Assembly: GCF_002355635.1 (NCBI RefSeq)
Contig: NZ_AP017558.1
Coordinates: 1,178,001-1,242,000, forward strand
Source of the DNA: Halopenitus persicus
Lineage (GTDB): Archaea; Halobacteriota; Halobacteria; Halobacteriales; Haloferacaceae
DNA length: 64,000 nucleotides
Direction of reading: 5' to 3'
Part shown: positions 1 through 64,000 of the stretch, piece by piece
How positions within the stretch are numbered: the first letter of the stretch is position 1
Layout of the letters: the number at the start of each line of letters is the position of its first letter
Notes under the pieces: generated by a model
The model's database searches: none
What the model saw: the letters and a program-made list of their open reading frames with translations, nothing else
What the model was told of the DNA's origin: nothing
Position numbers and translations under genes: made by a program

Positions 1-1
1 G

Positions 2-490
2 GCGGAACGTGAACTTGAATCCGCCTTGGGCGATCAGCCTGTTAATTGGCTCAGGGAGAACTTCTTCCGGTATTATCACGTCGACGAGTACAAACCGCGA
101 GGCGAGCGGAGTCCCATCTATTGGCAACTTGAAAGTCCCAACGGCGGAATCAGTTGCTACGTTTACTACCACGGGATAGACTCGAACACACTTCCGAAGC
201 TTCGTGGTCAGTATCTCGATCCTCGTATAGGGGAACTCGAAAACGAACTGGAAACCCTAAACGCACAGACTAGCGGTGACGATCCAGACAAGGACCTTCT
301 AAAGAGGAAAGAGGAAGTTCAGAATGACCTGGACGATATCAGGGAGTTCCGAGATACCATCGACGAAATGATTGACGATGGTGTTACCGTTGATGTCGAG
401 AAGGGTATTTGGGAGAACATCAAGGAATGGGACCAGTATGAGGTCCTCGAAACTGGGCTCCCCAAATTAAAATCGAGCTACACAAGATGA
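2..490 (+). CDS. pglX: PglX, BREX adenine-specific DNA methyltransferase, C-terminal fragment
   Basis: The frame is open from the first bases of the window, so this is the end of a longer gene; the internal TTG at 26 is not a real start. The visible 160 or so residues match the tail of PglX: an RPIYW-like segment (SPIYWQLESP), then YVYYHG, a leucine-rich stretch with a LRGQYLD motif, a charged helix, and a closing DDGV-VDVEKG segment. PglX is the N6-adenine methyltransferase that marks host DNA in BREX phage defence. The methyltransferase motifs lie upstream, outside the window. PglZ and BrxL follow on the same strand, which supports the call. The exact PglX subtype cannot be judged from this fragment. 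Confidence 0.75.
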   Translation, partial: AERELESALGDQPVNWLRENFFRYYHVDEYKPRGERSPIYWQLESPNGGISCYVYYHGIDSNTLPKLRGQYLDPRIGELENELETLNAQTSGDDPDKDLLKRKEEVQNDLDDIREFRDTIDEMIDDGVTVDVEKGIWENIKEWDQYEVLETGLPKLKSSYTR

Positions 491-512
491 GTTTCCCCAT
501 GAATACAGAACA

Positions 513-1043
513 ATGACTGAACTCTTTCTAGCACCTGCGTCAAAACGTAATGATGTGTTTGATATCTTCCAAAGAACTGTTCTCGATGGAATTGGTCGAG
601 AAATATATTCCCAATACTCTGAGCAGGAGTGGGGAGATTCTGTTAATCTGTGGGGGCTTACCTCCTCAATGGAAACGACCTGGGGAAAAGTAAGTACGGG
701 AGATTGGATTCTTTTTTACACTGGTTCCGACCAGTATGAGTATGCTGCTAAAGTAAGTGATAAAGAGCAGAATCCAGATCTTGGCGATGTAATCCGTAAC
801 AACATATTGGGTGTGGATGACGATGAAAGCCGGGATTGGGACCTGTTGCTGGTCTTAGAAGACCCGGTTCCTGTGGCAATTTCTGGTCATGAGGTTTCAG
901 AATTGCTTGATTATGGGAACAACTTCCCCGTCCGGTTTATCCGAGTAACACAAAGCCGTAAGGAGGCTCTCCAGGAGGAATATATCTCCGTGGATGAATT
1001 CATTCAGAAAATAAGAACCGATGACGCAGAATCCGTTGCATAG
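513..1043 (+). CDS. EVE/PUA-like small protein inside the BREX operon
   Basis: A 176-residue protein 22 bp after pglX and 85 bp before pglZ, on the same strand. The pattern NLWGLTSS, then W-x-K-V-x-x-GDWILFYTG and a Y-x-Y-x-AKV strand is what EVE/PUA-like domains look like: a small beta barrel that in other proteins reads modified bases. A second half with DWDLLLVLEDP and FPVRFIRV fits the same fold family seen in restriction-type proteins. It is not one of the six standard BREX type 1 genes. The base composition is clearly more AT-rich than pglZ, which suggests separate acquisition. The role is inferred: recognition of modified DNA or an accessory restriction function. The domain call rests on motif resemblance only. 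Confidence 0.5.
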   Translation: MTELFLAPASKRNDVFDIFQRTVLDGIGREIYSQYSEQEWGDSVNLWGLTSSMETTWGKVSTGDWILFYTGSDQYEYAAKVSDKEQNPDLGDVIRNNILGVDDDESRDWDLLLVLEDPVPVAISGHEVSELLDYGNNFPVRFIRVTQSRKEALQEEYISVDEFIQKIRTDDAESVA

Positions 1044-1128
1044 CACGTCCTAATATCACCGTGGTTCGATTCAACCACTGGTTTGGTCCCCGAAACAACA
1101 ATCAATCCCCGATAAAAAGAGGAATACA

Positions 1129-3555
1129 ATGGGAGATCTCGCGGACAGCATTATCACGGAACTCCGGCAGAAGTTCGACCGACACCCAGTCTGGGTGTGG
1201 TACGACGCCCAGGAGAAGTACAAGGGCGTCCTCGACGAGGTCGAAGCTGCCCTCGAAGACGTCACGCTCGCACGTTACGACGGTAGCTACTTTGAGTTGA
1301 AGTGCCGCCTCCATGAGGAGGACCCGAACTACGAACAGAACTGGTTGTTCTATATCCCTGAATCACGGAACGACGCCGAATGGTTTCGGGATATCCATGC
1401 ACTCGGACGACAGTATCGCGTCGGCCAGGACATCGACGACACGCCTGTGACGCAGTTCCTCGTCGAGCACGACGAAGAGATCCCCGACGCGTACGAGGAC
1501 TGGGGACAGAACCGCGAGGTTCAGCGCCTTGCGTTCTTTTGCGTTCTTTTCGATACCGCTGGCCCGGCGACCGACGACTGGGTTCGAACCTACCTCTCGA
1601 ATCCGGAAGAGTACCGTGAGACAATCGAGGACAACGCGATGGCCGACGCGTGGGACGCACAGCTCCGCGAGGAGTACGGTGTCACTGCGGGACTCGACCC
1701 GAAAGAGCTAGCGACACAGCTCCTCTTCGGCGAGGTTGCCAGCCGAGCACCGACGTCCCGATACGACGAACTCGCGGCTGACGATACCCGTGCTGCTGCA
1801 GCGTTCTGCGACGAATGGCAGCAGTACGCCCCTGCCGAGTTCACGCGCTACGCACAGCGAATCGCGGAGGACTACGACCTTGCGAAGGCCGTCATCGACT
1901 CCGAACGGATTCACTGGGACGCGACGGCGTTCAAGGGCATCGACATGGGCCTCATTCGGCTCGTGATGCAACGACTCGCCGACGAGACCTACGCAGACCT
2001 CCCCGATATCGCGGCAGACCTCCAGCAGACAGTCACTGAGCGACAGGACAGCTTCTGGAGCAACGAGGACCTCGTCGATTGGTCAGTCCCAGTCCTGGCG
2101 GTCGAAACTCTCCAGCGTATTGGGACCATTGACGCCGACGAAGCAAAGACGCTCTCGTCGACAGAACTCGCCCAGAAGTACACGAGTGACGACGGGTGGT
2201 GGCAAGTCGATGCGGCGTATCGGCAGTACATCAACGCCACGCAGAAGGCCACGTTCCCCTATCCGAACGAAACCACGGTGAAACAGCGGGTCACCCAACA
2301 CTACATGTCCTTCCTCCGGGGGGTGAACCGCCCGCTTGCGAACATCCTGAGCGACGATCCGACGCTCGGGACACCGCAGACCTCCTTCTACGATGAGTTC
2401 GCGGATCTTGAGGACGGGACCGCGATCATCATCTGTGATGGGCTTCGCTACGAACTCGCCGAAGCAATCAAACAGAACCTCGGGCGACGAACCGACTTCG
2501 AGCAAGACTTGAGTGCAGTTAGCGCGGCGCTGCCTTCGATCACCGAGGTCGGGATGGCGGCACATCTTCCTGGGGAACTCGGTCTCTCACTCGAAGATGA
2601 TGACCTCGTTGTGACCAGCGGCGGTAAGGAGATGGCCGGAAAATCGGACCGCGTCGAACGACTCAGCGCCGCGGGCTTCGAAGTGGTGGATATGGACGAG
2701 GTGAGCAACATCTCGTTGGAGGACTTGACGGAGACCGACCCGGTCCCACGAGTCGTCTATTCCGGAACGATAGACAAACTCGGCGAGAGCCTCGACGACG
2801 ACGCGGCCTTCAGCCAGGTCGCTTCCCACGTCGACGATGTCGAACGGACGGTCCAGCGACTGAAGCAGGCCGGGTACACCCGGTTCGTCATCACGAGTGA
2901 CCACGGGTTCCTCTACACGGATCGGTTGTCCGACGACCTCAAAGTCGAATCACCCGACCTCGCTCCGGTCGTCAAACGACGGTTCGCAGCCGCCGACGGC
3001 GACGCTCCACTCGTCGATACGGACGAATTCATCGAAGTCGATTCCGATGCGCTGTCTGACCTCGGCATCAACGCCCCAGAACTCAAGCTGCTCTTCCCCC
3101 GGAGTGTCGCCTGCTTCAAGGCCCAGGGAGGGAACATGCAGTACTTCCACGGTGGGATTTCACTCCAAGAACTACTCGTTCCGTGTCTCACAGTGACCAC
3201 CGGCGAGATCGAAGAAAGCGCGTCGATCAGTTACGACGTCTCGATCCCAGACCCGATCACGAACTCGATAATCTCTGTCGAGATCGAAGCTAAGAGCGGA
3301 CAATTGGCGTTCGACCCAGCACCGATACTGGAGATCCGTGCGAACATCGACGACGAACCGGTTGCGGACCCTGTAACGATGGAAGTATCGCCGGGTACCA
3401 ATAGTGAACGTGTCCGGCTCAAACAGGGCGCAATCTCTGGAGAGAGTTCGGTTCAGTTCGAAATTATCGACACCGATACCCGAGAAACGATCACGCGGAC
3501 AACGGTGGAACTCGATCTTCTCTTCGGAGACGACGATATGGGGTTTGACGTCTGA
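1129..3555 (+). CDS. pglZ: PglZ, BREX type 1 alkaline-phosphatase-superfamily protein
   Basis: An 808-residue protein with the typical PglZ opening (a region around residues 15-30 with HPVWVWYDAQ, then FELKCRLHEE). The alkaline-phosphatase-like metal-site motifs are in place: IIICDGLRYE around residues 433-442 with Asp437, and ITSDHGFLY around 588-596 with Asp591 and His592. PglZ is essential for BREX activity; its phosphatase/nuclease-like fold is known, its substrate in defence is less clear. The length fits type A PglZ of BREX type 1. ATG at 1129 is the first start that keeps the conserved N-terminus. It lies between the EVE-like gene and brxL, giving the order pglX, insert, pglZ, brxL of a type 1 locus. 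Confidence 0.93.
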   Translation: MGDLADSIITELRQKFDRHPVWVWYDAQEKYKGVLDEVEAALEDVTLARYDGSYFELKCRLHEEDPNYEQNWLFYIPESRNDAEWFRDIHALGRQYRVGQDIDDTPVTQFLVEHDEEIPDAYEDWGQNREVQRLAFFCVLFDTAGPATDDWVRTYLSNPEEYRETIEDNAMADAWDAQLREEYGVTAGLDPKELATQLLFGEVASRAPTSRYDELAADDTRAAAAFCDEWQQYAPAEFTRYAQRIAEDYDLAKAVIDSERIHWDATAFKGIDMGLIRLVMQRLADETYADLPDIAADLQQTVTERQDSFWSNEDLVDWSVPVLAVETLQRIGTIDADEAKTLSSTELAQKYTSDDGWWQVDAAYRQYINATQKATFPYPNETTVKQRVTQHYMSFLRGVNRPLANILSDDPTLGTPQTSFYDEFADLEDGTAIIICDGLRYELAEAIKQNLGRRTDFEQDLSAVSAALPSITEVGMAAHLPGELGLSLEDDDLVVTSGGKEMAGKSDRVERLSAAGFEVVDMDEVSNISLEDLTETDPVPRVVYSGTIDKLGESLDDDAAFSQVASHVDDVERTVQRLKQAGYTRFVITSDHGFLYTDRLSDDLKVESPDLAPVVKRRFAAADGDAPLVDTDEFIEVDSDALSDLGINAPELKLLFPRSVACFKAQGGNMQYFHGGISLQELLVPCLTVTTGEIEESASISYDVSIPDPITNSIISVEIEAKSGQLAFDPAPILEIRANIDDEPVADPVTMEVSPGTNSERVRLKQGAISGESSVQFEIIDTDTRETITRTTVELDLLFGDDDMGFDV

Positions 3556-3680
3556 ACAGCAACGAATCCCAGCAATTGTGTGTCAGTGAACGGCCCAGAA
3601 TTGGATATCGGTTATTCGTATTGGTATTCCACTTAGCATGACCGACACCAATATGCCCCCGGCTCTGTTTCTCGTAGATA

Positions 3681-5708
3681 ATGACTACTGAGGACGTCGA
3701 TCAGAAAGCTCTCGACGTCTTTCCCGGACGCGTCGTCCGGAAGGATCTCGTTCAAGATATCAAATCGGGAGTGAACGTCCCCACCTATGTTCTCGAATAC
3801 CTCATCGGACAATACTGCGCCACTGACGATGAGGAATCGCTTGAGGAGGGACTCGAAAAAGTCAAACAGATTCTGTCGAAGCACTACGTTCGCCCCGACG
3901 AGGCCGAGTACGTCAAAAGCGAAGTGCGCGAGCGAGGGCGATACCGAGTCATCGACAAAGTAACCGTCAGACTCGACGAGCAGCAGGACGCCTACATTGG
4001 CTCCTTCGTCAACCTCGGACTCAATGACGTCGAGATCAACGAACATCTCGTCAGTAAGCACCCGAAGCTGTTGGGCGGCGGTGTCTGGGCCATCATTGAC
4101 CTGGAATACCTTCCAGACAACGCGAAAAGCCCCAAGAGCCTGTTCGGTATCGAATCGTTCAAACCGATACAGGTGTCGAACCTTGACCTCGAACAACTGA
4201 AAGACCGTCGACGAGAATTCACGCGCGACGAGTGGCTGAACCTTCTCCTCCAGAGTGTCGGGTATGACCCATCCGCGTTCAGCGACCGGGAGAAACTCCT
4301 CTTCCTGACTCGGTGTCTCCCTCTCGTCGAGTCCAACTACAACTACGTCGAGTTAGGACCCCGGGGAACGGGGAAGAGCTATCTCTACCGTGAAATCAGC
4401 CCCCACTCAATTCTCATCTCCGGTGGAAAAACCACCGTTGCGAAGCTCTTTCTGAACCTCAACACGGGACGCATCGGACTCGTCGGCCGCTGGGACGTTG
4501 TTGCGTTCGACGAGGTTGGTGGACTCCAGTTCAGCGACTCGGAAGCGGTCCAAATGCTGAAAGACTACATGGAGTCCGGAAGCTTCTCACGCGGAACTGA
4601 GGAACTCACAGCCCAGGCTTCGATGGTCTACGTTGGAAACATCGACTTGGATGTCGAAGGCGTCCTCAAGAGCTCTCACCTCTTCGAGCCGTTCCCGGAT
4701 GATATGCAGGACCTCGCCCTCATCGACCGCTTCCACTACTACCTCCCCGGCTGGGAAGTCCCGAAGATGCGCTCCGAGTTCTTCGGCGATCAGTTCGGAT
4801 TCATCGTGGATTACTTGGCCGAGTTCGTCCGCGAGCTCAGGAAAGAATCCTACGGCGATGCGATCAACGAGGAGTTCGCATTTGGAGACCACCTGAACCA
4901 ACGTGACGAAAGGGCCGTCCGGAAGACCGTATCTGGTCTGCTCAAATTACTCCATCCCCACGGTGAATACACGAAAGAAGAGCTCCGCGAATACCTCGAA
5001 TTCGCAATGGAGGGACGTCGCCGCGTCAAAGAACAGTTGAAGCGGATGGGTGGAATGGAGTATCGGGCCGTCGAGTTCTCGTATTTGGACTTAGACACGA
5101 AAGAGGAACTCTACGTTCCAGTTCCCGAGGAGGCCGATGAGGCGCTCATTCCGCCCGGGACACAGCAAGCAGGCACTGTCTACACTATCGGCGAAAGCGA
5201 GGGTCGTCACGCACCGTTCCGCATCGAAACCCAGACACTCCCCGGTTCTGGGAAGACGAACATCTCGGGGACGCCAGGGAAGAAGATGAAAGAGTCGTTC
5301 GAGACTGCGTGTGACTACCTTCAGGCCAATATGCGCGAGCTCCGTCGTGATGAAACCCTTGACGAGTACAACATCAACGTCCAAGTCCTCAATCCGTCTG
5401 ATGCAAACGAGGGTGGCGAGACTAGTGTCGGCTTGCTTGTGGGAATCGTCTCAGGCATTCTCGACCGACCTGTCCGTCCCCAAACTGTCATCTTGGGTGC
5501 TATGAGTTTGATGGGTGAACTGGTTGCAGTAAGCTCATTAGTTGACAAGTTACAATTGGCGGCAGATTCCGGCGCTAAGACTGTATTATTGCCCGCCAAA
5601 AACAAAGAGGATATGGCGAAGATTCCGGACGAGCTTCTTGATCAGCTTCAGCTTGTCTTCTACACAGATCCCCTTGACGCCGCGAGCAAAGCGATTCAGA
5701 TAGACTGA
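3681..5708 (+). CDS. brxL: BrxL, BREX Lon-like AAA+ protein
   Basis: A 675-residue protein with an AAA+ core and a C-terminal Lon-protease-like domain. The P-loop GPRGTGKS is at about residues 227-234 and a Walker B-like AFDEVGG follows about 50 residues later. The Lon-like domain has a serine in GETSVG (about residues 578-582) and a lysine in VDKLQLAA (about 623), the places of the Lon Ser-Lys dyad. BrxL closes BREX type 1 operons and assembles as a DNA-binding ring. It starts 125 bp after pglZ. Codon use turns AT-richer in the last 250 bp. BrxL is what points to type 1 rather than the halophilic type 5 BREX. Confidence 0.93.
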   Translation: MTTEDVDQKALDVFPGRVVRKDLVQDIKSGVNVPTYVLEYLIGQYCATDDEESLEEGLEKVKQILSKHYVRPDEAEYVKSEVRERGRYRVIDKVTVRLDEQQDAYIGSFVNLGLNDVEINEHLVSKHPKLLGGGVWAIIDLEYLPDNAKSPKSLFGIESFKPIQVSNLDLEQLKDRRREFTRDEWLNLLLQSVGYDPSAFSDREKLLFLTRCLPLVESNYNYVELGPRGTGKSYLYREISPHSILISGGKTTVAKLFLNLNTGRIGLVGRWDVVAFDEVGGLQFSDSEAVQMLKDYMESGSFSRGTEELTAQASMVYVGNIDLDVEGVLKSSHLFEPFPDDMQDLALIDRFHYYLPGWEVPKMRSEFFGDQFGFIVDYLAEFVRELRKESYGDAINEEFAFGDHLNQRDERAVRKTVSGLLKLLHPHGEYTKEELREYLEFAMEGRRRVKEQLKRMGGMEYRAVEFSYLDLDTKEELYVPVPEEADEALIPPGTQQAGTVYTIGESEGRHAPFRIETQTLPGSGKTNISGTPGKKMKESFETACDYLQANMRELRRDETLDEYNINVQVLNPSDANEGGETSVGLLVGIVSGILDRPVRPQTVILGAMSLMGELVAVSSLVDKLQLAADSGAKTVLLPAKNKEDMAKIPDELLDQLQLVFYTDPLDAASKAIQID

Positions 5709-8378
5709 ACGACTCAAAGGAAACTCTGATGCGGTAATCCGAAAAATAGTGATCTCGATTGAGTCCTTGGCCTCTCTTTCTATTTCTGAGAACTAATTAT
5801 GGTTTTCAAAGCTGTCAGCCTCGCCAAGAGTGAAGTGAGGCCGATATCTTGGTAGGAAGTGTTCGATGGATTCAACGCTTCTCACCGGCCCGACACACGC
5901 CCGATTGGAACAACGGGCATTTCAGCGGGCTGATGACCTCGCCTCCGATTCCCTGGGCAGTATTCTATACATAACGCGGAATGACGCTCGCCGGAGTACG
6001 GTTGAAGACAACTGGGCCGCATCGCACGCTCCACTCCGTCTTCGTGCCGAGACGCTCGATGCGGTCGTCCGTGAGTGGTACGAGCATCTCCACGGTCCGG
6101 TCCAACCCCTCTCCGGACAGCTGAATCGCCGACTTGCGGAGTACGCGCTTGACAGAACGACAGCCGAAACAGAAGGTGCCCTCGCCGGCGAACCGGCCTC
6201 AGCCGCCCTCGCGGATTCGTTTAGCAGCCGCTTCTCACTCTTCGACGACGCCGGCGTCGGGACCGCCGACGCACTGGCAGCAGAGTTCGAGGGGTCGCCC
6301 CTCGATGACCGGATAGCGACGGCCACCGTCGACGCCTACCGGCACTATCGGGCTCTCCACGCCGACTACGTCGACGAGTGGGTTTGTACTCGTGGAGAGA
6401 TGTTCGACGCCGTTGCGACGGCAGACCAGCAGCTCTCGACACTCTCACCGGGACTAGACGTCGTGATTCTCTCCGGGTATCACGAGTTCCGTCCCGTCGA
6501 ACGCCGCCTCATCGAACACCTCGCCGACGAGCTTCCGATGATCGCGCTCCTTCCGCTCCATCAGGGTGGTCGGAGCGGTGTCGACGCCGTCGCGACCGAT
6601 GCGCTCGACGTCTACGAATCCCTGGACTTCGAGACGGTCGCAGTCGAGCCCGCTGATGATGCCGGGAAGACGTTTGGAACGATTACTGAGCCCCTCTATC
6701 GACCGGACTCCGACACTGTCCCGGTTCCTGATGCGCTCCGATGGCGGGAACTCCCCACACCTGAACGGGAAATCCGCTTCGTCGCTCGCGAACTCCGAAC
6801 CGAACTGGCCAACGGATGCGATCCAGACGATCTCGCTGTCGTCATTCCGGGGACTGAGGCCTATTCGGGCTACGTTGAGGACACGTTCGATACGTTCGAC
6901 ATCCCGCACGTCACGACCGCCGCCTCACAGCTGAACCGGACGTTCGCCGGGAGCGTCGTCCACGACCTCCTGAACCTCGCCGAACCGGATCCACGCGCTG
7001 AGGACCTCACGTCGCTACTGGCGAATCCGCTGGTCGATGTCGTCAATGGCGACCAAGCCAACGCCATTACGGCAGCTGCCCGCCGGCGCGACACGGTTTC
7101 GGTCTCACCGCTCCTCGACGACGTCGACGACGAGGCGACTGCGCTGATCCAGGATCTGCTAGCTACGCTCGAGACGCTCCGAACGGGGGACGTTGAGGAC
7201 GCAACCGAGACGCTCCGCCGGCTGTTAGACGCCAAGTTCGATCTGGAAACAGCGACGAAAGACTACGCTAGCGGCGCCGAGCAAGCTGTCGAACAGCGAG
7301 CGTACGACCTCGTGGACGAGGTTCTCTCTTCGTTCGAGTCACTGTCGGCCGTCGATAGCGACCTCTCCCCGTTGGCACTGTTCACTCGTGCATTCGACGG
7401 TGTGCCGATTCGGGTTCCCCAACGCGCTGCCGGCGGCCACGTCGAAGTGATGGGGATGCTCGACGCTCGGATGCAGTCCTTCGAGAAGGTGTTCCTCGTA
7501 GGACTGACGAGCGAACACTTCCCGGTAACGCCGGAGCGGCCGGCCTTCTTCGAGGAGATGACCGACGCCCACCCACGGTTCGACACCGGTGACGAGCGAC
7601 TCCGGGGGCGCTATCTCTTCGCGACGCTGCTCGCGAACGTCGACGAACTCACGATCACCACACCAGAGACGGGCGGCGACGAGTCCGCCGTCGTCCGGTC
7701 GCCGGTCCTCGACGAACTCCAGCGCGTGACTGGCATCGACCCCGAAGACGGCGTCGACGACCGCGTAGGCTCCCGCGAAGACCTCCAGCGGCACGTCGCC
7801 GCAACAACCGACCGGCGTGCGGCAGTCAGCCGCGCCGGCGACCGAGGTGACCTCTCCCCCGAGCAGACCAAGCGCACGGATCGAGGACTCCACTGTGCGG
7901 ACAACAGGGGCACGGCTGGCCTCTCCGAACACGACGGCGTGTTAGATCCCGAGACAGTCGATGAGGTCTACCCCCCGTCCGAGCGGGAACCCTACAGCGC
8001 CAGTCGGATCGAACGATATGTCGAGTGCGGGTTCAAGTTCTACGCCGACAAGGTCCTCGGAATCGAGGACCCCGACGATGTCGAGGTAGTCCCCACGCCG
8101 CTCGAAACCGGATCGTACGTCCACGATGTCCTCGAACGGTTCTTCGCCGATCTACAGGACGGGGCCGAAGACGGTATTGACCTCACCGCGTTTGACCGGG
8201 ATGAATTGGCCGCCCATCTCCGCGATATTGCCGTCGATGAACTTCGAGACGCTGACTTCGAGTACGACGGTCTGTTCTACGAGCGGTGGAAGGCGGAACT
8301 GTTCGCAGGGCTTGCCGGCGATGGAAGTACTCCCTATGAGTCGGGGATCAAGCCCCACGATGCCCCCGAACGGGGATT

Positions 8379-8388
8379 GTTCGCAACC
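8379..8388. repeat. 10-bp target-site duplication, left copy
   Basis: GTTCGCAACC directly before the left inverted repeat; the same ten bases follow the right end. The intact pair indicates a simple and fairly recent transposition. Confidence 0.93.
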
Positions 8389-9791
8389 CATCCGTCTTTA
8401 GTTAAGCCTCACACCTCGGTTGTGTAGCGGTAGCGAGTGTCTCTTGTAAGATCGGTCGCTGCTTGTGGATTTTTTGAGCGTCTTCGATCAGCCGTTCGAG
8501 CAGCGGCGGTGGTGAGTAGCCGAGGTACTCACCGAGTTCGTGGAGGATGAGCTGGGCGTGCGACCGAAAGGTCGCCGCCCAGCGCTCTGTCGGAAAGACG
8601 AGCTCATCATCTGCCTGCTCAGTGACGAGATCCAACAGATCACGGCTTACCAGCAGCGAGAGCAACGCTGCGTACAGCAAGATCTCCACCACGTGTTCGT
8701 CACTCGTGTCGAACTCATCCAGTTCGTACTGCGTCTTCAGCTCGCGGAACAGCAACTCAACTTCCCACCGACAGCGGTAGATCTCTGCTAAATCTGCCGG
8801 AAAGAACTCTTTTCTCGCCAAATTCGTCATATACAGATGGTAGTCGTCGGCGTCCTCGTCGCGGACGCCGACGACGCGAAATTGCTTCGTATCCAGCGAT
8901 CGTGTCCCGTTGTACGGCCCTCGTTTGAACTCTACTTCGACCTCTACATCGATGTACTTCCGGTCGAGGTCGTCGAGAACAGCGCGGAGCTGCTTGCCCT
9001 CTAAGGGAATGGCGCGGCCGCGCCATTCCCGTAATTCTTCCGTAATCACCGGATTCGCGTTCTGCTTCAGCCGACTCACGAAGTAGCCGTCGTTCTCGTC
9101 GATCAGCGCAAACCGGCGGTACTTGAAATAGGCGAGATCGAACAACACGAGGCGGTTCTCAAGCCACGGCCCTGTTTTGAACAGGGTGCTGTCGTGCGTT
9201 TTTTCGTTAGCAGTGTCGAGCCGTTCAATCGTCTGCACCGTGGCATTGTGGAGCAGGTGGAGCTTCGCTCCAGCCTGCTCCTCGTGGCGGGCTTCGAACT
9301 GATCTGAGAGAAATTCGTGTAACCGCAACACCGTTCCATCAGCGATCATCACATCTCTAAATCGGTCGATATCAGCGTCAACAGCGTTAGGAACAGCGAC
9401 CTCGTCGAGACCGCGCTCGACGAGGTCGCGGAGGTACTCCGCAAGCGTCGGAGTCAACCGCTGATAGAACCCGCCCGGAGAAATCGTTTCATCGGCAGTA
9501 GCGTTGTAACAGCGTCTAAACCCGGCGAGTGTTCGGCTTTCGCCTGCGGCGAAGCCGAACACGAATGCCCAGACAAAGGCAGGAATCTGGAGTTTGCGGT
9601 CACGTTCGACCACGCCGAGTTCCTCGGCGTGCTCTTCAAGGAACTCAGAGGGAAACAGTGTAGTGAGCCGACGCATAATTTGAGACGAGGAGGCTTCGTT
9701 GTGCACACTCGATTCCTCCTCATTCCTTCCGAAAAGTAGTCCCGATAAGCCGCCGCTGCCACGCGGTTTCTCGCTTAACTAAAGACGGATG
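8389..9791 (-). mobile_element. IS4-family insertion sequence (ISH8-like), 1,403 bp
   Basis: The element is bounded by 19-bp perfect terminal inverted repeats that begin CATCCGTCTTTAGTTAAG and is flanked by a 10-bp direct repeat. It holds one transposase gene read leftward. Size, ends, duplication length and transposase motifs fit the ISH8 group of haloarchaeal IS4 elements; the exact name would need a database. It sits inside the AddB-like nuclease gene and splits it. The complete ends and uninterrupted transposase indicate it may still be mobile. Confidence 0.92.
8402..9706 (-). CDS. IS4-family DDE transposase
   Basis: A 434-residue transposase that catalyses cut-and-paste movement of the surrounding element. 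The DDE triad is visible: Asp123 in MIADGT, Asp190 in LVLFDLAYF, and Glu317 inside the IS4 signature Y-(2)-R-(3)-E-(6)-K (Tyr310, Arg313, Glu317, Lys324). The stop codon lies within the left inverted repeat. The start shown is GTG; ATG ten codons later (9676) is an alternative. No frameshift or internal stop, so the enzyme is probably active. Confidence 0.92.
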   Translation of the reverse strand: MHNEASSSQIMRRLTTLFPSEFLEEHAEELGVVERDRKLQIPAFVWAFVFGFAAGESRTLAGFRRCYNATADETISPGGFYQRLTPTLAEYLRDLVERGLDEVAVPNAVDADIDRFRDVMIADGTVLRLHEFLSDQFEARHEEQAGAKLHLLHNATVQTIERLDTANEKTHDSTLFKTGPWLENRLVLFDLAYFKYRRFALIDENDGYFVSRLKQNANPVITEELREWRGRAIPLEGKQLRAVLDDLDRKYIDVEVEVEFKRGPYNGTRSLDTKQFRVVGVRDEDADDYHLYMTNLARKEFFPADLAEIYRCRWEVELLFRELKTQYELDEFDTSDEHVVEILLYAALLSLLVSRDLLDLVTEQADDELVFPTERWAATFRSHAQLILHELGEYLGYSPPPLLERLIEDAQKIHKQRPILQETLATATQPRCEA

Positions 9792-9801
9792 GTTCGCAAC
9801 C
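9792..9801. repeat. 10-bp target-site duplication, right copy
   Basis: Second copy of GTTCGCAACC, directly after the right inverted repeat. The interrupted nuclease frame resumes at 9802. Confidence 0.93.
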
Positions 9802-10459
9802 TTCCTCGACAACGAACTCTCCCAGAATGGTGCGGTCCGACCGCACCTGTTCGAGGCGCCGTTCGGTGAAGGGCTCCCCGATTCGGATGCTGGTCCGTTT
9901 ACCGTCGAACGTCCGGACGGCTCGACTGTCGCGATTCGTGGGTACATCGACCGCGTCGACGTGAGCCGAGACGGCGACCAACCGACACTCACGCTCTACG
10001 ACTACAAGACTGGACGAGCGCCGTACATGACGAAGACGACCGGTGGCACGAAGTTCCAACTGCCCATCTATCTACTCGCTGCGGCGGACGTGGTCGACGG
10101 CGGTCTATTCGACGAGAGGTCGCTCTCGGCGACGTACTATCAGGTGCGACCCCCTAACGACCTGAAGGTTCCACGCGGTGTCGAATCAAAGTTCGATTCA
10201 GAGGTCGAACTCCGCCGGTTCTTGAACAACGTCGTCCCGGAGTGGTTGGGCCAAATCGACGAGGCGATCGGCAACGGACGGTTCCACACGACGCTTCTGT
10301 CCGCCCGCGGTGCGAACTGCCGGTACTGCGACTACCGGCGGGCCTGTGACGTTCGCCATCACCGCAAGCGGGAGTTCGTCGACGAGGTCCACGCGGACGA
10401 CGCCGCCTACGTTCCGCTCCGCGTTCGCGACGACGAGGATCTCGAGGCGGTGATGAGCG

Positions 10460-13400
10460 ATGACTGAGGAACCCGAGGAGATTCAGCTCACGGAAGAACA
10501 GCAAGACGCGCTCGTCCAAGGCCGGAACGTCGCGATCACTGCCGGCGCCGGGACGGGGAAGACGACGACGCTCACCGAGCGGTACGTGACGATACTGGCC
10601 GAGAACCCGTCGCTCACGCCGGAGAACATCGTCACGATCACCTTCACTCGGAAGGCTGCTGCCGAACTGACCGAGCGCGTTCGCGAAGAGGTCTACGACC
10701 GACTCGAGGCTGCCGACTCGCCGGCGTCGTATCAGCGCTGGCGAAACGTGCTCGACGATCTGGAGGACGGTTATGTCCACACCATTCACGCGTTCTGTAC
10801 TCGTCTCCTGCGAGAACGGGCTGTCGAGGCTCCGGTTCCGCTCGGCTTCGACGTGCTCGACGAAGACGGCGCCGCGACACTCCAACGCGAAGTCGTGACT
10901 GAGTTCCTCGAACGCAACCAGGACGATGCCGATGTAGCTCTCCTTGCTCAGCTCTGGGGTCGCGACCAGCTGGTCGACGTCCTCGCAGGGCTACTTGACG
11001 AACGCCCACAGAGCGAGTCCGTCCTCGAGGCGTGGCGTGACGCCGAGGTCGACGACTACCTCGACGTCTGCTGGGGGGTCGTCTGTGATCTCGACGTTAC
11101 CGACGCTCGACGGACGCTGTATGGGGACGGACTCCTTGAGCAGCTACGCACGGTCGCGGGCCGCGTCGGTCGCGAGGGCGCTATCGCCGACGAGGACGGT
11201 CTTCGGGCCTACCGGACCGTCACCGAGGTCGCGACGACACTCCCTGCCGACCCCGAGGAAAGCGATCTCCGTGACTGTCAGCGGGCAATCCTCGAGCTGT
11301 ACGAGGCCTGTGAGAAGAAGAACGGCGGTCTGTACAGCAGTTCCGGGTACGTCGTCGGTGACCGGGACGACTGGGGCGAGTATGGGGACGTCTACGACGA
11401 CATGAAGGACGCCATCGACGCGACCATCGCGGCCGTCGAACCGCACGAGGACGCCGTTGAGACGACGCCCGGGGAACTGGAAGCAAATAGCGCTCACTAC
11501 GCGCTCGCACTGATGCGGGTCTTCGACGACGTCCTCGCAGCCTACACCGACGAAAAGGACCGCCGCGATACGCTCGACTTTCCTGACGTGATCGAAACGA
11601 CGCTCGAGTTCTTGCGAGCTAACGATGCGGTCACGGAGCGGCTTCAAGACCAGTTTGCGGCCGTGATGGTCGACGAGTTCCAGGACACTGACCCGCGCCA
11701 GTGGGAGTTAGTCAAGCTCCTCACGGGCGTCGACGAGCAGACGGCGTCGAACGTCTTCCTGGTCGGCGACGAGAAACAGAGTATCTACGGGTTCCGCGGG
11801 GCCGACGTGACGACGTTCGGGGCGGCGAGAGCAGAACTTCAGGCCGTCAACGAGGCCCGTGGGGTCGACGACGTCCCCGACAGCGACGCCGAGAGCCCGA
11901 CCGCGCTCGAGCTTTCGGGGAACTTCCGGACGCTAGACGAGCCGCTGTCGTTCCTGAACGAGCTCTTCGAGTACCTGTTCCAGCCGGAGGGTGACTGCCA
12001 CGAACCCTACGAAGCGCCACCGCAGGACCTGAGTACGCAACGCGACCGCGTCGAAGATATCAAGGGACTCACCGGGAGCGTCGAGTATCTCGCTGTCCCC
12101 GACGACGCCGATACGGCGGCAGAGCTCTTCGGCGACGATCATCCGGTCGCCGAAGGCGCGCTCGATCACACCATCGAGGCCGAAGCGCAAGCGCTCGCTG
12201 CTCGACTGACCCACCTGTTCGACGATCCGCCGCAAGTCCAAGACCCCGATACAGGTGTCCATCGTGACGCTACTCCCGACGACACGGCAATCCTCCTCCG
12301 CCGACGAACCCATCTGGATCGGTATCAGCGCGCCCTCGAGGAGTACGACATTCCTTACACTGTCGTCGGTGGCGTCGGATTCTACGATACGCCTGAGGTC
12401 CAGGCGCTCACGAACTTGCTTCGAGTGCTCGGTGATCCACAAGACGATGTCTCCCTCTATGGAGTGCTTCGGTCGCCGCTGTTCGGATTCGCGGATGATC
12501 GCCTCGCGCCGGCGGTCGCAGAGGCCGATTCAGTCTGGGACGCGCTTGCCGAGACGGACGACCCGCAGCTGTTGGACGCGTTTGACCTCCTTACGACGTG
12601 GCGGGTTCTCAGCGGGTGTGCGACGCCGTCCGAGGATGGTGTCCTCCCGTGGAACCGTCTGCTGTCCCGTGTAATCGACGACACTGGGTATCTGGCGAGT
12701 GTAAGCGCCGACGAACGCGGTCGACAAGCCGTCGCGAACGTCGAGAAGTTCCGCGACCAGGTCCGTACTTGGAGCGAGAACGGGGTTCATACCGCTGCGG
12801 GGCTGCTCCACCGGATCGACCGCCAGGCCGAGATCGACCCCCGTGAGGGGGAGGCAGATATTCCGGGTGACGCCGAGGGCGTCCGGATTATGACGATCCA
12901 TTCAGCGAAGGGACTCGAGTTCCCGATCGTCACTGTCCCCGATCTCGGGAGTGATCTCAACTTCGGTCGCTCCGTGGACGACCATGGCTACGTTCGACTC
13001 GTGGACGGAACTGATGACGCACCGCCGGTGCCGGCGGTCGGCGGGCCCAATCCGGGCGATGCGTTCTCGATCGAGAAGACCGCCGTCCACGAGTATGCCG
13101 ACCGACAGTCCCGTCCACAGGAGAGAGCGGAGTCGAAAAGGATTCTCTACGTTGCGTGTACACGAACACGGGATCACCTCCTTCTCTGCGGCACACACGA
13201 CATCGAGGTCGACGAGTCCGGTGCAATCGAACTCGGGGAGCCTGCTGCCTTCGACGACGCAGACCGGTGGCGCGACTGGTTACAGCCAGCCCTCCTCGAT
13301 GGAGCACTTGTCGCCGAGGCGATTCGGGATGGACAGGCCTCTGGCGAGATTGATGGAGCCAGCTATACCGTTCGCAAGCCCCCGCGTCCAGTCGACTGGG

Positions 13401-14101
13401 ACACAGACGAAGACGCTGTGGATTCGACGCCGTCGATATCGGTTCCCTCACCGCCGAAGCTGGCACCGGCGAAACGGATCGCGGCCACGACGCTCGTGAA
13501 TGGGGTAGCGGATGCGTCTGGAGACGGTCACAGTTACTCTCAACGTCAGGAGTCGGCTGGACTGAGCCCCACGACATTTGGGACGGTCGTCCACCGAATC
13601 AACGAACTCCGCCCACCGAGAGACGAGTGGCCAGCCCTGATTCGACGTCTGAGTCGGATGGCCGGTGAGGCGCCGACGGAAACAGACCTCCGCGATGCTG
13701 TCGACCATGCCGCTGATGCAGTAGAATTTGTTGACAGAATTGAGTCCGATGCCCAGCTCGAAGCTGTTTACGACGAGTACTCTGTCGTCGCTCGAATTGA
13801 TGAATCACGGATTGTTGGTGATATCGACCGGCTGCTCGTCACTCCAGACGCATACCATATTATCGACTACAAGACCAACGACCTCTCATCTACGACGTCG
13901 GATGATCTAGCAGAACACTATCGACCTCAGATGCTCGCGTACACGCTGGCTCTCCTACAGCATAGTCCCGATCACAGTATTCGTGCCTCACTCCGCTTCA
14001 CCGATGCCGGCGTCGAAGAACGGTTTGAATGGGGCCCGAGCGAGCACTCTGTGATCGAATCTGACCTTCGTTCTATGGTGGAATTGCTTTCTGAATATTG
14101 A
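10460..14101 (+). CDS. AddA-like UvrD-family helicase/nuclease
   Basis: A 1,213-residue SF1A helicase with a C-terminal nuclease. Walker A is TAGAGTGKTTT (about residues 27-37), motif II is VDEFQDTD (about 404-411), MTIHSAKGLEF (about 811-821) is a late helicase motif, and LYVACTRTR follows near 896. The end holds a PD-(D/E)XK nuclease: GDIDRLLV (about 1121) and HIIDYKTND (about 1133-1141). This is the AddA layout: a motor that unwinds DNA ends and a nuclease that degrades them. It overlaps the AddB-like gene by 8 bp, so the pair was translated together. Position beside BREX suggests defence, but a general double-strand-break role is possible. Its partner is broken by the IS, so the complex is probably not functional now. 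Confidence 0.9.
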   Translation: MTEEPEEIQLTEEQQDALVQGRNVAITAGAGTGKTTTLTERYVTILAENPSLTPENIVTITFTRKAAAELTERVREEVYDRLEAADSPASYQRWRNVLDDLEDGYVHTIHAFCTRLLRERAVEAPVPLGFDVLDEDGAATLQREVVTEFLERNQDDADVALLAQLWGRDQLVDVLAGLLDERPQSESVLEAWRDAEVDDYLDVCWGVVCDLDVTDARRTLYGDGLLEQLRTVAGRVGREGAIADEDGLRAYRTVTEVATTLPADPEESDLRDCQRAILELYEACEKKNGGLYSSSGYVVGDRDDWGEYGDVYDDMKDAIDATIAAVEPHEDAVETTPGELEANSAHYALALMRVFDDVLAAYTDEKDRRDTLDFPDVIETTLEFLRANDAVTERLQDQFAAVMVDEFQDTDPRQWELVKLLTGVDEQTASNVFLVGDEKQSIYGFRGADVTTFGAARAELQAVNEARGVDDVPDSDAESPTALELSGNFRTLDEPLSFLNELFEYLFQPEGDCHEPYEAPPQDLSTQRDRVEDIKGLTGSVEYLAVPDDADTAAELFGDDHPVAEGALDHTIEAEAQALAARLTHLFDDPPQVQDPDTGVHRDATPDDTAILLRRRTHLDRYQRALEEYDIPYTVVGGVGFYDTPEVQALTNLLRVLGDPQDDVSLYGVLRSPLFGFADDRLAPAVAEADSVWDALAETDDPQLLDAFDLLTTWRVLSGCATPSEDGVLPWNRLLSRVIDDTGYLASVSADERGRQAVANVEKFRDQVRTWSENGVHTAAGLLHRIDRQAEIDPREGEADIPGDAEGVRIMTIHSAKGLEFPIVTVPDLGSDLNFGRSVDDHGYVRLVDGTDDAPPVPAVGGPNPGDAFSIEKTAVHEYADRQSRPQERAESKRILYVACTRTRDHLLLCGTHDIEVDESGAIELGEPAAFDDADRWRDWLQPALLDGALVAEAIRDGQASGEIDGASYTVRKPPRPVDWDTDEDAVDSTPSISVPSPPKLAPAKRIAATTLVNGVADASGDGHSYSQRQESAGLSPTTFGTVVHRINELRPPRDEWPALIRRLSRMAGEAPTETDLRDAVDHAADAVEFVDRIESDAQLEAVYDEYSVVARIDESRIVGDIDRLLVTPDAYHIIDYKTNDLSSTTSDDLAEHYRPQMLAYTLALLQHSPDHSIRASLRFTDAGVEERFEWGPSEHSVIESDLRSMVELLSEY

Positions 14102-14319
14102 TCCTCGGTTAGAATAGAAGTCTTCACCTGACGAGGGTTCTATCGATTCAAACAGCTCAATGCGGCCGATCGATTTTCACTCATTCTGGTGGGGTAGTCT
14201 AGCCACCTTCCGTACTGGCTCAGGCAGTTCAGACACCAGTCCACTATGAGGGACCAAGCTCAGCAGTGAATGGACGAACACCAGCTGACGAGGTGCTGAA
14301 CTAGATACACCGTTACCAT

Positions 14320-15540
14320 ATGCCCCAAATTCGAGAGTTAGAAAGCTGTTATACGCCGAAATTTCATTTTCGCTACGAAGGGGGAACTAATATACGGTCT
14401 GGTGTGCGACAATCAATCAACAACGCTGCCGGAGGTATCCTAATGCACATCCCAGAAGGACAATACAATCTCAAAGAGTTCTGTCGAGTGATCTTTGACT
14501 CGCCAGAGCGTGTCCTCGAAGGATACCACGGCCAGCGCATCAAAGCCTTCCTCTACCTCTCTGACGATGGCTGGCGTGACTATCTTGACGAACACTACGA
14601 GACTGAGGACCTCGGCGGCATCACGAAGTTCGTCGGCAAGTATAGGAACCGAAAGGGCGCGGAGCAGCCGGCAAAATTCTACGCTGGGCAGTATAAAGAC
14701 GATCTTCGGATGGTGTTGACTGCCGAAACGGAGGAAGCGATTCGGCAGGCGCTCCGTCCGGTTTCGGAGCACAGCGATTGCTTGTCGCCGATGCCGATTA
14801 TGACTGAGGATTTCCAGACGATGAACGAAATTGTCCTCAGTACCTACGACGATATGCGGATTTCCGAGTTCAAATCGAAGCGTGTGCCAAGCCTTGCTGA
14901 CGCTCGAACGCGACCGGATGTTGACCGGGAAATCGAATACAAAGGCGCTGATGGTCGGGATCGGCTCGATGAATTCCGTGATGAGTATGGGGTTGTCCCG
15001 ACTCGGATTCAGTACGAGCACGAGAACGTCTCGATCCGAATCGACACGTCCGGCAAGTTCACGCTCGAAACCGTCAACAAAGAGAGCTTCAACATCCTGT
15101 TTGACCTGCTGAGCGAGGTCGTGGTAAATGTGCTCGAATTGCTGGATGTGGCGAATCAGATTAAGTTCGAGAAGCGAGAGGTGGTGCCGGGAAACTTGAA
15201 AGTGCAAGTGCCGGAGGTGAGTTCTGGTGAGATAGATTTTGATCAGCAAGTGTCGTTGATGCAGGCAGAGAATTTTATCAAGGGTACAAAGAACAGTGAT
15301 GACCTGAATTTCAGCTTCACGGACGTCACCAAGCAGGCTGGATCGCTCGACTTCTCTGCGCAAGTTACTGACGAAAACCGAGGCTCCTTATTCAATGTGA
15401 GTGCGACCGAGGAGTCGATGCGTATCGTGCCGAAACACGACTGCTCGTTCCCGTCTCTTGTTGAGTTCTATCTAGCCGTGATACAGCTGTTAGATGGTGG
15501 CGCCGAAATGCGACTGTACGAATCTCAGTCAGCAGCCTAA
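14320..15540 (+). CDS. Hypothetical protein, first gene of a two-gene cassette of unknown family
   Basis: A 406-residue soluble acidic protein with no family I recognise. It has no transmembrane segment or signal peptide. The first half holds aromatic-rich segments (FHFRYEGG, FLYLSDDGW) and an apparent alpha/beta pattern; the second half alternates strands and helices, with a long hydrophobic helix around residues 260-280 (LLSEVVVNVLELL). It begins 218 bp after the AddA-like gene and only 3 bp separate it from the next gene, so those two are almost certainly co-transcribed. Base composition is AT-richer than the AddA-like gene. Context, with a nuclease-like partner in a defence island, makes a sensor or effector role likely, but that is inference only. 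Confidence 0.8.
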   Translation: MPQIRELESCYTPKFHFRYEGGTNIRSGVRQSINNAAGGILMHIPEGQYNLKEFCRVIFDSPERVLEGYHGQRIKAFLYLSDDGWRDYLDEHYETEDLGGITKFVGKYRNRKGAEQPAKFYAGQYKDDLRMVLTAETEEAIRQALRPVSEHSDCLSPMPIMTEDFQTMNEIVLSTYDDMRISEFKSKRVPSLADARTRPDVDREIEYKGADGRDRLDEFRDEYGVVPTRIQYEHENVSIRIDTSGKFTLETVNKESFNILFDLLSEVVVNVLELLDVANQIKFEKREVVPGNLKVQVPEVSSGEIDFDQQVSLMQAENFIKGTKNSDDLNFSFTDVTKQAGSLDFSAQVTDENRGSLFNVSATEESMRIVPKHDCSFPSLVEFYLAVIQLLDGGAEMRLYESQSAA

Positions 15541-15543
15541 CGC

Positions 15544-16668
15544 ATGACGAATGTTGACCCTCCTGAATCGGTGCCTGAGGGTCAAGAAACGAAGTATCGT
15601 GGATTGTACGGCAAGTGTGTCGAGCATAAGCTCGCAGGGTTCCCTGAGCAGTCCAAGAGTGAAAATCTGCGTGAGGAAATCAGTGTTCAACGCCAACACC
15701 GAAAACTAATCAGCTACTCTATCTTCCCGTTCGTACAGGGACGACCGGCTGGCTACAAGTTCTTCACCGCCGAACCGCTGGAGGAACTCGGCGTTCCGAA
15801 CTTCGATTTCCTGTTGTGGAACCTGGATGGGAATGTGATATTCGGCGAGGCCAAGTCCTCGGTCCCGGCGAGCGCCGACACTGTGGTGAATCAGCTCGAG
15901 GAGCGCAAGGAGATTGCCGAAAACCACAAGGAGCACATCGAAGAGGAGTACCTGGGAAGCGAGATCGACCATATGGAATTCGTGGTTTCGACGTACGTCA
16001 ATCACGGCGACAAAATCGCGAAGGCCATCATCGAGGAGGGGGCCGAGTTCATTACCTGGGTCGTGGACGCCCACCACGACGAGCTGTGGATTCGTCAAGC
16101 CCGCCCGACGTCGTTCCCGGACAACTTGGAGGCTGACGAGCCAGATGCGATGCTTCAGGAACTAGACCGCCGACACACGCACGATATGTCAGCGTTGAAC
16201 GGGGAGCTAGACCGAGTTACCACGAGCTTTGGCCAGGCAGATGTTTTACCAACCGCAATCATTGTCGATCAGCTACGAGTCGTGGTGCAGGCACGTCGAG
16301 TCGAAGGGCGACATCCTTGTGTTGATCGTGTAGATATCGAATCGTACGTCTCGAGCAGTTCACTGAACTACTCTGAGGAGCGCGTGACGGGCATCGTGGA
16401 TGACCTGATTGAGGCGGGTAAACGCATTAATTTCCTCTCTGAGTGGGACGACGACCGTGCTGACTTGAAGGTGGTGTCGAACTATACGGCCAAGGACGAC
16501 CTGGAGCAGGTCCTCGAGGATAAGTGGGTTAATTGGCGAATCGAGGACATGAAAGATGGCCTCCGGAAAGAATGTGAAGAGCGAATTACTGCTGAGCTGG
16601 GCAGACAGAAGCAGCTCAACGAATTCGGTGTGGGTCTTCAAGAGGCGGAAGTTGAAGAAGAGTCGTAG
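15544..16668 (+). CDS. Hypothetical protein with a PD-(D/E)XK nuclease-like motif
   Basis: A 374-residue protein starting 3 bp after its partner. Around residues 86-104 it reads NFDFLLW, a short turn, then VIFGEAKSS: Asp88 and Glu102-Ala-Lys104 in the spacing of a PD-(D/E)XK restriction-type nuclease core. The following strand EFVVSTY and a helix fit that fold. The C-terminal 170 residues look like winged-helix and helical elements (RVDIESYVSSSSLNYSEERV) that could bind DNA or the partner. No membrane segment. The most likely role is DNA cleavage in a defence module formed with the 14320 gene and possibly with the AddAB-like pair. The family is not recognised; the nuclease call rests on the motif. 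Confidence 0.72.
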   Translation: MTNVDPPESVPEGQETKYRGLYGKCVEHKLAGFPEQSKSENLREEISVQRQHRKLISYSIFPFVQGRPAGYKFFTAEPLEELGVPNFDFLLWNLDGNVIFGEAKSSVPASADTVVNQLEERKEIAENHKEHIEEEYLGSEIDHMEFVVSTYVNHGDKIAKAIIEEGAEFITWVVDAHHDELWIRQARPTSFPDNLEADEPDAMLQELDRRHTHDMSALNGELDRVTTSFGQADVLPTAIIVDQLRVVVQARRVEGRHPCVDRVDIESYVSSSSLNYSEERVTGIVDDLIEAGKRINFLSEWDDDRADLKVVSNYTAKDDLEQVLEDKWVNWRIEDMKDGLRKECEERITAELGRQKQLNEFGVGLQEAEVEEES

Positions 16669-16693
16669 TAACTACCCGAGGTCCGTGGAGAAT

Positions 16694-16807
16694 GCGTGCG
16701 TTGAACGCTGAGACAGCGTTGCCCCCGACATGAAGGTACTCGTGTCTCTCTTGAGTGAGTTCCTCGAGCAGTTCGATGAGCGCGTCACTCCGGTTGTGGA
16801 AACTCAT
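16694..16807 (-). pseudogene. Truncated nucleotidyltransferase (toxin-like) remnant
   Basis: The reading frame starts at ATG 16807, overlapping the upstream gene's stop as ATGA, and codes about 38 residues including VGGNAVSAFNAR. In haloarchaea this is the opening of small nucleotidyltransferase-fold proteins in which the next residues carry the catalytic DLD-type motif. Here the similarity stops at about 16694 and unrelated sequence follows to a stop at 16616. The catalytic part is missing, so the gene is dead. The break lies right beside the two-gene cassette ending at 16668, as if acquisition of that cassette deleted the rest. Confidence 0.6.
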
Positions 16808-17478
16808 GTCTGCGACCATTCCCTCTCTCGATATGTGATGCCGAGATCGAGATCCTCGTACATCCGGTCCAGCATCGCTAGCGCCGACTCGAAGGTCGCG
16901 TAGTGGTCACACATGTATTCAATCGTGTTCTCGCGGGGGATGACCGGGTAGCCTTCCACATCCTCGATTTCGAGTGACGGCTGTGGATCGAGAACTATCT
17001 GCAGCGGCCCATCGATCTCGTCGCTGGGCTGGCGCTCGGAGGCGGTTGGCAGCCCGAATGATGCGAAGAACGTCTCCCAGGCGTCGATGTCCTGCTCGCG
17101 AACAGCGATGAACAGCGGGTAATCGTCGGGATCGCGGCTGACCTGGTAGCCGCCCTGGGTCCAGACGTAGACGGCGTCGATCCGCGTGAAGACGAACGGC
17201 CACTCCCCGAACTGCGGGATGACGTACGCCTCCTCGATCGATGGCGGACTGACGCCGGCGCTCGCAGCGACCAGCTCGCGCGCTGCATTGCGCACGCGGT
17301 CGTCGACAACTGAGAGGCCATCATCATAGTGGACGTAGCCTGCCTCCTCGAGCCGGTTGGCTGCCTGTCTAACCGTCTCGTAGGGTGTGTGGAGGTGCTG
17401 GGCGACGCGGCGGATGGAGTCGCCACTCTCGATGGCGAGGAGGACCTGGGCCGCCGTGTCGTCGAGCACTTCGTACAT
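16804..17478 (-). CDS. HTH protein, antitoxin-like partner of a nucleotidyltransferase
   Basis: A 224-residue protein with an N-terminal helix-turn-helix (about residues 8-50: LLAIESGDSIRRVAQHL, then YETVRQAANRLEEAGYV) and a C-terminal domain with many aromatic and acidic residues. This layout matches the regulator half of haloarchaeal HTH/nucleotidyltransferase gene pairs, which resemble AbiE type IV toxin-antitoxin modules: an AbiEi-like antitoxin that also represses its own promoter. Its stop overlaps the start of the truncated partner gene by ATGA. A perfect inverted repeat lies just upstream, a likely operator. With the partner destroyed, it is an orphan regulator. The antitoxin label is inference from organisation. 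Confidence 0.65.
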   Translation of the reverse strand: MYEVLDDTAAQVLLAIESGDSIRRVAQHLHTPYETVRQAANRLEEAGYVHYDDGLSVVDDRVRNAARELVAASAGVSPPSIEEAYVIPQFGEWPFVFTRIDAVYVWTQGGYQVSRDPDDYPLFIAVREQDIDAWETFFASFGLPTASERQPSDEIDGPLQIVLDPQPSLEIEDVEGYPVIPRENTIEYMCDHYATFESALAMLDRMYEDLDLGITYREREWSQT

Positions 17479-17484
17479 CTGATG

Positions 17485-17504
17485 GTTACCAACAATTCGG
17501 TAAC
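17485..17504. promoter_or_regulatory. Inverted-repeat operator upstream of the HTH gene
   Basis: Arms GTTACC and GGTAAC are separated by 8 bp, 7 bp upstream of the HTH start at 17478. The surrounding bases are AT-rich, as expected of an archaeal promoter. Placement suits autorepression by the HTH product. Confidence 0.45.
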
Positions 17505-17987
17505 GGTTAAAATAATTACTATAATCAAACTCCAGCTAACTCTTCTCGACGGACACATTTTAGTTTACCACCTCTTCAGCTGGCGTTCTTCCGCTGAATG
17601 ATTGTGCGGTCTCTGGTGATTGTAGAGATGTGCAATCTGCTCCAATTACTCGCGTACGCTTTCCTCTCTGTAGCAGGACGAGGATAGCAGCTGTATCCAG
17701 GTGATCCGCTTCTTCGCTGTCTCTGAACCATGCCACAGGACAAATGTATAAAGTCACACGGATTAGCCTCCATTAGGACCTCTTCTCCGAAATTCCTGGA
17801 ATCAACAGCGTCAATTTTCCCTGTCTGAGCTGATGGTTTCAGAGGCCATATTAACCAACAGGATCATCGCAAAGGCCATTTGTTGGTTAACACTCGGTGG
17901 CATGATCAAAAATGTCAGGACAATCTTGAGGAAGCGTGCGTGTAACGAGTATTGAAACGGATTCCCTCTGAGCCAAAGCCATTCCGA
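17505..17987. other. Intergenic stretch without a recognisable gene
   Basis: About 480 bp of low-GC sequence between the HTH gene (leftward) and the end of the NucS-like gene (also leftward). Short ORFs of 60-65 codons occur here on the minus strand (17560-17773) but show no family features and overlap each other. It likely holds the HTH promoter and decayed sequence. Confidence 0.5.
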
Positions 17988-19448
17988 TCAGACCAACGCC
18001 ACCGGCTTCAATTCGATTGGCCCTTCAGAGCTTAGGACGTTATGCAGTGACGTCTCCTCGTCCCTCTCTTTGAGTTCAAAATCGGGAACCACAATGAAGG
18101 CCCGTACCCGACCCTCGCCCCCATACTGGTTGATGAGTTCACCGACGCGATTTACCGTCGATTTGGGGCGCTGTTCGATGTTCGCCAAACGTTTGAGTTC
18201 GACCAGGACGAGATTCCCGTCCGTATCTTTTGCCACGAGATCCGGAACGACTGTATCACCCGGCGCATCCGGTTCTGCGTCCACAATCTCTAGCCCTTCC
18301 TCTAACTGACCCGGATTTTCGAGAACCGCTTCTCGAAAATCTCTCGCTGTGAGTTCGCGCTGTCGTTGCATTTTGCTCAACAGGCTTGGTTTGGTCTCGG
18401 CGATCGCTCTGAGTTCCGTGCTGGACAGTCGAGTGTCACCCTCAGTGAGTTTCCTCGAACCTTGTTTGACAGCCTTCGTCCGGTTGTCGGCAGCGATATC
18501 TACTGTTGCGTGTCCAATCACGTCATCTGGGTGCTCTTGCTCAAACGTCCGAACGAGAGCGTCCTCAACCAGCCCTTCTGTCGAGGTACCCAGGACTTCG
18601 CTAACGCGAAGATAGAACGCCAGTGCAGACACGACGTCGTCGCGTAGGCCCTGTTCAAAGGTTGATTGCCCAAGATCCATCTGAATCTGGTCATCAAGCT
18701 CAGAAAGCTCTGACCAAACACCATTTCTTGATCGTTTGACTGTCTGCACCGAAGCGCTCAGATCATCAACGATCCCCGGCGGGACGGACTCGTTTCGCCG
18801 AATTTGATAGTTGATCTCTTCGATAATCTCTTTCAATTCCTCCTTGTCTGAGGACGTTCGCTGATGTAGCTTTTCAAGCTCATCAACCACTTTCTGGATG
18901 CGGTTATGGTATTCGGAATCATATTGGCCAGAGTCAACCAGCTGTTCGAGACGATTCTGTGCCTGTTCAAGATTCTCTACCCATTCCCCGTACACATCGA
19001 TGATCTCAGAGGCACTCTGTTGGAGCGATTCAAGCCCGTTTTTATGTTGCTCATTCAGCTCCTGCTGAGAGTGGTACCACTCACTGGATTGATTGTCTTC
19101 CTCGGGCTGGTTGATCTGACGAAAATCATCTGAATACTCTTCCGCTAACATCTCCAACTCGTCCACCTGATTTCGGAGACCCCGTTTGGATCCATATCCG
19201 CTGAGAAGTGATCGAACATCGTCAACCGCGTTCTGAAGTTCGTTGAGGTGACTGACGTCTGGGCCGAATACTTGCTTGATGTCTCGGGCTTCCATATGCT
19301 CAAAGAGTATCCCGAGATCAATCGTTCCGTTCCGGGTGCGCTCGCGGACCCGTTGTCGATACTGTCGGGTATGCTCGGCGTCTTCGCCTCCCTCCCGTAT
19401 CTTGTCGCGTTGGCTCTTGGTAAGGAGCGCGTTGGACCGGTCTGTCAT
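17988..19448 (-). CDS. Coiled-coil protein with C-terminal NucS-like PD-(D/E)XK nuclease domain
   Basis: About 486 residues from ATG 19448, chosen over an upstream in-frame ATG at 19475 because it opens with the cleaner MTDRSNALLTKSQR. The N-terminal 60 residues are basic and helical, the middle (about 90-260) is a long heptad-rich coiled coil, and the C-terminal domain carries PDLVAKD, GNLVLVELKR: Asp near 402 and Glu-Leu-Lys at about 417-419, as in NucS/DUF91 nucleases. NucS acts on mismatched or branched DNA; here the coiled-coil extension suggests a different, probably defence-related, use. The gene stands alone, with its own promoter and an 8-bp inverted repeat upstream. Family of the N-terminus not recognised. 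Confidence 0.72.
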   Translation of the reverse strand: MTDRSNALLTKSQRDKIREGGEDAEHTRQYRQRVRERTRNGTIDLGILFEHMEARDIKQVFGPDVSHLNELQNAVDDVRSLLSGYGSKRGLRNQVDELEMLAEEYSDDFRQINQPEEDNQSSEWYHSQQELNEQHKNGLESLQQSASEIIDVYGEWVENLEQAQNRLEQLVDSGQYDSEYHNRIQKVVDELEKLHQRTSSDKEELKEIIEEINYQIRRNESVPPGIVDDLSASVQTVKRSRNGVWSELSELDDQIQMDLGQSTFEQGLRDDVVSALAFYLRVSEVLGTSTEGLVEDALVRTFEQEHPDDVIGHATVDIAADNRTKAVKQGSRKLTEGDTRLSSTELRAIAETKPSLLSKMQRQRELTARDFREAVLENPGQLEEGLEIVDAEPDAPGDTVVPDLVAKDTDGNLVLVELKRLANIEQRPKSTVNRVGELINQYGGEGRVRAFIVVPDFELKERDEETSLHNVLSSEGPIELKPVALV

Positions 19449-19484
19449 GCTACAGAGTCTTGCTGCAGGCCACATAACGCTGGT

Positions 19485-19491
19485 GCATATA
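19485..19491 (-). promoter_or_regulatory. TATA box of the NucS-like gene
   Basis: Read on the minus strand this is a TTTATAT-like box about 37 bp before ATG 19448, the usual spacing for a short-leader haloarchaeal transcript. Confidence 0.4.
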
Positions 19492-19521
19492 AACCCGTAA
19501 CAGTTCTAGCCGACACCGAGG

Positions 19522-19544
19522 TTCGTAACAGAATTAGTTACGAA
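19522..19544. promoter_or_regulatory. Perfect 8-bp inverted repeat, possible operator
   Basis: TTCGTAAC, 7-bp spacer, GTTACGAA. It lies upstream of the TATA box of the leftward NucS-like gene and about 15 bp before a TTTATA box (about 19555) facing the rightward small ORF at 19658, so a bound regulator could act on both. The half-site shares GTTAC with the repeat at 17485-17504. Confidence 0.45.
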
Positions 19545-19657
19545 TCTCGTTGGTTATTTATAGCCGGGGTGTGTATTGGGTCGATGTCGCTGCACAATTC
19601 AGCGTCCCGCCGAACCGCCAATCACCCAACAGGACCCTCCCCAGCCACCAGCGTTCC

Positions 19658-19936
19658 ATGGGTACTCGAAAACAGGACCGCCAACGCAAACTCGAAAAGT
19701 ACGTCCAGCAACGTCTCGGCCAGCACCGCAAGGTCCTAGAGGCACTCACTGGACTCGATAACGAGCGCAGCGCTGACGCCGAATTTGCGCTGCAGATTCT
19801 TGACAATCCTCACAGCGTTCTGGGTAGCAGTTGCCTCAGCACCCCGACGTCTACCACGTCGAAGGAATCGGAGGAGGCCGTGGAGGTGACCACTGACACC
19901 CAGTCAACCGACCGGGTGGTGTACGAAGGTTTATAA
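19658..19936 (+). CDS. Small hypothetical protein, 92 residues
   Basis: Starts at ATG 19658 with a basic helical segment (residues 1-30, rich in Arg, Lys and Gln) and goes on to a low-complexity Thr/Ser/Glu tail. No domain recognised. It is transcribed away from the NucS-like gene. The helical basic start suggests nucleic-acid or protein binding; the gene may be a genuine small accessory-island protein or a spurious ORF. Confidence 0.35.
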   Translation: MGTRKQDRQRKLEKYVQQRLGQHRKVLEALTGLDNERSADAEFALQILDNPHSVLGSSCLSTPTSTTSKESEEAVEVTTDTQSTDRVVYEGL

Positions 19937-20219
19937 GCGAAAACGGGGGCTAACACTGTCGAACCCCCGATTGTGGCCCGAATCGCTCGCCAACCATCCA
20001 CGAAACCCGAGCTATGACCAGATGACGCTTGAACAAGTACGGACGCGCTGCGCAAAGCAATCGCCGGGAGTTTGCTTGGAGGTGTTTGACCGACAGCTAC
20101 GCGATCAGGGTGCTATCTCGAATCGAGATAGCTCGCTGACGCTCTGCAGTCCCGTCGGTACAGGCCATGGCTCACCACGGGTCTTCACGGAAACCAACCC
20201 AGACCCCCATTCTCACCCG

Positions 20220-20417
20220 ATGTTCGACAACGACATTAACCCCGAGGAGTACGTCAAGGAGAATCGCAAGAAAGTACTCGCCGTCGTCAGAGGCAGTGAC
20301 GATCCCTTCGCTCGCGCCTGCGCGTGGGCGCTCTTAGATCGATACACCCCAGACAACGAACTGGACGAGTTACACGACGAACTCGATGCAGTCGTGGAAC
20401 GGAGGGGGAAGCCGTGA
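20220..20417 (+). CDS. Small hypothetical protein, 65 residues, next to the integrase
   Basis: ATG 20220 opens an acidic helical protein (MFDNDINPEEYVKENRKK, then a DDPFARACAWALLDRY segment and a C-terminal DELHDELD helix). Composition and codon use look coding, unlike the stretch before it. It converges on the integrase gene and ends 5 bp from that gene's stop. Such small helical proteins are common beside haloarchaeal integrases; the function is unknown. Confidence 0.5.
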   Translation: MFDNDINPEEYVKENRKKVLAVVRGSDDPFARACAWALLDRYTPDNELDELHDELDAVVERRGKP

Positions 20418-20422
20418 GTCAG

Positions 20423-21730
20423 TCACTCAACGGCGGTCGGCAAGTCGATGTCGAGGCCCTCAGCGACGTCGAGCGCCTCCTCGAAGAAGTCGTCATCGTT
20501 CAGCATCATCTGGGTGACGGCCTTTCGTGTGACGACGTCCTCGACGAATTCGCCGTCCTCCTGGAACAGCTGGAGTGCCATGTCTCTGACCGTCGTCTTG
20601 GTCTCTTCGAGGTCCTCGAAGGTGTCGTGGTCGAGCGCTTGATTGCACCACATACAGACATCCTTGTCACGGGGCGTCTGTCGACGGCACCGGGGGCAGG
20701 TAATCGGCGTGTAGTCCTCCGGGTCCTCCGTTTCGACGTCCTGCCCGTGCATCGATGCGTACTCGCGAGCACGGTCTTCACCATACATCGCGACGTAGTG
20801 AGAGATGGCATCGCTTCCGCGCTGGCGTCCCTGTCGGTCCTCGATGAACGACTCGTTCTTGCCGAGCTTGGCGAGCCATGTCGCGTTCGACTTCCGGAAG
20901 TTCTTCGGCGTGACGGGCTTCTCGAGGTCGATGCGGTCGGCGGCTCGCTTGAAGTAGCGTTGGAAGGTCGTGTAGCTCATCCGCTCGCCGTTCGACTTCA
21001 CCCAGAGGTAGGCATCGTCGTCGCCCGGGCACGGATGATGGTCACCGAGCCAGCGGTTCAGGTACGGCAGCGCGAGAATCATCGTCACCGAGCGCTGGCC
21101 GGTCTTCCCGTCGACCTCGATTTCGACACCGTAGCTGGTGTCCTTCACGTCGCTGACCTTCATCTCATAGAGTTCGCAGTGCGGTCGGAACCCGCCCTCA
21201 AACTGGACGGCAAACAGGGCCTTGTTGCGGGCCGGGTTTGTCCCGTCGTTGATGAGCGGGAGGACGTCCTCTTCCCACTCGAGCATGTCGGCCCGCGATG
21301 GCTTCGGATTGTAGTTGCGCGGCGTATTCGCGGACATCCAGTCGATGGATTCCGGCGGATCGCCCTTCGTTCCACGGCGGAGCGCGTGCTTGCCCATGGC
21401 GCGGATCGCCAGCCGGTAATCACACTTCGTCCGGGGGTTGTCGTACTCCCGATTGACCCAGCGGACGAGTTCCTCAGCGGCCTCGCGTTCCTCGAGTGCG
21501 TCGGTCAAGCCACCGACCTTCTCAGCTACGCGGACGAGGTGCCGGAGGAGTTTCTCGTGCCGATTGTCGCTGTAGTCGTGGAGATCGAACTGATCGGAGA
21601 CCGTGAGCAGCGTTCCAGCGTCGTCGTCGCTGATCGTGTCTCCCGCATATCGCTCATCGTCGTAGAAGTTGGCCCCGCCGCCGGCTCGAATGCGCTCCTT
21701 GAGAACGCGGATGCGTTCGCGCTTCGTCAT
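20423..21730 (-). CDS. Tyrosine recombinase/integrase with C-terminal zinc finger
   Basis: A 435-residue integrase of a mobile element. The N-terminal part (to about 150) is a SAM-like core-binding domain. The catalytic domain shows FEGGFRPHCEL (catalytic Arg near 182), a beta-strand Lys in DGKTGQR, PKNFRKS in the place of the HxxR box, and SHYVAMYG with the likely nucleophile Tyr near 312. Beyond it, CPRC and CMWC form a four-cysteine zinc finger (about 340-360) followed by an acidic helical tail. This domain order is typical of haloarchaeal integrases. It suggests that at least part of this low-GC island came with an integrative element, but no attachment tRNA is visible nearby. Confidence 0.88.
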   Translation of the reverse strand: MTKRERIRVLKERIRAGGGANFYDDERYAGDTISDDDAGTLLTVSDQFDLHDYSDNRHEKLLRHLVRVAEKVGGLTDALEEREAAEELVRWVNREYDNPRTKCDYRLAIRAMGKHALRRGTKGDPPESIDWMSANTPRNYNPKPSRADMLEWEEDVLPLINDGTNPARNKALFAVQFEGGFRPHCELYEMKVSDVKDTSYGVEIEVDGKTGQRSVTMILALPYLNRWLGDHHPCPGDDDAYLWVKSNGERMSYTTFQRYFKRAADRIDLEKPVTPKNFRKSNATWLAKLGKNESFIEDRQGRQRGSDAISHYVAMYGEDRAREYASMHGQDVETEDPEDYTPITCPRCRRQTPRDKDVCMWCNQALDHDTFEDLEETKTTVRDMALQLFQEDGEFVEDVVTRKAVTQMMLNDDDFFEEALDVAEGLDIDLPTAVE

Positions 21731-22403
21731 ACGGTTCGGAATGGTTCGTTACAGGATTTAACCATTCGGCTAAAATCCCGGCCTAGGCTTGTTTTGCCGT
21801 ACACGCCTTGTGTGCACACTTTGGGGCTTCATTGGCTATACTCCTGTTTCCTGTGTCCATCCTGGCCCTCTCGCACTTCCATCCAGAATCCGATACTTCC
21901 CAGACCGTACAGCGCCGTCAACCCGATGCCTGCCCAGAGTAACGGTCGGCCGATGCGTAGAATGGGATTTATATATTCACTGGTATTACGTGCGGCACTG
22001 TGCGACTACAGATTGAGGAGACCATCGTTGTGCAAGAACAATACGGAGCCACCGCCTTGCTGCCCCTTTGACCGTACTGACAGGAGCACTGTGAACCGCC
22101 TCGGAGTCAAGCGGTTCGAGACGCTCCGCGTTTCGTCACCACGGAAAACTCCGATTTCCGAACGACCCCGAGGCACTTGGCCTGCTCAGCCTGTAGAATA
22201 CGCGATCGAATCCTCCTCATAACGGAGCCGGATGGTTTCGTCTCCCATCACTGATCGTCTCGTATACAGATCGTCTTTGGATTCGTCTGCAGAATCAGTG
22301 ATCAGCCAGTAAGGCCGTGTTAACTATTCGACACGCTCACGGATAAACACGTATGTGTCGGAGGGAGAACGTCTTGAACGTGGCGAGCATTCTTCTGCGC
22401 CGC
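21731..22403. other. Intergenic stretch, with possible IS200/IS605-type end remnant
   Basis: No convincing gene in 670 bp. The integrase promoter should lie at the left end. Around 22098-22106 and 22166-22173 GCCTCGGAG and CCCCGAGG can pair, and the block ends in CAGCCTGTAGAATAC. The same layout (pairing G-rich arms, then GCCTGTAAAACAC) appears after the gene at 45053, and it resembles right ends of TnpB elements. A dyad at 22247-22302 is listed separately. Confidence 0.4.
22247..22302. promoter_or_regulatory. Perfect 9-bp inverted repeat with 38-bp spacer
   Basis: ATCACTGAT (22247-22255) and ATCAGTGAT (22294-22302) lie about 100 bp before the truncated regulator gene. It could be an operator or a leftover element end. 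Nothing in the sequence decides. Confidence 0.3.
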
Positions 22404-22724
22404 ATGAAGATACTTGGCTCGCTACGGGGCAATCCAAAAACCAAATGCGCGTTGGTGGATTCACTTGACACCTCCCGATCGACGATTGATCGCGCCACGC
22501 GTGAACTCGAAACGGCGAGTATGGTGGAGTATGTTGGCGGAAAATTCGCAGTCACCACGTCCGGCGAACTGGTATTGAACGGCTTTTTTGATTTCGTCGA
22601 GACGGTTGAAATGGCACAAACAACGCACAAGACGAGCGAGACCTGCACGGGCTGGCTGGCGGATCTTTCAACTAACCGGCAGCGCGGAGTCCCCTTCCTC
22701 AAGCGCGAGCAAAGCGAGCCGTAG
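22404..22724 (+). pseudogene. Truncated winged-helix transcriptional regulator
   Basis: From ATG 22404 the protein reads as the N-terminal DNA-binding domain of a haloarchaeal winged-helix regulator: an MKILGSLRG start, a recognition-helix region SRSTIDRATRELE, and a wing around VEYVGGKFAVTTSGELVL. The family normally carries a second domain of well over 100 residues. Here recognisable sequence ends after about 75 residues and the frame runs into the left end of the TnpB element. The rest is not found on the other side of the element, so a deletion as well as an insertion is likely. A free DNA-binding fragment may still be made. Confidence 0.6.
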
Positions 22725-22751
22725 GGAGGGGAGGGGAGGGGAGGAGAGGGG
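22724..22751 (+). repeat. G-rich tract with G-quadruplex potential, upstream of tnpB
   Basis: Five runs of three or four guanines separated by single adenines (unit GGGGA), then GGAGAGGGG. Four or more G-runs with 1-nt loops satisfy the G-quadruplex pattern. It lies about 65 bp before the tnpB start, in what should be the left end of the element. Confidence 0.6.
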
Positions 22752-22783
22752 AGCGCGTTCGTATCGCTGGGTATGTCCGTTGT

Positions 22784-22793
22784 CTATAAATAG
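22784..22793 (+). promoter_or_regulatory. TATA box of tnpB
   Basis: CTATAAATAG lies about 25 bp before the GTG start at 22815, ideal for a leaderless haloarchaeal transcript and supporting that start. Confidence 0.5.
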
Positions 22794-22814
22794 CCGCGAT
22801 ACTACATTGAAACT

Positions 22815-24071
22815 GTGGCAGACGACTACGTGCGTCGGACGGCAATCACCCGCCTCTCGGTAGACGACGAGCAACGCGATCTGCTCGAAGAGACCATCTC
22901 CGAGTGGAAACGGGGCTGTCAAATCGCCACCGACCTCGCGTGGGGGCACTGCAACACCAAGAGCGATGTGCAACCCCTTGCCTACGATCCTGTGCGCGAC
23001 GAGACCGACCTCGGGAGTCAGCACGCAATTCTGGCCACTCACCAAGCCGCACAAGCCATCACTGGCTGTATCGAACGCCGGGCGAAAGACAAGAAGGTCA
23101 GCAAGCCGACGTTCACCGCGCCAACCGTGAAGTACGATACGCGGACGATGACGGTGTTCGATGACGATACCGTGTCCCTCTCTACGACGGAGCGCCGGGT
23201 GCGGTGTCCGCTCGACCTTCCCGATGCCGACGATGGCTACCAGCGACAGTACCTTGACTCGGACGAATGGAGTGTTACCGAAAGCACGCTCACCGCCCGA
23301 GACGGCGAGTTCTTCTTGCATATCGGTTTCCGCCGGTACAAGAACGATACCGAACGGAACACCGCCGAGGACGGAACGGTTCTCGGGGTTGACCTCGGTA
23401 TCGAAAACCTCGCCGTCACCAGCACCGCCTACTTCTTCAGCGGGCGGGAGCTAACCCATCGACTCCGTGAGTTCGAGAAGGTACGCGCCGGGTTGCAACA
23501 GGCCGGAACACGAAGCGCTCATCGAACGCTCGTACAGTCGAGCGGTCGGGAACTTCGCTACGTCCGCGACGTGCTTCACCGAGCATCGAACGCACTGATA
23601 GACGAAGCCCTCCGATACGACTGCGACGTCATCGCGTTCGAGAACCTAACCCACATCCGCGATCGAACCGGTGCGTCGTGGGGTCACAAGTGGGCGTTCC
23701 GAACGCTCTACGAACAGGTCGAGTACAAAGCCGAAGCGGTCGGTATCTCGGTGAAGCAAGTCGGGTCGGCGTACACATCGAAGCGGTGTTGTGAGTGTGG
23801 ATTCACGGCAGACGAGAACCGCCCGTCACGGAACGACTTTCGATGCGTGAAGTGCGGGTCGGAAGCGAACGCGGACTACAACGCGGCGAAGAACATCGGG
23901 ATACGGTATGTCCGTCGAGGCCAACAGTCGTCTGGGCGGACGGGCGACAGTCAGCTCGCCCTCAAGTCCGGAACGGTGAAGCCGAAAGGCGGATTTACCG
24001 CCTACCCCAATGGGTTCGAGGCCGAGTTCACGGACAAGCCCCACCCTCCACGAGCGAACCTCTCAGAGTGA
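22815..24071 (+). CDS. tnpB: TnpB, RNA-guided nuclease of an IS200/IS605-type (IS1341-like) element
   Basis: A 418-residue TnpB from GTG 22815. The split RuvC triad is complete: Asp193 in GVDLGIENLAV, Glu276 in IAFENLTHIR, Asp354 in NADYNAAKNIG. A zinc ribbon (CCECG, then CVKCG) sits between the last two motifs. TnpB cuts DNA next to a short motif, guided by an RNA made from the element's right end. No TnpA transposase gene is nearby, so this is a solo TnpB element that depends on a TnpA elsewhere or is retained for its own cutting. It follows the truncated regulator at 22404 and its right end touches the next membrane-protein gene. Confidence 0.92.
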   Translation: MADDYVRRTAITRLSVDDEQRDLLEETISEWKRGCQIATDLAWGHCNTKSDVQPLAYDPVRDETDLGSQHAILATHQAAQAITGCIERRAKDKKVSKPTFTAPTVKYDTRTMTVFDDDTVSLSTTERRVRCPLDLPDADDGYQRQYLDSDEWSVTESTLTARDGEFFLHIGFRRYKNDTERNTAEDGTVLGVDLGIENLAVTSTAYFFSGRELTHRLREFEKVRAGLQQAGTRSAHRTLVQSSGRELRYVRDVLHRASNALIDEALRYDCDVIAFENLTHIRDRTGASWGHKWAFRTLYEQVEYKAEAVGISVKQVGSAYTSKRCCECGFTADENRPSRNDFRCVKCGSEANADYNAAKNIGIRYVRRGQQSSGRTGDSQLALKSGTVKPKGGFTAYPNGFEAEFTDKPHPPRANLSE

Positions 24072-24096
24072 GCGAAGTAGGGTGGGGTAGTTGACA
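24039..24096 (+). ncRNA. Probable TnpB right end / omega-RNA 3' part
   Basis: CCCCACCCT (24039-24047) pairs perfectly with AGGGTGGGG (24079-24087) around a 31-nt loop containing a smaller dyad. It overlaps the last codons of tnpB, as omega-RNA scaffolds do. The element probably ends within GTAGTTGAC at 24088-24096; if so, the next 16-20 bases would serve as guide. The exact 3' limit is a guess. Confidence 0.5.
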
Positions 24097-24624
24097 CAGT
24101 TCAAACCCCTCTGGGGGTTCGGAGTCATCTGGTACGTCGTTTTTCTTCTCATCGGGGTACTCCCTCCGCCGACTTGGCCGGCAGTGGTTTTAGCCACACC
24201 GGGGCTCTATTGGGGAATGAGAGGACGCAACGCGTCGTTTGACGGGGAACTCTCCGATATCATACCAATATCTCTCGAACGAGGGAAAGAGGAGGGGGCA
24301 CGTTCCGGTTCCTCCGCCAGTTCGGGAAGTGTTTTTTCGGGGGTGATCTGGATGTCCGCCCTCTCGGTGTTACTGTTCTGGCTACCGTTCTTCGGTCCGC
24401 TGCTCGCTGGCTTCGTCGGCGGGAAGAAAGCGGGGAGTGTCGTCTCGGGGATCGTCGCGGCAGTACTTCCGGCCATCGCTACGGGTGGGCTGCTCTTCTT
24501 AGCGGGGACTGCGCTTGAACTTCCAGTCATTGGGGCTATCGTCGGCGGGGCGGCGATGCTCGTCGTGGTTACTCACTCCGGGATACTGTTGGTCGGGGCA
24601 GGGGTAGGTGGGCTACTCAGTTGA
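24091..24624 (+). CDS. Small integral membrane protein, possibly 5'-truncated
   Basis: About 177 residues if read from TTG 24091. The hydrophobic segments fall at roughly residues 8-45 (two), 88-105, 112-140 and 145-175. A middle linker with many Glu/Lys/Ser residues looks cytoplasmic. The C-terminal half (FGPLLAGFVGGKKAG, then repeated Gly-rich helices) resembles haloarchaeal DUF5518-type small membrane proteins. The start lies in the TnpB right end, so the true 5' end may have been replaced or displaced by the element; ATG 24217 (MRGRNASF) is a later alternative. Function unknown. It is followed by the convergent antiporter gene. Confidence 0.55.
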   Translation: MTQFKPLWGFGVIWYVVFLLIGVLPPPTWPAVVLATPGLYWGMRGRNASFDGELSDIIPISLERGKEEGARSGSSASSGSVFSGVIWMSALSVLLFWLPFFGPLLAGFVGGKKAGSVVSGIVAAVLPAIATGGLLFLAGTALELPVIGAIVGGAAMLVVVTHSGILLVGAGVGGLLS

Positions 24625-24722
24625 GACGGTACGCCGTCAAACTCGGTCAAGAGTCGTTTCGCTCGCTCGGGAGGCGTCCGGAACGGTGACGACCGCTGGA
24701 GCAGTCATCAGCGATCGAACCA

Positions 24723-26576
24723 TCAGTCGTGCGGGTGGAACCGCTTCATCGCGCGTCGGACCGCGTCCGTGTCGCCGATGAAGGTGACGTGGTCGCCGTA
24801 CTCCAGGACGGTGTCCGCCGACGGAACGTGATTCTCGCCGTCGCGGCTGACGACCGCGACGAAGGTGCCGTCGGGGATCTGTGCGGTGAGGTCGCGGATC
24901 GTCTTGCCGGCGAGGTTCTCCGCGGTCACCTCCACCTCCTGGACGTCGTGGCTATCGCCCAGCTCGTTCATCCAGTGGGTGATCGCCGGCCGTTCGATCT
25001 CGTCGTCGATGGCCACCGCCGTCGCCGTCGGCGAGTCGACCCCCGTCACACCGATGCTCTCGAAGGCGTCGACGTTGTCCGGCTCGTTCACCCGCGAGTA
25101 CACCGATTCCACGCCGAACTTCGTGATCGCGAGCTGGCACGCGAGGAGGTTGACGTCGTCGTCGCGGGTCACCGTGATCACGCGCTTGGCGTCATCGATT
25201 CCCGCACTGCGCAGCGTCTCCGTGTCGCTGCCGTCGCCCTCGTGGACGGTGAACCCCTCCGAGCGGGCCTGCTCGATCTCCTCGTCGTCGGCCTCGATGA
25301 TGATGACGTACTCGCCCCGCCGCTCCAGTCGTGTGGCGAGCGCCCGGCCGACCCGGCCGCCGCCGATGATTATCGTGCGCATAGGTGACACTCCGAGGAC
25401 GTCGCCGATCTGTCGCGCCAGCCCGGCCTCGATCGCGACCGTGGTAACGATGACGGCGAACACCGTCCCGACCAGGAGCTCGCCCGCCGTCACGTTTCCC
25501 GCGAGCTCCAGTTCGATCGCGAACAGCGTGGCCACGCTCGCCGGGATGATCCCGCGCGGTCCCACGCCGGCGATGAACAGCCGCTCGGGCCACGTGAACC
25601 GCTCGACGCCGGCCGTGGCGATCAGCGCCCCCAGCGGTCGGAGCACGAGCATGATCACGAGGACGAGTCCGACCGCCCCGAGGCCGAGCTGCAGTATCGC
25701 CTCGACGTCGATCAGCGCGGCCAGCGAGATGAACACGAACGAGAGCACGACGAGCGTCGTGTTCTCCGCGAACCGCTCGATCTCCTCCCTGTTGTTGATG
25801 TCGAGGTTTCCAAGCAGGATCCCGCTCGTCGCGGCCGCCGCGATGCCCGCTTCGGCGGCGACGGCCTCGGCGGCCGCGAACGCACCCACCGCCGCCGCCA
25901 ACACGAGGAACTGTGACGCCTGCACGTCGCGCTCGGGAACCAGATCGCTGTCCAACAGGGCGTAGATCACCACCGTCGCGAGCATCCCCGCGAGCACGCC
26001 GACGCCGAGTCGCTCGACGAACGAGACGACGGTCGCCGGAACCCCGAGGTCGTCGAGCAGCAGCGTTTCGAAGACCACCACGGCGACGATCGCGGCCGTC
26101 ACGTCGTTCACGATCCCCTCAGTCTCCAGCGCGGTCGCAACGTGGTCCCTGACGCGGACGACGTTGAGTATCGGCGTGATCACGGTCGGTCCCGTCGCCA
26201 CGAGCAGTGCCCCGATGAGCAGCGCGATCTCCCAGTTTGCCCCCTCGAAGAACCGGACCGCGGCCGCCGTCCCGAGGAACATGACGAGCGCGCTGACCGT
26301 CACCAGCCGGAGCGACACCGTGGACGCGCCCCGGATCCGGTCGATCTGCAGGGCGAACGCGCCCTCGAAGACGATGATCGCAACGCTGAGCCCCACGATG
26401 ATCTCGAGCCCGTCCCCGAACGTCTCGAGCGTCACGAGCCCCAACACCTCCGGTCCAAGCACGACGCCGATGAGCAAATAAAAGATGACGCTCGGCACCT
26501 TCAGGTGGTGAGCGACCAGCTGAACGACGAGTCCCGACACGAGAATCGCCGCGATGACCGGCAACAGACTGGACAC
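24723..26576 (-). CDS. Cation:proton antiporter (CPA1/CPA2) with TrkA regulatory domains
   Basis: A 617-residue membrane protein with 12-13 hydrophobic helices over residues 1-390, of the Na+(K+)/H+ exchanger fold. It is followed by a cytoplasmic TrkA-N domain from about residue 399 (Rossmann motif IIIGGGRVGRALA, then IIIEADDEE) and a TrkA-C domain at the end (about 530-617). NhaP/Kef-type exchangers with this tail move Na+ or K+ against protons and respond to nucleotides, which matters to a salt-in organism. It starts the core region: GC and codon use are clearly higher than in the island before it. It stands alone, read leftward. The ion is not predictable from sequence. Confidence 0.88.
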   Translation of the reverse strand: MSSLLPVIAAILVSGLVVQLVAHHLKVPSVIFYLLIGVVLGPEVLGLVTLETFGDGLEIIVGLSVAIIVFEGAFALQIDRIRGASTVSLRLVTVSALVMFLGTAAAVRFFEGANWEIALLIGALLVATGPTVITPILNVVRVRDHVATALETEGIVNDVTAAIVAVVVFETLLLDDLGVPATVVSFVERLGVGVLAGMLATVVIYALLDSDLVPERDVQASQFLVLAAAVGAFAAAEAVAAEAGIAAAATSGILLGNLDINNREEIERFAENTTLVVLSFVFISLAALIDVEAILQLGLGAVGLVLVIMLVLRPLGALIATAGVERFTWPERLFIAGVGPRGIIPASVATLFAIELELAGNVTAGELLVGTVFAVIVTTVAIEAGLARQIGDVLGVSPMRTIIIGGGRVGRALATRLERRGEYVIIIEADDEEIEQARSEGFTVHEGDGSDTETLRSAGIDDAKRVITVTRDDDVNLLACQLAITKFGVESVYSRVNEPDNVDAFESIGVTGVDSPTATAVAIDDEIERPAITHWMNELGDSHDVQEVEVTAENLAGKTIRDLTAQIPDGTFVAVVSRDGENHVPSADTVLEYGDHVTFIGDTDAVRRAMKRFHPHD

Positions 26577-26782
26577 GTCTACGATTCATACGTCAGTCGC
26601 CCCTCTTAGTAGTACTCCTCGAGAGATTCATCGAACGCCTCGTCGATGATCGTGAGCAGCTCGTGGTTTGCAACGGCCACATCTCGGGCGGAGTGGAGAC
26701 GAGAGCCCGACGACCATACGTGAGACGAGAGCCCGACGACGGCGACCGAGACCGGAGGGATGACGGCGACCGCGGATGGCGA
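26577..26782. other. Gap between antiporter and SWIM gene, with a possible gene scrap
   Basis: On the minus strand a frame ends at 26607 with NHELLTIIDEAFDESLEEYY, a plausible protein C-terminus, but no start or upstream coding signal is found beyond about 30 codons. A short direct duplication GACGAGAGCCCGACGAC occurs twice (about 26698-26741). Confidence 0.25.
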
Positions 26783-27130
26783 CTAGAGGAACTCCCGAAC
26801 CTCCGAGTACCACATGTCGTGGTGCTCGACCGCGTCGATCCGCTCTGCGACCTCGACGGCGAGGACGTGCCAACAGCGCTGGTCGGGGTCGTCCTCGTCG
26901 AGGTTGTACGTCGAGTCCGCACACGTGCAGCCGCCGTCCTCGATCACGTACTCGTCCTCGTGGCCGACGACGACGGTGAAATCCCGGTAGCGTTTCACCC
27001 GCCCCTCGCCGACGGCCTCGATCGCGCGCTTGCCGCGGTCGCCGTGGACGCCGACGATCGCCGCGGTCACGGGACCGGTGAGCTCGCCCGCAGCCGCGAG
27101 CGCCGCGTGCCAGTCGTCGGCCGGGTCCAT
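26783..27130 (-). CDS. SWIM zinc-finger protein
   Basis: A 115-residue acidic protein from ATG 27130. Residues about 68-95 hold the SWIM signature: CTCADS, then a 16-residue acidic spacer and RCWHVLAVE (C-x-C ... C-x-H), a zinc fold used for DNA or protein contacts. The N-terminal half is a mixed alpha/beta segment with the pattern [18 protein letters not shown], common to single-domain SWIM proteins of haloarchaea. It is divergent from trm1; the 180 bp between carries a 20-bp tandem repeat. The partner and role are unknown. In other organisms SWIM proteins take part in recombination complexes. Confidence 0.75.
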
Positions 27131-27182
27131 ACCCCCGCGTTCAGGAGGCACCGGCAAAACGGCGTCGGTGCACCGGGGGCGG

Positions 27183-27251
27183 AACGGCAATGCTGGGAGC
27201 GGCACGGCAACGCGGGGAGCGGCCCGGCAACGCGGGGAGCGGCCCGGCAAG
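27183..27251. repeat. 20-bp tandem repeat, about 3.4 copies
   Basis: Unit close to GGGGAGCGGCCCGGCAACGC, in the space between the SWIM gene and trm1. Copies differ by one or two bases. Confidence 0.85.
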
Positions 27252-27312
27252 CGGTCGAAACGACCACGTCCGGAACGGCCGCTTTTTACCGGCCGTCGTC
27301 GAACGGGACGGT

Positions 27313-28437
27313 ATGGAACGCGAGGAGGGCGGGATCGTCATCGAGGTCCCGGAGTCACGCAACGGCGCGAGCGAGGGCACCGGCGACGACGTCTTCTTCA
27401 ACCCGACCCAGGAGCTGAACCGGGACGTCACCGTCGCCGTCCTGCGCGCCTACCGCGACCGGGAGCCGCGGGCGGCATCGTACCTCGACGCGATGGCGGC
27501 CTCGGGGATCCGCGGCGTGCGCGCCGCCGCCGAGGGGTACGACGTCACCTGCACCGACACCGACGCCGACGCCGTCGCGCTGGCCCGGTCGAACCTCGAG
27601 CGCAACGACCTCGACGGGGAGGTCCGCCAACAGGGGTGTAACGTCGCGATGCACGAGGGGCTGTTCGACGTGGTCGACCTGGACCCGTACGGGACGCCGA
27701 TCCCCTTCGTGGACGCCGCCTTCGCCAACGCCCGAAACCTGGTGTGCGTCACCGCGACCGACACGGCGCCGCTGTGTGGCGCCCACCAGCGATCGGGGAT
27801 CCGCAAGTACGGAGCGACCCCGCAGAACACCGAGTACCACCCCGAGATGGGGCTCCGGACGCTGCTGTCCGCGCTCGTGCGGACGGCGGCGCGGTACGAC
27901 GTGGCCGCGACCCCGATCTGCTCGCACGTCTCCCGGCACTACGTGCGAACCTACCTCGAGCTCGATGGCGGCGCGCAGACCGCGGACGACCGCATCGACG
28001 AGCTCGGGTTCGTCTTCCACTGCGAGGACTGCCTCTTCAGGGACCACGAGTACGGCCTGATCCCCTCGGCAGACCGGCCGGATCGGTGTCCGCGATGCGA
28101 CTCGAACCGGCTGCTCGTCGCCGGCCCGATCTGGCTCGGGGCGGTCGCCGAACCCGACTTCGTCCGGGCGGTCGGGGACGCGATCGACGACGAAATGGGG
28201 GAGGCCAAGCGGGCACGGCGGCTCCTGGACCGCGTCGCGACGGAGCTCGACACGCCGACCCACTACGACCAGCACCGGCTCTACAAGCAGTGGGGCGAGC
28301 CCGCGATCGGGATGGACGAGTTCGTCGACCGGCTCCGGGCGGCCGGCCACGAGGCGACGCGGGCCCACTACCACGGGACGGCGTTCAAGACGCCGGCGAC
28401 GATCCCGGAGATCCGCGAGGCGGTTCTCGGGGAGTAA
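27313..28437 (+). CDS. trm1: tRNA (guanine26-N2)-dimethyltransferase Trm1
   Basis: A 374-residue SAM-dependent enzyme that dimethylates G26 of tRNA. The first 30 residues hold [13 protein letters not shown], a Trm1 hallmark; the SAM-binding domain shows [11 protein letters not shown], the acidic [11 protein letters not shown] and catalytic VDLDPYGTP (about 110-120). The C-terminal domain carries the zinc site CEDCLF and CPRCDS (about 240-270). ATG 27313 is favoured because it directly precedes the conserved part; earlier in-frame codons run through the tandem repeat. The gene is monocistronic; a 35-bp tandem repeat follows its stop. Confidence 0.95.
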
Positions 28438-28452
28438 CGGGGGAGGCCCCCG

Positions 28453-28725
28453 TCGTCCCGTATTTTCCGCCGTCCCGTATTTCCGCCGTCTCTGGCCTTC
28501 CCATCGTCCCTGTATTTCCGCCGTCTCTGGCCTTCCCATCGTCCCTGTATTTCCGCCGTCTCTGGCCTTCCCATCGTCCCTGTATTTCCGCCGTCTCTGG
28601 CCTTCCCATCGTCCCTGTATTTCCGCCGTCTCTGGCCTTCCCATCGTCCCTGTATTTCCGCCGTCTCTGGCCTTCCCATCGTCCCCGTATTTTCGCCGTC
28701 TCTGGCCTTCCCATCGTCCCCGGAT
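28453..28725. repeat. 35-bp tandem repeat, seven to eight copies
   Basis: Phase markers CCATCGTCCC recur at 28501, 28536, 28571, 28606, 28641, 28676 and 28711, exactly 35 bp apart. The middle copies are identical; the first and last vary. Pyrimidine-rich on the plus strand. It fills nearly all of the space between trm1 and the BrkB-like gene. The period is not a multiple of three, so it is not coding. Confidence 0.97.
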
Positions 28726-28762
28726 CCCCCCGTTTTTGTAGGCTACCGCCGAATATATCGGC

Positions 28763-30028
28763 GTGTACGCCACGGTGTCCACCCACGTCGAGACCACGAG
28801 GCGGATCGTCGCCGTCGTCCGCGACCGGGACGTCACGTTCCTGGCGGCCAGCGTCGCGTACTACGCGTTCATCTCCCTGGTCCCCTCGCTGCTGCTGCTG
28901 GTCGCGGTCGCCAGCGCGGCCCTCGGCGACGCGTTCGCGACGGTCGTGCTGGCGGAAAGCAGGGCGTTTCTCACCCCGGCCGGTCAGGAGACCGTCGCGA
29001 GCGCGATCGCCTCCGCTGAGGGACGGACGGGGGCGACCATCCTCGGCGCGGTGGTGTTGGGCTGGTCGACGCTGAAGGTGTTCCGCGGGCTCGACACTGC
29101 GTTCCAGGCGGCCTACGGGATCGAGGAACCATCGACCCTGATCGGCGAGCTCTCGGACGCGGCGGTCGTGGCCGTCGGGATCGGGACGGGGATCGTGTCG
29201 ATGATCGTCCTCGGAACGCTGATCGCGGGCAGCGAACTCCTCCCGGCAGTCGCGGACGTCCCCGGCGTCGGGATCGTCGGGATGCTCGTGTTGCCCGTCG
29301 TGCTCGTGGTCGTCTTCCTTCCGATGTACTACGTGCTTCCGAATTGCCCGATGTCCGTCCGCGAGGCGATCCCGGGAACCCTCCTCGCCGCCGTGGGATG
29401 GACGGCCCTCCAGGCGGGCTTTCAGGCGTACGCCGCCACCGCCGGCCAGTACCAGGTCTACGGCGTCCTCGGCGGCATTCTGCTGCTCGTGACGTGGCTC
29501 TACCTCGCTTCGATCGTCGTGATCGTCGGCGCGGTGGCCAACGCGGTGATCGCGGACCGGCAACTCCAAGGGGACCCCGGTCGACCGACCGATATGGGCG
29601 ACCGCGAGGACACCGAGGCGCGCGCCACGAGCGACGACGAGACCCCACAGGGGGCCCCCGACGTCGCCGCGCTCGAGGCCGAGGTCCGTCGGCTTCGAGC
29701 CGACCTCGACGAGTTCGAGGACGACGTCGAGCAGCGAACCGTCGACCGACCCCGACTCGAGACCGAGCTGAAGACGTACGTCCGCAAGCGGGTGCGGCGC
29801 GGGCACGCTCGGGGCTGGGGCCCGTACCTCGTGTTGCTGTACGGAACCGTCCTGACGCTCGGTGCCTTCCGATACCTCGAGGCCGGCTATGCGATCGCCG
29901 CGATGCTGATCCTCGGCCTCTCGACGCTCGGCCTGTACACCCTCTTCGTCCTCGTCGGTGTCGGGCTCAACGTGCTCGAGGCACCGGGGAAGGCGGTCGA
30001 TTACGTCCGGAACCGCGGCGACGACTGA
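28763..30028 (+). CDS. YihY/BrkB-family integral membrane protein
   Basis: A 421-residue membrane protein from GTG 28763. The N-terminal 260 residues show the family's six-helix domain, with FLAASVAYYAFISLVP near residue 27, the central PMYYVLPN, and GILLLVTWLYLASIVVI near 235. A charged cytoplasmic linker rich in Asp/Glu/Arg follows (about 270-350), then two more hydrophobic helices at the end. The family has been linked to transport but has no settled function. Its stop overlaps the start of the PAP2 gene (TGATG), so the two are translated together and may act on the same membrane process. Confidence 0.85.
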   Translation: MYATVSTHVETTRRIVAVVRDRDVTFLAASVAYYAFISLVPSLLLLVAVASAALGDAFATVVLAESRAFLTPAGQETVASAIASAEGRTGATILGAVVLGWSTLKVFRGLDTAFQAAYGIEEPSTLIGELSDAAVVAVGIGTGIVSMIVLGTLIAGSELLPAVADVPGVGIVGMLVLPVVLVVVFLPMYYVLPNCPMSVREAIPGTLLAAVGWTALQAGFQAYAATAGQYQVYGVLGGILLLVTWLYLASIVVIVGAVANAVIADRQLQGDPGRPTDMGDREDTEARATSDDETPQGAPDVAALEAEVRRLRADLDEFEDDVEQRTVDRPRLETELKTYVRKRVRRGHARGWGPYLVLLYGTVLTLGAFRYLEAGYAIAAMLILGLSTLGLYTLFVLVGVGLNVLEAPGKAVDYVRNRGDD

Positions 30029-31035
30029 TGACCCGCGGGATCGGGGAGTTCGCGATCGTCGAGGCGCTGCCGGATGCCGTGGTCGTTGCGGGCGCCGCCG
30101 TGACCTCGCTCGGCGACACCGCGTTCGTCTTCGTGCTCCTCCTCGCGACCTACTGGTTTCTCCCGGCACGCGCGGCGACGGAACCCCGGCGCACCGCCGC
30201 GACGCTGATCGCGACCGTCACCGGCGCGCTCGCGGTGGTCACGCTGTTGAAGGTCGGGATCGGACTGCCGCGACCGCCGGCCGCAGCCGTCCCCGCTGCC
30301 GTGCCGGACTGGCTCCCGACGACCCTCGAGTCCTGGTTCGCGGGCGCGACCACGGGCGACGGCTTCGGGTTCCCGAGCGGCCACGCGACGGGCGGGACGG
30401 TCACGTATCTGGGACTCGCCGCCGCGCTTGACCGCCTCGGCGCCGCGCGCCGCCGGCTCGCGGTCGGCGCGATCGTGGTCGCGGCGGTTGCGCTCTCGCG
30501 CGTCGTGATCGAGGTGCACTACGTGGTCGACGTGGTCGTCGGCGCGGTCCTCGGAACGGCGCTCCTCATCGGAGGCGTGGCGCTGGCTCGAGGGAGTCTC
30601 CGTGGAGTCGACCGACTCGGCGGACTGAGCGGTGCGGGCCGCCACCGACTTGCCCGGGAGCGGCGACGGCTCGACCCCACACGCCCGTTCGTCGCGGCGG
30701 CCGTCGCCGGCCTCCTCGGGGTCGTGATCGCGGTCGGGGCCGGCGAGCCGGGGAGCATCGTCGACGCGAGCGCGGCGGTGGGAACCGCGCTCGGCGGCGC
30801 CGCGGGGTGGCGTCTCTGTGAGGGGGCGGAACCGCCGGTGTGGGCGCCGGTCGGGCTAGTCGCCGCCGCGGTCGCCGGACCGCTCTGGATCATTGCCCTC
30901 GCGGACGTCGTCGTGCCGGCCGTCGGCGCCCTGCTCGCGTTCGTGGCGACCGCGATCATCCTCGCGACGCCCCGGCTCTCGGTCCGCGTCGATCACCGGC
31001 GCGAGGCGTCCTCGTCGTACAGCGACTCGCCGTAG
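30028..31035 (+). CDS. PAP2-family membrane phosphatase
   Basis: A 335-residue membrane protein carrying the full acid-phosphatase signature of the PAP2 family: KVGIGLPRP (K-x6-RP), FPSGHATGG, and SRVVIEVHYVVD (SR-x5-H-x3-D). These enzymes remove phosphate from lipid phosphates such as undecaprenyl/dolichyl diphosphate or phosphatidate. Five to six helices carry the catalytic face and four more hydrophobic segments extend the C-terminus (about 215-320), longer than the minimal family. It is translationally coupled to the BrkB-like gene. Its last 43 bp overlap the end of trmJ on the other strand. The lipid substrate is not predictable. Confidence 0.9.
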   Translation: MTRGIGEFAIVEALPDAVVVAGAAVTSLGDTAFVFVLLLATYWFLPARAATEPRRTAATLIATVTGALAVVTLLKVGIGLPRPPAAAVPAAVPDWLPTTLESWFAGATTGDGFGFPSGHATGGTVTYLGLAAALDRLGAARRRLAVGAIVVAAVALSRVVIEVHYVVDVVVGAVLGTALLIGGVALARGSLRGVDRLGGLSGAGRHRLARERRRLDPTRPFVAAAVAGLLGVVIAVGAGEPGSIVDASAAVGTALGGAAGWRLCEGAEPPVWAPVGLVAAAVAGPLWIIALADVVVPAVGALLAFVATAIILATPRLSVRVDHRREASSSYSDSP

Positions 31036-31868
31036 GTCTCCGCGAGCTCGTCGGCGAACTCCAGCTTGTCGGTGGCCTTCCGGAAGACGCCCAGCAGCGT
31101 GTGGACCTCCCGGTCGGTCGGGTGCGCGCGACCCAGCAGGCGGCGGAACAGCGTCGCGCATCTGTCCCGACGATACTCACGGTGGTCGGCGTGCTCGAGG
31201 AATCGCTCGAAGTAGTCGTGAAGCCGCTCGATGTCGGCCTCGGCGGCGCGTTCGAGCTCGACGTCGGGGAGCTGGTACTCGTCGACGGTCAGCTCGCGCA
31301 GCTCGTACAGGAGGACGGTCGCGGCCTGCCCGAGGTTGAGGACCGGATACTCCCCGTCCGCCGGGATCGAACACACCTCGTCGAGCCGCCTGAGCTCGTC
31401 GTTGTCGAGTCCGGTTCCCTCGCGACCGAACACGAGCGCGGTCCGCGTCTCGGCGGTCCGCAGCGACTCCCGCAGCTCCACGGGCGTCGAGTAGGGAAAC
31501 CGGACGTGGCGCCGGGCGTCCTCGCCGGTGATCGCCGTGCAGCCGACGGTGTGGTAGGTCTCGACGACCTCCTCGAAGGTGACCGTCTCGGCGTTCGGGA
31601 GGACGTCCTCCCGGGCGTGACCCGCGAAGCCGTAGGCCTCGCCGTCGGGCTCGAGCTCGGGGGGATCGACGAGCTTGAGCTCGGTGAGCCCGAAGTTCTT
31701 CATCGCGCGAGCGATCGTGCCGACGTTTCCGGGCGTCTCCGGCTCCACGACGACCACGACGGGGTCGATCGATCGAGGTCCTGACTCCGGACCGGCCGAT
31801 CCGGGGATGGACCCGGACTCGGACGCTGGCGACGCGTCGGGATCGACCGGCGGGCCCGTATCAGTCAT
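30993..31868 (-). CDS. trmJ: TrmJ-type SPOUT RNA methyltransferase
   Basis: A 291-residue 2'-O-ribose methyltransferase of the SpoU/TrmJ group, in archaea acting on tRNA C32. After a 35-residue low-complexity acidic N-terminus the SPOUT core shows PVVVVVEPETPGNVGTIARAMKNFG (start of the Rossmann half, given here in two parts: PETPGNVGTIAR and AMKNFG), LVFGREGTGL, and IPADGEYPVLNLGQAATVLLYE split as IPADGEYPVLNLG and QAATVLLYE, the knot region. The C-terminal helical extension is usual for TrmJ. Its start overlaps the upstream gene's stop as ATGA. It converges on and overlaps the PAP2 gene by 43 bp. Confidence 0.9.
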   Translation of the reverse strand: MTDTGPPVDPDASPASESGSIPGSAGPESGPRSIDPVVVVVEPETPGNVGTIARAMKNFGLTELKLVDPPELEPDGEAYGFAGHAREDVLPNAETVTFEEVVETYHTVGCTAITGEDARRHVRFPYSTPVELRESLRTAETRTALVFGREGTGLDNDELRRLDEVCSIPADGEYPVLNLGQAATVLLYELRELTVDEYQLPDVELERAAEADIERLHDYFERFLEHADHREYRRDRCATLFRRLLGRAHPTDREVHTLLGVFRKATDKLEFADELAETYGESLYDEDASRR

Positions 31869-32464
31869 CGGTCCGCGCTCGGATACTCCGTCGAGAGGTC
31901 GACGTCGGCGTCCGAGACCGCCTCCGGCGAGAGGCGTTCGTCGTCAGGGTCGCCGTCAGCCTCGTCCGCGTACGACCCGATGTCGATCCGCCGGCCCTCG
32001 AAGTCGGCCTCGAGCCGTTCCTGCACCTCCTGCTGTCCCGGCGGGTTCGGCAGGTCCTCCGGATTCGCCTCGACGTGCTCGAGTCCGCCATATCCGTCCG
32101 GCGCACGATGGCCGTCCGCGTACCACTCGTGGAACCGGTCGGCGAACGTGTCCTCGCCTTTGTACTCGCTGCCGCCGCCCTCGCGGAACCAGTAGAGGAA
32201 ATCCGGCTCGTGGGCGTCACACAGCAGGAGCTCGCCCATCGGTTCGCCGTAGACGATCGTCGCCTTGTTCGCGCGGTACAGCTCCTCCTCGCCGTGCTCG
32301 AGGTAGCACGCGTCACACGGTTCCTCGACCAGCTTCGTCAGTCGGACGAGCTGTTGGCGCGGTTCCTCCGGGATCTCCTCGAGCGGTTTGAACTCGCCGT
32401 CCGCATCGAAGATCTCGGACTCCTCGAATCGCCATCCGCGAAGCCCGACGCTCACCTTTCCCAT
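31865..32464 (-). CDS. Conserved haloarchaeal hypothetical protein with Cys/His motifs
   Basis: A 199-residue acidic soluble protein from ATG 32464, directly upstream of trmJ and coupled to it by an ATGA overlap. It has a CDACY pair near residue 50 and LLCDAHEPDFLYWF near 80, which could make a metal site (Cys, Cys, Cys, His). There are several aromatic patches (FHEWYADG). The tail is low complexity. I do not recognise a named family. The coupling suggests work in RNA modification or a shared need. Confidence 0.75.
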   Translation of the reverse strand: MGKVSVGLRGWRFEESEIFDADGEFKPLEEIPEEPRQQLVRLTKLVEEPCDACYLEHGEEELYRANKATIVYGEPMGELLLCDAHEPDFLYWFREGGGSEYKGEDTFADRFHEWYADGHRAPDGYGGLEHVEANPEDLPNPPGQQEVQERLEADFEGRRIDIGSYADEADGDPDDERLSPEAVSDADVDLSTEYPSADR

Positions 32465-32569
32465 ACCACGTGTCGGTGGCGCGGGAGTATAAGCGCGTTC
32501 CTCCACGGTTCCGACGGGGAATCCACCGTCGAGTGATCCCGGTCTCGCCGCCGGCCGAAGCTTGCCTTT

Positions 32570-32656
32570 CCCGCCTCCGAAACTTGCCTTTCCCGCCTCC
32601 GAAACTTGCCTTTCCCGCCTCCGAAGCTTGCCTTTCCCGCCGTCCGGTTTCGGACG
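32570..32656. repeat. 22-bp tandem repeat, about four copies
   Basis: Unit close to CTTGCCTTTCCCGCCTCCGAAA in the 220-bp gap between two divergent genes, ending just before the DHPS-like gene's upstream start. Three copies differ by one base; the last is diverged. Confidence 0.9.
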
Positions 32657-32687
32657 GCCTATGGTGCTTGCGGCCGTGCCGATCGAT

Positions 32688-33914
32688 ATGCGAACTGTGG
32701 ACGCCGCAGGACTCGAGATCGGCGACGGTCGGCCCCCGCGGATCATGGGCGTGCTCAACGTCTCGGCGGAGTCGCCCTACGACCCGAGCGTGTTCGACGA
32801 TCCGGGAGACGCGGCCGAATACGTCGATTCGGAGCTGCTCGACGAGGGTGCCGACATCGTCGACGTCGGGCTCGAGTCGGCGAACAAGCGGTTCGACGTC
32901 CTCACGGCCGAACAGGAGCTCGACCGCCTCGACACGGCCCTGGAGGCCATGGCGTCGACGTCCGGCGACGCCGTCTGGTCGATCGAGACGCGGTACCACG
33001 AGGTGGCCGACGAGGCGCTCCGGCACGGGTTTGACATGGTCAACGACGTCTGCGGGTTCGCCGACCCCGAAATGCCGGCCGTCTGTGCCTCCCACGACGC
33101 CGCCGTCGTGAAGATGGCCTCGCCGCCGGACCTCGAGCGGCCGGGCGCGATCCCGGACGTCGACGGGATCTACGAGGCGCTGTCGCGAAACGGGTTCACC
33201 GAGAAGACGATCATCGACCCGGCCTTCGGCGGGTGGACCGAGGAGAAGACGCTCGCCGACGATCGGGAGACCTTCCGCCGGCTCCGGGAGTTCCGGGGGT
33301 ACGGGCGGCCGCTGCTGGTCTCGATCAACCGGAAGAACTTCCTCCGTGAGATCCCCGGCCGCGACACCGAGGCGGCGCTGCCGGCGTCGCTGGCGGCCAC
33401 CTCGATGGCGGTCGAGCGCGGCGCCCACGTGATCCGGACCCACGACGTGGCCGAAACCCGCGACGCCGCGCTCATCGGCGCCGAGTTCGCTCGCGAGCGG
33501 TGCCGCGGGACTGTCGACGGGATCGGGATCGAGGAGCTCGACGTGACGACTCCCGGCGAGGCGAACCGACACCTCGACCGACTGGACGCGACCGCGACGC
33601 TGGCCGACGAGAGCGTCGTTCGGGTCCTCGAGCTGACGGGGCTCGACGACGAACGGGTCAGAACGCTCCGGTCGGCGACGGAGGAGACGACCGCGACGTT
33701 CGCCCTGGCGGGGTCCGCGACCACGGGGACGAAGACGGAGGCGACGGCGACCGACGGGTCCGGACGGACGCCGGCGCAGGGGCTCCTGATCGGAACCCCG
33801 GCCGGGCTCGGCCGCGTCCACGAACGCGTCACGGACGCCGGATCCACGCTCGAGGACGCTCCGCTCGGAAACGCGCTCGAGCGGCCGATCGAACGGACGG
33901 GATGGGAAAAGTAA
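32688..33914 (+). CDS. Dihydropteroate synthase-like protein
   Basis: A 408-residue protein from ATG 32688; ATG 32661 is an in-frame alternative, but MRTVDAAGL begins the conserved part. The N-terminal two thirds is a TIM-barrel DHPS-like domain: PRIMGVLNVSAESPYDPS (the pterin-binding loop, NVSxES here versus NxTPDSF in bacteria), ADIVDVGLESANKRF, IETRYHEVADEAL, and VINDVCG-like VNDVCGFADPE. DHPS condenses a hydroxymethylpterin diphosphate with a p-aminobenzoate-type substrate. The C-terminal 120 residues form a second, acidic domain. It lies 250 bp before mptE, which makes the diphosphate, so the two probably give consecutive steps of pterin/folate synthesis. The aromatic substrate used is uncertain. 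Confidence 0.82.
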   Translation: MRTVDAAGLEIGDGRPPRIMGVLNVSAESPYDPSVFDDPGDAAEYVDSELLDEGADIVDVGLESANKRFDVLTAEQELDRLDTALEAMASTSGDAVWSIETRYHEVADEALRHGFDMVNDVCGFADPEMPAVCASHDAAVVKMASPPDLERPGAIPDVDGIYEALSRNGFTEKTIIDPAFGGWTEEKTLADDRETFRRLREFRGYGRPLLVSINRKNFLREIPGRDTEAALPASLAATSMAVERGAHVIRTHDVAETRDAALIGAEFARERCRGTVDGIGIEELDVTTPGEANRHLDRLDATATLADESVVRVLELTGLDDERVRTLRSATEETTATFALAGSATTGTKTEATATDGSGRTPAQGLLIGTPAGLGRVHERVTDAGSTLEDAPLGNALERPIERTGWEK

Positions 33915-34076
33915 GAGAAAGTTTATGCCATCGGATGGAAAACTGTTCGACCGGACGCCGAAGGGGCATATGGATAGGGGCGTATCGTGCCACTTCGGCC
34001 CACACTATTACCGTCCCCGAGCGGCGGCGCCGGCGAGCGCGACTGCCAGCGCCCGTCGATCGATGGGTCGGAGACC

Positions 34077-34157
34077 GCCGCGGATCGACCGAAGAACGCC
34101 GCGGATCGACCGAAGAACGCCGCGGATCGACCGAAGAACGCCGCGGATCGACCGGTG
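34077..34157. repeat. 21-bp tandem repeat, 3.8 copies
   Basis: Unit GCCGCGGATCGACCGAAGAAC, three exact copies and a partial, ending 6 bp before the mptE start. Such closeness means the promoter, if any, lies upstream of or within the repeat. Confidence 0.93.
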
Positions 34158-34163
34158 GACGGG

Positions 34164-34859
34164 ATGAACTTCCAGACGTGGGAGCCGGCCTACGAGGCGA
34201 TCCTGGCGGACTTCGGGTTCGACCGGGCCGCTGACGAGCGTGCGCGCGACGTCGCCGCGACGCTTGCGACACCGTTCCCGGACGACCGGCTCGACGTCCT
34301 CGCGGACGCGACCGTGGCGATCGCGGGGGCCGGCCCGTCGCTGACCGACGCCGACGCCCTCGAGGTGGCCGCCGACGCGGACGCGATCGTCGCCGCGTCA
34401 ACGGCGGTCGACGTCCTCGCCGAGGCGGGGATCGCAGTCGACGTGATGGTCACGGACCTCGACAAGAACCCCGAGACGGCAGAGCGGCTGAGCGAGGCGG
34501 GAACGACGGTCGCCGCGCACGCACACGGGGATAACGTTCCGGCGATCCGGGAGTGGTTCCCACGGTTTTCCCAGGAGCACGTCCTCGCGACCACGCAGGC
34601 CGCGCCGCGCGGCCCGGTGGTCAACGTCGGCGGGTTCACCGACGGCGATCGGGCGGCGTTCCTCGCGGACCACGCCGGTGCCGCGACGCTGCGCTTCGTC
34701 GGATGGGACTTCACGGATCCGACGGTGAGCGAAACGAAGGCGCGCAAGCTCGAATGGGCGGCCCGTCTATTGCACTGGCTCGAGCGGCGGCGCGGCGAGC
34801 GGTTCGGGATCCTGGACGACCGTCGGTCCGAGCTATCGCTGCCGTGGCTATCGACGTGA
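34164..34859 (+). CDS. mptE: 6-hydroxymethyl-7,8-dihydropterin pyrophosphokinase MptE (DUF115)
   Basis: A 231-residue enzyme that transfers diphosphate from ATP to hydroxymethyl-dihydropterin. Features of archaeal Mpt[20 protein letters not shown] at the start, [16 protein letters not shown] (about 50-65), [22 protein letters not shown] (about 95-105), HAHGDN, and a C-terminal [10 protein letters not shown] with KARKLEWA. Start ATG 34164 is clear; the longer open frame before it is the tandem repeat. It supplies the substrate of the DHPS-like enzyme upstream, giving a local pterin pathway. A 16-bp repeat follows its stop. Confidence 0.93.
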
Positions 34860-34864
34860 CGGAG

Positions 34865-34915
34865 CGATCGAGGAAGAGGTCGATCGAGGAAGAGGTCGAT
34901 CGAGGAGGGGCCGAT
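34865..34915. repeat. 16-bp tandem repeat, about three copies
   Basis: Unit GATCGAGGAAGAGGTC after the mptE stop; third copy diverged. Confidence 0.85.
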
Positions 34916-34974
34916 CGACGTGGCCAGCCCGAACGCGACTGTGATCCGGTCACGAGCGCGACGCGTAACGCACC

Positions 34975-34982
34975 ATTTATAA
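34975..34982 (+). promoter_or_regulatory. TATA box for the rpl21e-rpoF unit
   Basis: ATTTATAA about 30 bp before ATG 35012, as expected for a short leader transcript of a strongly expressed ribosomal gene. Confidence 0.55.
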
Positions 34983-35011
34983 CCGCGCCGGCGGTAGACG
35001 GGCTCACGACT

Positions 35012-35302
35012 ATGCCGAGTTCCAACGGGCCCAACAAAGCGACGCGAAACAAGCTCTCGAACACGCCGCGCGAGCGCGGAACGTCGCCGCCACAGCGAGC
35101 GATCCAGGAGTACGAGGAGGGCCAGAAGGTCCACCTCAAGATCGACCCGAGCGTTCGCGATGGCCGGTTCCACCCCCGATTCGACGGCCACACCGGGACG
35201 GTCACCGGCAAGCAGGGCTCGGCGTTCACCGTCGAGATCACCGACGGCGGCAAGGAGAAGACGCTCATCGTCTCGGCCGCCCACCTGCGCGCACAGAACT
35301 AG
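35012..35302 (+). CDS. rpl21e: 50S ribosomal protein L21e
   Basis: A 96-residue ribosomal protein with the archaeal/eukaryotic L21e pattern: an N-terminal basic [14 protein letters not shown] stretch, [20 protein letters not shown] (the two halves VHLKIDPSV and GRFHPRFDG are diagnostic), and [11 protein letters not shown]. It belongs to the 50S subunit. The rpoF gene follows after 10 bp. The order rpl21e, rpoF, DUF655, rsmA is shared by many archaea. Confidence 0.97.
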
Positions 35303-35312
35303 AGAGCGGCAT

Positions 35313-35669
35313 ATGACCATCTTCAAAGAGAAGCTCGAGGAGGAGACCATCACGACGGCGGAGGCCAAGGAGATCCTCGTCGACATCGAGGCCGAACGGG
35401 CCGACGACGAGGACCGTGAGCTGCGATACGAGCTCGCGCGGGCCATCGAGCACGTCAACCGCTTTGCGGTCCTCGAGGCCGAGGAATCACGCGAACTCGT
35501 CGAGGAACTCACCGCGCTCGAATACGTCGACGAACAGGCCGCGATCAAGATCGCCGACCTGCTGCCCGGGGACCGGACCGAGCTGCGTTCGGTGTTCGCC
35601 CAGGAGCGGTACTCGCTCGACGGCGACCAGCTCGACGAGATCCTGAACGTCGTCGCGAAGTACGCCTGA
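35313..35669 (+). CDS. rpoF: RNA polymerase subunit F (Rpb4)
   Basis: A 118-residue all-helical Rpb4 homologue, which with subunit E forms the stalk of archaeal RNA polymerase. Helix patterns ITTAEAKEILVDIEAERA, IEHVNRFAVLE and LEYVDEQAAIKIADLLPGD are characteristic; the last one ends in the proline-containing turn found in the family. Starts 10 bp after rpl21e, so co-transcribed. Confidence 0.95.
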   Translation: MTIFKEKLEEETITTAEAKEILVDIEAERADDEDRELRYELARAIEHVNRFAVLEAEESRELVEELTALEYVDEQAAIKIADLLPGDRTELRSVFAQERYSLDGDQLDEILNVVAKYA

Positions 35670-35737
35670 GGGCGCCGCGAGAGCGACATACCCTGCGGCC
35701 CGACTCGGCGATTACGGATCCGCGCGGTGGCGGGCGA

Positions 35738-35746
35738 TTTTTAAGT
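35738..35746 (+). promoter_or_regulatory. TATA-like box before the DUF655 gene
   Basis: ATTTTTAAG about 27 bp before ATG 35770; separates this gene from the rpl21e-rpoF transcript as a possible second start. Confidence 0.4.
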
Positions 35747-35769
35747 GTCACCTTCCCATAGGAAGGCGT

Positions 35770-36447
35770 ATGAACGAACCCCAGCGTTCGCGCGTGCTCC
35801 CGGACGGCGGGACCGAGACCGAGTCCGGAGACGACACGGGGCGCTCCGAGGACGGCGGATCGGCCGCCGCCGCGTCCGCGGACGCCGACGACGAGGACCG
35901 CGAGTTCGCGGTCGCGCTCGACGTGTTACCACAGGGCCGTCCCGGCGACGACCGACCCCAGTACCAGAAGTCGCCGATCGCGTACGCGCTGGGGGAAGCT
36001 GACTTCAGGCTGTTCGAACTCACGCTGGCCGACGACGCCGACCGGTCCGTCGGCGACCGCATCGCGATCGAGCCGCGGGCGGACGACGTCTCGCGGTACC
36101 GCGAGGTCAGCCACGACGATCTGACCCACAACGCCGCCGCGGAGATCGAGTACGCGGTCGAGCAGATCGTCGAGGAGGACGAGCGGCGGTTCGTCGACTT
36201 CTACAACGACGCCGAGCCGATCACGCTGCGACTCCACCGGCTCAACCTGCTGCCCGGGATCGGGAAGAAGCTGCGCAACAACGTCCTCGACGAGCGGAAG
36301 CGCGGTCCCTTCGAGAGCTTCGAGGACATCGCCGACCGGATCTCCGGACTCCACCGGCCCAAGGAGGTGCTGGTCGAGCGGATCATCGAGGAGATCCGCG
36401 AGGACGACCTCAAATACCGCGTGTTCGTCGACAGACGCGACGACTGA
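35770..36447 (+). CDS. DUF655 protein with helix-hairpin-helix, probable RNA-binding
   Basis: A 225-residue protein. After an acidic low-complexity 50 residues, the DUF655 core begins: REFAVALDVLPQG, a strand-rich OB-like section with VGDRIAIEPR, then a helix-hairpin-helix around LLPGIGKKLRNNVLDERKRG and a second HhH-like turn ISGLHRPKEVLVERI. HhH motifs bind nucleic acid backbone non-specifically. Linked in archaea to ribosome and rRNA maturation genes (rpl21e, rsmA), so a role there is likely but unproven. 115 bp precede rsmA, mostly a 16-bp repeat. Confidence 0.9.
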   Translation: MNEPQRSRVLPDGGTETESGDDTGRSEDGGSAAAASADADDEDREFAVALDVLPQGRPGDDRPQYQKSPIAYALGEADFRLFELTLADDADRSVGDRIAIEPRADDVSRYREVSHDDLTHNAAAEIEYAVEQIVEEDERRFVDFYNDAEPITLRLHRLNLLPGIGKKLRNNVLDERKRGPFESFEDIADRISGLHRPKEVLVERIIEEIREDDLKYRVFVDRRDD

Positions 36448-36461
36448 CGACGGATCGCCAC

Positions 36462-36520
36462 CGACGGCCGACCGGAGCCACGACCGACCGGAGCCACGAC
36501 CGACCGGAGGCCGTGACCGA
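36462..36520. repeat. 16-bp tandem repeat, about 3.5 copies
   Basis: Unit close to CGACCGACCGGAGCCA between DUF655 and rsmA. Confidence 0.85.
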
Positions 36521-36562
36521 CCGAAACGGGACGTTTACCGGGGCGCTCCGCCTAGCGGGCGT

Positions 36563-37441
36563 ATGACCGACTCGCCGAGCGACCCCGACCCGGGCGACCG
36601 TGACCCGGACGGCCTGATCCGCCGGGCCGGCCTTCGGGTCGACCCCGACCAGGACCAGCACTTCCTCGTCGACGACCGCGTCCTCGACCGGATCCCGACG
36701 TACCTTCCGGACGCGGCGGACCGAAGCCATCTCCTCGAGATCGGCGGCGGCGCGGGCGCGCTGACCGACCGCCTGCTCGCATCGCTGCCCGCGAACGGGC
36801 AGTTGACCGTGATCGAACGCAACGAGGGGTACGCGTCGTTCCTCGAGGCGGAGTTCGCGGACGCGGTCGCCGACGGCCGCCTTGCGGTCGTTGCGGGCGA
36901 TGCGCTCGACGTCGAGTTGCCGCCGTTCACCGCGTCCGTCTCGAACCTGCCGTACGGCGTCTCCTCGGAGATCGCCTTTCGACTGCTGCCGGCAAAGCGG
37001 CCGCTGGTGGCCACCTTTCAGGCGGAGTTCGCGGACCGGATGGTCGCCGAGCCGGGAACGAGCGAGTACGGGCGGCTGTCCGTCTCGGCGCAACACTACG
37101 CGGACGTCGAGATCGTCGAGCGGATCCCCCGGGAGGCCTTCGAACCGAAGCCGGCCGTGGAGAGCGCGGTCGTCCGCTGTACCCCACGGGACCCGGAGTA
37201 CGAGGTCGACGACGAGGCGTTCTTCTTGCGGTTCGTCAAGGCGCTGTTCACCCAGCGCCGGAAGACGGTCCGGAACGCCATCCGGAACACGGGCCACATC
37301 TCCGGGCTCGGAGCGCCGGAGGCGGTCGTCGAGGCGGTCGACGAGGACCTGCTCCGGAAACGCCCCGGGGACCTCGCGCCGTCCACCTTCGCGGAGATCG
37401 CGGCGGTCGCGGCCGAGCACGGGGATCCGACCGGGGAGTGA
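36563..37441 (+). CDS. rsmA: 16S rRNA dimethyladenosine transferase RsmA/KsgA
   Basis: A 292-residue SAM-dependent enzyme that dimethylates two adjacent adenines near the 3' end of 16S rRNA. Seen: the FLVDDRVLDRI stretch of the family (F-L-x-D), SAM motif LEIGGGAGALTDRL (about 58-71), acidic motif TVIERNEG, AGDALDVELP, and the catalytic NLPYGVSS at about 127-134. The C-terminal helical domain carries FTQRRKTVRNAIRN, the family's RKT signature. Completes the conserved rpl21e cluster. Confidence 0.96.
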   Translation: MTDSPSDPDPGDRDPDGLIRRAGLRVDPDQDQHFLVDDRVLDRIPTYLPDAADRSHLLEIGGGAGALTDRLLASLPANGQLTVIERNEGYASFLEAEFADAVADGRLAVVAGDALDVELPPFTASVSNLPYGVSSEIAFRLLPAKRPLVATFQAEFADRMVAEPGTSEYGRLSVSAQHYADVEIVERIPREAFEPKPAVESAVVRCTPRDPEYEVDDEAFFLRFVKALFTQRRKTVRNAIRNTGHISGLGAPEAVVEAVDEDLLRKRPGDLAPSTFAEIAAVAAEHGDPTGE

Positions 37442-37443
37442 TC

Positions 37444-37512
37444 ACGCATCGTTGGCGGAGAAACGCACGCACTGACGGGAAACGCACACCATTGGCGGAA
37501 AACGCACACGAA
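37444..37512. repeat. Imperfect tandem repeat, about 22 bp, three copies
   Basis: Unit close to ATTGGCGGAAAACGCACAC in the gap after rsmA; spacing slightly irregular. Confidence 0.6.
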
Positions 37513-37702
37513 CCGACGCGGGAACAACGCAGAAATCACGGCGATCGCGGCGATCGACCGGATCGAGTGTGAAGCTTCTTGAACCAGCACGCGCAACACG
37601 CCCGACAGTGAACGCAAGCGGAACGACGGTGCGGCCCGGGAGGACCACGCCGCCGACACGCCGACCGACGGGACCGCAGCTCCCCACGACGGAGCCGCCC
37701 CG

Positions 37703-38884
37703 ATGATCGGCGTCGAGGCCCTCCTGGTAACCGATACGCTCCTGCCCGGAAACGGGCAGGTCGCGCTCGGGCCGCTCGAGCGGGCGGTCGCGAGCGCCGG
37801 CGTCGCGGCGGTCGTGCTCGCTGTTCGATACCTCGTCCGACGCTATCGAAGCGGTCACGAGGGCGACCTCGGAACGACCAAACGACTTGCCCTCTCGAGC
37901 ATAATCGCCGCGTCGACGGCGGCGGGCGTGCTCACGGTCGTCGGGCTCTGGGGACTGGGCGACCAGCTGGTGGCCGCCTACGGCAACCTCGAACTCGCCG
38001 AGCAGGTCCCGAACATCGTGCTCGCGGTCATCGTGCTCGGCGGCGCGTACGCGATGACCGACTTTCTCGGACAGATCATCCGTGAGGTCGTCTCGACCGG
38101 AAAGACGATCTCGACCCACCAAAAGCAGATCATCTACCGGCTGACCCAGCTCGGGGTCTACTCGTTGGCAGGGTTGATCGTCATCGGCCTGTTCACCGAC
38201 AACCTCGGCAGCCTCCTCGTCGGTGCCGGCTTCCTCGGCATCGTCGTCGGGATGGCGGCGCGCCAGACGCTCGGGTCCGTTCTGGCCGGGATCGTGTTGA
38301 TGTTCTCGCGGCCCTTCGAGATCGGCGACTGGATCGAGTTCGAGGAGAACGAGGGGACGGTCACCGAGATCACCATCTTTCACACGCGGGTCCAGACGTT
38401 CGACGGCGAGTTCGTCACGATCCCGAACGACCGGATCGCGAACAACCCGATCATCGACCGGTCCCGCAAGGGACGGCTCCGGATCGAGATCGAGGTCGGG
38501 ATCGACTACGACGACGACCCGGACCACGCGGCGGACGTGGCACAGGAGGCGATGGCCGGCATCGACGACGTCCGGACGGCGCCGCGACCGAAGGTCGTCG
38601 CCAAACGGTTCGGCGACTCCTCGGTCGTTCTTGGGGCTCGCTTCTGGATCGACCAGCCCAGCGCCCGAAAGCGATGGCGCACGCAGACGACGGTCATCTC
38701 GGCGATCCACGAGGCCTTCCGCGAGGAGGGGATCACGATCCCGTTCCCGCAGCGCACTCACGGCGCGAGGTCCGAGGGGCTCTCGGTCACGGTCGGGTCG
38801 GGAAGCGACGCCACCGGCGCGAACGGCGAGGGTCGAAACGGCGAGGGTCGAAACGGCGACGCCGGGACGGGAGGCGGCGAGTGA
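37703..38884 (+). CDS. MscS-family mechanosensitive channel
   Basis: A 393-residue membrane protein. Helices at about 30-50, 68-95, 105-125 and 150-165 are followed by the pore helix region VGAGFLGIVVGMAARQTLGSVLAGI (given in parts: GFLGIVVGMAAR, QTLGSVLAGI), rich in Ala/Gly as in the MscS gating helix, then the beta domain start FSRPFEIGDWIEFEENEGTV-like (FEIGDWIEFEE) and VTIPNDRIANNPIIDRS (split IPNDRIANN, PIIDRS). These match MscS. It would release solutes on hypo-osmotic shock. The tail has the duplicated hexapeptide GEGRN, coded by an 18-bp repeat. Its stop overlaps the next gene's GTG start. Confidence 0.92.
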   Translation: MIGVEALLVTDTLLPGNGQVALGPLERAVASAGVAAVVLAVRYLVRRYRSGHEGDLGTTKRLALSSIIAASTAAGVLTVVGLWGLGDQLVAAYGNLELAEQVPNIVLAVIVLGGAYAMTDFLGQIIREVVSTGKTISTHQKQIIYRLTQLGVYSLAGLIVIGLFTDNLGSLLVGAGFLGIVVGMAARQTLGSVLAGIVLMFSRPFEIGDWIEFEENEGTVTEITIFHTRVQTFDGEFVTIPNDRIANNPIIDRSRKGRLRIEIEVGIDYDDDPDHAADVAQEAMAGIDDVRTAPRPKVVAKRFGDSSVVLGARFWIDQPSARKRWRTQTTVISAIHEAFREEGITIPFPQRTHGARSEGLSVTVGSGSDATGANGEGRNGEGRNGDAGTGGGE

Positions 38885-39462
38885 CCGACCTCGCCGAACG
38901 CCGCGGAACGGAAACGACCGTCTATCAGCCCGCCGAGGACTCCGGCCTGCTCGCGGAGGCAGCGATCGCCGAAGCGACCGGCCGCGTGCTGGAGGTCGGC
39001 ACCGGGTCGGGCTGGGTCGCCGAACGCATCGCCGAGGCCGACGCGACCGGCGACCTCGAGGTCGTCGCGAGCGACGTGAACCCGCACGCCTGCGAGCAGG
39101 CACGCGAGCGCGGCCTCGAGACGGTTCGCGCGAGCCTGCTCGATCCCTTCCGGGACGGGGTCTTCGACACCGTCGCGTTCAACCCGCCGTATCTGCCGAC
39201 GGACCCGGACAACGAATGGGACGACTGGATGGAGACGGCGCTGTCGGGCGGTCGGACCGGCCGCGAGCTGATCGAACCGTTCCTCGCGGACGTCGGCCGG
39301 GTGCTCACGCCGGGCGGGCGCGTCCTGCTGCTCGTGAGTTCGCTGACCGGCTACGAGGCGGTCATCGACCGCGTCGAGGCGGCCGGCTTCGCCCACGAGG
39401 TCGTCCGGGAGGAGTCGTATCCCTTCGAGACGCTCTCGATACTCCGCCTGACGCGACGGTGA
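38881..39462 (+). CDS. HemK/Mtq2-type N5-glutamine methyltransferase
   Basis: A 193-residue class I methyltransferase from GTG 38881, overlapping the MscS stop (GTGA). VYQPAEDSGLL at residues 15-25 and NPPYLPTDPDNEWDDW near 101 carry the HemK/Mtq2 NPPY motif, which binds the glutamine side chain; LEVGTGSGWVA is the SAM motif. Archaeal and eukaryotic Mtq2 enzymes methylate the GGQ glutamine of the translation release factor aRF1/eRF1, with a Trm112 partner. Its position after rsmA and DUF655 fits a translation role. Short, single-domain length is normal for Mtq2. Confidence 0.9.
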   Translation: MTDLAERRGTETTVYQPAEDSGLLAEAAIAEATGRVLEVGTGSGWVAERIAEADATGDLEVVASDVNPHACEQARERGLETVRASLLDPFRDGVFDTVAFNPPYLPTDPDNEWDDWMETALSGGRTGRELIEPFLADVGRVLTPGGRVLLLVSSLTGYEAVIDRVEAAGFAHEVVREESYPFETLSILRLTRR

Positions 39463-39572
39463 CGACCGCTTGCCGTGCCGGAACGACGAGCAACGTGGGT
39501 CTCGAGGCGACGGCCGGTCGCTGCTGGGGAGATCACGCGGACGGCCGAGCGGGTGATTACCATTGGGAATAA

Positions 39573-39588
39573 GTTCCATTAGAAAATA
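39573..39588 (+). promoter_or_regulatory. AT-rich promoter of the methionine synthase operon
   Basis: A run containing AAAATATTAAAC, 30-45 bp before ATG 39618, stands out in a GC-rich neighbourhood; fits a BRE/TATA pair. Confidence 0.45.
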
Positions 39589-39617
39589 TTAAACTGCGGC
39601 ATATCCAAGCGTCGGCG

Positions 39618-40616
39618 ATGACTGAACGTGTCGCGACCACGCCGGGGCTGTTTCCGCTCCCGGACTGGGCGAAAGAGACCCTCTCGGATCTGAAGGGTCA
39701 CCAGAAGGGTGACCTCTTGAGCGGCGACGAGGGGCCGGAGATCGTCTCGACGTACGCCGACGTCCGAACCGAACTGATCGACGACCAGCTCGAGGCCGGG
39801 CTGGACCGCGTCGTCGAGGGACAGCCGCGGTGGGACGACATGATCGCCCACCCGCTGACCGTCGCCGACGGCGTCGAGACCGGCGGAATCGTCCGCTATT
39901 ACGACAACAACAACTTCTACCGCGACCCGCGGGTCGTCTCGGAGCCGACCGCGAGCGGGGACGTCGCCGCGGAGCTGGAATCGGCGGCCGAACGCGTTCC
40001 GGACGACGTGGGGCTCCAGGCGGTCCTTCCGGGCCCGTACTCGCTGTCCGAGCTGGCCACGAACGAGACGGGCGCGGACGCCGAGGCGTTCCGCGAGACG
40101 ATCGCCGAGTTCCTGGCTGCGGAGGTCGAGAAGCTGGGCGCCCACGAGACGCTGTTCCTGCTCGAGCCGTCGCTCGTGGAGCAGCCGCCCGCCGACGGCG
40201 TGGACGCGCAGGCCAGCGCGGCGATCGACCGCGTCGCGTCGGCGACCGACGCCGACGTCGTGGTGCACACCTACTGGGGAGCGATCCCGGAGAAGCCGTA
40301 CGCCCACCTGCTGGACGCCGACATCGACGCGGTCGGGATCGACCTCGTCGCGGGCGACCGGGACGACTCGGTGTACAACGTCCAGGAGTACGGCGCGCCG
40401 GATTCGGTCGCGCTGGGCGTCGTCGACGGCCAGAACACGCTCGTCGAGGAGCCCGAGACGATCGCGGACCGCGTCGAGTGGTTCGAGGACCAGCTCCCGG
40501 TCGGCGACTTCGAGACGACCTACGTCACCTCGAACACCGAGCTGTTCTACCTGCCGGAGAACAAGTATCAAGCCAAGCTGAACGCCCTCGCCGCGGGCGT
40601 GGAGGTGCTTTCCTGA
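39618..40616 (+). CDS. MetE-like protein lacking the zinc ligands (methionine synthase, first subunit)
   Basis: A 332-residue TIM-barrel protein of the MetE/UROD superfamily. LFPLPDWAKETL opens it; RWDDMIAHPL and VLPGPYSLSELAT are core elements. Compared with the next protein, the zinc site is gone: HVCYGD becomes HTYWGA, and SPDCGLKLLP becomes TSNTELFYLP, so both cysteines are replaced. This recalls the N-terminal half of long bacterial MetE, a duplicated barrel that also lacks the zinc ligands. I infer that this is a split N-terminal partner that helps bind the folate or shape the site, and not an enzyme by itself. Its stop overlaps the next start (TGATG), so equal production is expected. 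Confidence 0.82.
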   Translation: MTERVATTPGLFPLPDWAKETLSDLKGHQKGDLLSGDEGPEIVSTYADVRTELIDDQLEAGLDRVVEGQPRWDDMIAHPLTVADGVETGGIVRYYDNNNFYRDPRVVSEPTASGDVAAELESAAERVPDDVGLQAVLPGPYSLSELATNETGADAEAFRETIAEFLAAEVEKLGAHETLFLLEPSLVEQPPADGVDAQASAAIDRVASATDADVVVHTYWGAIPEKPYAHLLDADIDAVGIDLVAGDRDDSVYNVQEYGAPDSVALGVVDGQNTLVEEPETIADRVEWFEDQLPVGDFETTYVTSNTELFYLPENKYQAKLNALAAGVEVLS

Positions 40617-41689
40617 TGGTTCGAGTCCCCGACGCCAACCGCGACCAGTTCCGCCCGGCATCGCACCCGAACGACCACTTCCTGTTGACGACCGTCGTCG
40701 GCTCGTACCCGAAGCCGAAGTGGCTCAACCGTGCCGACGACCTCGTCGAGGATCCCGACTCGAAGTTCGACGCCGACGACCTCGCCGAGGCCCACGACGA
40801 CGCATGCCGGCTCATCACCCACGAACACGAGCGGGCGGGCCTCGATACCGTGGTCGACGGCGAGATGCGCCGCAACGAGATGGTCGAGTTCTTCGCCCAC
40901 CGGATCCCTGGATACGAGTTCAACGGTCCGGTGAAGGTGTGGGGTCACAACTACTTCGACAAGCCGTCCGTCGTCGAGCCGGTCGAGTACGACGAACCCT
41001 GGCTCGTCGACGAGTTCGAGTTCACGAGCGACGTCGCCGAGCGGCCGGTCAAGGTGCCGATCACCGGACCCTACACGCTCGGGTTCTGGGCGTTCAACGA
41101 GGCCTACGAGACGACCGAGGACCTGGTGTACGACCTGGCCGACCTCGTCAACGAGGAGGTCGAGGCGCTGGTCGACGCCGGCGCGCAGTACATCCAGATC
41201 GACGAGCCGGCGCTCGCGACGACCCCGGAGGACCACGCCATCGTCCACGAGGCGCTCGATCGGATCACGGCCGGGATCGACGACGACGTTCGGATCGGCC
41301 TGCACGTCTGTTACGGGGACTACTCGCGGATCTACCCCGAGCTCAACGACTTCCCGATCGACGAGTTCGACGTCGAGCTGTGCAACGGCGACTACGAGCA
41401 GGTCGAGGTGTTCACCGACCCCGACTTCGAGCCGGACCTGGCGCTCGGCGTCGTCGACGCCCACACCGCCGAGGTGGAGTCGGTCGCGGAGATCAAACGG
41501 AACATCAAACAGGGGCTGCGGATCGTGCCGCCGGAGAAGCTCACGATCTCGCCCGACTGCGGGCTCAAGCTCCTGCCCCGTGAGATCGCCTACGGCAAGA
41601 CCGAGAACATGGTGACGGCCGCCCGCGAGGTCGAGGCCGAGCTCGACGCGGGCACGATCGACCTCGAGAACCCGCTCGCGGACGAGTAG
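40616..41689 (+). CDS. metE: Cobalamin-independent methionine synthase, zinc-bearing catalytic subunit
   Basis: A 357-residue MetE catalytic barrel that methylates homocysteine. TTVVGSYPKPKWL near residue 24 is the family opening; VDGEMRRNEMVEFF, YIQIDEPAL (about 195-203), HVCYGD with zinc His and Cys (near 223-225) and SPDCGLKLLP with the last zinc Cys (near 310) are all present. As a short core-MetE it lacks the long N-terminal barrel of bacterial MetE; that part appears to be the preceding gene. The methyl donor in haloarchaea is probably a folate. After its stop, 17 bases of its own 3' end are duplicated. Confidence 0.92.
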   Translation: MVRVPDANRDQFRPASHPNDHFLLTTVVGSYPKPKWLNRADDLVEDPDSKFDADDLAEAHDDACRLITHEHERAGLDTVVDGEMRRNEMVEFFAHRIPGYEFNGPVKVWGHNYFDKPSVVEPVEYDEPWLVDEFEFTSDVAERPVKVPITGPYTLGFWAFNEAYETTEDLVYDLADLVNEEVEALVDAGAQYIQIDEPALATTPEDHAIVHEALDRITAGIDDDVRIGLHVCYGDYSRIYPELNDFPIDEFDVELCNGDYEQVEVFTDPDFEPDLALGVVDAHTAEVESVAEIKRNIKQGLRIVPPEKLTISPDCGLKLLPREIAYGKTENMVTAAREVEAELDAGTIDLENPLADE

Positions 41690-41711
41690 ATCGGGAACCC
41701 GCTCGCGGACG
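41668..41711. repeat. Duplicated 17-bp end of metE
   Basis: GAACCCGCTCGCGGACG occurs at 41668-41684, inside the last codons of metE, and again at 41695-41711, 27 bp downstream and past the stop. It looks like the birth of a two-copy tandem repeat. Confidence 0.85.
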
Positions 41712-41764
41712 GGATGTCGAGGAGGCGCCGCAACCGCAAAGACCGTCCACGCCGTCGGGACGGT

Positions 41765-42214
41765 ATGGACCTCGACGAGACGGACCGCGCGATCCTTCGC
41801 GTTCTCCGTGCGGACGCCCGAACCCCCTTCTCGGAGATCGCCCGCCGGGTGAACGGAACGAGCGATTCGGTCCGCGACCGGGTGAGTCGAATGGAGGACG
41901 CGGGCGTAATCGAGGGGTACCACGCGGCCGTGAACGCCCCGGCGCTCGGCTACGACGTCGAGGCGCTCGTCAGCCTTGAGGTGACCCAGCGCAACGTCGA
42001 CGACGTTCTCGCGGCGCTCGCGACGATCGACGCGGTCCGCGACCGCCATCTCACGGCCGGGGAGTGGGACCTCGTGCTCCGGGTCGTCGTTGAGGACGTC
42101 GACGCGCTCCGGACGCTCGTCCACGACCGGATCCCCCGGATCGAGGACGTGGTTCGGTCGCGAACGACGCTCGTGTTGGACACGGAGACGGGCACGGGCG
42201 GCCTGCAGTCGTGA
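41765..42214 (+). CDS. Lrp/AsnC-family transcriptional regulator
   Basis: A 149-residue regulator from ATG 41765. The N-terminal helix-turn-helix reads MDLDETDRAILRVLRADART, then FSEIARRVNGTSDSVRDRV, and the C-terminal RAM domain has VEALVSLEVTQRNVDDVLAAL and HLTAGEWDLVLRVVVEDVD-type strands (each typical of ligand-binding Lrp proteins). It is 75 bp after metE on the same strand, so it may control methionine or another amino-acid pathway. The small ligand is unknown. Confidence 0.9.
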   Translation: MDLDETDRAILRVLRADARTPFSEIARRVNGTSDSVRDRVSRMEDAGVIEGYHAAVNAPALGYDVEALVSLEVTQRNVDDVLAALATIDAVRDRHLTAGEWDLVLRVVVEDVDALRTLVHDRIPRIEDVVRSRTTLVLDTETGTGGLQS

Positions 42215-42253
42215 CCGGAACGCTCAACCCGCCGCTCGTCCGCATGTGAGTCA

Positions 42254-43411
42254 ATGAGTGATCGGCTCGACGAGCGCCTCGACGTCTCCCCCGAGACGGC
42301 GTGGCTCGCAACCGTGGTCTCGATCGTGATCGGGGTCGGCGCCGGTGCGGTGGCGTTCCCCCGAACCGTCTACGACGGCTTCCTCTGGCGATACTTCTGG
42401 GGGCCCGTGGTCGCCGACGGCGAGGGAGCGGCCTGCGCGGTTCGCCGTGGCGGCGTGACCGAATATCTCTACTCCTCGGACGCGTGTGCGGAGGCCGCCG
42501 CGGCCGCCGGCTCGGTGGTTGCCTCGCCGGGATACACGACCGTCTCGACGGTCTCGTACATCGTCATCCTGCTGTTCGCGCTGATCGGGGTCCTCTTTTT
42601 GCTCCGCCGGCTCGGGATCGGCGAGGAGCGGCGGTTCTTCTTCGCGCTGTTCCCGTTCGTCCTCCTCGGGGGCGCCCTGCGGACGATCGAGGACGCGGGC
42701 GTTGCCGCGCTCGACGCGGGCGGCCAGCACCTGATCCCCGCGCCCTGGACCGCGCTGTTCATCAGCCCGTTCATCTACGTGACCGTGTTCGCGATCACGC
42801 TCGGCTGCGTGGTCCTCGCGTACGCCCTCGCGGCCCGCGGGCTGGTCGACGACTATGCGCGCCCGCTGTTCGCGATGGGGGCAGTGGCGGTCGTCGCCGC
42901 CGTCGGCTACCTCGCGTTCCTCGCGGCGACGACGCCCTTCGTCGGGTTCAATCCTGCGGTGATCGGTTCCATTCTCGTGCTCGCCACGGCGACGACCGGC
43001 GTGACCTGGTGGCTGATCGGGCGATACGAGCCGTCGATCAACGACGGAACCGGATACATCGGGCTCGTGGTCATCTGGGGTCACGCGATCGACGGCGTGG
43101 CGAACGTCATCGGCCTCGACTGGATGCCCGTTCTCGCGGGGAGCGCGAACCTCGTCCCGAAGCACGTGGTCAACGCCGCGATCGTCGACTGGACGGCGCG
43201 ACTGCTGCCCCCGTCCGTGCTCGCGGTGACCGGCGACGCCTGGCCGTTTTTGATCGTGAAGCTCGCGGCCGCGACGTTCGTCGTCTGGGTGTTCAACGAC
43301 GAGATGTTCGCGGAGTCGCCGCGGTACACGGTCCTGTTGCTGGTCACCGTTCTCGCCGTCGGCCTCGGACCGGGAACGCGGGACATGCTACGCGCGACGT
43401 TCGGGATCTGA
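42254..43411 (+). CDS. DUF63 family membrane protein
   Basis: A 385-residue protein with about nine hydrophobic helices. [15 protein letters not shown] is the first; [17 protein letters not shown] (near 138-155) and [18 protein letters not shown] (near 262-280, with its His and Asp in the membrane) are DUF63 hallmarks. The family is almost confined to archaea and has no known activity. It follows the Lrp gene by 39 bp. No signal peptide. Confidence 0.9.
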
Positions 43412-43447
43412 GTCCGGGTCCCCGGGGTCGAAGCCGCTCACGCCGAG

Positions 43448-43513
43448 ACCACCTCACGACGTCGAGACCGCCTCACGACGTCGAGACTCCGAACGTCTCA
43501 CGACGTCGAGAAT
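43448..43513. repeat. 19-bp imperfect tandem repeat, about three copies
   Basis: Core CTCACGACGTCGAGA repeated at 19- to 26-bp spacing between DUF63 and cspA. Confidence 0.8.
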
Positions 43514-43602
43514 TCGACTGACGATCGAGATCGTACCGATCGGCCGCCGAGAATACTGAAAACGAATGTTCGGTCATCACGCCACGGTACCACGTGTCGC
43601 GC

Positions 43603-43609
43603 AAGCGTT
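43603..43609 (+). promoter_or_regulatory. TATA-like box of cspA
   Basis: GCGTTAAC about 33 bp before ATG 43640. Confidence 0.35.
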
Positions 43610-43639
43610 AACCGTCGGTGGGGTCTGTGTTCATTCGCA

Positions 43640-43834
43640 ATGTCGAAAGGTACGGTTGACTTCTTCAACGACACTGGCGGCTACGGTTTCATCTCGACTG
43701 ACGACGCGGACGACGACGTGTTCTTCCACATGGAGGACGTCGGCGGTCCTGACCTCGAGGAGGGGCAGGACGTCGAGTTCGAGATCGAGGACGCCCCGAA
43801 GGGCCCGCGCGCGACGAACGTCGTTCGCAACTAG
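43640..43834 (+). CDS. cspA: Cold-shock domain protein
   Basis: A 64-residue single cold-shock domain, a five-strand barrel binding single-stranded nucleic acid. MSKGTVDFFNDTGGYGFIS holds RNP1 (GGYGFIS) and DDVFFHMEDV holds RNP2; GPRATNV closes the fold. It is strongly acidic, a halophilic adaptation, and probably acts as an RNA chaperone. Transcribed alone, from its own promoter. Confidence 0.95.
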   Translation: MSKGTVDFFNDTGGYGFISTDDADDDVFFHMEDVGGPDLEEGQDVEFEIEDAPKGPRATNVVRN

Positions 43835-44067
43835 GCCGTTCACTCCGAAGACGCCAGCGTCACGCTGACGGTTCGCAGTTCTCGACGCGCCACCCCGGTT
43901 CGGTTTCGGGCGACCGCGTTCGCAACGTTCACGCTCGCTAGCGACGGGTCGCCCCGTCGAGAGGGCGGCGTTTTTGTCGATCGGTCCGAGACTCGTCCGA
44001 AAAGCGACCGCATTCGACCGCACGGTACAGCTCAACGTGGGTGGATCGACCGCCGATGCGATTCGAC

Positions 44068-44859
44068 TCAGTCGATCTCGGCGGCCGCCGCGAGCAGCTC
44101 GTCGTGGATCTCGCCGTTGGAGGCGACCAGCCCGGTCGAGTCGTGCCGCCAGCGGTCGCCCGCGAGGTCGGTCACGGTGCCCCCCGCCTGTCGAATCAGG
44201 TGGACGCCCGCGACCGAGTCCCAGGGGTTGGGAACGACGTTCGTGATCGCGCCGTCGATGCTGCCGTGGGCGATCCCCGAGAGCATCGCCTGGGCCGAGC
44301 CGATCCGGCGGACGTCCCAGAAGCGCTCGAGCAGCGCCGCGCAGGCGTTCCCGTACTCCTCGCGGCGGTCCATCGGCCACCACATCGCCGGCGCGGCGAG
44401 GGCGGCCTCCGGGTGGGCCACGTCGCTGACCGCGATCGGCTCGTCGTTTCGAACCGCGCCCGCGTCGCCGGCGACGTAGACGTCCTCGAGCGCCGGCATC
44501 GCGACGGCGGCCGCGACGGGCTCGCCGTCCACGACCGCCGCGACGGCGGTCCCCCAGACGCGATCGTTCCGGACGTAGTTGGTCGTCCCGTCGATCGGGT
44601 CGACGATCCAGGCGGCGCCGTCCTCGGGAACCGCCTTCAGCGCGTCGTCCTCCTCGCCGACGACCGCGTCCTCGGGGAACTCCTCCCGAACGACGTCGAT
44701 GACCTCCCGCTGGGCGGCGCGGTCGGCCTCGGTGACGACGTCGGCCGTCCCCCCCTTCGTCTCGACGGCGATCCCGGTCCGGAAGTGGTCGTGGGCGACG
44801 CGGGCCCCGGCCCGGGCCGCGCGCTCGGCGACCGTGACTCGATCGGCAGTGTCGGTCAT
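44068..44859 (-). CDS. Inositol monophosphatase-family phosphatase
   Basis: A 263-residue metal-dependent phosphatase. VGEED (near 64-68) and WIVDPIDGTTNYV (near 82-94) are the two metal-binding motifs, and WDSVAGVHLIRQAGG (near 205-220) the third. Archaeal members act on inositol-1-phosphate and often fructose-1,6-bisphosphate. It is read leftward with its own promoter. The 230 bp to cspA hold no further gene. The substrate cannot be chosen from sequence. Confidence 0.92.
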   Translation of the reverse strand: MTDTADRVTVAERAARAGARVAHDHFRTGIAVETKGGTADVVTEADRAAQREVIDVVREEFPEDAVVGEEDDALKAVPEDGAAWIVDPIDGTTNYVRNDRVWGTAVAAVVDGEPVAAAVAMPALEDVYVAGDAGAVRNDEPIAVSDVAHPEAALAAPAMWWPMDRREEYGNACAALLERFWDVRRIGSAQAMLSGIAHGSIDGAITNVVPNPWDSVAGVHLIRQAGGTVTDLAGDRWRHDSTGLVASNGEIHDELLAAAAEID

Positions 44860-44929
44860 ACCCGGTCTCGATTTGGCGCGCCCGTTAACGCATCGATCGG
44901 CTCCACGGACCGGGTATGTGTATCATCAC

Positions 44930-45043
44930 ACTCATCTTACTGGCCGATAATGTCAACATATTTTTAGAAATTATAGGTTATCATAATTAAGGGTAATAAT
45001 TACAATACGCTCCAGTCGCATCTGTACTTCCTCCCATTGGGGG
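44930..45043 (+). promoter_or_regulatory. AT-rich promoter region of the exported protein
   Basis: About 110 bp far richer in A and T than the flanks, with several TATA-like boxes (ATAATTAAGG, GTAATAATTAC). GTAATAATTAC is itself a near-palindrome. Marks the left edge of the islet ending at tRNA-Leu. Confidence 0.45.
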
Positions 45044-45052
45044 ATGATGACA

Positions 45053-46288
45053 ATGGTAGAAAACCAAGAAAGTGAGAGATGGAGATTAATCAATAGACGA
45101 ACGGTGCTACACGGTGCGGCGGCAGGAGCCGGCATCGCCGGAATGTCGGGAGCGGCTACGGCCAGCGGTGGCAATGGCCAGCCCTGTCACAAGGACTTCG
45201 AATGCGACGAGGAGGAGGGAACCTACGTTAAATTCGAGTTCATCGAGGAGGACGGGGACTGTTACTTCGAAGAGGAGACGGAAACCGGTCTGATCACGAT
45301 CACGGACTGGGAGAGCAAAGAGGGAGACGAGTGCGAACCCATCTCCGTCGAGTGGGAGTCGGAGACGCATGACGCCACCAAGGTGATGGCATTCGGCGGT
45401 GACGACTGTGATACCGTCGAGAATCCCGGGGGATCCTATACGTCGGGCCTAGAAAATCCGGGCGGCAACACTGCCGCGATCAGCAACCTCCAGTTCTGTG
45501 TGGTGCCGGTCGAGCAGGAGATCGTCGGAACGATCAACCTGTCGTACGAGGACCTGCCGAAGGACGATCCCCTGCTCGACTGGGACGTCAACGACTGGGT
45601 CGTCGACGTGATCGGCACGTTCAAAGCGGCCGGCAAAGAGGACGACGGAACGCCTCTGGTTACGGAGTTCACGTTCGACATCGTGCCACAGGCGCGTGGC
45701 GCAGGCGACGACCACGAATGGCACATCCTCCTGCCGAGTAGTGTCCTGTGTGGATCCGGGTCGTACGACCTGACGGTGAAAGACAGCGATGGAAACGAGA
45801 TCGGTTCGAAAAGCGACAGTAGCTCCTTCGGCGGCGACTCGGACGTGGACATCACTGTCTTCCCGAGCACCGAAGCCGTCTTTGACGATCTTGAGAACGC
45901 CGAGTTACCCGAGGATCACGACGACGACTGTACGGACCCACGCGAGTGGGCGACGCTTACGGTCACCTTCGACGATCCGTGTGCGATAGACGTTTCCGAG
46001 GATGAGAGCGATGTCGAGGTGAACGGTGACAACCTCTTCTTCGATCCCTACCTGAACAACCTCGAAAGCCCCACCGAGGTACACCGCGGCGACGTTCGGT
46101 TAGTCGTCGTTCCCGACGACTGGCAGTGGCCGCTCGGCGCGGTTCAGATCTGGGATGCATACACCGACGTCGACGAGGGAGGTGACGGCGAACCGGAGTA
46201 CACCACGTCGGACTGGTACGAGACGGTGGCCGACTCCAATCTCGTCGCGACCTGCGACTTCGATCCGAACGATCTCGACGGGTCGTGA
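45053..46288 (+). CDS. Tat-exported acidic protein of unknown function
   Basis: About 411 residues from ATG 45053 (ATG 45044 adds three). A Tat signal lies at about residues 16-38: NRRTVLHG, a hydrophobic Ala/Gly stretch, and a likely cut after TASG. No lipobox cysteine, so it is released or bound by other means. The mature protein is very acidic, with at least ten cysteines, some in DDC and DEC contexts, and strand-rich throughout (LTVKDSDGNEIGSKS; TLTVTFDDPC), as in beta-sandwich surface proteins. I do not recognise a family. Base composition is below the neighbourhood. It is alone between an AT-rich promoter and the tRNA-Leu relic array, so it was probably acquired. Confidence 0.75.
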   Translation: MVENQESERWRLINRRTVLHGAAAGAGIAGMSGAATASGGNGQPCHKDFECDEEEGTYVKFEFIEEDGDCYFEEETETGLITITDWESKEGDECEPISVEWESETHDATKVMAFGGDDCDTVENPGGSYTSGLENPGGNTAAISNLQFCVVPVEQEIVGTINLSYEDLPKDDPLLDWDVNDWVVDVIGTFKAAGKEDDGTPLVTEFTFDIVPQARGAGDDHEWHILLPSSVLCGSGSYDLTVKDSDGNEIGSKSDSSSFGGDSDVDITVFPSTEAVFDDLENAELPEDHDDDCTDPREWATLTVTFDDPCAIDVSEDESDVEVNGDNLFFDPYLNNLESPTEVHRGDVRLVVVPDDWQWPLGAVQIWDAYTDVDEGGDGEPEYTTSDWYETVADSNLVATCDFDPNDLDGS

Positions 46289-46291
46289 ATC

Positions 46292-46314
46292 GCTTCGGGG
46301 TCAAGCCCCGGGGC
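46292..46314 (+). terminator. Stem-loop just after the exported protein; terminator or element end
   Basis: GCTTCGGGG and CCCCGGGGC can form a 9-bp stem (two G-U pairs) with a 5-nt loop, 4 bp after the stop. It is followed by GCCTGTAAAACAC, which resembles the end of TnpB-type elements seen in a similar block near 22187. Either a transcription end or an IS remnant. Confidence 0.35.
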
Positions 46315-46426
46315 ATTCGCCTTGACCGCCTGTAAAACACCCCGGATCGGCTCGTCCCAGTTTTTCGTGACGTACCGAAGCAGAGCCTCTCACAACCACT
46401 ACGCACCCTGTCTGATACTCAGATGG

Positions 46427-46511
46427 ATTTTTGCGAGGGAAGAACGCTCCGAGAGCGCCCTTCCGCATCACGGGGAGTAACCCCAGCGATGCGAGGGGAG
46501 GGATTTGAACC
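46427..46511. repeat. 85-bp direct repeat, copy 1, containing a tRNA-Leu 3' end
   Basis: Identical to 46787-46871, exactly 360 bp apart. The last 22 bases match the 3' part (acceptor and T-arm) of the tRNA-Leu gene. After base 46511 the tRNA match breaks off, and a hairpin with an inverted copy of the T-arm follows (to about 46556). Confidence 0.95.
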
Positions 46512-46582
46512 ACGGTCGCGCCGAAGGCGCTCCCTGATTCAAACCCTCCCTCGTTGTGCATTCACGCGCTGTGGCGCGTTCA

Positions 46583-46611
46583 TGCGAGGGGAGGGATTTG
46601 AACCCACGGAC
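46583..46611 (-). pseudogene. tRNA-Leu 3' fragment
   Basis: The 3' acceptor, T-arm and start of the variable arm of the tRNA-Leu below, identical for about 28 bases. The remainder of this copy appears about 80 bp further on (46689-46730), as if split by an insertion. Confidence 0.8.
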
Positions 46612-46688
46612 CACCGCCAGACGATCCGGTTCGCTTCGCTCACCGGCTGCGACTGGCGTGTTCTCGTTCACTCGCGGTGCTCGTTCAC

Positions 46689-46730
46689 GAGACCTCTACA
46701 GGAGCGGATCGTGAGCCCGCCACCGTTTCA
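46689..46730 (-). pseudogene. Degenerate tRNA-Leu anticodon/variable-arm fragment
   Basis: GACCTCTACAGGAGCGGATC is shared with the intact gene, then a diverged anticodon arm with the anticodon changed (CGTGAG in place of CTTGAG on the plus strand). With 46583-46611 it makes most of one broken tRNA-Leu copy. Confidence 0.75.
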
Positions 46731-46786
46731 CCGTTTACCGTTCCGGTCCGACGAACAAACCGGTCGCTCACGCGTTCAGTCAGTGA

Positions 46787-46871
46787 ATTTTTGCGAGGGA
46801 AGAACGCTCCGAGAGCGCCCTTCCGCATCACGGGGAGTAACCCCAGCGATGCGAGGGGAGGGATTTGAACC
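46787..46871. repeat. 85-bp direct repeat, copy 2, entering the intact tRNA-Leu
   Basis: Second copy of 46427-46511. Its right part is the functional 3' end of the tRNA-Leu gene, so the first copy is the derived one. Confidence 0.95.
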
Positions 46872-46933
46872 CACGGACCTCTACAGGAGCGGATCTTGAG
46901 TCCGCCGCCGTTTCCCGGCTTGGCTACCCTCGC
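46850..46933 (-). tRNA. tRNA-Leu, anticodon CAA
   Basis: On the minus strand GCGAGGG pairs with CCCTCGC as the acceptor stem, discriminator A at 46850. The D-arm, a 5-bp anticodon stem GCGGA/TCCGC with loop CTCAAGA (anticodon CAA), the long variable arm expected of leucine tRNA and a T-arm with GTTCAAAT are all present. No intron. A CTTAAAC box about 30 bp upstream (46964-46969) is a fitting promoter. CCA is not encoded. Confidence 0.95.
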
Positions 46934-47034
46934 ACGCATCTCGGGCTGACGCCCTCGTCCGGGTTTAAGGCTCCGATTCCGGATCGGTGCTCGGCTCCCG
47001 TAGCGTTTAGGCCGCCACGTTCCCATCGATCGGT

Positions 47035-47520
47035 ATGGACGACCACACCCGGGATCCGGGCGTCGCGCCGCCGCTGGGAAACCCGACCGGGTGGCGCCGC
47101 GGCGACCGGGTCTGGGAGCATGCGACGCTCCGCCGGGCGACCGAACACGGGGTGCGGCTGTTCAACGCGGGCGCGTACCACGAGTCCCACGACTGTTTCG
47201 AGGACGAGTGGTTCAACTACGGGTCCGGGTCGACCGAGTCGGCGTACCTCCACGGAATGGTCCAGGTCGCGGCCGGGGCGCACAAGCGGGCCGACTTCGG
47301 AAATGATGACGGGATGCGGTCGCTCTTCGAAACGGCGCTGACGTACCTTCACGGCGTCCCCGAGGACTTCTACGGGGTGGACGTCGCGGACGTGCGCGTC
47401 ACGATCCGGGCCGCCCTCGAGGACCCGACGACGATCGACGACTGGCGGATCACGATCGACGACGCCCGTCCCGACGCGTATCCGGCGGACTACGAGTACG
47501 TGGACGACCTCGAGGGGTGA
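47035..47520 (+). CDS. DUF309 protein
   Basis: A 161-residue helical protein. The DUF309 signature is visible: [22 protein letters not shown] (in pieces [18 protein letters not shown]), then [17 protein letters not shown], with conserved His and Glu residues that may bind a metal. The function of the family is unknown. Starts at ATG 47035, 100 bp after tRNA-Leu and divergent from it; the gap after it holds a 16-bp repeat. Confidence 0.88.
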
Positions 47521-47543
47521 CTGCTGCCGTCCCCGAACCGAGG

Positions 47544-47590
47544 CCGAACGATCCCTGGACCGAACGATCCCTGGACCGAACGATCCCCGG
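47544..47590. repeat. 16-bp tandem repeat, about three copies
   Basis: Unit CCGAACGATCCCTGGA between DUF309 and the aspartoacylase-like gene; third copy diverged. Confidence 0.9.
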
Positions 47591-47629
47591 ATCCGATCCC
47601 CACTTATTCGCCGGACCGATAGGGACGGT

Positions 47630-48433
47630 ATGCGCGTCGTCGAACTCGGAGACGGTCGCCCCGAGATCGCGGTTGTCGCGGCGATCCACGGGGACGAGCC
47701 CTGTGGTCCCCGTGCGGTCGAACGGCTCCTCGCGGACGAGGAGGAGTACGAGCGGCCGGTCAAGCTGATCGTCGCCAACGAGGAGGCACTCGCGGCCGGC
47801 GAGCGCTACCTCGATACGGACCTCAATCGGGCCTTTCCCGGCGATCCCGACGCCGACACCCACGAGGGACGGCTCGCCCATCGGCTCACCTCGGAGCTGA
47901 CCGGGTGCACCACCCTCGCGCTGCACTCGACGCAGTCGTACGCCGAACCCTTCGCAGTCATCGACACGATGGACGAACTCGCCCGCGGCGTCGCCCCCCA
48001 CCTTCCGGTGGAGGTGGTCGTCCAGACCGACGCGTTCACCGAAGGGCGGCTCATCGAGCACCCCCACACGATCGAAGTCGAGTGCGGCCTCCAGGGCTCC
48101 GAGGAGGCGGCCGACAACGCCTACTGGCTCGTGCGCGCGTTTCTCGCCGCGACCGGCGCGCTGCCGGCGCCGGGAGCCGACGGCGTCGTCGACGCCGGCG
48201 GCCGCGACGACGTCGACGTCTTTCGGCTCGCCGACCGGATCCCCAAGCCTCCCGCCAGCGACTACGAGGTGTTCGCGCACAACTTCCAACGCGTCGACGC
48301 CGGCGAACGCTTCGCGGCCGCCGACGGGGAGTCGATCGTCGCGGAGGAGCCCTTTTATCCGGTCCTGCTGTCGGCGTACGGCTACGAACGCGAGTTCGGC
48401 TACGCCGCCGAGTACGTGGACACCTTCGGCTAG
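47630..48433 (+). CDS. Aspartoacylase/succinylglutamate desuccinylase-family zinc hydrolase
   Basis: A 267-residue M14-like zinc amidohydrolase. AAIHGDEPCGPRAV (about 17-30) has the zinc His and Glu; VANEEAL and DTDLNRAFPGDP (about 65-78) include the substrate Asn-Arg pair; TTLALHSTQSYAEPFAV has the third zinc His; HTIEVECG supplies the catalytic Glu (near 145). Relatives deacylate N-acyl amino acids. The exact substrate in haloarchaea is unknown. TATA-like CTTATTC lies about 28 bp before ATG 47630. Confidence 0.87.
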   Translation: MRVVELGDGRPEIAVVAAIHGDEPCGPRAVERLLADEEEYERPVKLIVANEEALAAGERYLDTDLNRAFPGDPDADTHEGRLAHRLTSELTGCTTLALHSTQSYAEPFAVIDTMDELARGVAPHLPVEVVVQTDAFTEGRLIEHPHTIEVECGLQGSEEAADNAYWLVRAFLAATGALPAPGADGVVDAGGRDDVDVFRLADRIPKPPASDYEVFAHNFQRVDAGERFAAADGESIVAEEPFYPVLLSAYGYEREFGYAAEYVDTFG

Positions 48434-48538
48434 CGCAGTCAGTCAAAATCTAGCACGGTCGGATCCCGGCAGCGTGGGGTGTCGTCCGACCGTCCAGTGT
48501 GAGCAACCATTTAGGGCTCGCCCGGCAACAACGGAGCA

Positions 48539-49291
48539 ATGAAGGTCCGCGGCGAACGGGAGTGCGTGTCCTGCGGGACCCAGTGGTCCTACTACGAGAC
48601 CGGCGAGGTCGCGTGTCCGGAGTGCGGGAGCGTCCAAAGCGTCGGGATCGCGGAGCGCCGCCGCCACACCGACTCGCCGGCGGAGCTCGACTTGACGGCC
48701 CACCGAGCCCGCTTCGGCGAGGCGAGCGGGCCGCTTCCGGAGGAGGGCGTCGACGACCTCAAACGTGACCTCCGCGGGTACGTTCGCAAGCGCGGGTTCA
48801 TCGACGGCGGCGATCTACGGGGGCTGGACGACGACGTTCTGTTGGCCGCCTACGAGCTGCTGCAGGTCGTCGACGCCGTCGACCGCCTCCCGGATCCGGA
48901 CGAGCGTGACCGCGACTACCTCCTCCGCCTGCTGGCCGGCGCGGACGGGGGCGACCGACCGGCACCCGAGGACGTCCCGCCGAACCTCCACGCGGCGCGC
49001 GGGCTCGCGACCGTGGCGGCGGTCGAGGCCTACCGCGAGGACCTGCGGACCCACCTCGAGGACCTGACCGCGGACGGGGCGGACGGCGACCGCGACCTCG
49101 AGGCAGCGCGGGACGTCCTCGAGTCGCTCCGCGACCGCAGCAAACGCGTCGAATCCCTCCAGGGGGACGTCGATCCCGAGACCGCCGAGACGCTCGTGCG
49201 GGCGGCCGACGACCTCGGTCGCTACCTCCGAACCGGCCGGCCGGACGCCCTCGAGAGCGCACGCGACCGGCTGTCGGAACCCGTCGTCTGA
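48539..49291 (+). CDS. Zinc-ribbon protein of unknown function (haloarchaeal)
   Basis: A 250-residue protein. An N-terminal TFIIB-like zinc ribbon (CVSCGTQW, then CPECGS, about residues 9-33) is followed by a helical acidic domain with VDDLKRDLRGYVRKRGFIDGGDL (in parts) and a C-terminal coiled-coil-like segment with evenly spaced Leu. I know of similar proteins only as haloarchaeal conserved hypotheticals. The ribbon suggests nucleic-acid or protein contacts. Stands alone, convergent with folD. Confidence 0.8.
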   Translation: MKVRGERECVSCGTQWSYYETGEVACPECGSVQSVGIAERRRHTDSPAELDLTAHRARFGEASGPLPEEGVDDLKRDLRGYVRKRGFIDGGDLRGLDDDVLLAAYELLQVVDAVDRLPDPDERDRDYLLRLLAGADGGDRPAPEDVPPNLHAARGLATVAAVEAYREDLRTHLEDLTADGADGDRDLEAARDVLESLRDRSKRVESLQGDVDPETAETLVRAADDLGRYLRTGRPDALESARDRLSEPVV

Positions 49292-49322
49292 AGTATCGTC
49301 ACCCCGCTGCCGATCCGGCCTT

Positions 49323-50216
49323 TTACGGTAACTCGACCTCGACGCCGGTCTGCAGGCTCGCTGCTTTGACGGTATTGTACAGTAACATCGCGCGAGTCAT
49401 CGGGCCGACGCCGCCGGGGACCGGCGTGATCGCGCCGGCCACGTCGGCGACGGAGTCGTACTCGACGTCGCCGACGAGTTCGGTTCCCTCGCCGTCGTCG
49501 GTCTCGACGCGGTTGACGCCGACGTCGATGACGGTCGCGCCCTCCCGGATCATCGAGCCGTCGATGAACTCCGGGACCCCGACCGCGGCGATCACGATGT
49601 CGGCGTCCCGGGTGTGGGCGGCCAGGTCCTCGGTCCGGGAGTGGCAGACGGTGACGGTGGCGTTGCCCTGCGGCGCCTTCTGGATCAGCAGGTTGGCCAT
49701 CGGCTTGCCGACGATGTCGGACCGACCGACGATCACGGCGTCCGCGCCCTCCGTCTCGACGTCGTGGGCCTCCAGCAGCTTCAGGACGCCGTGGGGCGTA
49801 CACGGTTTAAACCGGGCGTTGCCGGCGACGAGCCGGCCGACGTTCTCCGGATGGAACCCGTCGACGTCCTTCTCGGGGTCGATCCGGCGGAGGACCTCGC
49901 GCTCGTCGACGTGGTCGGGGACGGGCAGCTGGACGAGGATGCCGTGCACGGAGTCGTCGGCGTTGAGCTCGTCGATCGTCGCGTAGAGCTCGTCCGCGGG
50001 GGCCTCGGGATCGATCTCGACGTGGATCCCCTCGATGCCGACCTCCTCGCAGTCGCGCTGTTTCATCGAGACGTACGTCTCGCTGGCCGGGTCGTCGCTC
50101 ATCAGGACCGTCGCCAGGCCGGGGCGCGACCCGGACTCGGTCAGCGTCTCGACGCGCTCGGCGATCGCGGCACGAACGTCCTCGGCAACGGCGTTGCCGT
50201 CGATGATATCGGTCAT
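49323..50216 (-). CDS. folD: Methylene-tetrahydrofolate dehydrogenase/cyclohydrolase FolD
   Basis: A 297-residue bifunctional folate enzyme that converts 5,10-methylene-THF to 10-formyl-THF. Seen: PGLATVLMSDDPASETYVSMK with the Tyr and catalytic Lys, GILVQLPVPDH, PCTPHGVLKLL, VIVGRSDIVGKPMANLL (NADP site), and VPGGVGPMTRAMLL near the end. It follows glyA by 81 bp on the same strand, so the pair feeds one-carbon units from serine into the folate pool. Confidence 0.96.
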   Translation of the reverse strand: MTDIIDGNAVAEDVRAAIAERVETLTESGSRPGLATVLMSDDPASETYVSMKQRDCEEVGIEGIHVEIDPEAPADELYATIDELNADDSVHGILVQLPVPDHVDEREVLRRIDPEKDVDGFHPENVGRLVAGNARFKPCTPHGVLKLLEAHDVETEGADAVIVGRSDIVGKPMANLLIQKAPQGNATVTVCHSRTEDLAAHTRDADIVIAAVGVPEFIDGSMIREGATVIDVGVNRVETDDGEGTELVGDVEYDSVADVAGAITPVPGGVGPMTRAMLLYNTVKAASLQTGVEVELP

Positions 50217-50297
50217 ACCCGGATCTCAGCGAGCGACATCAAAAGGGTCGGGGATCGGGCGGCCGGATCGTCCGCTACAACCGGCTTCGGTTTCGGC

Positions 50298-51545
50298 TCA
50301 CTCGTACAGCGGGTGGGCCGCACAGAGTTCGTTGACGCGCTCGCCCACCTCGTAGATCACGTCCTCGGAGTCGTGGTTGTCGACGACGCGGTGGATGAGG
50401 TCGGCGACCTCCTCGATCTCCTCGACGCCGAACCCGCGGGTGGTAAGCCCGGCGGTTCCGGCTCGGATCCCGGAGGGATCGAACGCCGAACGCGTCTCGC
50501 CGGGGACCGTGTTCCCGTTGAGGACGATGTTCGCTGCCGCGAGCGCGTCCTCGGCGTCGCCGCCGCTGAGGTCGGGATGGGACTCGCGCAGGTCGACGAG
50601 GACGAGGTGGGTGTCCGTGCCGCCCGAGACCAGCGAGAGGCCGTGGTCGGCCAGGCGGTCGCCCAGCGTCCGCGCGTTCTCGACGACCTGCTCGGCGTAC
50701 TCCTGGAACTCGGGCTCGAGGGCCTCCTTGAACCCGACGGCCTTCCCGGCGATGTTGTGCATCAGGGGACCGCCCTGCCCGCCCGGGAACACCGCGTTGT
50801 CGATCGCGTCGGCGTGTTCGTCCCCGCACATCACGATCCCGCCGCGACCGGCGCGGATCGTCTTGTGGGTCGAGCCGGTGACGAAGTCGGCGGTCCCGAC
50901 CGGCGAGTCGTGGACGCCCGCGGCCACGAGCCCGGTGATGTGGGCCATGTCGGCGAGGTGGTAGGCGTCGACCGCGTCGGCGGCCGCCTGGATTCGGTCC
51001 CACTCGACCTCGCGGGGATACGCCGAGTACCCCGAGACGATGATGTCGGGGTCGAACGACTCGGCGAGGTCGCGGAATCCATCGTAGTCGATGTAGCCGG
51101 TGTCGGGATCGACCTCGTACTGCTCGACGTCGTAGAGCTGCCCGACGAAGTTGGCCGGATGGCCGTGCGAGAGGTGGCCGCCGTGGGTGAGATCCAGCGA
51201 CAGGATGCGGTCGCCGGGGTCGAGCATCGCGAAGTAGACCGCCTGGTTGGCCTGGGTCCCGGAGTGGGGCTGGACGTTGACGTGCTCGGCGCCCCACAGC
51301 TCCCGGGCCCGCTCGATCGCGAGCTCCTCGACGTCGTCGGCGTACTCGCAGCCGGCGTAGTACCGCGAGCCGGGGTACCCCTCGGCGTACTTGTTCGTGA
51401 GGACGCTGCCCTGGGCCGCCAGCACCGCCTCGCTGGCGTGGTTTTCGCTGGCGATCATCGCGAGCGTCCGTTCCTGTCGTTCGAGCTCACCCTCGAGCGC
51501 GTCGGCGACCGCGGGGTCGGCCTCCCGAACCTGGTCGTAGTTCAT
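50298..51545 (-). CDS. glyA: Serine hydroxymethyltransferase GlyA
   Basis: A 415-residue PLP enzyme that moves the serine hydroxymethyl group to tetrahydrofolate. IASENHASEAVLAAQGSVLTNKYAEGYPG spans the family opening (IASENHAS, TNKYAEGYPG), NVQPHSGTQAN is the PLP phosphate contact, and the PLP lysine is Lys228 in GSTHKTIRAGRGG. ATG 51545 is chosen over the far-upstream start because it gives the conserved MNYDQVREAD. A TATA-like box is about 27 bp upstream (51568-51575). Operon with folD. Confidence 0.96.
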   Translation of the reverse strand: MNYDQVREADPAVADALEGELERQERTLAMIASENHASEAVLAAQGSVLTNKYAEGYPGSRYYAGCEYADDVEELAIERARELWGAEHVNVQPHSGTQANQAVYFAMLDPGDRILSLDLTHGGHLSHGHPANFVGQLYDVEQYEVDPDTGYIDYDGFRDLAESFDPDIIVSGYSAYPREVEWDRIQAAADAVDAYHLADMAHITGLVAAGVHDSPVGTADFVTGSTHKTIRAGRGGIVMCGDEHADAIDNAVFPGGQGGPLMHNIAGKAVGFKEALEPEFQEYAEQVVENARTLGDRLADHGLSLVSGGTDTHLVLVDLRESHPDLSGGDAEDALAAANIVLNGNTVPGETRSAFDPSGIRAGTAGLTTRGFGVEEIEEVADLIHRVVDNHDSEDVIYEVGERVNELCAAHPLYE

Positions 51546-51657
51546 ACTGAAAGCCGTGGGTGACACCACAATAAGCCTGTCCGTCCGGCGCCGCGATCCA
51601 CGAGCGGTCCGGCCGACGGGACGAACGGACGACCGGAAGCGCACCGCGATCGTCGGC

Positions 51658-51752
51658 ACCGAAACCCACCGCCGGCACCGGAATCCACCGCCGGTACCGA
51701 AATCCACTTCCGGTACCGAAATTCATTGCCGGTACCGAAACCCACCGCCGAA
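51658..51752. repeat. 19-bp tandem repeat, five copies
   Basis: Unit close to ACCGAAACCCACCGCCGGT between glyA and the VanZ-like gene; copies differ at 1-4 bases. Confidence 0.93.
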
Positions 51753-52223
51753 TCAGCATCGGGACCGACGGCGCCAGCGACCGACCGAATCGGCGACGAC
51801 GCCAGATATCGCTCCGACCGCGTTGATCCCGGCGTCAGCCACCCCGCCCGAGCGCCACGGGATCGGGACCTGAAGGGCCTCGATGGCCGCGCCGTAACCC
51901 GCCGTGAGCATAACCGCGACCGCGAGGAGGCGGAGCCGCGATCGCTCCGGGGACGCCGCCGTGCCTGTCTCGAGCGCTCGCAGACAGCACGCCGCGAGAA
52001 CCGCGTACCCGAGGAGGTGGCTGGCGACGAACGGATCGAGGCCGAAGGGGACGGGGATGGCCGCCGAACCGCCGCCGGCAGCCCCGCGGCCCGGAACCGG
52101 CAGGAGCGAGACCACGAGCACGAGGAGCGCGACGCGTGCCGGCCATCGCCAGCGGTGGCGATCGCCGGGGACGGAACGTCCCGGAGTCGTCTCGGTCGAA
52201 CCGCGGCCCGGATCTCGAGACAT
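51753..52223 (-). CDS. VanZ-like membrane protein
   Basis: A 156-residue membrane protein with three to four helices. Family pattern: a His in SHLLGYAVLA, GYGAAIEALQVPIPWR (conserved Glu, Gln, Pro and Arg), GGVADAGINAVGAI with Asp and Asn. VanZ-type domains have no settled function outside antibiotic resistance. Its 3' end touches the 19-bp repeat, so the C-terminal basic tail WRRRSRC may be repeat-affected. Confidence 0.8.
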   Translation of the reverse strand: MSRDPGRGSTETTPGRSVPGDRHRWRWPARVALLVLVVSLLPVPGRGAAGGGSAAIPVPFGLDPFVASHLLGYAVLAACCLRALETGTAASPERSRLRLLAVAVMLTAGYGAAIEALQVPIPWRSGGVADAGINAVGAISGVVADSVGRWRRRSRC

Positions 52224-52280
52224 CGCTCGAACGACGGTCGGATCGCCACCCGTTTATCCGCGGCGGTCGAACCGCGGGCA

Positions 52281-52679
52281 ATGAGCGAGACGCTGGACGA
52301 GGACCTCTATCAGCGCACGATGGCGCTGATCGAGCCGGGAGACGTCGATCTGATCGGCTGTATCGTCCACTCGACGTACGACGGCCAGTCGGACCTGGAG
52401 ATGCACGAGTTGACCGTCACGATCAACGAGGTGATCGCCGAGGCCGCCGGATCGGGCGAGACCTACATCGAGGCCGGCAACGACGATCCCGACTTCTCAT
52501 CGAACCAGTTCCAGGGACGCACCCTCGCGGACGAGTCGTTCGTCTGGGAGTGTCAACAGCTGCTCCGGGAGGGGACCTTCGACCTGGTCTTCTACTATGA
52601 GGCGGGCGCCGACCAGGACGCGATCGTCGAGGGAATCGAGGCGCTCGAGGGCGTCGACCGCGTCACGCCGGTGCCCTGA
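52281..52679 (+). CDS. Small conserved haloarchaeal protein (DUF5778-like)
   Basis: A 132-residue acidic protein with an alpha/beta pattern: DLIGCIVHSTYDGQSDLEMHELTVTI (in parts), ESFVWECQQLLREG and a C-terminal VEGIEALEGVDRVTPV, which looks like an ACT-like edge. It contains no catalytic motif I recognise. Starts at ATG 52281, 57 bp from the divergent VanZ start. The next gene follows after 16 bp, suggesting co-transcription. Confidence 0.75.
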   Translation: MSETLDEDLYQRTMALIEPGDVDLIGCIVHSTYDGQSDLEMHELTVTINEVIAEAAGSGETYIEAGNDDPDFSSNQFQGRTLADESFVWECQQLLREGTFDLVFYYEAGADQDAIVEGIEALEGVDRVTPVP

Positions 52680-52695
52680 ACGGAAGGACAAGCGG

Positions 52696-53436
52696 ATGAC
52701 CGACGCCAACGATCCCGAGACGGTCCTGATCCCCGGCGGTCGCGACGTCCGGGCGAGTCTCGATCGGGCGGATGGGAGCGACCACGAGCGGGCGGATGGG
52801 AGCGACCACGAGCGGGCGGATGGGAGCGACCGTGATCCGGGTGGCGACGAGACGACGGCGTGCGTGGTCGCCTGTCCGCCGCACCCGCAACACGGCGGCA
52901 CCCGTCACGACGGGCGCCTCCAAGCGGTCTCGACGACGCTTCGGGATCGCGGGATCGACTGCCTCCGGTTCGATTACGGCGCCTGGGACGGCGGCGCCGG
53001 CGAGCTGGCTGACGTCCGGAGCGCGCTGGCGTGGGCGAGCGACCGCTACGATCGGGTCGGCCTCTTCGGCTACTCCTTCGGCGGCTGTCTGGCCCTGGTC
53101 GCGGCCGCGAAATTCGGAGATGCTGCGGCGGGATCGGCCCTCACGGCGGTCTCGGCGCTCGCGCCGGCTCGCCGGGTGGCGCCGGACGTCGACGCGGCCG
53201 CGGCGGTCGACCGGATCGCGGTGCCCCTGCAGGTCGTCTACGGCACGCGGGACGACACCGCGGAGTGGGGTCCCGTCGTCGAGGCGGCACGCGAGCGTGC
53301 GGGCGAGCGAGGGACGGACGCGGTCTCGGTCGTCGAGCTCGAGGCGGACCACTTCTTCGTCGGCCGCACGGACCGGATCGGCGGGACGGTCGGCTCGTGG
53401 CTCGCCGACCGGGTTGCGATCGATGACGATCGCTGA
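52696..53436 (+). CDS. Alpha/beta hydrolase
   Basis: A 246-residue soluble hydrolase. After a strand (ACVVACPPHPQHGG) with the oxyanion-type loop, CLRFDYGAWDGG and GLFGYSFGGCLAL (nucleophile elbow G-Y-S-F-G-G, Ser near 124) follow; DHFFVGR close to the end gives the catalytic His, and an Asp in YGTRDDTAEW precedes it. The fold is that of small dienelactone hydrolase-like or esterase proteins; substrate unknown. Residues about 23-48 hold three in-frame copies of the octapeptide RADGSDHE, coded by a 24-bp tandem repeat, in a surface loop. Confidence 0.88.
   Translation: MTDANDPETVLIPGGRDVRASLDRADGSDHERADGSDHERADGSDRDPGGDETTACVVACPPHPQHGGTRHDGRLQAVSTTLRDRGIDCLRFDYGAWDGGAGELADVRSALAWASDRYDRVGLFGYSFGGCLALVAAAKFGDAAAGSALTAVSALAPARRVAPDVDAAAAVDRIAVPLQVVYGTRDDTAEWGPVVEAARERAGERGTDAVSVVELEADHFFVGRTDRIGGTVGSWLADRVAIDDDR
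52764..52835. repeat. 24-bp in-frame tandem repeat, three copies
   Basis: Unit GGGCGGATGGGAGCGACCACGA with two more bases, inside the hydrolase gene; the period is a multiple of three and the frame is kept. Confidence 0.92.
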
Positions 53437-53475
53437 CGATCGCTGACGGTCGATGACGATCGGTGACGAGCCGGC
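53427..53475. repeat. Short tandem repeat around the hydrolase stop
   Basis: TGACGATCGC-like 11-bp units at and beyond the 3' end of the hydrolase gene; the stop lies within it, so the protein end may vary with copy number. Confidence 0.6.
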
Positions 53476-53508
53476 GAGCGTCAACGTGGACCGGTCGACG
53501 GGTGCCGC

Positions 53509-54123
53509 TCAGACCTCGAGGTTGGGCGTCGGGACGGCCCCCTCGTCCGCCTCGGGGTCGTACTCGTCGATCGCCGCGAGCACGATCGCGAGCGTGCCGT
53601 CGGCGCTCCACCGGCCCGTGTTGATCAGGAGGTCGTAGATCGACCGATCGGAGAGGTCGATGTCGTAGTAGGACGCGTAGCGTTGCGCCTCGATGACCTC
53701 CCGGACGCGCATCTCGGCGGACAGCTCCTCGCGGTCGGCCGTGCGCTCGACGCGGACTTCCTCGGGGGCGTCGAGCCGGATCCGCAGGTCCGCGCGGTTG
53801 CCCGCGATCCAGCCGGCCAGCCGCGACTCGAGGACGAACGCCTTGTTGGCGGCGCCCCACTCCTCCGCGATCCGCCGGAGCCGGCGGTCGAGCTCGCGGT
53901 CGATCGCGTCGGACTCGCCGGCCTTCGCGACCAGCTGCGAGAGGCTCATCTCCCGGTCCTCCGCGATCGACCGGAAGATCTCCCCGCCGGAGACGTATCC
54001 GCAATCGAGAACCGTCGAGAGTCGTTCACACAGCGTCGTTGCGCCGCAGCCGGGCGGACCGGACACCGTGATGAAGAGATTGCTGTCGATGCGCCGATCG
54101 ACGGCCGCGTCGGTGCTTGTCAT
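53509..54123 (-). CDS. Cytidylate-kinase-like P-loop protein without the Walker A lysine
   Basis: A 204-residue NMP-kinase fold protein. The N-terminal loop reads VSGPPGCGATTLCERL, with Ala where the P-loop Lys should be (codon GCA). Other parts match archaeal cytidylate kinase: GYVSGGEIFRSIA, AIDRELDRRLRRIAE, FVLESRLAGWIAG, IRLDAPEEVRVER and YASYYDIDLSDRSIYDLLI. Cytidylate kinase phosphorylates CMP with ATP. Without the lysine the activity is in doubt; this may be a haloarchaeal subfamily with altered chemistry or a regulatory protein. The rest is well preserved, so it is not simply decayed. It stands alone on the minus strand. Confidence 0.8.
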   Translation of the reverse strand: MTSTDAAVDRRIDSNLFITVSGPPGCGATTLCERLSTVLDCGYVSGGEIFRSIAEDREMSLSQLVAKAGESDAIDRELDRRLRRIAEEWGAANKAFVLESRLAGWIAGNRADLRIRLDAPEEVRVERTADREELSAEMRVREVIEAQRYASYYDIDLSDRSIYDLLINTGRWSADGTLAIVLAAIDEYDPEADEGAVPTPNLEV

Positions 54124-54256
54124 CCGATGGAGTGCTCACGCGCGAGACGGGTAAGGATAGGGGGTCGACCACGGACCGGATGACGAGCCGACCGCGGACG
54201 GAGAGTCGGCCTGAGGCGCGTGGCGGGCCGGGACTCGCGGTCCAGCGAATCGTCGG

Positions 54257-54586
54257 TCAGTTGTAGCCGCGCCAGCGATGGCCACATTCCTGACATTTGA
54301 AAAACCGCGTCGGGGGCTCGTCCGCGGCGCCGGTCTGTTTGATCGTGTACCAGGCCTCGCCGTGGCCGCATTCGTCACAGACGACGTCGGTCGCGGTGGG
54401 TTTCCCCTCGAAGTTCGCGTTCTCCTCGGTCTCGATCGGCGACGCGTCGCCCTGTCGCTCCGTGGAGACGTACTGCTCGGTCAGGTCGTCCTCGCGCTCG
54501 GTGGTCGCCCCGCAGTCGTCGTTTTGACACACCATTCGGCCGTCGACCGACACCATCATCGAGCCGCACTCGTCACAGAATTGCAT
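54257..54586 (-). CDS. tfs: Transcription factor S (TFS), RNA cleavage factor
   Basis: A 109-residue protein with two zinc ribbons: CDECGSMM...CQNDDCG at the start and CDECGHGEAWYTIKQT...FKCQECGHRW at the end. The second ribbon has the acidic pair in ADEPPTRFF (Asp-Glu) which reaches the polymerase active site and stimulates cleavage of backtracked RNA. The full set of zinc cysteines is present. Related to Rpa12/Rpb9/TFIIS. Confidence 0.95.
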   Translation of the reverse strand: MQFCDECGSMMVSVDGRMVCQNDDCGATTEREDDLTEQYVSTERQGDASPIETEENANFEGKPTATDVVCDECGHGEAWYTIKQTGAADEPPTRFFKCQECGHRWRGYN

Positions 54587-54704
54587 CGGTGGATCGTTTC
54601 CTGACGTACGGCCGGCAGCGGTTTCAAGGGTTCGCTCCGGGGCGGCCGGGATCGGGAGATCCCTCGTCGGTCCCGCGGCCCACGCACTCGTTCATGTGGC
54701 CCAC

Positions 54705-55244
54705 TCACTCGTTCACGCGGTCGAAGGTTGGCCCGTCGGTCGAAACCATCGGACAGTTGCGGACGCGGAAGCGGTCCATCTCGACCACCTCGACGATCTC
54801 GGTCCCCTCGTGGGTGCAGGCCAACGTGGGCGGGTCGGTACTGTAGGGACACCGCTGACAGTACTCCCGTTTGTCGACGATCCGGTCATCGTACTCGTCG
54901 TCGGCCCGCTCGGTCCCGGAGGAGTCGCCCGTTTCGGGGTCGGGTGCCGTCTCGGAGGAGTCGCCCGTTTCGGGGTCGGGTTCGAGCGCATCGATGTCGT
55001 CGGTCTCGAGCGCCGCCCAGACGTCCGTCTCACCGACGTCGACGTCCATCGCCTCGAAGGGGTCGTCCGCAAGGTTCGCATCGTGGGGCTCCTCGTCCGC
55101 GAGCGCGTCGATTCGCGGATCGGCCTCGTCGGAGGTCGAACCGTCCGAACCGGCTTCGTTCGGACCTGTTGCCTCCGGGACGGCTTCGTCGGAGTCGGCC
55201 CCATCCCGGCCGTCGCGCCCGTCGCGCCCGTCGCGGTCGGTCAT
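54705..55244 (-). CDS. Acidic low-complexity protein with C-terminal zinc-site motif
   Basis: A 179-residue protein. The first 115 residues are low-complexity and very acidic, with repeated short units (DGR three times; a PDPETGDSS pair). The last 60 residues form the conserved part: EYCQRCPYSTDPPTLACTHEG (in pieces YCQRCPYS, LACTHEG) and RNCPMV, a four-Cys/His site. Its start overlaps the stop of the upstream gene (ATGA), so the two are coupled. Haloarchaeal conserved hypothetical; the function is unknown. Confidence 0.75.
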   Translation of the reverse strand: MTDRDGRDGRDGRDGADSDEAVPEATGPNEAGSDGSTSDEADPRIDALADEEPHDANLADDPFEAMDVDVGETDVWAALETDDIDALEPDPETGDSSETAPDPETGDSSGTERADDEYDDRIVDKREYCQRCPYSTDPPTLACTHEGTEIVEVVEMDRFRVRNCPMVSTDGPTFDRVNE

Positions 55245-56128
55245 TCCTCGTCACCCTCGAAGAGGTCCTCGGGATCGCGCGGCTCCGCCGTTTCGCCCTC
55301 CAGCGCCGGCGGATCCCCGGTCCGAAGCCACGCGCTCCCGAAGATGCCGGATTTCGGTTCCACGCCCTCGAGGTGGGCGTCACAGTGAGGACACCGCGGG
55401 CGACCGAGGAGTCCGATCTGCACGGTGGTCTCACACGACTCACAGCGGGCCGCCGTGACGCCCTCCCGGTTCGCCGCCGCGAGCAGGTCCGTGAGGACCT
55501 CCCGGCGGGCGCGCTCCCGTTCGAGCCGATCGAGACGGCGCTGGACGTTCACGAACGCGCCCGCGAGCCGGGTGAGCTTCTCGTCGTGGTCGGCCAGCCG
55601 GTCGTCGCGATCAGCTGCGTCCGCCCGGAGCGTCTCGACCGAACCGATCCCGCGTTCGAGTGAGTCGTACCGGCTCGACAGGTCCGTGACCGTCGATCGG
55701 AGCGCGTCGATCCGGTCGTCGATTGCGGGGTGGGTGTGGTCCTTCGGCGCCCGCGATTCGGCCTCCTCGAGCACGCTGATGACGCGGTCGCGGACGTCGG
55801 CGATCTGCTCGTCGAGGTCCGCACGGAGCGTCTCGACGTCGCTCTCGAGCCGGTCGACCGTCGAGCGCGTTCGATCGAGGTCCGCCCGAACGCGCTCGAG
55901 CATCTCGGCGTCGGGGACGTCGATCCCGCGCTCCTCGGCGAGCCGCGCGATGGCTCTGGCGAGCAGTTCCTCCCGACGGTCCTCGGGAAGGTCCGACAGC
56001 TCAGTCGGCCGGTCCGTAGCCTCCGGCCCGTCCTCGTTCCCCCTGGACGGCTCCGGTCGGTCGTCTCCCCCCGTGGATGGCTCCCCCCGACCCTCCTCCG
56101 GAAGCGTCATCCGATCGCGATCACCCAT
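55241..56128 (-). CDS. Coiled-coil protein with C-terminal zinc ribbon
   Basis: A 295-residue protein. An acidic disordered N-terminus is followed by RREELLARAIARLAEERGI and about 130 residues of heptad-rich helix (RVRADLDRTRSTVDRLESDV and onward), then a zinc ribbon: ARCESCETTVQIGLLGRPRCPHCDAHLEG (Cys pairs ESC and PHC). No membrane segment. The layout suggests an oligomer that presents zinc fingers. It is coupled to the 54705 gene by ATGA. No family name recognised. Confidence 0.78.
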   Translation of the reverse strand: MGDRDRMTLPEEGRGEPSTGGDDRPEPSRGNEDGPEATDRPTELSDLPEDRREELLARAIARLAEERGIDVPDAEMLERVRADLDRTRSTVDRLESDVETLRADLDEQIADVRDRVISVLEEAESRAPKDHTHPAIDDRIDALRSTVTDLSSRYDSLERGIGSVETLRADAADRDDRLADHDEKLTRLAGAFVNVQRRLDRLERERARREVLTDLLAAANREGVTAARCESCETTVQIGLLGRPRCPHCDAHLEGVEPKSGIFGSAWLRTGDPPALEGETAEPRDPEDLFEGDEE

Positions 56129-56242
56129 CTACGCCCGTTTCAGCGCCCATACATAAGTAAGCTTGCGCGCCGTTCGTGTCGGAGTCGTCCGATCCCGACC
56201 GAAGCCGACGAGTTTTACCCGGGACGGAGCCTCCCGTCGCGT

Positions 56243-56893
56243 ATGCGCTCGGTTTCGCGACGACTCGGTGGTGTGACGTTGATCGGCGTCGGGGGCCTCC
56301 TCGCGTTCGCGGCGCTCGTGCTCGCCGCGGCCGAACTGCCCGCGAGCGTGGCGACGGTCGGTCCGGAATCGGCGATCACCATCGGCGCCGCGAACGGCGG
56401 TGACGGTGCATTCGGCGGCCACTCGGCGCTGCACCCGGTCGCCTACGCCGCGGGAGCGACGCTTCTCGTGGCCGGAACGGCCGCGGTTCGCAACCGACCG
56501 GTCGACTCGAAGGCAGCGATCGCGGTCCCCGCGGTGGGTCTCGCGCTCGCGCTCGTGGGCGTGGCGCTCGGATCGGGCACCATCGCCGGATCGGGGGGGA
56601 CTGCCGGATCGGGAGCCGCAGCTGGGTTCGGGACCGGTCTCGAGTCGGGGATCGTCCTCGCGCCGGGGGACGTCCTCGCGATCGCGGGGACCGCCGTGGG
56701 AACCGCCCTCGCGCCCGTCGTCGTCGGCGCGCTTCGCGAACACACGATCGTCCTCCTGGCGGGGTTCGTGGTCGCGCTCGTCGCCGTCGCCGCGGCACCG
56801 AACCCGGGTCTCGTCGCCGCCGTCGGGCTCGGGGGCGGGGGCGGCGCCATCGCCGCCGCCTGGTGGCTCGACCCCGATGGCTGGCGGCCGTGA
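56243..56893 (+). CDS. Integral membrane protein, unknown function
   Basis: A 216-residue protein from ATG 56243 with hydrophobic helices at about 10-30, 62-80, 90-107, 133-158 and 165-205. Gly/Ala-rich loops (AGSGGTAGSGAAAGFG). It resembles haloarchaeal DUF-type small membrane proteins; no motif points to function. It is divergent from the coiled-coil gene and lies 114 bp from it. Confidence 0.72.
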   Translation: MRSVSRRLGGVTLIGVGGLLAFAALVLAAAELPASVATVGPESAITIGAANGGDGAFGGHSALHPVAYAAGATLLVAGTAAVRNRPVDSKAAIAVPAVGLALALVGVALGSGTIAGSGGTAGSGAAAGFGTGLESGIVLAPGDVLAIAGTAVGTALAPVVVGALREHTIVLLAGFVVALVAVAAAPNPGLVAAVGLGGGGGAIAAAWWLDPDGWRP

Positions 56894-57013
56894 CGACGCC
56901 CGCCGCGGCGGTTGACCGCTCCGTGATCCGGTCGGCAGCCTCGGAGTTCGGTCGATCGTTCCGGAATCCGGCCGACGCGACACCCCTATCCGTTTCGGAC
57001 GCGAACCGCGGGT

Positions 57014-57274
57014 ATGGCGACCGAGGCGTGTGCGGTCTGTGACACCGACGTGCGGATCGCCGGCGGGATCGGCGACCTCTGGAGCTTCGCCTTCGAGTCG
57101 ACCCAGGGGATGACCCTCGAGCTCGTCGACGGCTCCGAGTTCTTCCTGTGTTTCGACTGCATGGAGCGACTGCCCGGGGACACGGAACCGACTGCGGCGG
57201 ACGTCGAGCGGCTGCAAGCCGAAGACGACGAAACGGCGGTCGAAGAGCCGGCTGACGGCTCGCCGCTCGAGTAG
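57014..57274 (+). CDS. Small zinc-finger-like protein, 86 residues
   Basis: Starts with EACAVCDTDV and has FFLCFDCMERL at about 43-53: two CxxC pairs around 38 residues apart, a probable zinc site. Tail acidic. Conserved haloarchaeal small protein type (DUF7561-like, from memory only). It precedes the helicase gene by 71 bp on the same strand. Confidence 0.7.
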   Translation: MATEACAVCDTDVRIAGGIGDLWSFAFESTQGMTLELVDGSEFFLCFDCMERLPGDTEPTAADVERLQAEDDETAVEEPADGSPLE

Positions 57275-57345
57275 CGCCGGTCGGGGACCGAGGCCGTCAC
57301 CGTCCCATCCGACACCTTTACTCCGATCGCAACGGACCCCGGAGT

Positions 57346-59313
57346 GTGGACCCCGACCGGATCCTCGCGGAGTTCCCGGCGCCGAGCTTCCGCGGCGCCC
57401 AGGAGCAGGCCCTGCACGACGTCCGTGACGCGTTCGCGGCCGGCAACGACGTGGTGCTCGTGCGCGCGCCGACCGGCAGCGGCAAGTCCCTGCTGGCGCG
57501 GTCGATCATGGGTGCCGCCCGCACCGTCGACGCGGCCGAGCCGCGGGAGGCGACCGGCGCGTACTACACGACGCCGCAGGTCTCCCAGCTCGAGGACGTC
57601 GCGGCCGACGAGCTCCTGGCGGACCTGAACGTGATCCGCGGGAAGTCGAACTACGCCTGCATCCTCCCCGGCGAGCACGACACGCCGGTCGACCGCGCAC
57701 CCTGCGCTCGCCAACGCGGGTTCGACTGCAGCATTCAACACCGGTGTCCGTACTTTTCCGACCGGGCGATCGCCTCCTCGCGACGCTTCGCCGCGATGAC
57801 GCTCGCCTACTTCATGCAGACCGCCGGGTCGGAGGTGTTCGGGAAGCGGGACGTGGTCGTGATCGACGAGGCCCACGGGCTGGCCGAGTGGGCCGAGATG
57901 TACGCGACGATAGAGCTCTCCCCGGACCGCGTGCCCGTCTGGGAGGACGTCGGCATTCCCGACGTCTCCGGCGGGGCGGACGAACGATCGGGCGACGGCG
58001 CCCACGATGACGACGGACCCCTTGACCGCACCGCCCGGTTCGTCGAACAGCTCCGTGGCGCCTGCGAGCGCGCGAAGGACGAGCTGGTCGGCCGTCCGGA
58101 ACTGGAGCCCGCGGAGGTCGCCCGCCGCGACCGGCTGCAGGAGCTGATCGGCGAGCTCGGCTGGTTCCTCGAGGACTACCGTGACCCGCAGAGCCCGACC
58201 ACCTGGGTCGTCGACCAGCCCGGCGGCGAGGGCACGGCGATCACGATCAAGCCGCTCGATCCGGCACGGTACCTCAAGCACACCGTCTGGGACCGGGGGA
58301 ACCGATTCGCGCTGCTGTCGGCGACGATCCTCTCGAAGGAGGCGTTCTGTCGCGGCGTCGGACTCGATCCGGCCGACGTCGCGCTCGTCGACGTCGAGCA
58401 CACCTTCCCGCTCGCGAACCGGCCGCTGTACGACGTGGCGCAGGGGAAAATGACCTACGAGCACCGCGAGAAAACGATCCCCCGGATCGCCGAGCTGGTC
58501 GTCCGGCTGATGGCTCGCCATCCCGACGAGAAGGGACTGATCCACGCCCACTCGTACGCGATCGCCGACCAGCTCGTGGAACGGCTCGGCGAGCTCGGCG
58601 TCGCGCCCCGGCTGCGCCGGCACACGAAGGCGACCCGGGACGACGAGCTCGAGGCCTGGCTGGGGAGCGACGACCCGGAGGTATTCGTCGCGGTGAAGAT
58701 GGAGGAGGCGCTCGACCTCAAGGGCGAGCTGTGTCGCTGGCAGGTGATCTGCAAGGCCCCGTACCTGAACACGAACGACTCCCGCGTCGCGCGCCGGCTC
58801 GAGGAGGGCCAGTGGTCGTGGTACCACCGCGCCGCGCTGCGAACGGTCATCCAAGCGTGCGGACGCGTCGTCCGCGCACCCGACGACCACGGCGCGACCT
58901 ACCTGGCTGACGACTCGCTGCGCGACCTCTTCGACCGGGCGCGGGCCGATATGCCCGCGTGGTTCGCCGACCAGGTCGCGGCGATGGAGACCCCCGAGCT
59001 TCCGGCGGCCGACCCCGCGGCGGCGCTGTCCGGGATCGACGCGACGCCATCCCCGACCGCGACTGCCGGCGGGACGGCGGTCGACGCCGCCACGAAAACC
59101 GCGGCCGCAAGCGACGACGCGACGACGAACGACGTCGCGGGGGACGGGAGCACGGGGTGGGCGTCGACGAACCGGGACACGGGGACCGGAACCGCAGGTG
59201 GCGGCGCAAGCGGCACCTCGACCGGCGGCGGAGGCGGAACCGAAACGCGGACCGAGCGCGACGCGAAGCGCCGCAAGGATCACCCGCTCTCCGACGTCTG
59301 GGGCGACGGGTAG
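57346..59313 (+). CDS. XPD/DinG-type Fe-S DNA helicase
   Basis: A 655-residue SF2 helicase from GTG 57346. Walker A RAPTGSGKSLL (about 39-49), motif Ia YYTTPQVSQLEDV, four cysteines for a 4Fe-4S cluster (SNYACIL, APCARQ, FDCSIQ, HRCPYF, about residues 104-136), DEAH box VVVIDEAHGLAEW (about 172-184), and a late motif QACGRVVRAPDDHG (about 504-517). Such 5'-3' helicases act in repair and unwinding of forked DNA. The C-terminal 110 residues are Ala/Thr/Gly-rich low complexity, not found in the core family. A small Zn-finger gene precedes it. Confidence 0.9.
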   Translation: MDPDRILAEFPAPSFRGAQEQALHDVRDAFAAGNDVVLVRAPTGSGKSLLARSIMGAARTVDAAEPREATGAYYTTPQVSQLEDVAADELLADLNVIRGKSNYACILPGEHDTPVDRAPCARQRGFDCSIQHRCPYFSDRAIASSRRFAAMTLAYFMQTAGSEVFGKRDVVVIDEAHGLAEWAEMYATIELSPDRVPVWEDVGIPDVSGGADERSGDGAHDDDGPLDRTARFVEQLRGACERAKDELVGRPELEPAEVARRDRLQELIGELGWFLEDYRDPQSPTTWVVDQPGGEGTAITIKPLDPARYLKHTVWDRGNRFALLSATILSKEAFCRGVGLDPADVALVDVEHTFPLANRPLYDVAQGKMTYEHREKTIPRIAELVVRLMARHPDEKGLIHAHSYAIADQLVERLGELGVAPRLRRHTKATRDDELEAWLGSDDPEVFVAVKMEEALDLKGELCRWQVICKAPYLNTNDSRVARRLEEGQWSWYHRAALRTVIQACGRVVRAPDDHGATYLADDSLRDLFDRARADMPAWFADQVAAMETPELPAADPAAALSGIDATPSPTATAGGTAVDAATKTAAASDDATTNDVAGDGSTGWASTNRDTGTGTAGGGASGTSTGGGGGTETRTERDAKRRKDHPLSDVWGDG

Positions 59314-59321
59314 CCGAGGCC

Positions 59322-59405
59322 TCAGATCAGGGAGACGCCCCAGGCCACCATCGAGGAGACCATCAGGAACGCGAAGAACAGCGCGAACAGTTTCTGTCGG
59401 TCCAT
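59322..59405 (-). CDS. 27-residue membrane microprotein
   Basis: ATG 59405 opens MDRQKLFALFFAFLMVSSM, then six or seven more residues ending in a stop at 59322. A basic N-terminus and a single hydrophobic helix with conserved-looking Trp make it a plausible small membrane protein. It is convergent to the helicase, 8 bp from its stop. Such tiny proteins occur in haloarchaea, and this one is too short for normal gene finders. Coding status is inferred from composition and position. Confidence 0.5.
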   Translation of the reverse strand: MDRQKLFALFFAFLMVSSMVAWGVSLI

Positions 59406-59682
59406 ATCCCGAGTAGGCGGTCGAACACGCATAATTCCTGCGCCCTGCCGCCGACCCGCTATGTTCTCCCACCGACGCCGCTCCGTCCTCCCACCGACGC
59501 CGAGCGATCGGCAACCGGGGAGCCGCCGTCGAACGAAAAGATCACCAACGATCAGTATATATGTGCCTTATACGCGCGGCATCCTCGGCTGAACGACGAT
59601 CCACACCTAATACCATATAAGGTGTTTGTATCCCCTCAAGGGAATAGTAACCTTCATAATCCCTCACGTCTCACCGACGTGT

Positions 59683-59877
59683 ATGGCATCCCACGGGCTG
59701 GCGACCGCGCTCACGCTGTACGGGTCGCGAACACTGACGCTGTCGCAGGCGGCCGCCCAGGCAGGACTCAGCGAGGCCGAGTTCATCGAACAGCTCGAGC
59801 GACACGACATCGAGGTAACCGAGTCCGAGCGCGCCGCGGCGCTCGATTCCGACGCGGTCGCCGCGACCGCCGATTGA
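59683..59877 (+). CDS. Small helix-turn-helix protein (UPF0175-like), 64 residues
   Basis: MASHGLATALTLYGSRTLTLSQAAAQAGLS and EAEFIEQLERHDIEV (written in parts) make a short HTH of the kind found in haloarchaeal UPF0175/DUF7317 proteins, sometimes antitoxin-like. It starts at ATG 59683 in a locally AT-rich region (about 59530-59660), which supplies the promoter. No toxin partner adjacent. Confidence 0.6.
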   Translation: MASHGLATALTLYGSRTLTLSQAAAQAGLSEAEFIEQLERHDIEVTESERAAALDSDAVAATAD

Positions 59878-59924
59878 GCCGGACCGACGGCTCGAAACCC
59901 CTTCTCGACCCGTTTCCGCCGAGA

Positions 59925-60001
59925 CCCAGGAGCGTCGCCGCGGCACGGATGGGAGCGTCGCCGCGGCACTAACCGGAACGACCGTCCTGACCGGAACGAC
60001 C
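59925..60001. repeat. Two adjacent short duplications
   Basis: GGAGCGTCGCCGCGGCAC is doubled, then a TGACCGGAACGACCGT-like unit is doubled, in the gap before the end of nmd3. Confidence 0.8.
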
Positions 60002-60004
60002 GTG

Positions 60005-61165
60005 CTACTCGCCGATCGCGTCGGGGTCGGGTTCGACGTCGGCGTCGGATTCTGCCTCGTCGGGAACGAGGTAGACCTCGCCGTCGTGTTTTATGGCGAA
60101 CACGACATCGGGCGGGTTCTCGTCGTCGAAGAAGTCGGGGTTCGGGACCGTGACGGCCGCGTACGTCTCGGGATCGAGCACCTGGACGGCGTGTTCGTCC
60201 TCCACGGTCACGACGGTCGTCTCGACGGCGTCGTCCCGCCGGCCGACGCGGTCGGCGTCCGGCGTCTCGCCCTCGGCGAACTCGGAGACGTACTCCTCGC
60301 CGGAGGCGAGCCGGATCCCCCGAAGCCGGCCCGAGACGCTCTCGACGAGCACGGGCCCGTCGCCGTCGTTCGGGTCGATGATCTCGCCGGCCGCGTAGCG
60401 GGGCAGCCGGACTGCGAAGGTCACGCGATAGACCTCGTTGCCGTCGCCGTCCTCGGTCACGAGCGTCGGGTAGGACTCGAAGCTCCCGCCGAGCTGCTCG
60501 ACGATCCGGGTCGCGACGGACTGCCCCAGCCCGTTCGAGGAGATCTTGACGTTCGGACCGTCCTCGGTCTCGGTCACCTCGGTGATGAAGGCCTCCCGGT
60601 CGCCCTTGGCCTCCTGGTCGGCGACGTGGGATTCGGCGATCGCGAGCGCCTGATCGCGCTCCGCGGGCGTGAGATCGCGCTCGTCGGCTCGGATCTGAAC
60701 GATCGCGGCGTAGTAGCCGCCGGCGATCCGGCCGCACCGGTCGCAGGTCCCGCGGGAGATCTTGACCGGCACCGTTACGGATTCCTCGCGGAGGGTGCCC
60801 CGAACGACGCCGGAGAACTCACAGTGCATCCGGATCGTGTTCTCGTCGACCTGCTCGGGCTCGACCCCCCAGTTCACCTCGGCCGCGTCGACGTGGACGC
60901 CGAGCGCCTCGGCCGTCTCGTCGACGGCGACGTCGGTGTAATCGCGCGCCCCGACGTCCCGCCAGGACTCGCCCCGACGGACCGCCCCGCAGCCGGAACA
61001 GACGAGGACCTCGATCCGGTCCGGGGCGTCGACGAGGTCGAAGTCCTCGAAGTAACAGTCGTCACAGAGCTTTCGATCCCGCGTTCGCGGCTCGCCGGGG
61101 CGCGGCTCCGACCGCTCCGCGACCGGGTCGCCACAGCGGGGACAGAACTCGCGGGAGTCGCTCAT
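60005..61165 (-). CDS. nmd3: NMD3-like protein, 60S-type subunit export/quality factor homologue
   Basis: A 386-residue protein from ATG 61165. The N-terminus has the NMD3 zinc modules: FCPRCGDPV, CDDCYF, VLVCSGCGAVRRGESW (CxxC) and ISRGTCDRCGRIAGGYYAAIVQIR (in parts). The second half holds VKISSNGLGQSVATRIVEQLGG and LVTEDGDGNEVYRVTF, the eIF5A-like parts of the family. NMD3 acts in large ribosomal subunit maturation. The archaeal version lacks the nuclear export tail. The C-terminal 20 residues are acidic low complexity. Confidence 0.93.
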   Translation of the reverse strand: MSDSREFCPRCGDPVAERSEPRPGEPRTRDRKLCDDCYFEDFDLVDAPDRIEVLVCSGCGAVRRGESWRDVGARDYTDVAVDETAEALGVHVDAAEVNWGVEPEQVDENTIRMHCEFSGVVRGTLREESVTVPVKISRGTCDRCGRIAGGYYAAIVQIRADERDLTPAERDQALAIAESHVADQEAKGDREAFITEVTETEDGPNVKISSNGLGQSVATRIVEQLGGSFESYPTLVTEDGDGNEVYRVTFAVRLPRYAAGEIIDPNDGDGPVLVESVSGRLRGIRLASGEEYVSEFAEGETPDADRVGRRDDAVETTVVTVEDEHAVQVLDPETYAAVTVPNPDFFDDENPPDVVFAIKHDGEVYLVPDEAESDADVEPDPDAIGE

Positions 61166-61346
61166 CGGCTTCTCGTAGATGATTCGACCGGTTAAGTCGA
61201 CCGAATCGGGGGGCGGACGGACGGTGGGCGGGCGGTGAACGGTCGACGTCGGCCGATCCGTCACGTCGCGCGTCGCCTGCACCAGCCGGCTTCGCCGGTC
61301 GTGGGTCGTGCGGTCCGAAACGCCGGCAGGGTCTGCACAGGTGGTG

Positions 61347-61354
61347 TGGCTTTA
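61347..61354 (+). promoter_or_regulatory. TATA-like box of the sulfhydrylase gene
   Basis: CTTTAACA about 30 bp before ATG 61381, in line with a leaderless transcript. Confidence 0.4.
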
Positions 61355-61380
61355 ACACCGACGGGATCGATGTCCCGCGT

Positions 61381-62688
61381 ATGGCAGACGATCCTGCGGA
61401 CGACGAGACGCAACGGTTCGCCACTCGCAGCCTCCACGCCGGCGCGCAGCCCGACCCGACGACCGGGTCGCGGGCGACGCCGATCTATCAGACGACGTCG
61501 TACTCCTTCGACGACGCCGACCATGCGGCGTCGCTGTTCGCACTGGAGGAGCCGGGCAACATCTACTCGCGGATCATGAACCCGACGAACGCGGTCCTCG
61601 AGGAGCGAATGGCCTCCCTCGAGAACGGGATCGCCGCGGTCGCGACCAGCTCCGGGATGGCCGCGTTGAACCTCGCGACGTTCCTCCTTGCCGGCCCCGG
61701 CGACAACATCGTCTCGGCCTCCTCGCTGTACGGCGGCACCTACACGTACCTCACCCACACGGTCGAGCGGCAGGGCGTCTCCACCCGGTTCGTCGACACC
61801 CTCGACGTCGACGCCTACGCGGAGGCGATCGACGAGGACACGGCGTACGTCCATCTCGAGACGATCGGCAACCCCGCGCTCGTGACGCCGGACATCGAGG
61901 CGATCGCCGAGGTCGCCCACGAGCATAACGCCCCCCTGTTCGTTGACAACACGTTCGCGACCCCGTACCTCTGTAATCCCCTCGACCACGGCGCGGACCT
62001 CGTGTGGCACTCGACCACGAAGTGGATCCACGGCGCCGGGACGACGATCGGCGGCGTCCTCGTCGACGGCGGCAGCTTCCCGTGGGGCGACCACGCCGAG
62101 AAGTACCCCGAGATCGGCGGCGACAATCCCGCCTACCACGGCGTCAACTTCACCGAGCGGTTCGGCGACGCGGCGTTCACCTACGCGGCCGTCGCCCGCG
62201 GCCTGCGCGACCTCGGCTGCCAGCAGTCGCCGTTCGACTCCTGGCAGACGATCCAGGGGCTCAACACGCTCCCGTTCCGGATGGAGCGCCACTGCGAGAA
62301 CGCCGCGATCGTCGCCGAGCACCTCGTCGACCACCCCGAGGTGAGCTGGGTCAACTACCCCGGTCTCGACGACCACGAGACCCACGAGACGTCGAGCGAG
62401 TACCTCGACGGCGGCTACGGCGGAATGATCACCTTCGGACTCGAGGCGGGCTACGACGCCGCGAAGACGACGGTCGAGAGCACCGAACTCGCCTCGCTGC
62501 TCGCGAACGTCGGCGACGCGAAGACGCTCATCATCCACCCCGCCTCGACGACCCACCAGCAGCTCACCGAGGAGGAGCTGCTCTCGGCCGGCGTCACCGA
62601 GGACCTGGTTCGGATCTCGGTGGGCCTCGAGGACCCCGCGGACATCGTCGCCGACATCGATCAGGCGATCGAGACGGCGACCGAGTAA
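61381..62688 (+). CDS. metY: O-acetylhomoserine sulfhydrylase (Cys/Met PLP family)
   Basis: A 435-residue PLP enzyme making homocysteine from O-acetylhomoserine and sulfide. [29 protein letters not shown] (in pieces) opens it, as in Met[13 protein letters not shown] and [14 protein letters not shown] are core motifs, and the PLP lysine is Lys214 in [18 protein letters not shown] and the C-terminal LIRISVGLE-like VRISVGLED follow. Length and the long PSTTHQQL-type loop favour MetY over cystathionine enzymes. Its product homocysteine is the substrate of the MetE pair at 39.6-41.7 kb. Confidence 0.93.
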
Positions 62689-62767
62689 GCGCTCGCCGAA
62701 GCGGACGGCGGCCGAGTCGACGTTCGCCGAAACGATTAGGGGCGTTCCGCTCCCCGTATCAGACGGT

Positions 62768-63682
62768 ATGACAAAAGTGAGCGTGGTCGGCGCCGCGGGC
62801 ACCGTCGGTGCCGCGGCCGGCTACAACATCGCGCTGCGCGACGTCGCGGACGAACTCGTCTTCGTAGATATTCCGGACAAGGAGCCGGAGGCGGTCGGCC
62901 AGGCCGCCGACGTCAACCACGGCGTCGCCTACGACTCGAACACGACCGTTCGCCAGGGCGACTACGCGGCCACCGCGGGCTCGGACGTGGTCGTGATCAC
63001 CGCCGGGATCCCCCGCCAGCCGGGCCAGACCCGGATCGACCTCGCGGGCGACAACGCGCCGATCATGGACGACATCGGGTCCTCGCTTGCCGAACACAAC
63101 GACGACTTCGTCACCGTGACCACCTCGAACCCGGTGGACCTCCTCAACCGCCACCTCTACGAGTCCGGCGAGCGCGACCGACACGCCGTGGTCGGGTTCG
63201 GCGGACGGCTCGACTCGGCCCGGTTCCGGTACGTTCTGGCCGAGCGATTCGACACGCCGGTTCGGAACGTCGAGGCCACCATCCTCGGCGAGCACGGCGA
63301 CGCGCAGGTGCCCGTCTTCTCGAAAGTGCGCGTCGACGGTCGGGACCCGAGCTTCGACGCCGACGAGCGCGAGGCGATCCTGGGCGACCTCCAGGAGTCC
63401 GCGATGGACGTCATCGAGCGCAAGGGCGCCACCCAGTGGGGGCCGGCGACCGGCGTCGCCCACGTCGTGGAGGCGATCCTCGAGGACACCGGCGAGGTGC
63501 TCCCGTGCTCGGTCGTCCTCGACGGCGAGTACGGCCACACGGATACGGCCCTCGGCGTGCCCGCCAGGCTCGGTGCGAACGGCGTCGAGGAGGTCGTCGA
63601 GTGGGACCTCGACGACTACGAGCGCGACCTGCTCGATGAGGCGGCCGGGAAGCTCTCCGAGCAGTACGCCGAGATCGCGTAG
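62768..63682 (+). CDS. mdh: Malate dehydrogenase
   Basis: A 304-residue LDH-like malate dehydrogenase converting malate and oxaloacetate with [25 protein letters not shown] gives the Rossmann loop (GAAGTVGAA); VFVDIPDKE has the Asp that favours [16 protein letters not shown] holds the substrate-selecting Arg residues; [15 protein letters not shown] and [14 protein letters not shown] contain the catalytic Asp/His parts (His in EHGD). Alike to the well-studied halophilic enzyme, very acidic. Central metabolism; monocistronic. Confidence 0.95.
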
Positions 63683-63704
63683 GGGGCGCCGCGTCGAACT
63701 CCTT

Positions 63705-64000
63705 TTAAGCGCCGTCCTCTTTTCCACCCTCGATCCGCTCGGAACCACCTTCGATCCGATCCGAGAGCCAGTCGTAGTGAGCGAGCAGCGCGTCCTCGCC
63801 GGCATCAGTGAGCCGGTAGACGTCGGCGATGCCCTCGGTCCGTGACTCGACGTGGCCGGACTCCGCGAGCGCCGTCACCATCGCGTGGAACGACTGCGGG
63901 TCGATCCGCTCGTCGTAGTGGGACGTGAGCCGGTTCTTCAGCTGTTGTTCGCGCAGGCTCCCGGCCTCGTACAGGAGCGCGCAGACGTCGCGACGGCGAC
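63705..64000 (-). CDS. PadR-like winged-helix regulator, 3' part only
   Basis: About 98 codons to the window end, with the 5' end outside. RRRDVCALLYEAGSLREQQL, then FHAMVTALAESGHVESR and VYRLTDAGEDALLAHYDWL make a PadR-type winged helix with its C-terminal helix. PadR proteins repress genes in response to small molecules. It converges with mdh. A short duplication (GGSERIEGGKE) ends the protein. Confidence 0.75.
   Translation of the reverse strand, partial: RRRDVCALLYEAGSLREQQLKNRLTSHYDERIDPQSFHAMVTALAESGHVESRTEGIADVYRLTDAGEDALLAHYDWLSDRIEGGSERIEGGKEDGA

Follow-up and report, generated by a model that had tools for sequence, protein, structure and literature searches.

The array of tRNA pieces that lies behind the tRNA-Leu(CAA) gene of the window (the whole 64-kb stretch of DNA analysed) is, with a probability of about 0.5, a local case of a family of non-coding hairpin repeats that extends throughout the Halobacteria. 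These repeats are restricted to the 3' flanks of tRNA genes, are probably mobile or recombination-borne, multiply in tandem, and are kept matched to their host tRNAs. In four surveyed genomes, between a quarter and a half of the tRNA genes are followed by such a repeat, and 114/116 sampled genomes of the class contain the family.

Array behind tRNA-Leu(CAA)

The tRNA-Leu(CAA) gene (46848-46934, minus strand; ARAGORN, and Rfam RF00005 with 50.8 bits) is intact and is the sole tRNA gene of the window. Downstream on the tRNA strand corresponds to lower window coordinates, and all the pieces of the array lie there, also on the minus strand. The echoed segment, A, comprises the last ~22-31 nt of the tRNA from the T-loop to the discriminator. 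Its exact 22-mer end (TGCGAGGGGAGGGATTTGAACC) has three sites in the window, 46490, 46583 and 46850, and no further one.

The tRNA end runs into a double-hairpin trailer (copy 1, 46784-46853), which folds with -38.0 kcal/mol (z -5.7) on the tRNA strand and with -29.1 kcal/mol in antisense. In its first hairpin the tRNA end CGCATC is paired with GATGCG downstream, and the second hairpin, GGAAGGGCGCTC-TCG-GAGCGTTCTTCC, closes once more in CCCTCGCA. The trailer is followed by a decayed echo of the tRNA body from the D-arm side to the variable region (46691-46736, 87% identity to 46876-46921), in which the anticodon loop is CTCACGA compared with CTCAAGA in the intact gene. A core hairpin of the repeat family (GCCAGTCGCAGCCGG...CCGGATCGTCTGGC, 46606-46690) sits between this body echo and its T-arm copy; it was matched by R1, the covariance model of repeat type X described below, with an E value of 2e-7 (G000:C1:1224606-1224667, window 46606-46667; G000 is the window's genome). 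Next come the second echo of the tRNA 3' end (46582-46612), whose 31 nt are 100% identical to 46849-46879, and a hairpin unit (46490-46581) with relatives in several other genera. This unit is composed, in order, of a small GC hairpin, an inverted T-arm (~46535-46553), a short core stem and the third echo of the tRNA 3' end (46490-46512), and its fold reaches -52.9 kcal/mol (z -7.0) on the tRNA strand and -46.6 kcal/mol in antisense. The stack is completed by copy 2 of the double-hairpin trailer (46424-46493), which has an identical fold. Both trailer copies belong to an 88-bp direct repeat (46424-46511 and 46784-46871; 99% identical), and the 360 bp separating the direct copies consist of non-coding hairpins.

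Most of this anatomy had been noticed in a preliminary description made from the sequence alone. The block repeated 360 bp apart, the third T-arm/acceptor copy and the inverted T-arm hairpin near 46490-46556 are all present, and the block additionally contains the conserved double hairpin. The tRNA body with a mutated anticodon was also recognized correctly, but the gap of ~80 bp that was said to separate it from its T-arm copy is occupied by the copy of the repeat core.

Two other repeats were seen in the window. A palindromic stretch with GGGGCTTGACCCCG at 46289-46336, directly after the stop codon of the ORF 45044-46288, looks from its sequence like the end of an IS605/PATE-type element; its close relative is a 56-bp, IS605-like insertion behind tRNA-Asp in the congener G001, which is unrelated to the units. 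The 16-mer CCGAACGATCCCTGGA is repeated three times in tandem at 47544-47591, inside or beside a coding region.

Same tRNA in related genomes

All 60 related genomes searched contain a match to tRNA-Leu(CAA), and the best 30 of the 60 gave loci for comparison. The double hairpin was found behind the tRNA in 29 of the 30 genomes examined, as judged by inspection of an alignment that units of differing type share, and in some genomes it comes after a hairpin unit. In the relatives, a TGCG farther downstream is the pairing partner of the tRNA end CGCA and the second hairpin again ends in CCCTCGCA, while the loop stems differ completely among genera. Some genera have an extra unit with an inverted T-arm interposed at this tRNA, and four near-identical units are arranged in tandem behind it in G016 (L021). 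G003 and G030, from a second genus, also have the decayed tRNA body and its insert, and G006, from a third genus, has part of them; the core stem in G003 shows a compensated change (GCGAG/CTCGC vs GCCAG/CTGGC). Two congeners of the window's genome are without the extra pieces. Since relatives in other genera carry its pieces, the array is not a mark left by a recent element in a single strain. Thus, the comparison with relatives that the preliminary description had proposed as a check on its integrase reading went against that reading, as the same kinds of pieces recur in two other genera.

Hairpin units at other tRNA genes

An echo of the gene's own 3' end in the first 200 bp downstream was seen for 62 of 171 tRNA genes from four Halobacteria genomes (14/47, 10/40, 17/41 and 21/43 dispersed tRNAs per genome). 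The upstream control gave 1, 2, 0 and 0 such echoes, the end of another tRNA was found downstream in no case in these genomes, and in two genomes of other classes only 1/26 tRNAs showed an own-end echo. In the window's genome, tRNAs for Arg, Gly, Lys, Ala, Ser, Glu, Asp and Leu echo 12-30 nt of their own 3' ends 49-115 bp downstream, with a hairpin in between.

On the tRNA strand, a unit consists of a small trailer hairpin, a segment A', a core hairpin B-loop-B', and then A. A reproduces ~22 nt of the host tRNA, from its T-loop through its 3' end, and resembles a duplication of the target. A' is the T-loop together with some of the T-stem in reverse complement, and it matches in part each tRNA's own T-stem. 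The units are ~70-130 bp long, with a non-coding insert of ~50-110 bp. Type X has the form GGATTTGAACC-CTGGAAGTCGCAG...CGTCTTCCTCC-GGTTCAAATCC followed by the acceptor strand of the host tRNA, and its shorter variant GGATTTGAATCAGGGAGC...GCGACCGTGGTTCAAATCC is the form in the window. Type Y begins in the T-stem, copies the acceptor strand alone, and may nest inside an X copy. The order A - loop - A' - hairpin - A is common to three otherwise different element types, and a long core consensus is common to many isoacceptors and many genera. The outer box is GTTCRA in every aligned copy, within the T-loop sequence GGTTCRAATCC. Tandem copies and nested second elements were also seen.

Other arrangements at tRNA genes were noted during this survey. 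About a dozen or more tRNA genes are clustered in ~2.5 kb in three haloarchaeal genomes (G000:C1:1152765-1154999, which is 23 kb left of the window, G001:C16 ~55753-58049 and G038:C1 ~2635124-2637763), and this cluster was likened to the tRNA arrays of tailed viruses. In Halosimplex salinum (L190, ~3600-3840), a tRNA-Thr is apparently interrupted near the anticodon by a sequence resembling an IS605-type end, after which its 3' part and an X unit are intact.

Distribution and linkage to tRNA genes

The 22-base 3' arm of X gave 51 exact stretches in a species-level genome collection, all of them in Halobacteria, and the X core had no match in a viral contig collection. Among the collected loci, 39 of 57 pattern matches are continued by the 3' end of the immediately preceding tRNA when up to two mismatches are allowed. 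When R1 was applied, 114/116 Halobacteria genomes contained 1-36 matches each; G007 and G045 are genomes with none. In a sample of 197 genomes of the phylum, the 31 that were matched all belong to the same order or are closer still, and the 164 genomes beyond that group gave no match.

Linkage to tRNA genes was examined in three genomes. Of 64 R1 matches there, 59 follow a tRNA at a distance of no more than 700 bp (~0.7 expected), and 56 of these 59 are on the tRNA strand. One of the five unlinked matches adjoins a tRNA-Leu that the tRNA scan had missed, and two are parted from their tRNAs by insertions of 3.6 and 8.5 kb that start at the tRNA itself. These insertions (L304 and L305 in G059) are at tRNA-Arg(TCG) and tRNA-Phe and carry 13- and 22-nt copies of the tRNA end. 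Because they lie between the tRNA and an older unit, the units are not element ends, and the order of the sequences indicates that the units predate the inserted elements.

Hairpin structure and strand preference

Fifty X units were compared on a 28-pair hairpin. The paired cells amounted to 86.1% compared with 77.9 in shuffled sets, 18 pairs were changed on both sides compared with 10.3, and 120 cells were double-sided compared with 43.6 (0/500 shuffles in each case); these figures are not probabilities, because the sequences share ancestry and in part a search pattern. The outer helix, read on the tRNA strand, contains 65 G·T against 11 A·C (odds ratio 5.6), a model-independent asymmetry that a hairpin on the opposite strand would invert. 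In addition, the apical loops are GNA in 58 units and TNC in 5, and tandem GA was counted 71 times against a single tandem TC. Based on these observations, we suggest that the selected molecule is most likely the tRNA-sense strand, whether as RNA or as single-stranded DNA.

Match to the host tRNA and differences between congeners

The 9 nt beyond the part modelled by R1 correspond perfectly to the host tRNA in 21 of the 27 matches with a readable tRNA, including odd T-loops such as GGTTCGATTCTCG of tRNA-His, and the same 9 nt typically show 4-7 mismatches to other tRNAs. This agreement means that the A copy has been regenerated or converted, or is recent. Such copies can also decay, as those behind Lys(CTT) and Arg(TCT) have done by drift in G001.

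The units differ between G000 and G001. Behind tRNA-Leu(TAG), exactly one 121-bp unit is present in G000 and missing in G001, and at Gly(TCC) and Ala(GGC) the units are either different or absent. The alignments of G000 with G001 gave no clean pair of empty and filled sites with a ~22-nt target duplication; they gave differences in unit number instead. Behind tRNA-Ser(CGA) in G000 (L083) there are ~5 tandem 22-bp repeats (ATTCCCTCGAGCGACCGTCGGCC), and fewer in G001.

Origin and possible role of the units

Under the reading that we prefer, a unit would spread at the tRNA end by recombination or transposition, and the tRNA would be left whole since the ~22-nt target end is duplicated, as with larger tRNA-targeting elements. 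Copy number would then shift via recombination between direct copies, units may swap cores by way of the T-loop boxes that flank them, and A would be kept like the host tRNA by re-duplication or gene conversion. At the window locus, the tRNA may have been duplicated together with its trailer, and this duplication would have decayed into the present stack. Several observations are at odds with a mobile repeat. A' is partly fitted to a specific tRNA, which is unlike a generic insert, and very few copies lie away from tRNAs, which is unusual for such a repeat. The decayed A copies in one congener speak against it as well, and the analysis turned up no enzyme for the units, nor any autonomous relative in the surroundings of the R1 matches.

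The strand preference and the conservation are equally compatible with a function as RNA, and the main rival is that the units act as a pre-tRNA trailer. The hairpins would work as RNA in the nascent transcript, in 3'-end maturation, termination or protection, and the second T-arm/acceptor copy would sequester A' and so prevent it from invading the real T-arm. The position of the linked matches on the tRNA strand, the tolerance of G·T but not A·C, the GNA loops and tandem GA, the stronger sense folds and the retention of the Leu(CAA) double hairpin argue for this possibility, which accounts for strand and conservation better than a mobile repeat does. However, at least half of the tRNAs in each genome are without an echo, congeners differ at the same tRNA, and GNA triloops are best known for their stability in DNA. 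An RNA role also leaves the host match of A unexplained because the hairpin leaves the acceptor portion of A unpaired. We regard such a role as possible but doubtful. We think it unlikely that the units arose passively, by replication template switching at the near-palindromic T-loop that yields A-A'-A, with gene conversion keeping the copies alike and neither a dedicated enzyme nor a function. Although the shared order in three element types, the partial fit of A' to each tRNA's own T-stem and the varying unit number between congeners are consistent with such an origin, the long core consensus across isoacceptors and genera needs copying between loci, the units are restricted to one class whereas the T-loop is universal, and both the asymmetry between strands and the compensatory changes imply that the structure is under selection.

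The preliminary description saw in the array several rounds of integration and excision or tandem duplication at an integrase target site. Tandem duplication is the closest of these options, as duplication at the tRNA 3' end is evident and the unit is a class-wide repeat family at many tRNAs, whereas integrase-borne elements found no support. It is true that tRNA 3' ends are the usual attachment sites of archaeal integrases and are regenerated at integration (PMC8371274), that haloarchaeal prophages leave 22- and 43-nt tRNA copies according to a Haloquadratum study (PMC3119063), and that here the 3' part of the tRNA is duplicated downstream of an intact gene. Nevertheless, no integrase or element genes lie between or beside the copies, and a genome-wide search with the tRNA end gave no distant copy, the end being found in G000 only in this stack, other tRNA-Leu genes aside. 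The short units with a core common to many isoacceptors, the real elements sitting between a tRNA and a pre-existing unit, and the absence of the X core from the viral contig collection also argue against scars of viruses or plasmids, which we consider very improbable, and an integrase-borne element at tRNA-Leu(CAA) was rejected. The window's single integrase, a Phage_integrase-family protein of 434 aa (20423-21730, minus strand), lies 25 kb from the tRNA; an IS605-type TnpB follows 1 kb on (22815-24071, plus strand), and the two are possibly part of one element that is not linked to the array.

As a tentative extension, haloarchaea may have a dedicated tRNA-tail system, in which strand-specific hairpin cassettes are installed behind almost any tRNA and reproduce both its T-arm and its acceptor strand. 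Such cassettes would work either on the transcript of the tRNA or on tRNA-sense DNA in single-stranded form, and a putative class-wide enzyme would serve them. If the units are mobile, their enzyme can regenerate its target at any tRNA, and if instead they work as RNA, the maturation of haloarchaeal tRNAs includes a layer not described before. The family bears on the evolution of tRNA 3' flanks and on how integrating elements meet a favoured target, and in automated annotation such copies resemble tRNA fragments or prophage scars. In one survey, prokaryotic tRNA fragments were ascribed to phage integration, CRISPR and annotation errors (PMC9897764).

Comparison with known systems

An earlier description of a tRNA-tail hairpin family was not found in the open-licence literature searched. 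A curated Rfam RNA family does not apply either, as the tRNA alone passed in a scan of 45000-48000, with microRNA matches far under threshold. Archaeal tyrosine-recombinase elements (SNJ2-type, Haloquadratum prophages) resemble the units in targeting the tRNA 3' end, duplicating 13-43 nt and leaving the tRNA whole. The units differ from them in their short non-coding insert, the common core at many isoacceptors, the lack of an adjacent integrase, tandem multiplication and class-wide occurrence.

Besides prophage-linked tRNA copies, the available part of the Haloquadratum study describes SMR, PATE and MITE repeats, some of 52 to ~110 bp, and does not present them as tRNA-bound (PMC3119063). Like the units, these haloarchaeal repeats are ~50-110 bp in size, palindromic, transposase-free, present in many copies and nested. 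That source reports no target duplication for SMRs and PATEs and gives IS605/PATE palindromes as the main targets of SMR-As (PMC3119063). This definition of SMR or PATE does not cover the units, which are tied to tRNA genes and terminate with a host-tRNA copy. The units share with MITEs that they are short, non-coding and present in many copies (1-36 R1 matches per genome in 114/116 genomes).

The integron attC site is also an imperfect palindrome with paired outer and inner boxes and a spacer, favours one strand, and is arranged in tandem between direct copies; an imperfect palindrome with covarying arms was indeed found in the units in the 28-pair structure. In the units, however, the outer box is the T-loop sequence and no gene is carried. 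The consensus of the attC R box is GTTRRRY, which differs from the invariant outer box of the units, and membership in this class was dropped. Among the matches listed in the window's genome, only general Phage_integrase ones appear. REP/BIME repeats are dispersed, palindromic, non-coding sequences of several tens of bases that occur in clusters. The units are likewise dispersed, palindromic, non-coding and clustered, but they differ from REP/BIME in that they stand almost always behind tRNA genes and are matched to the neighbouring tRNA.
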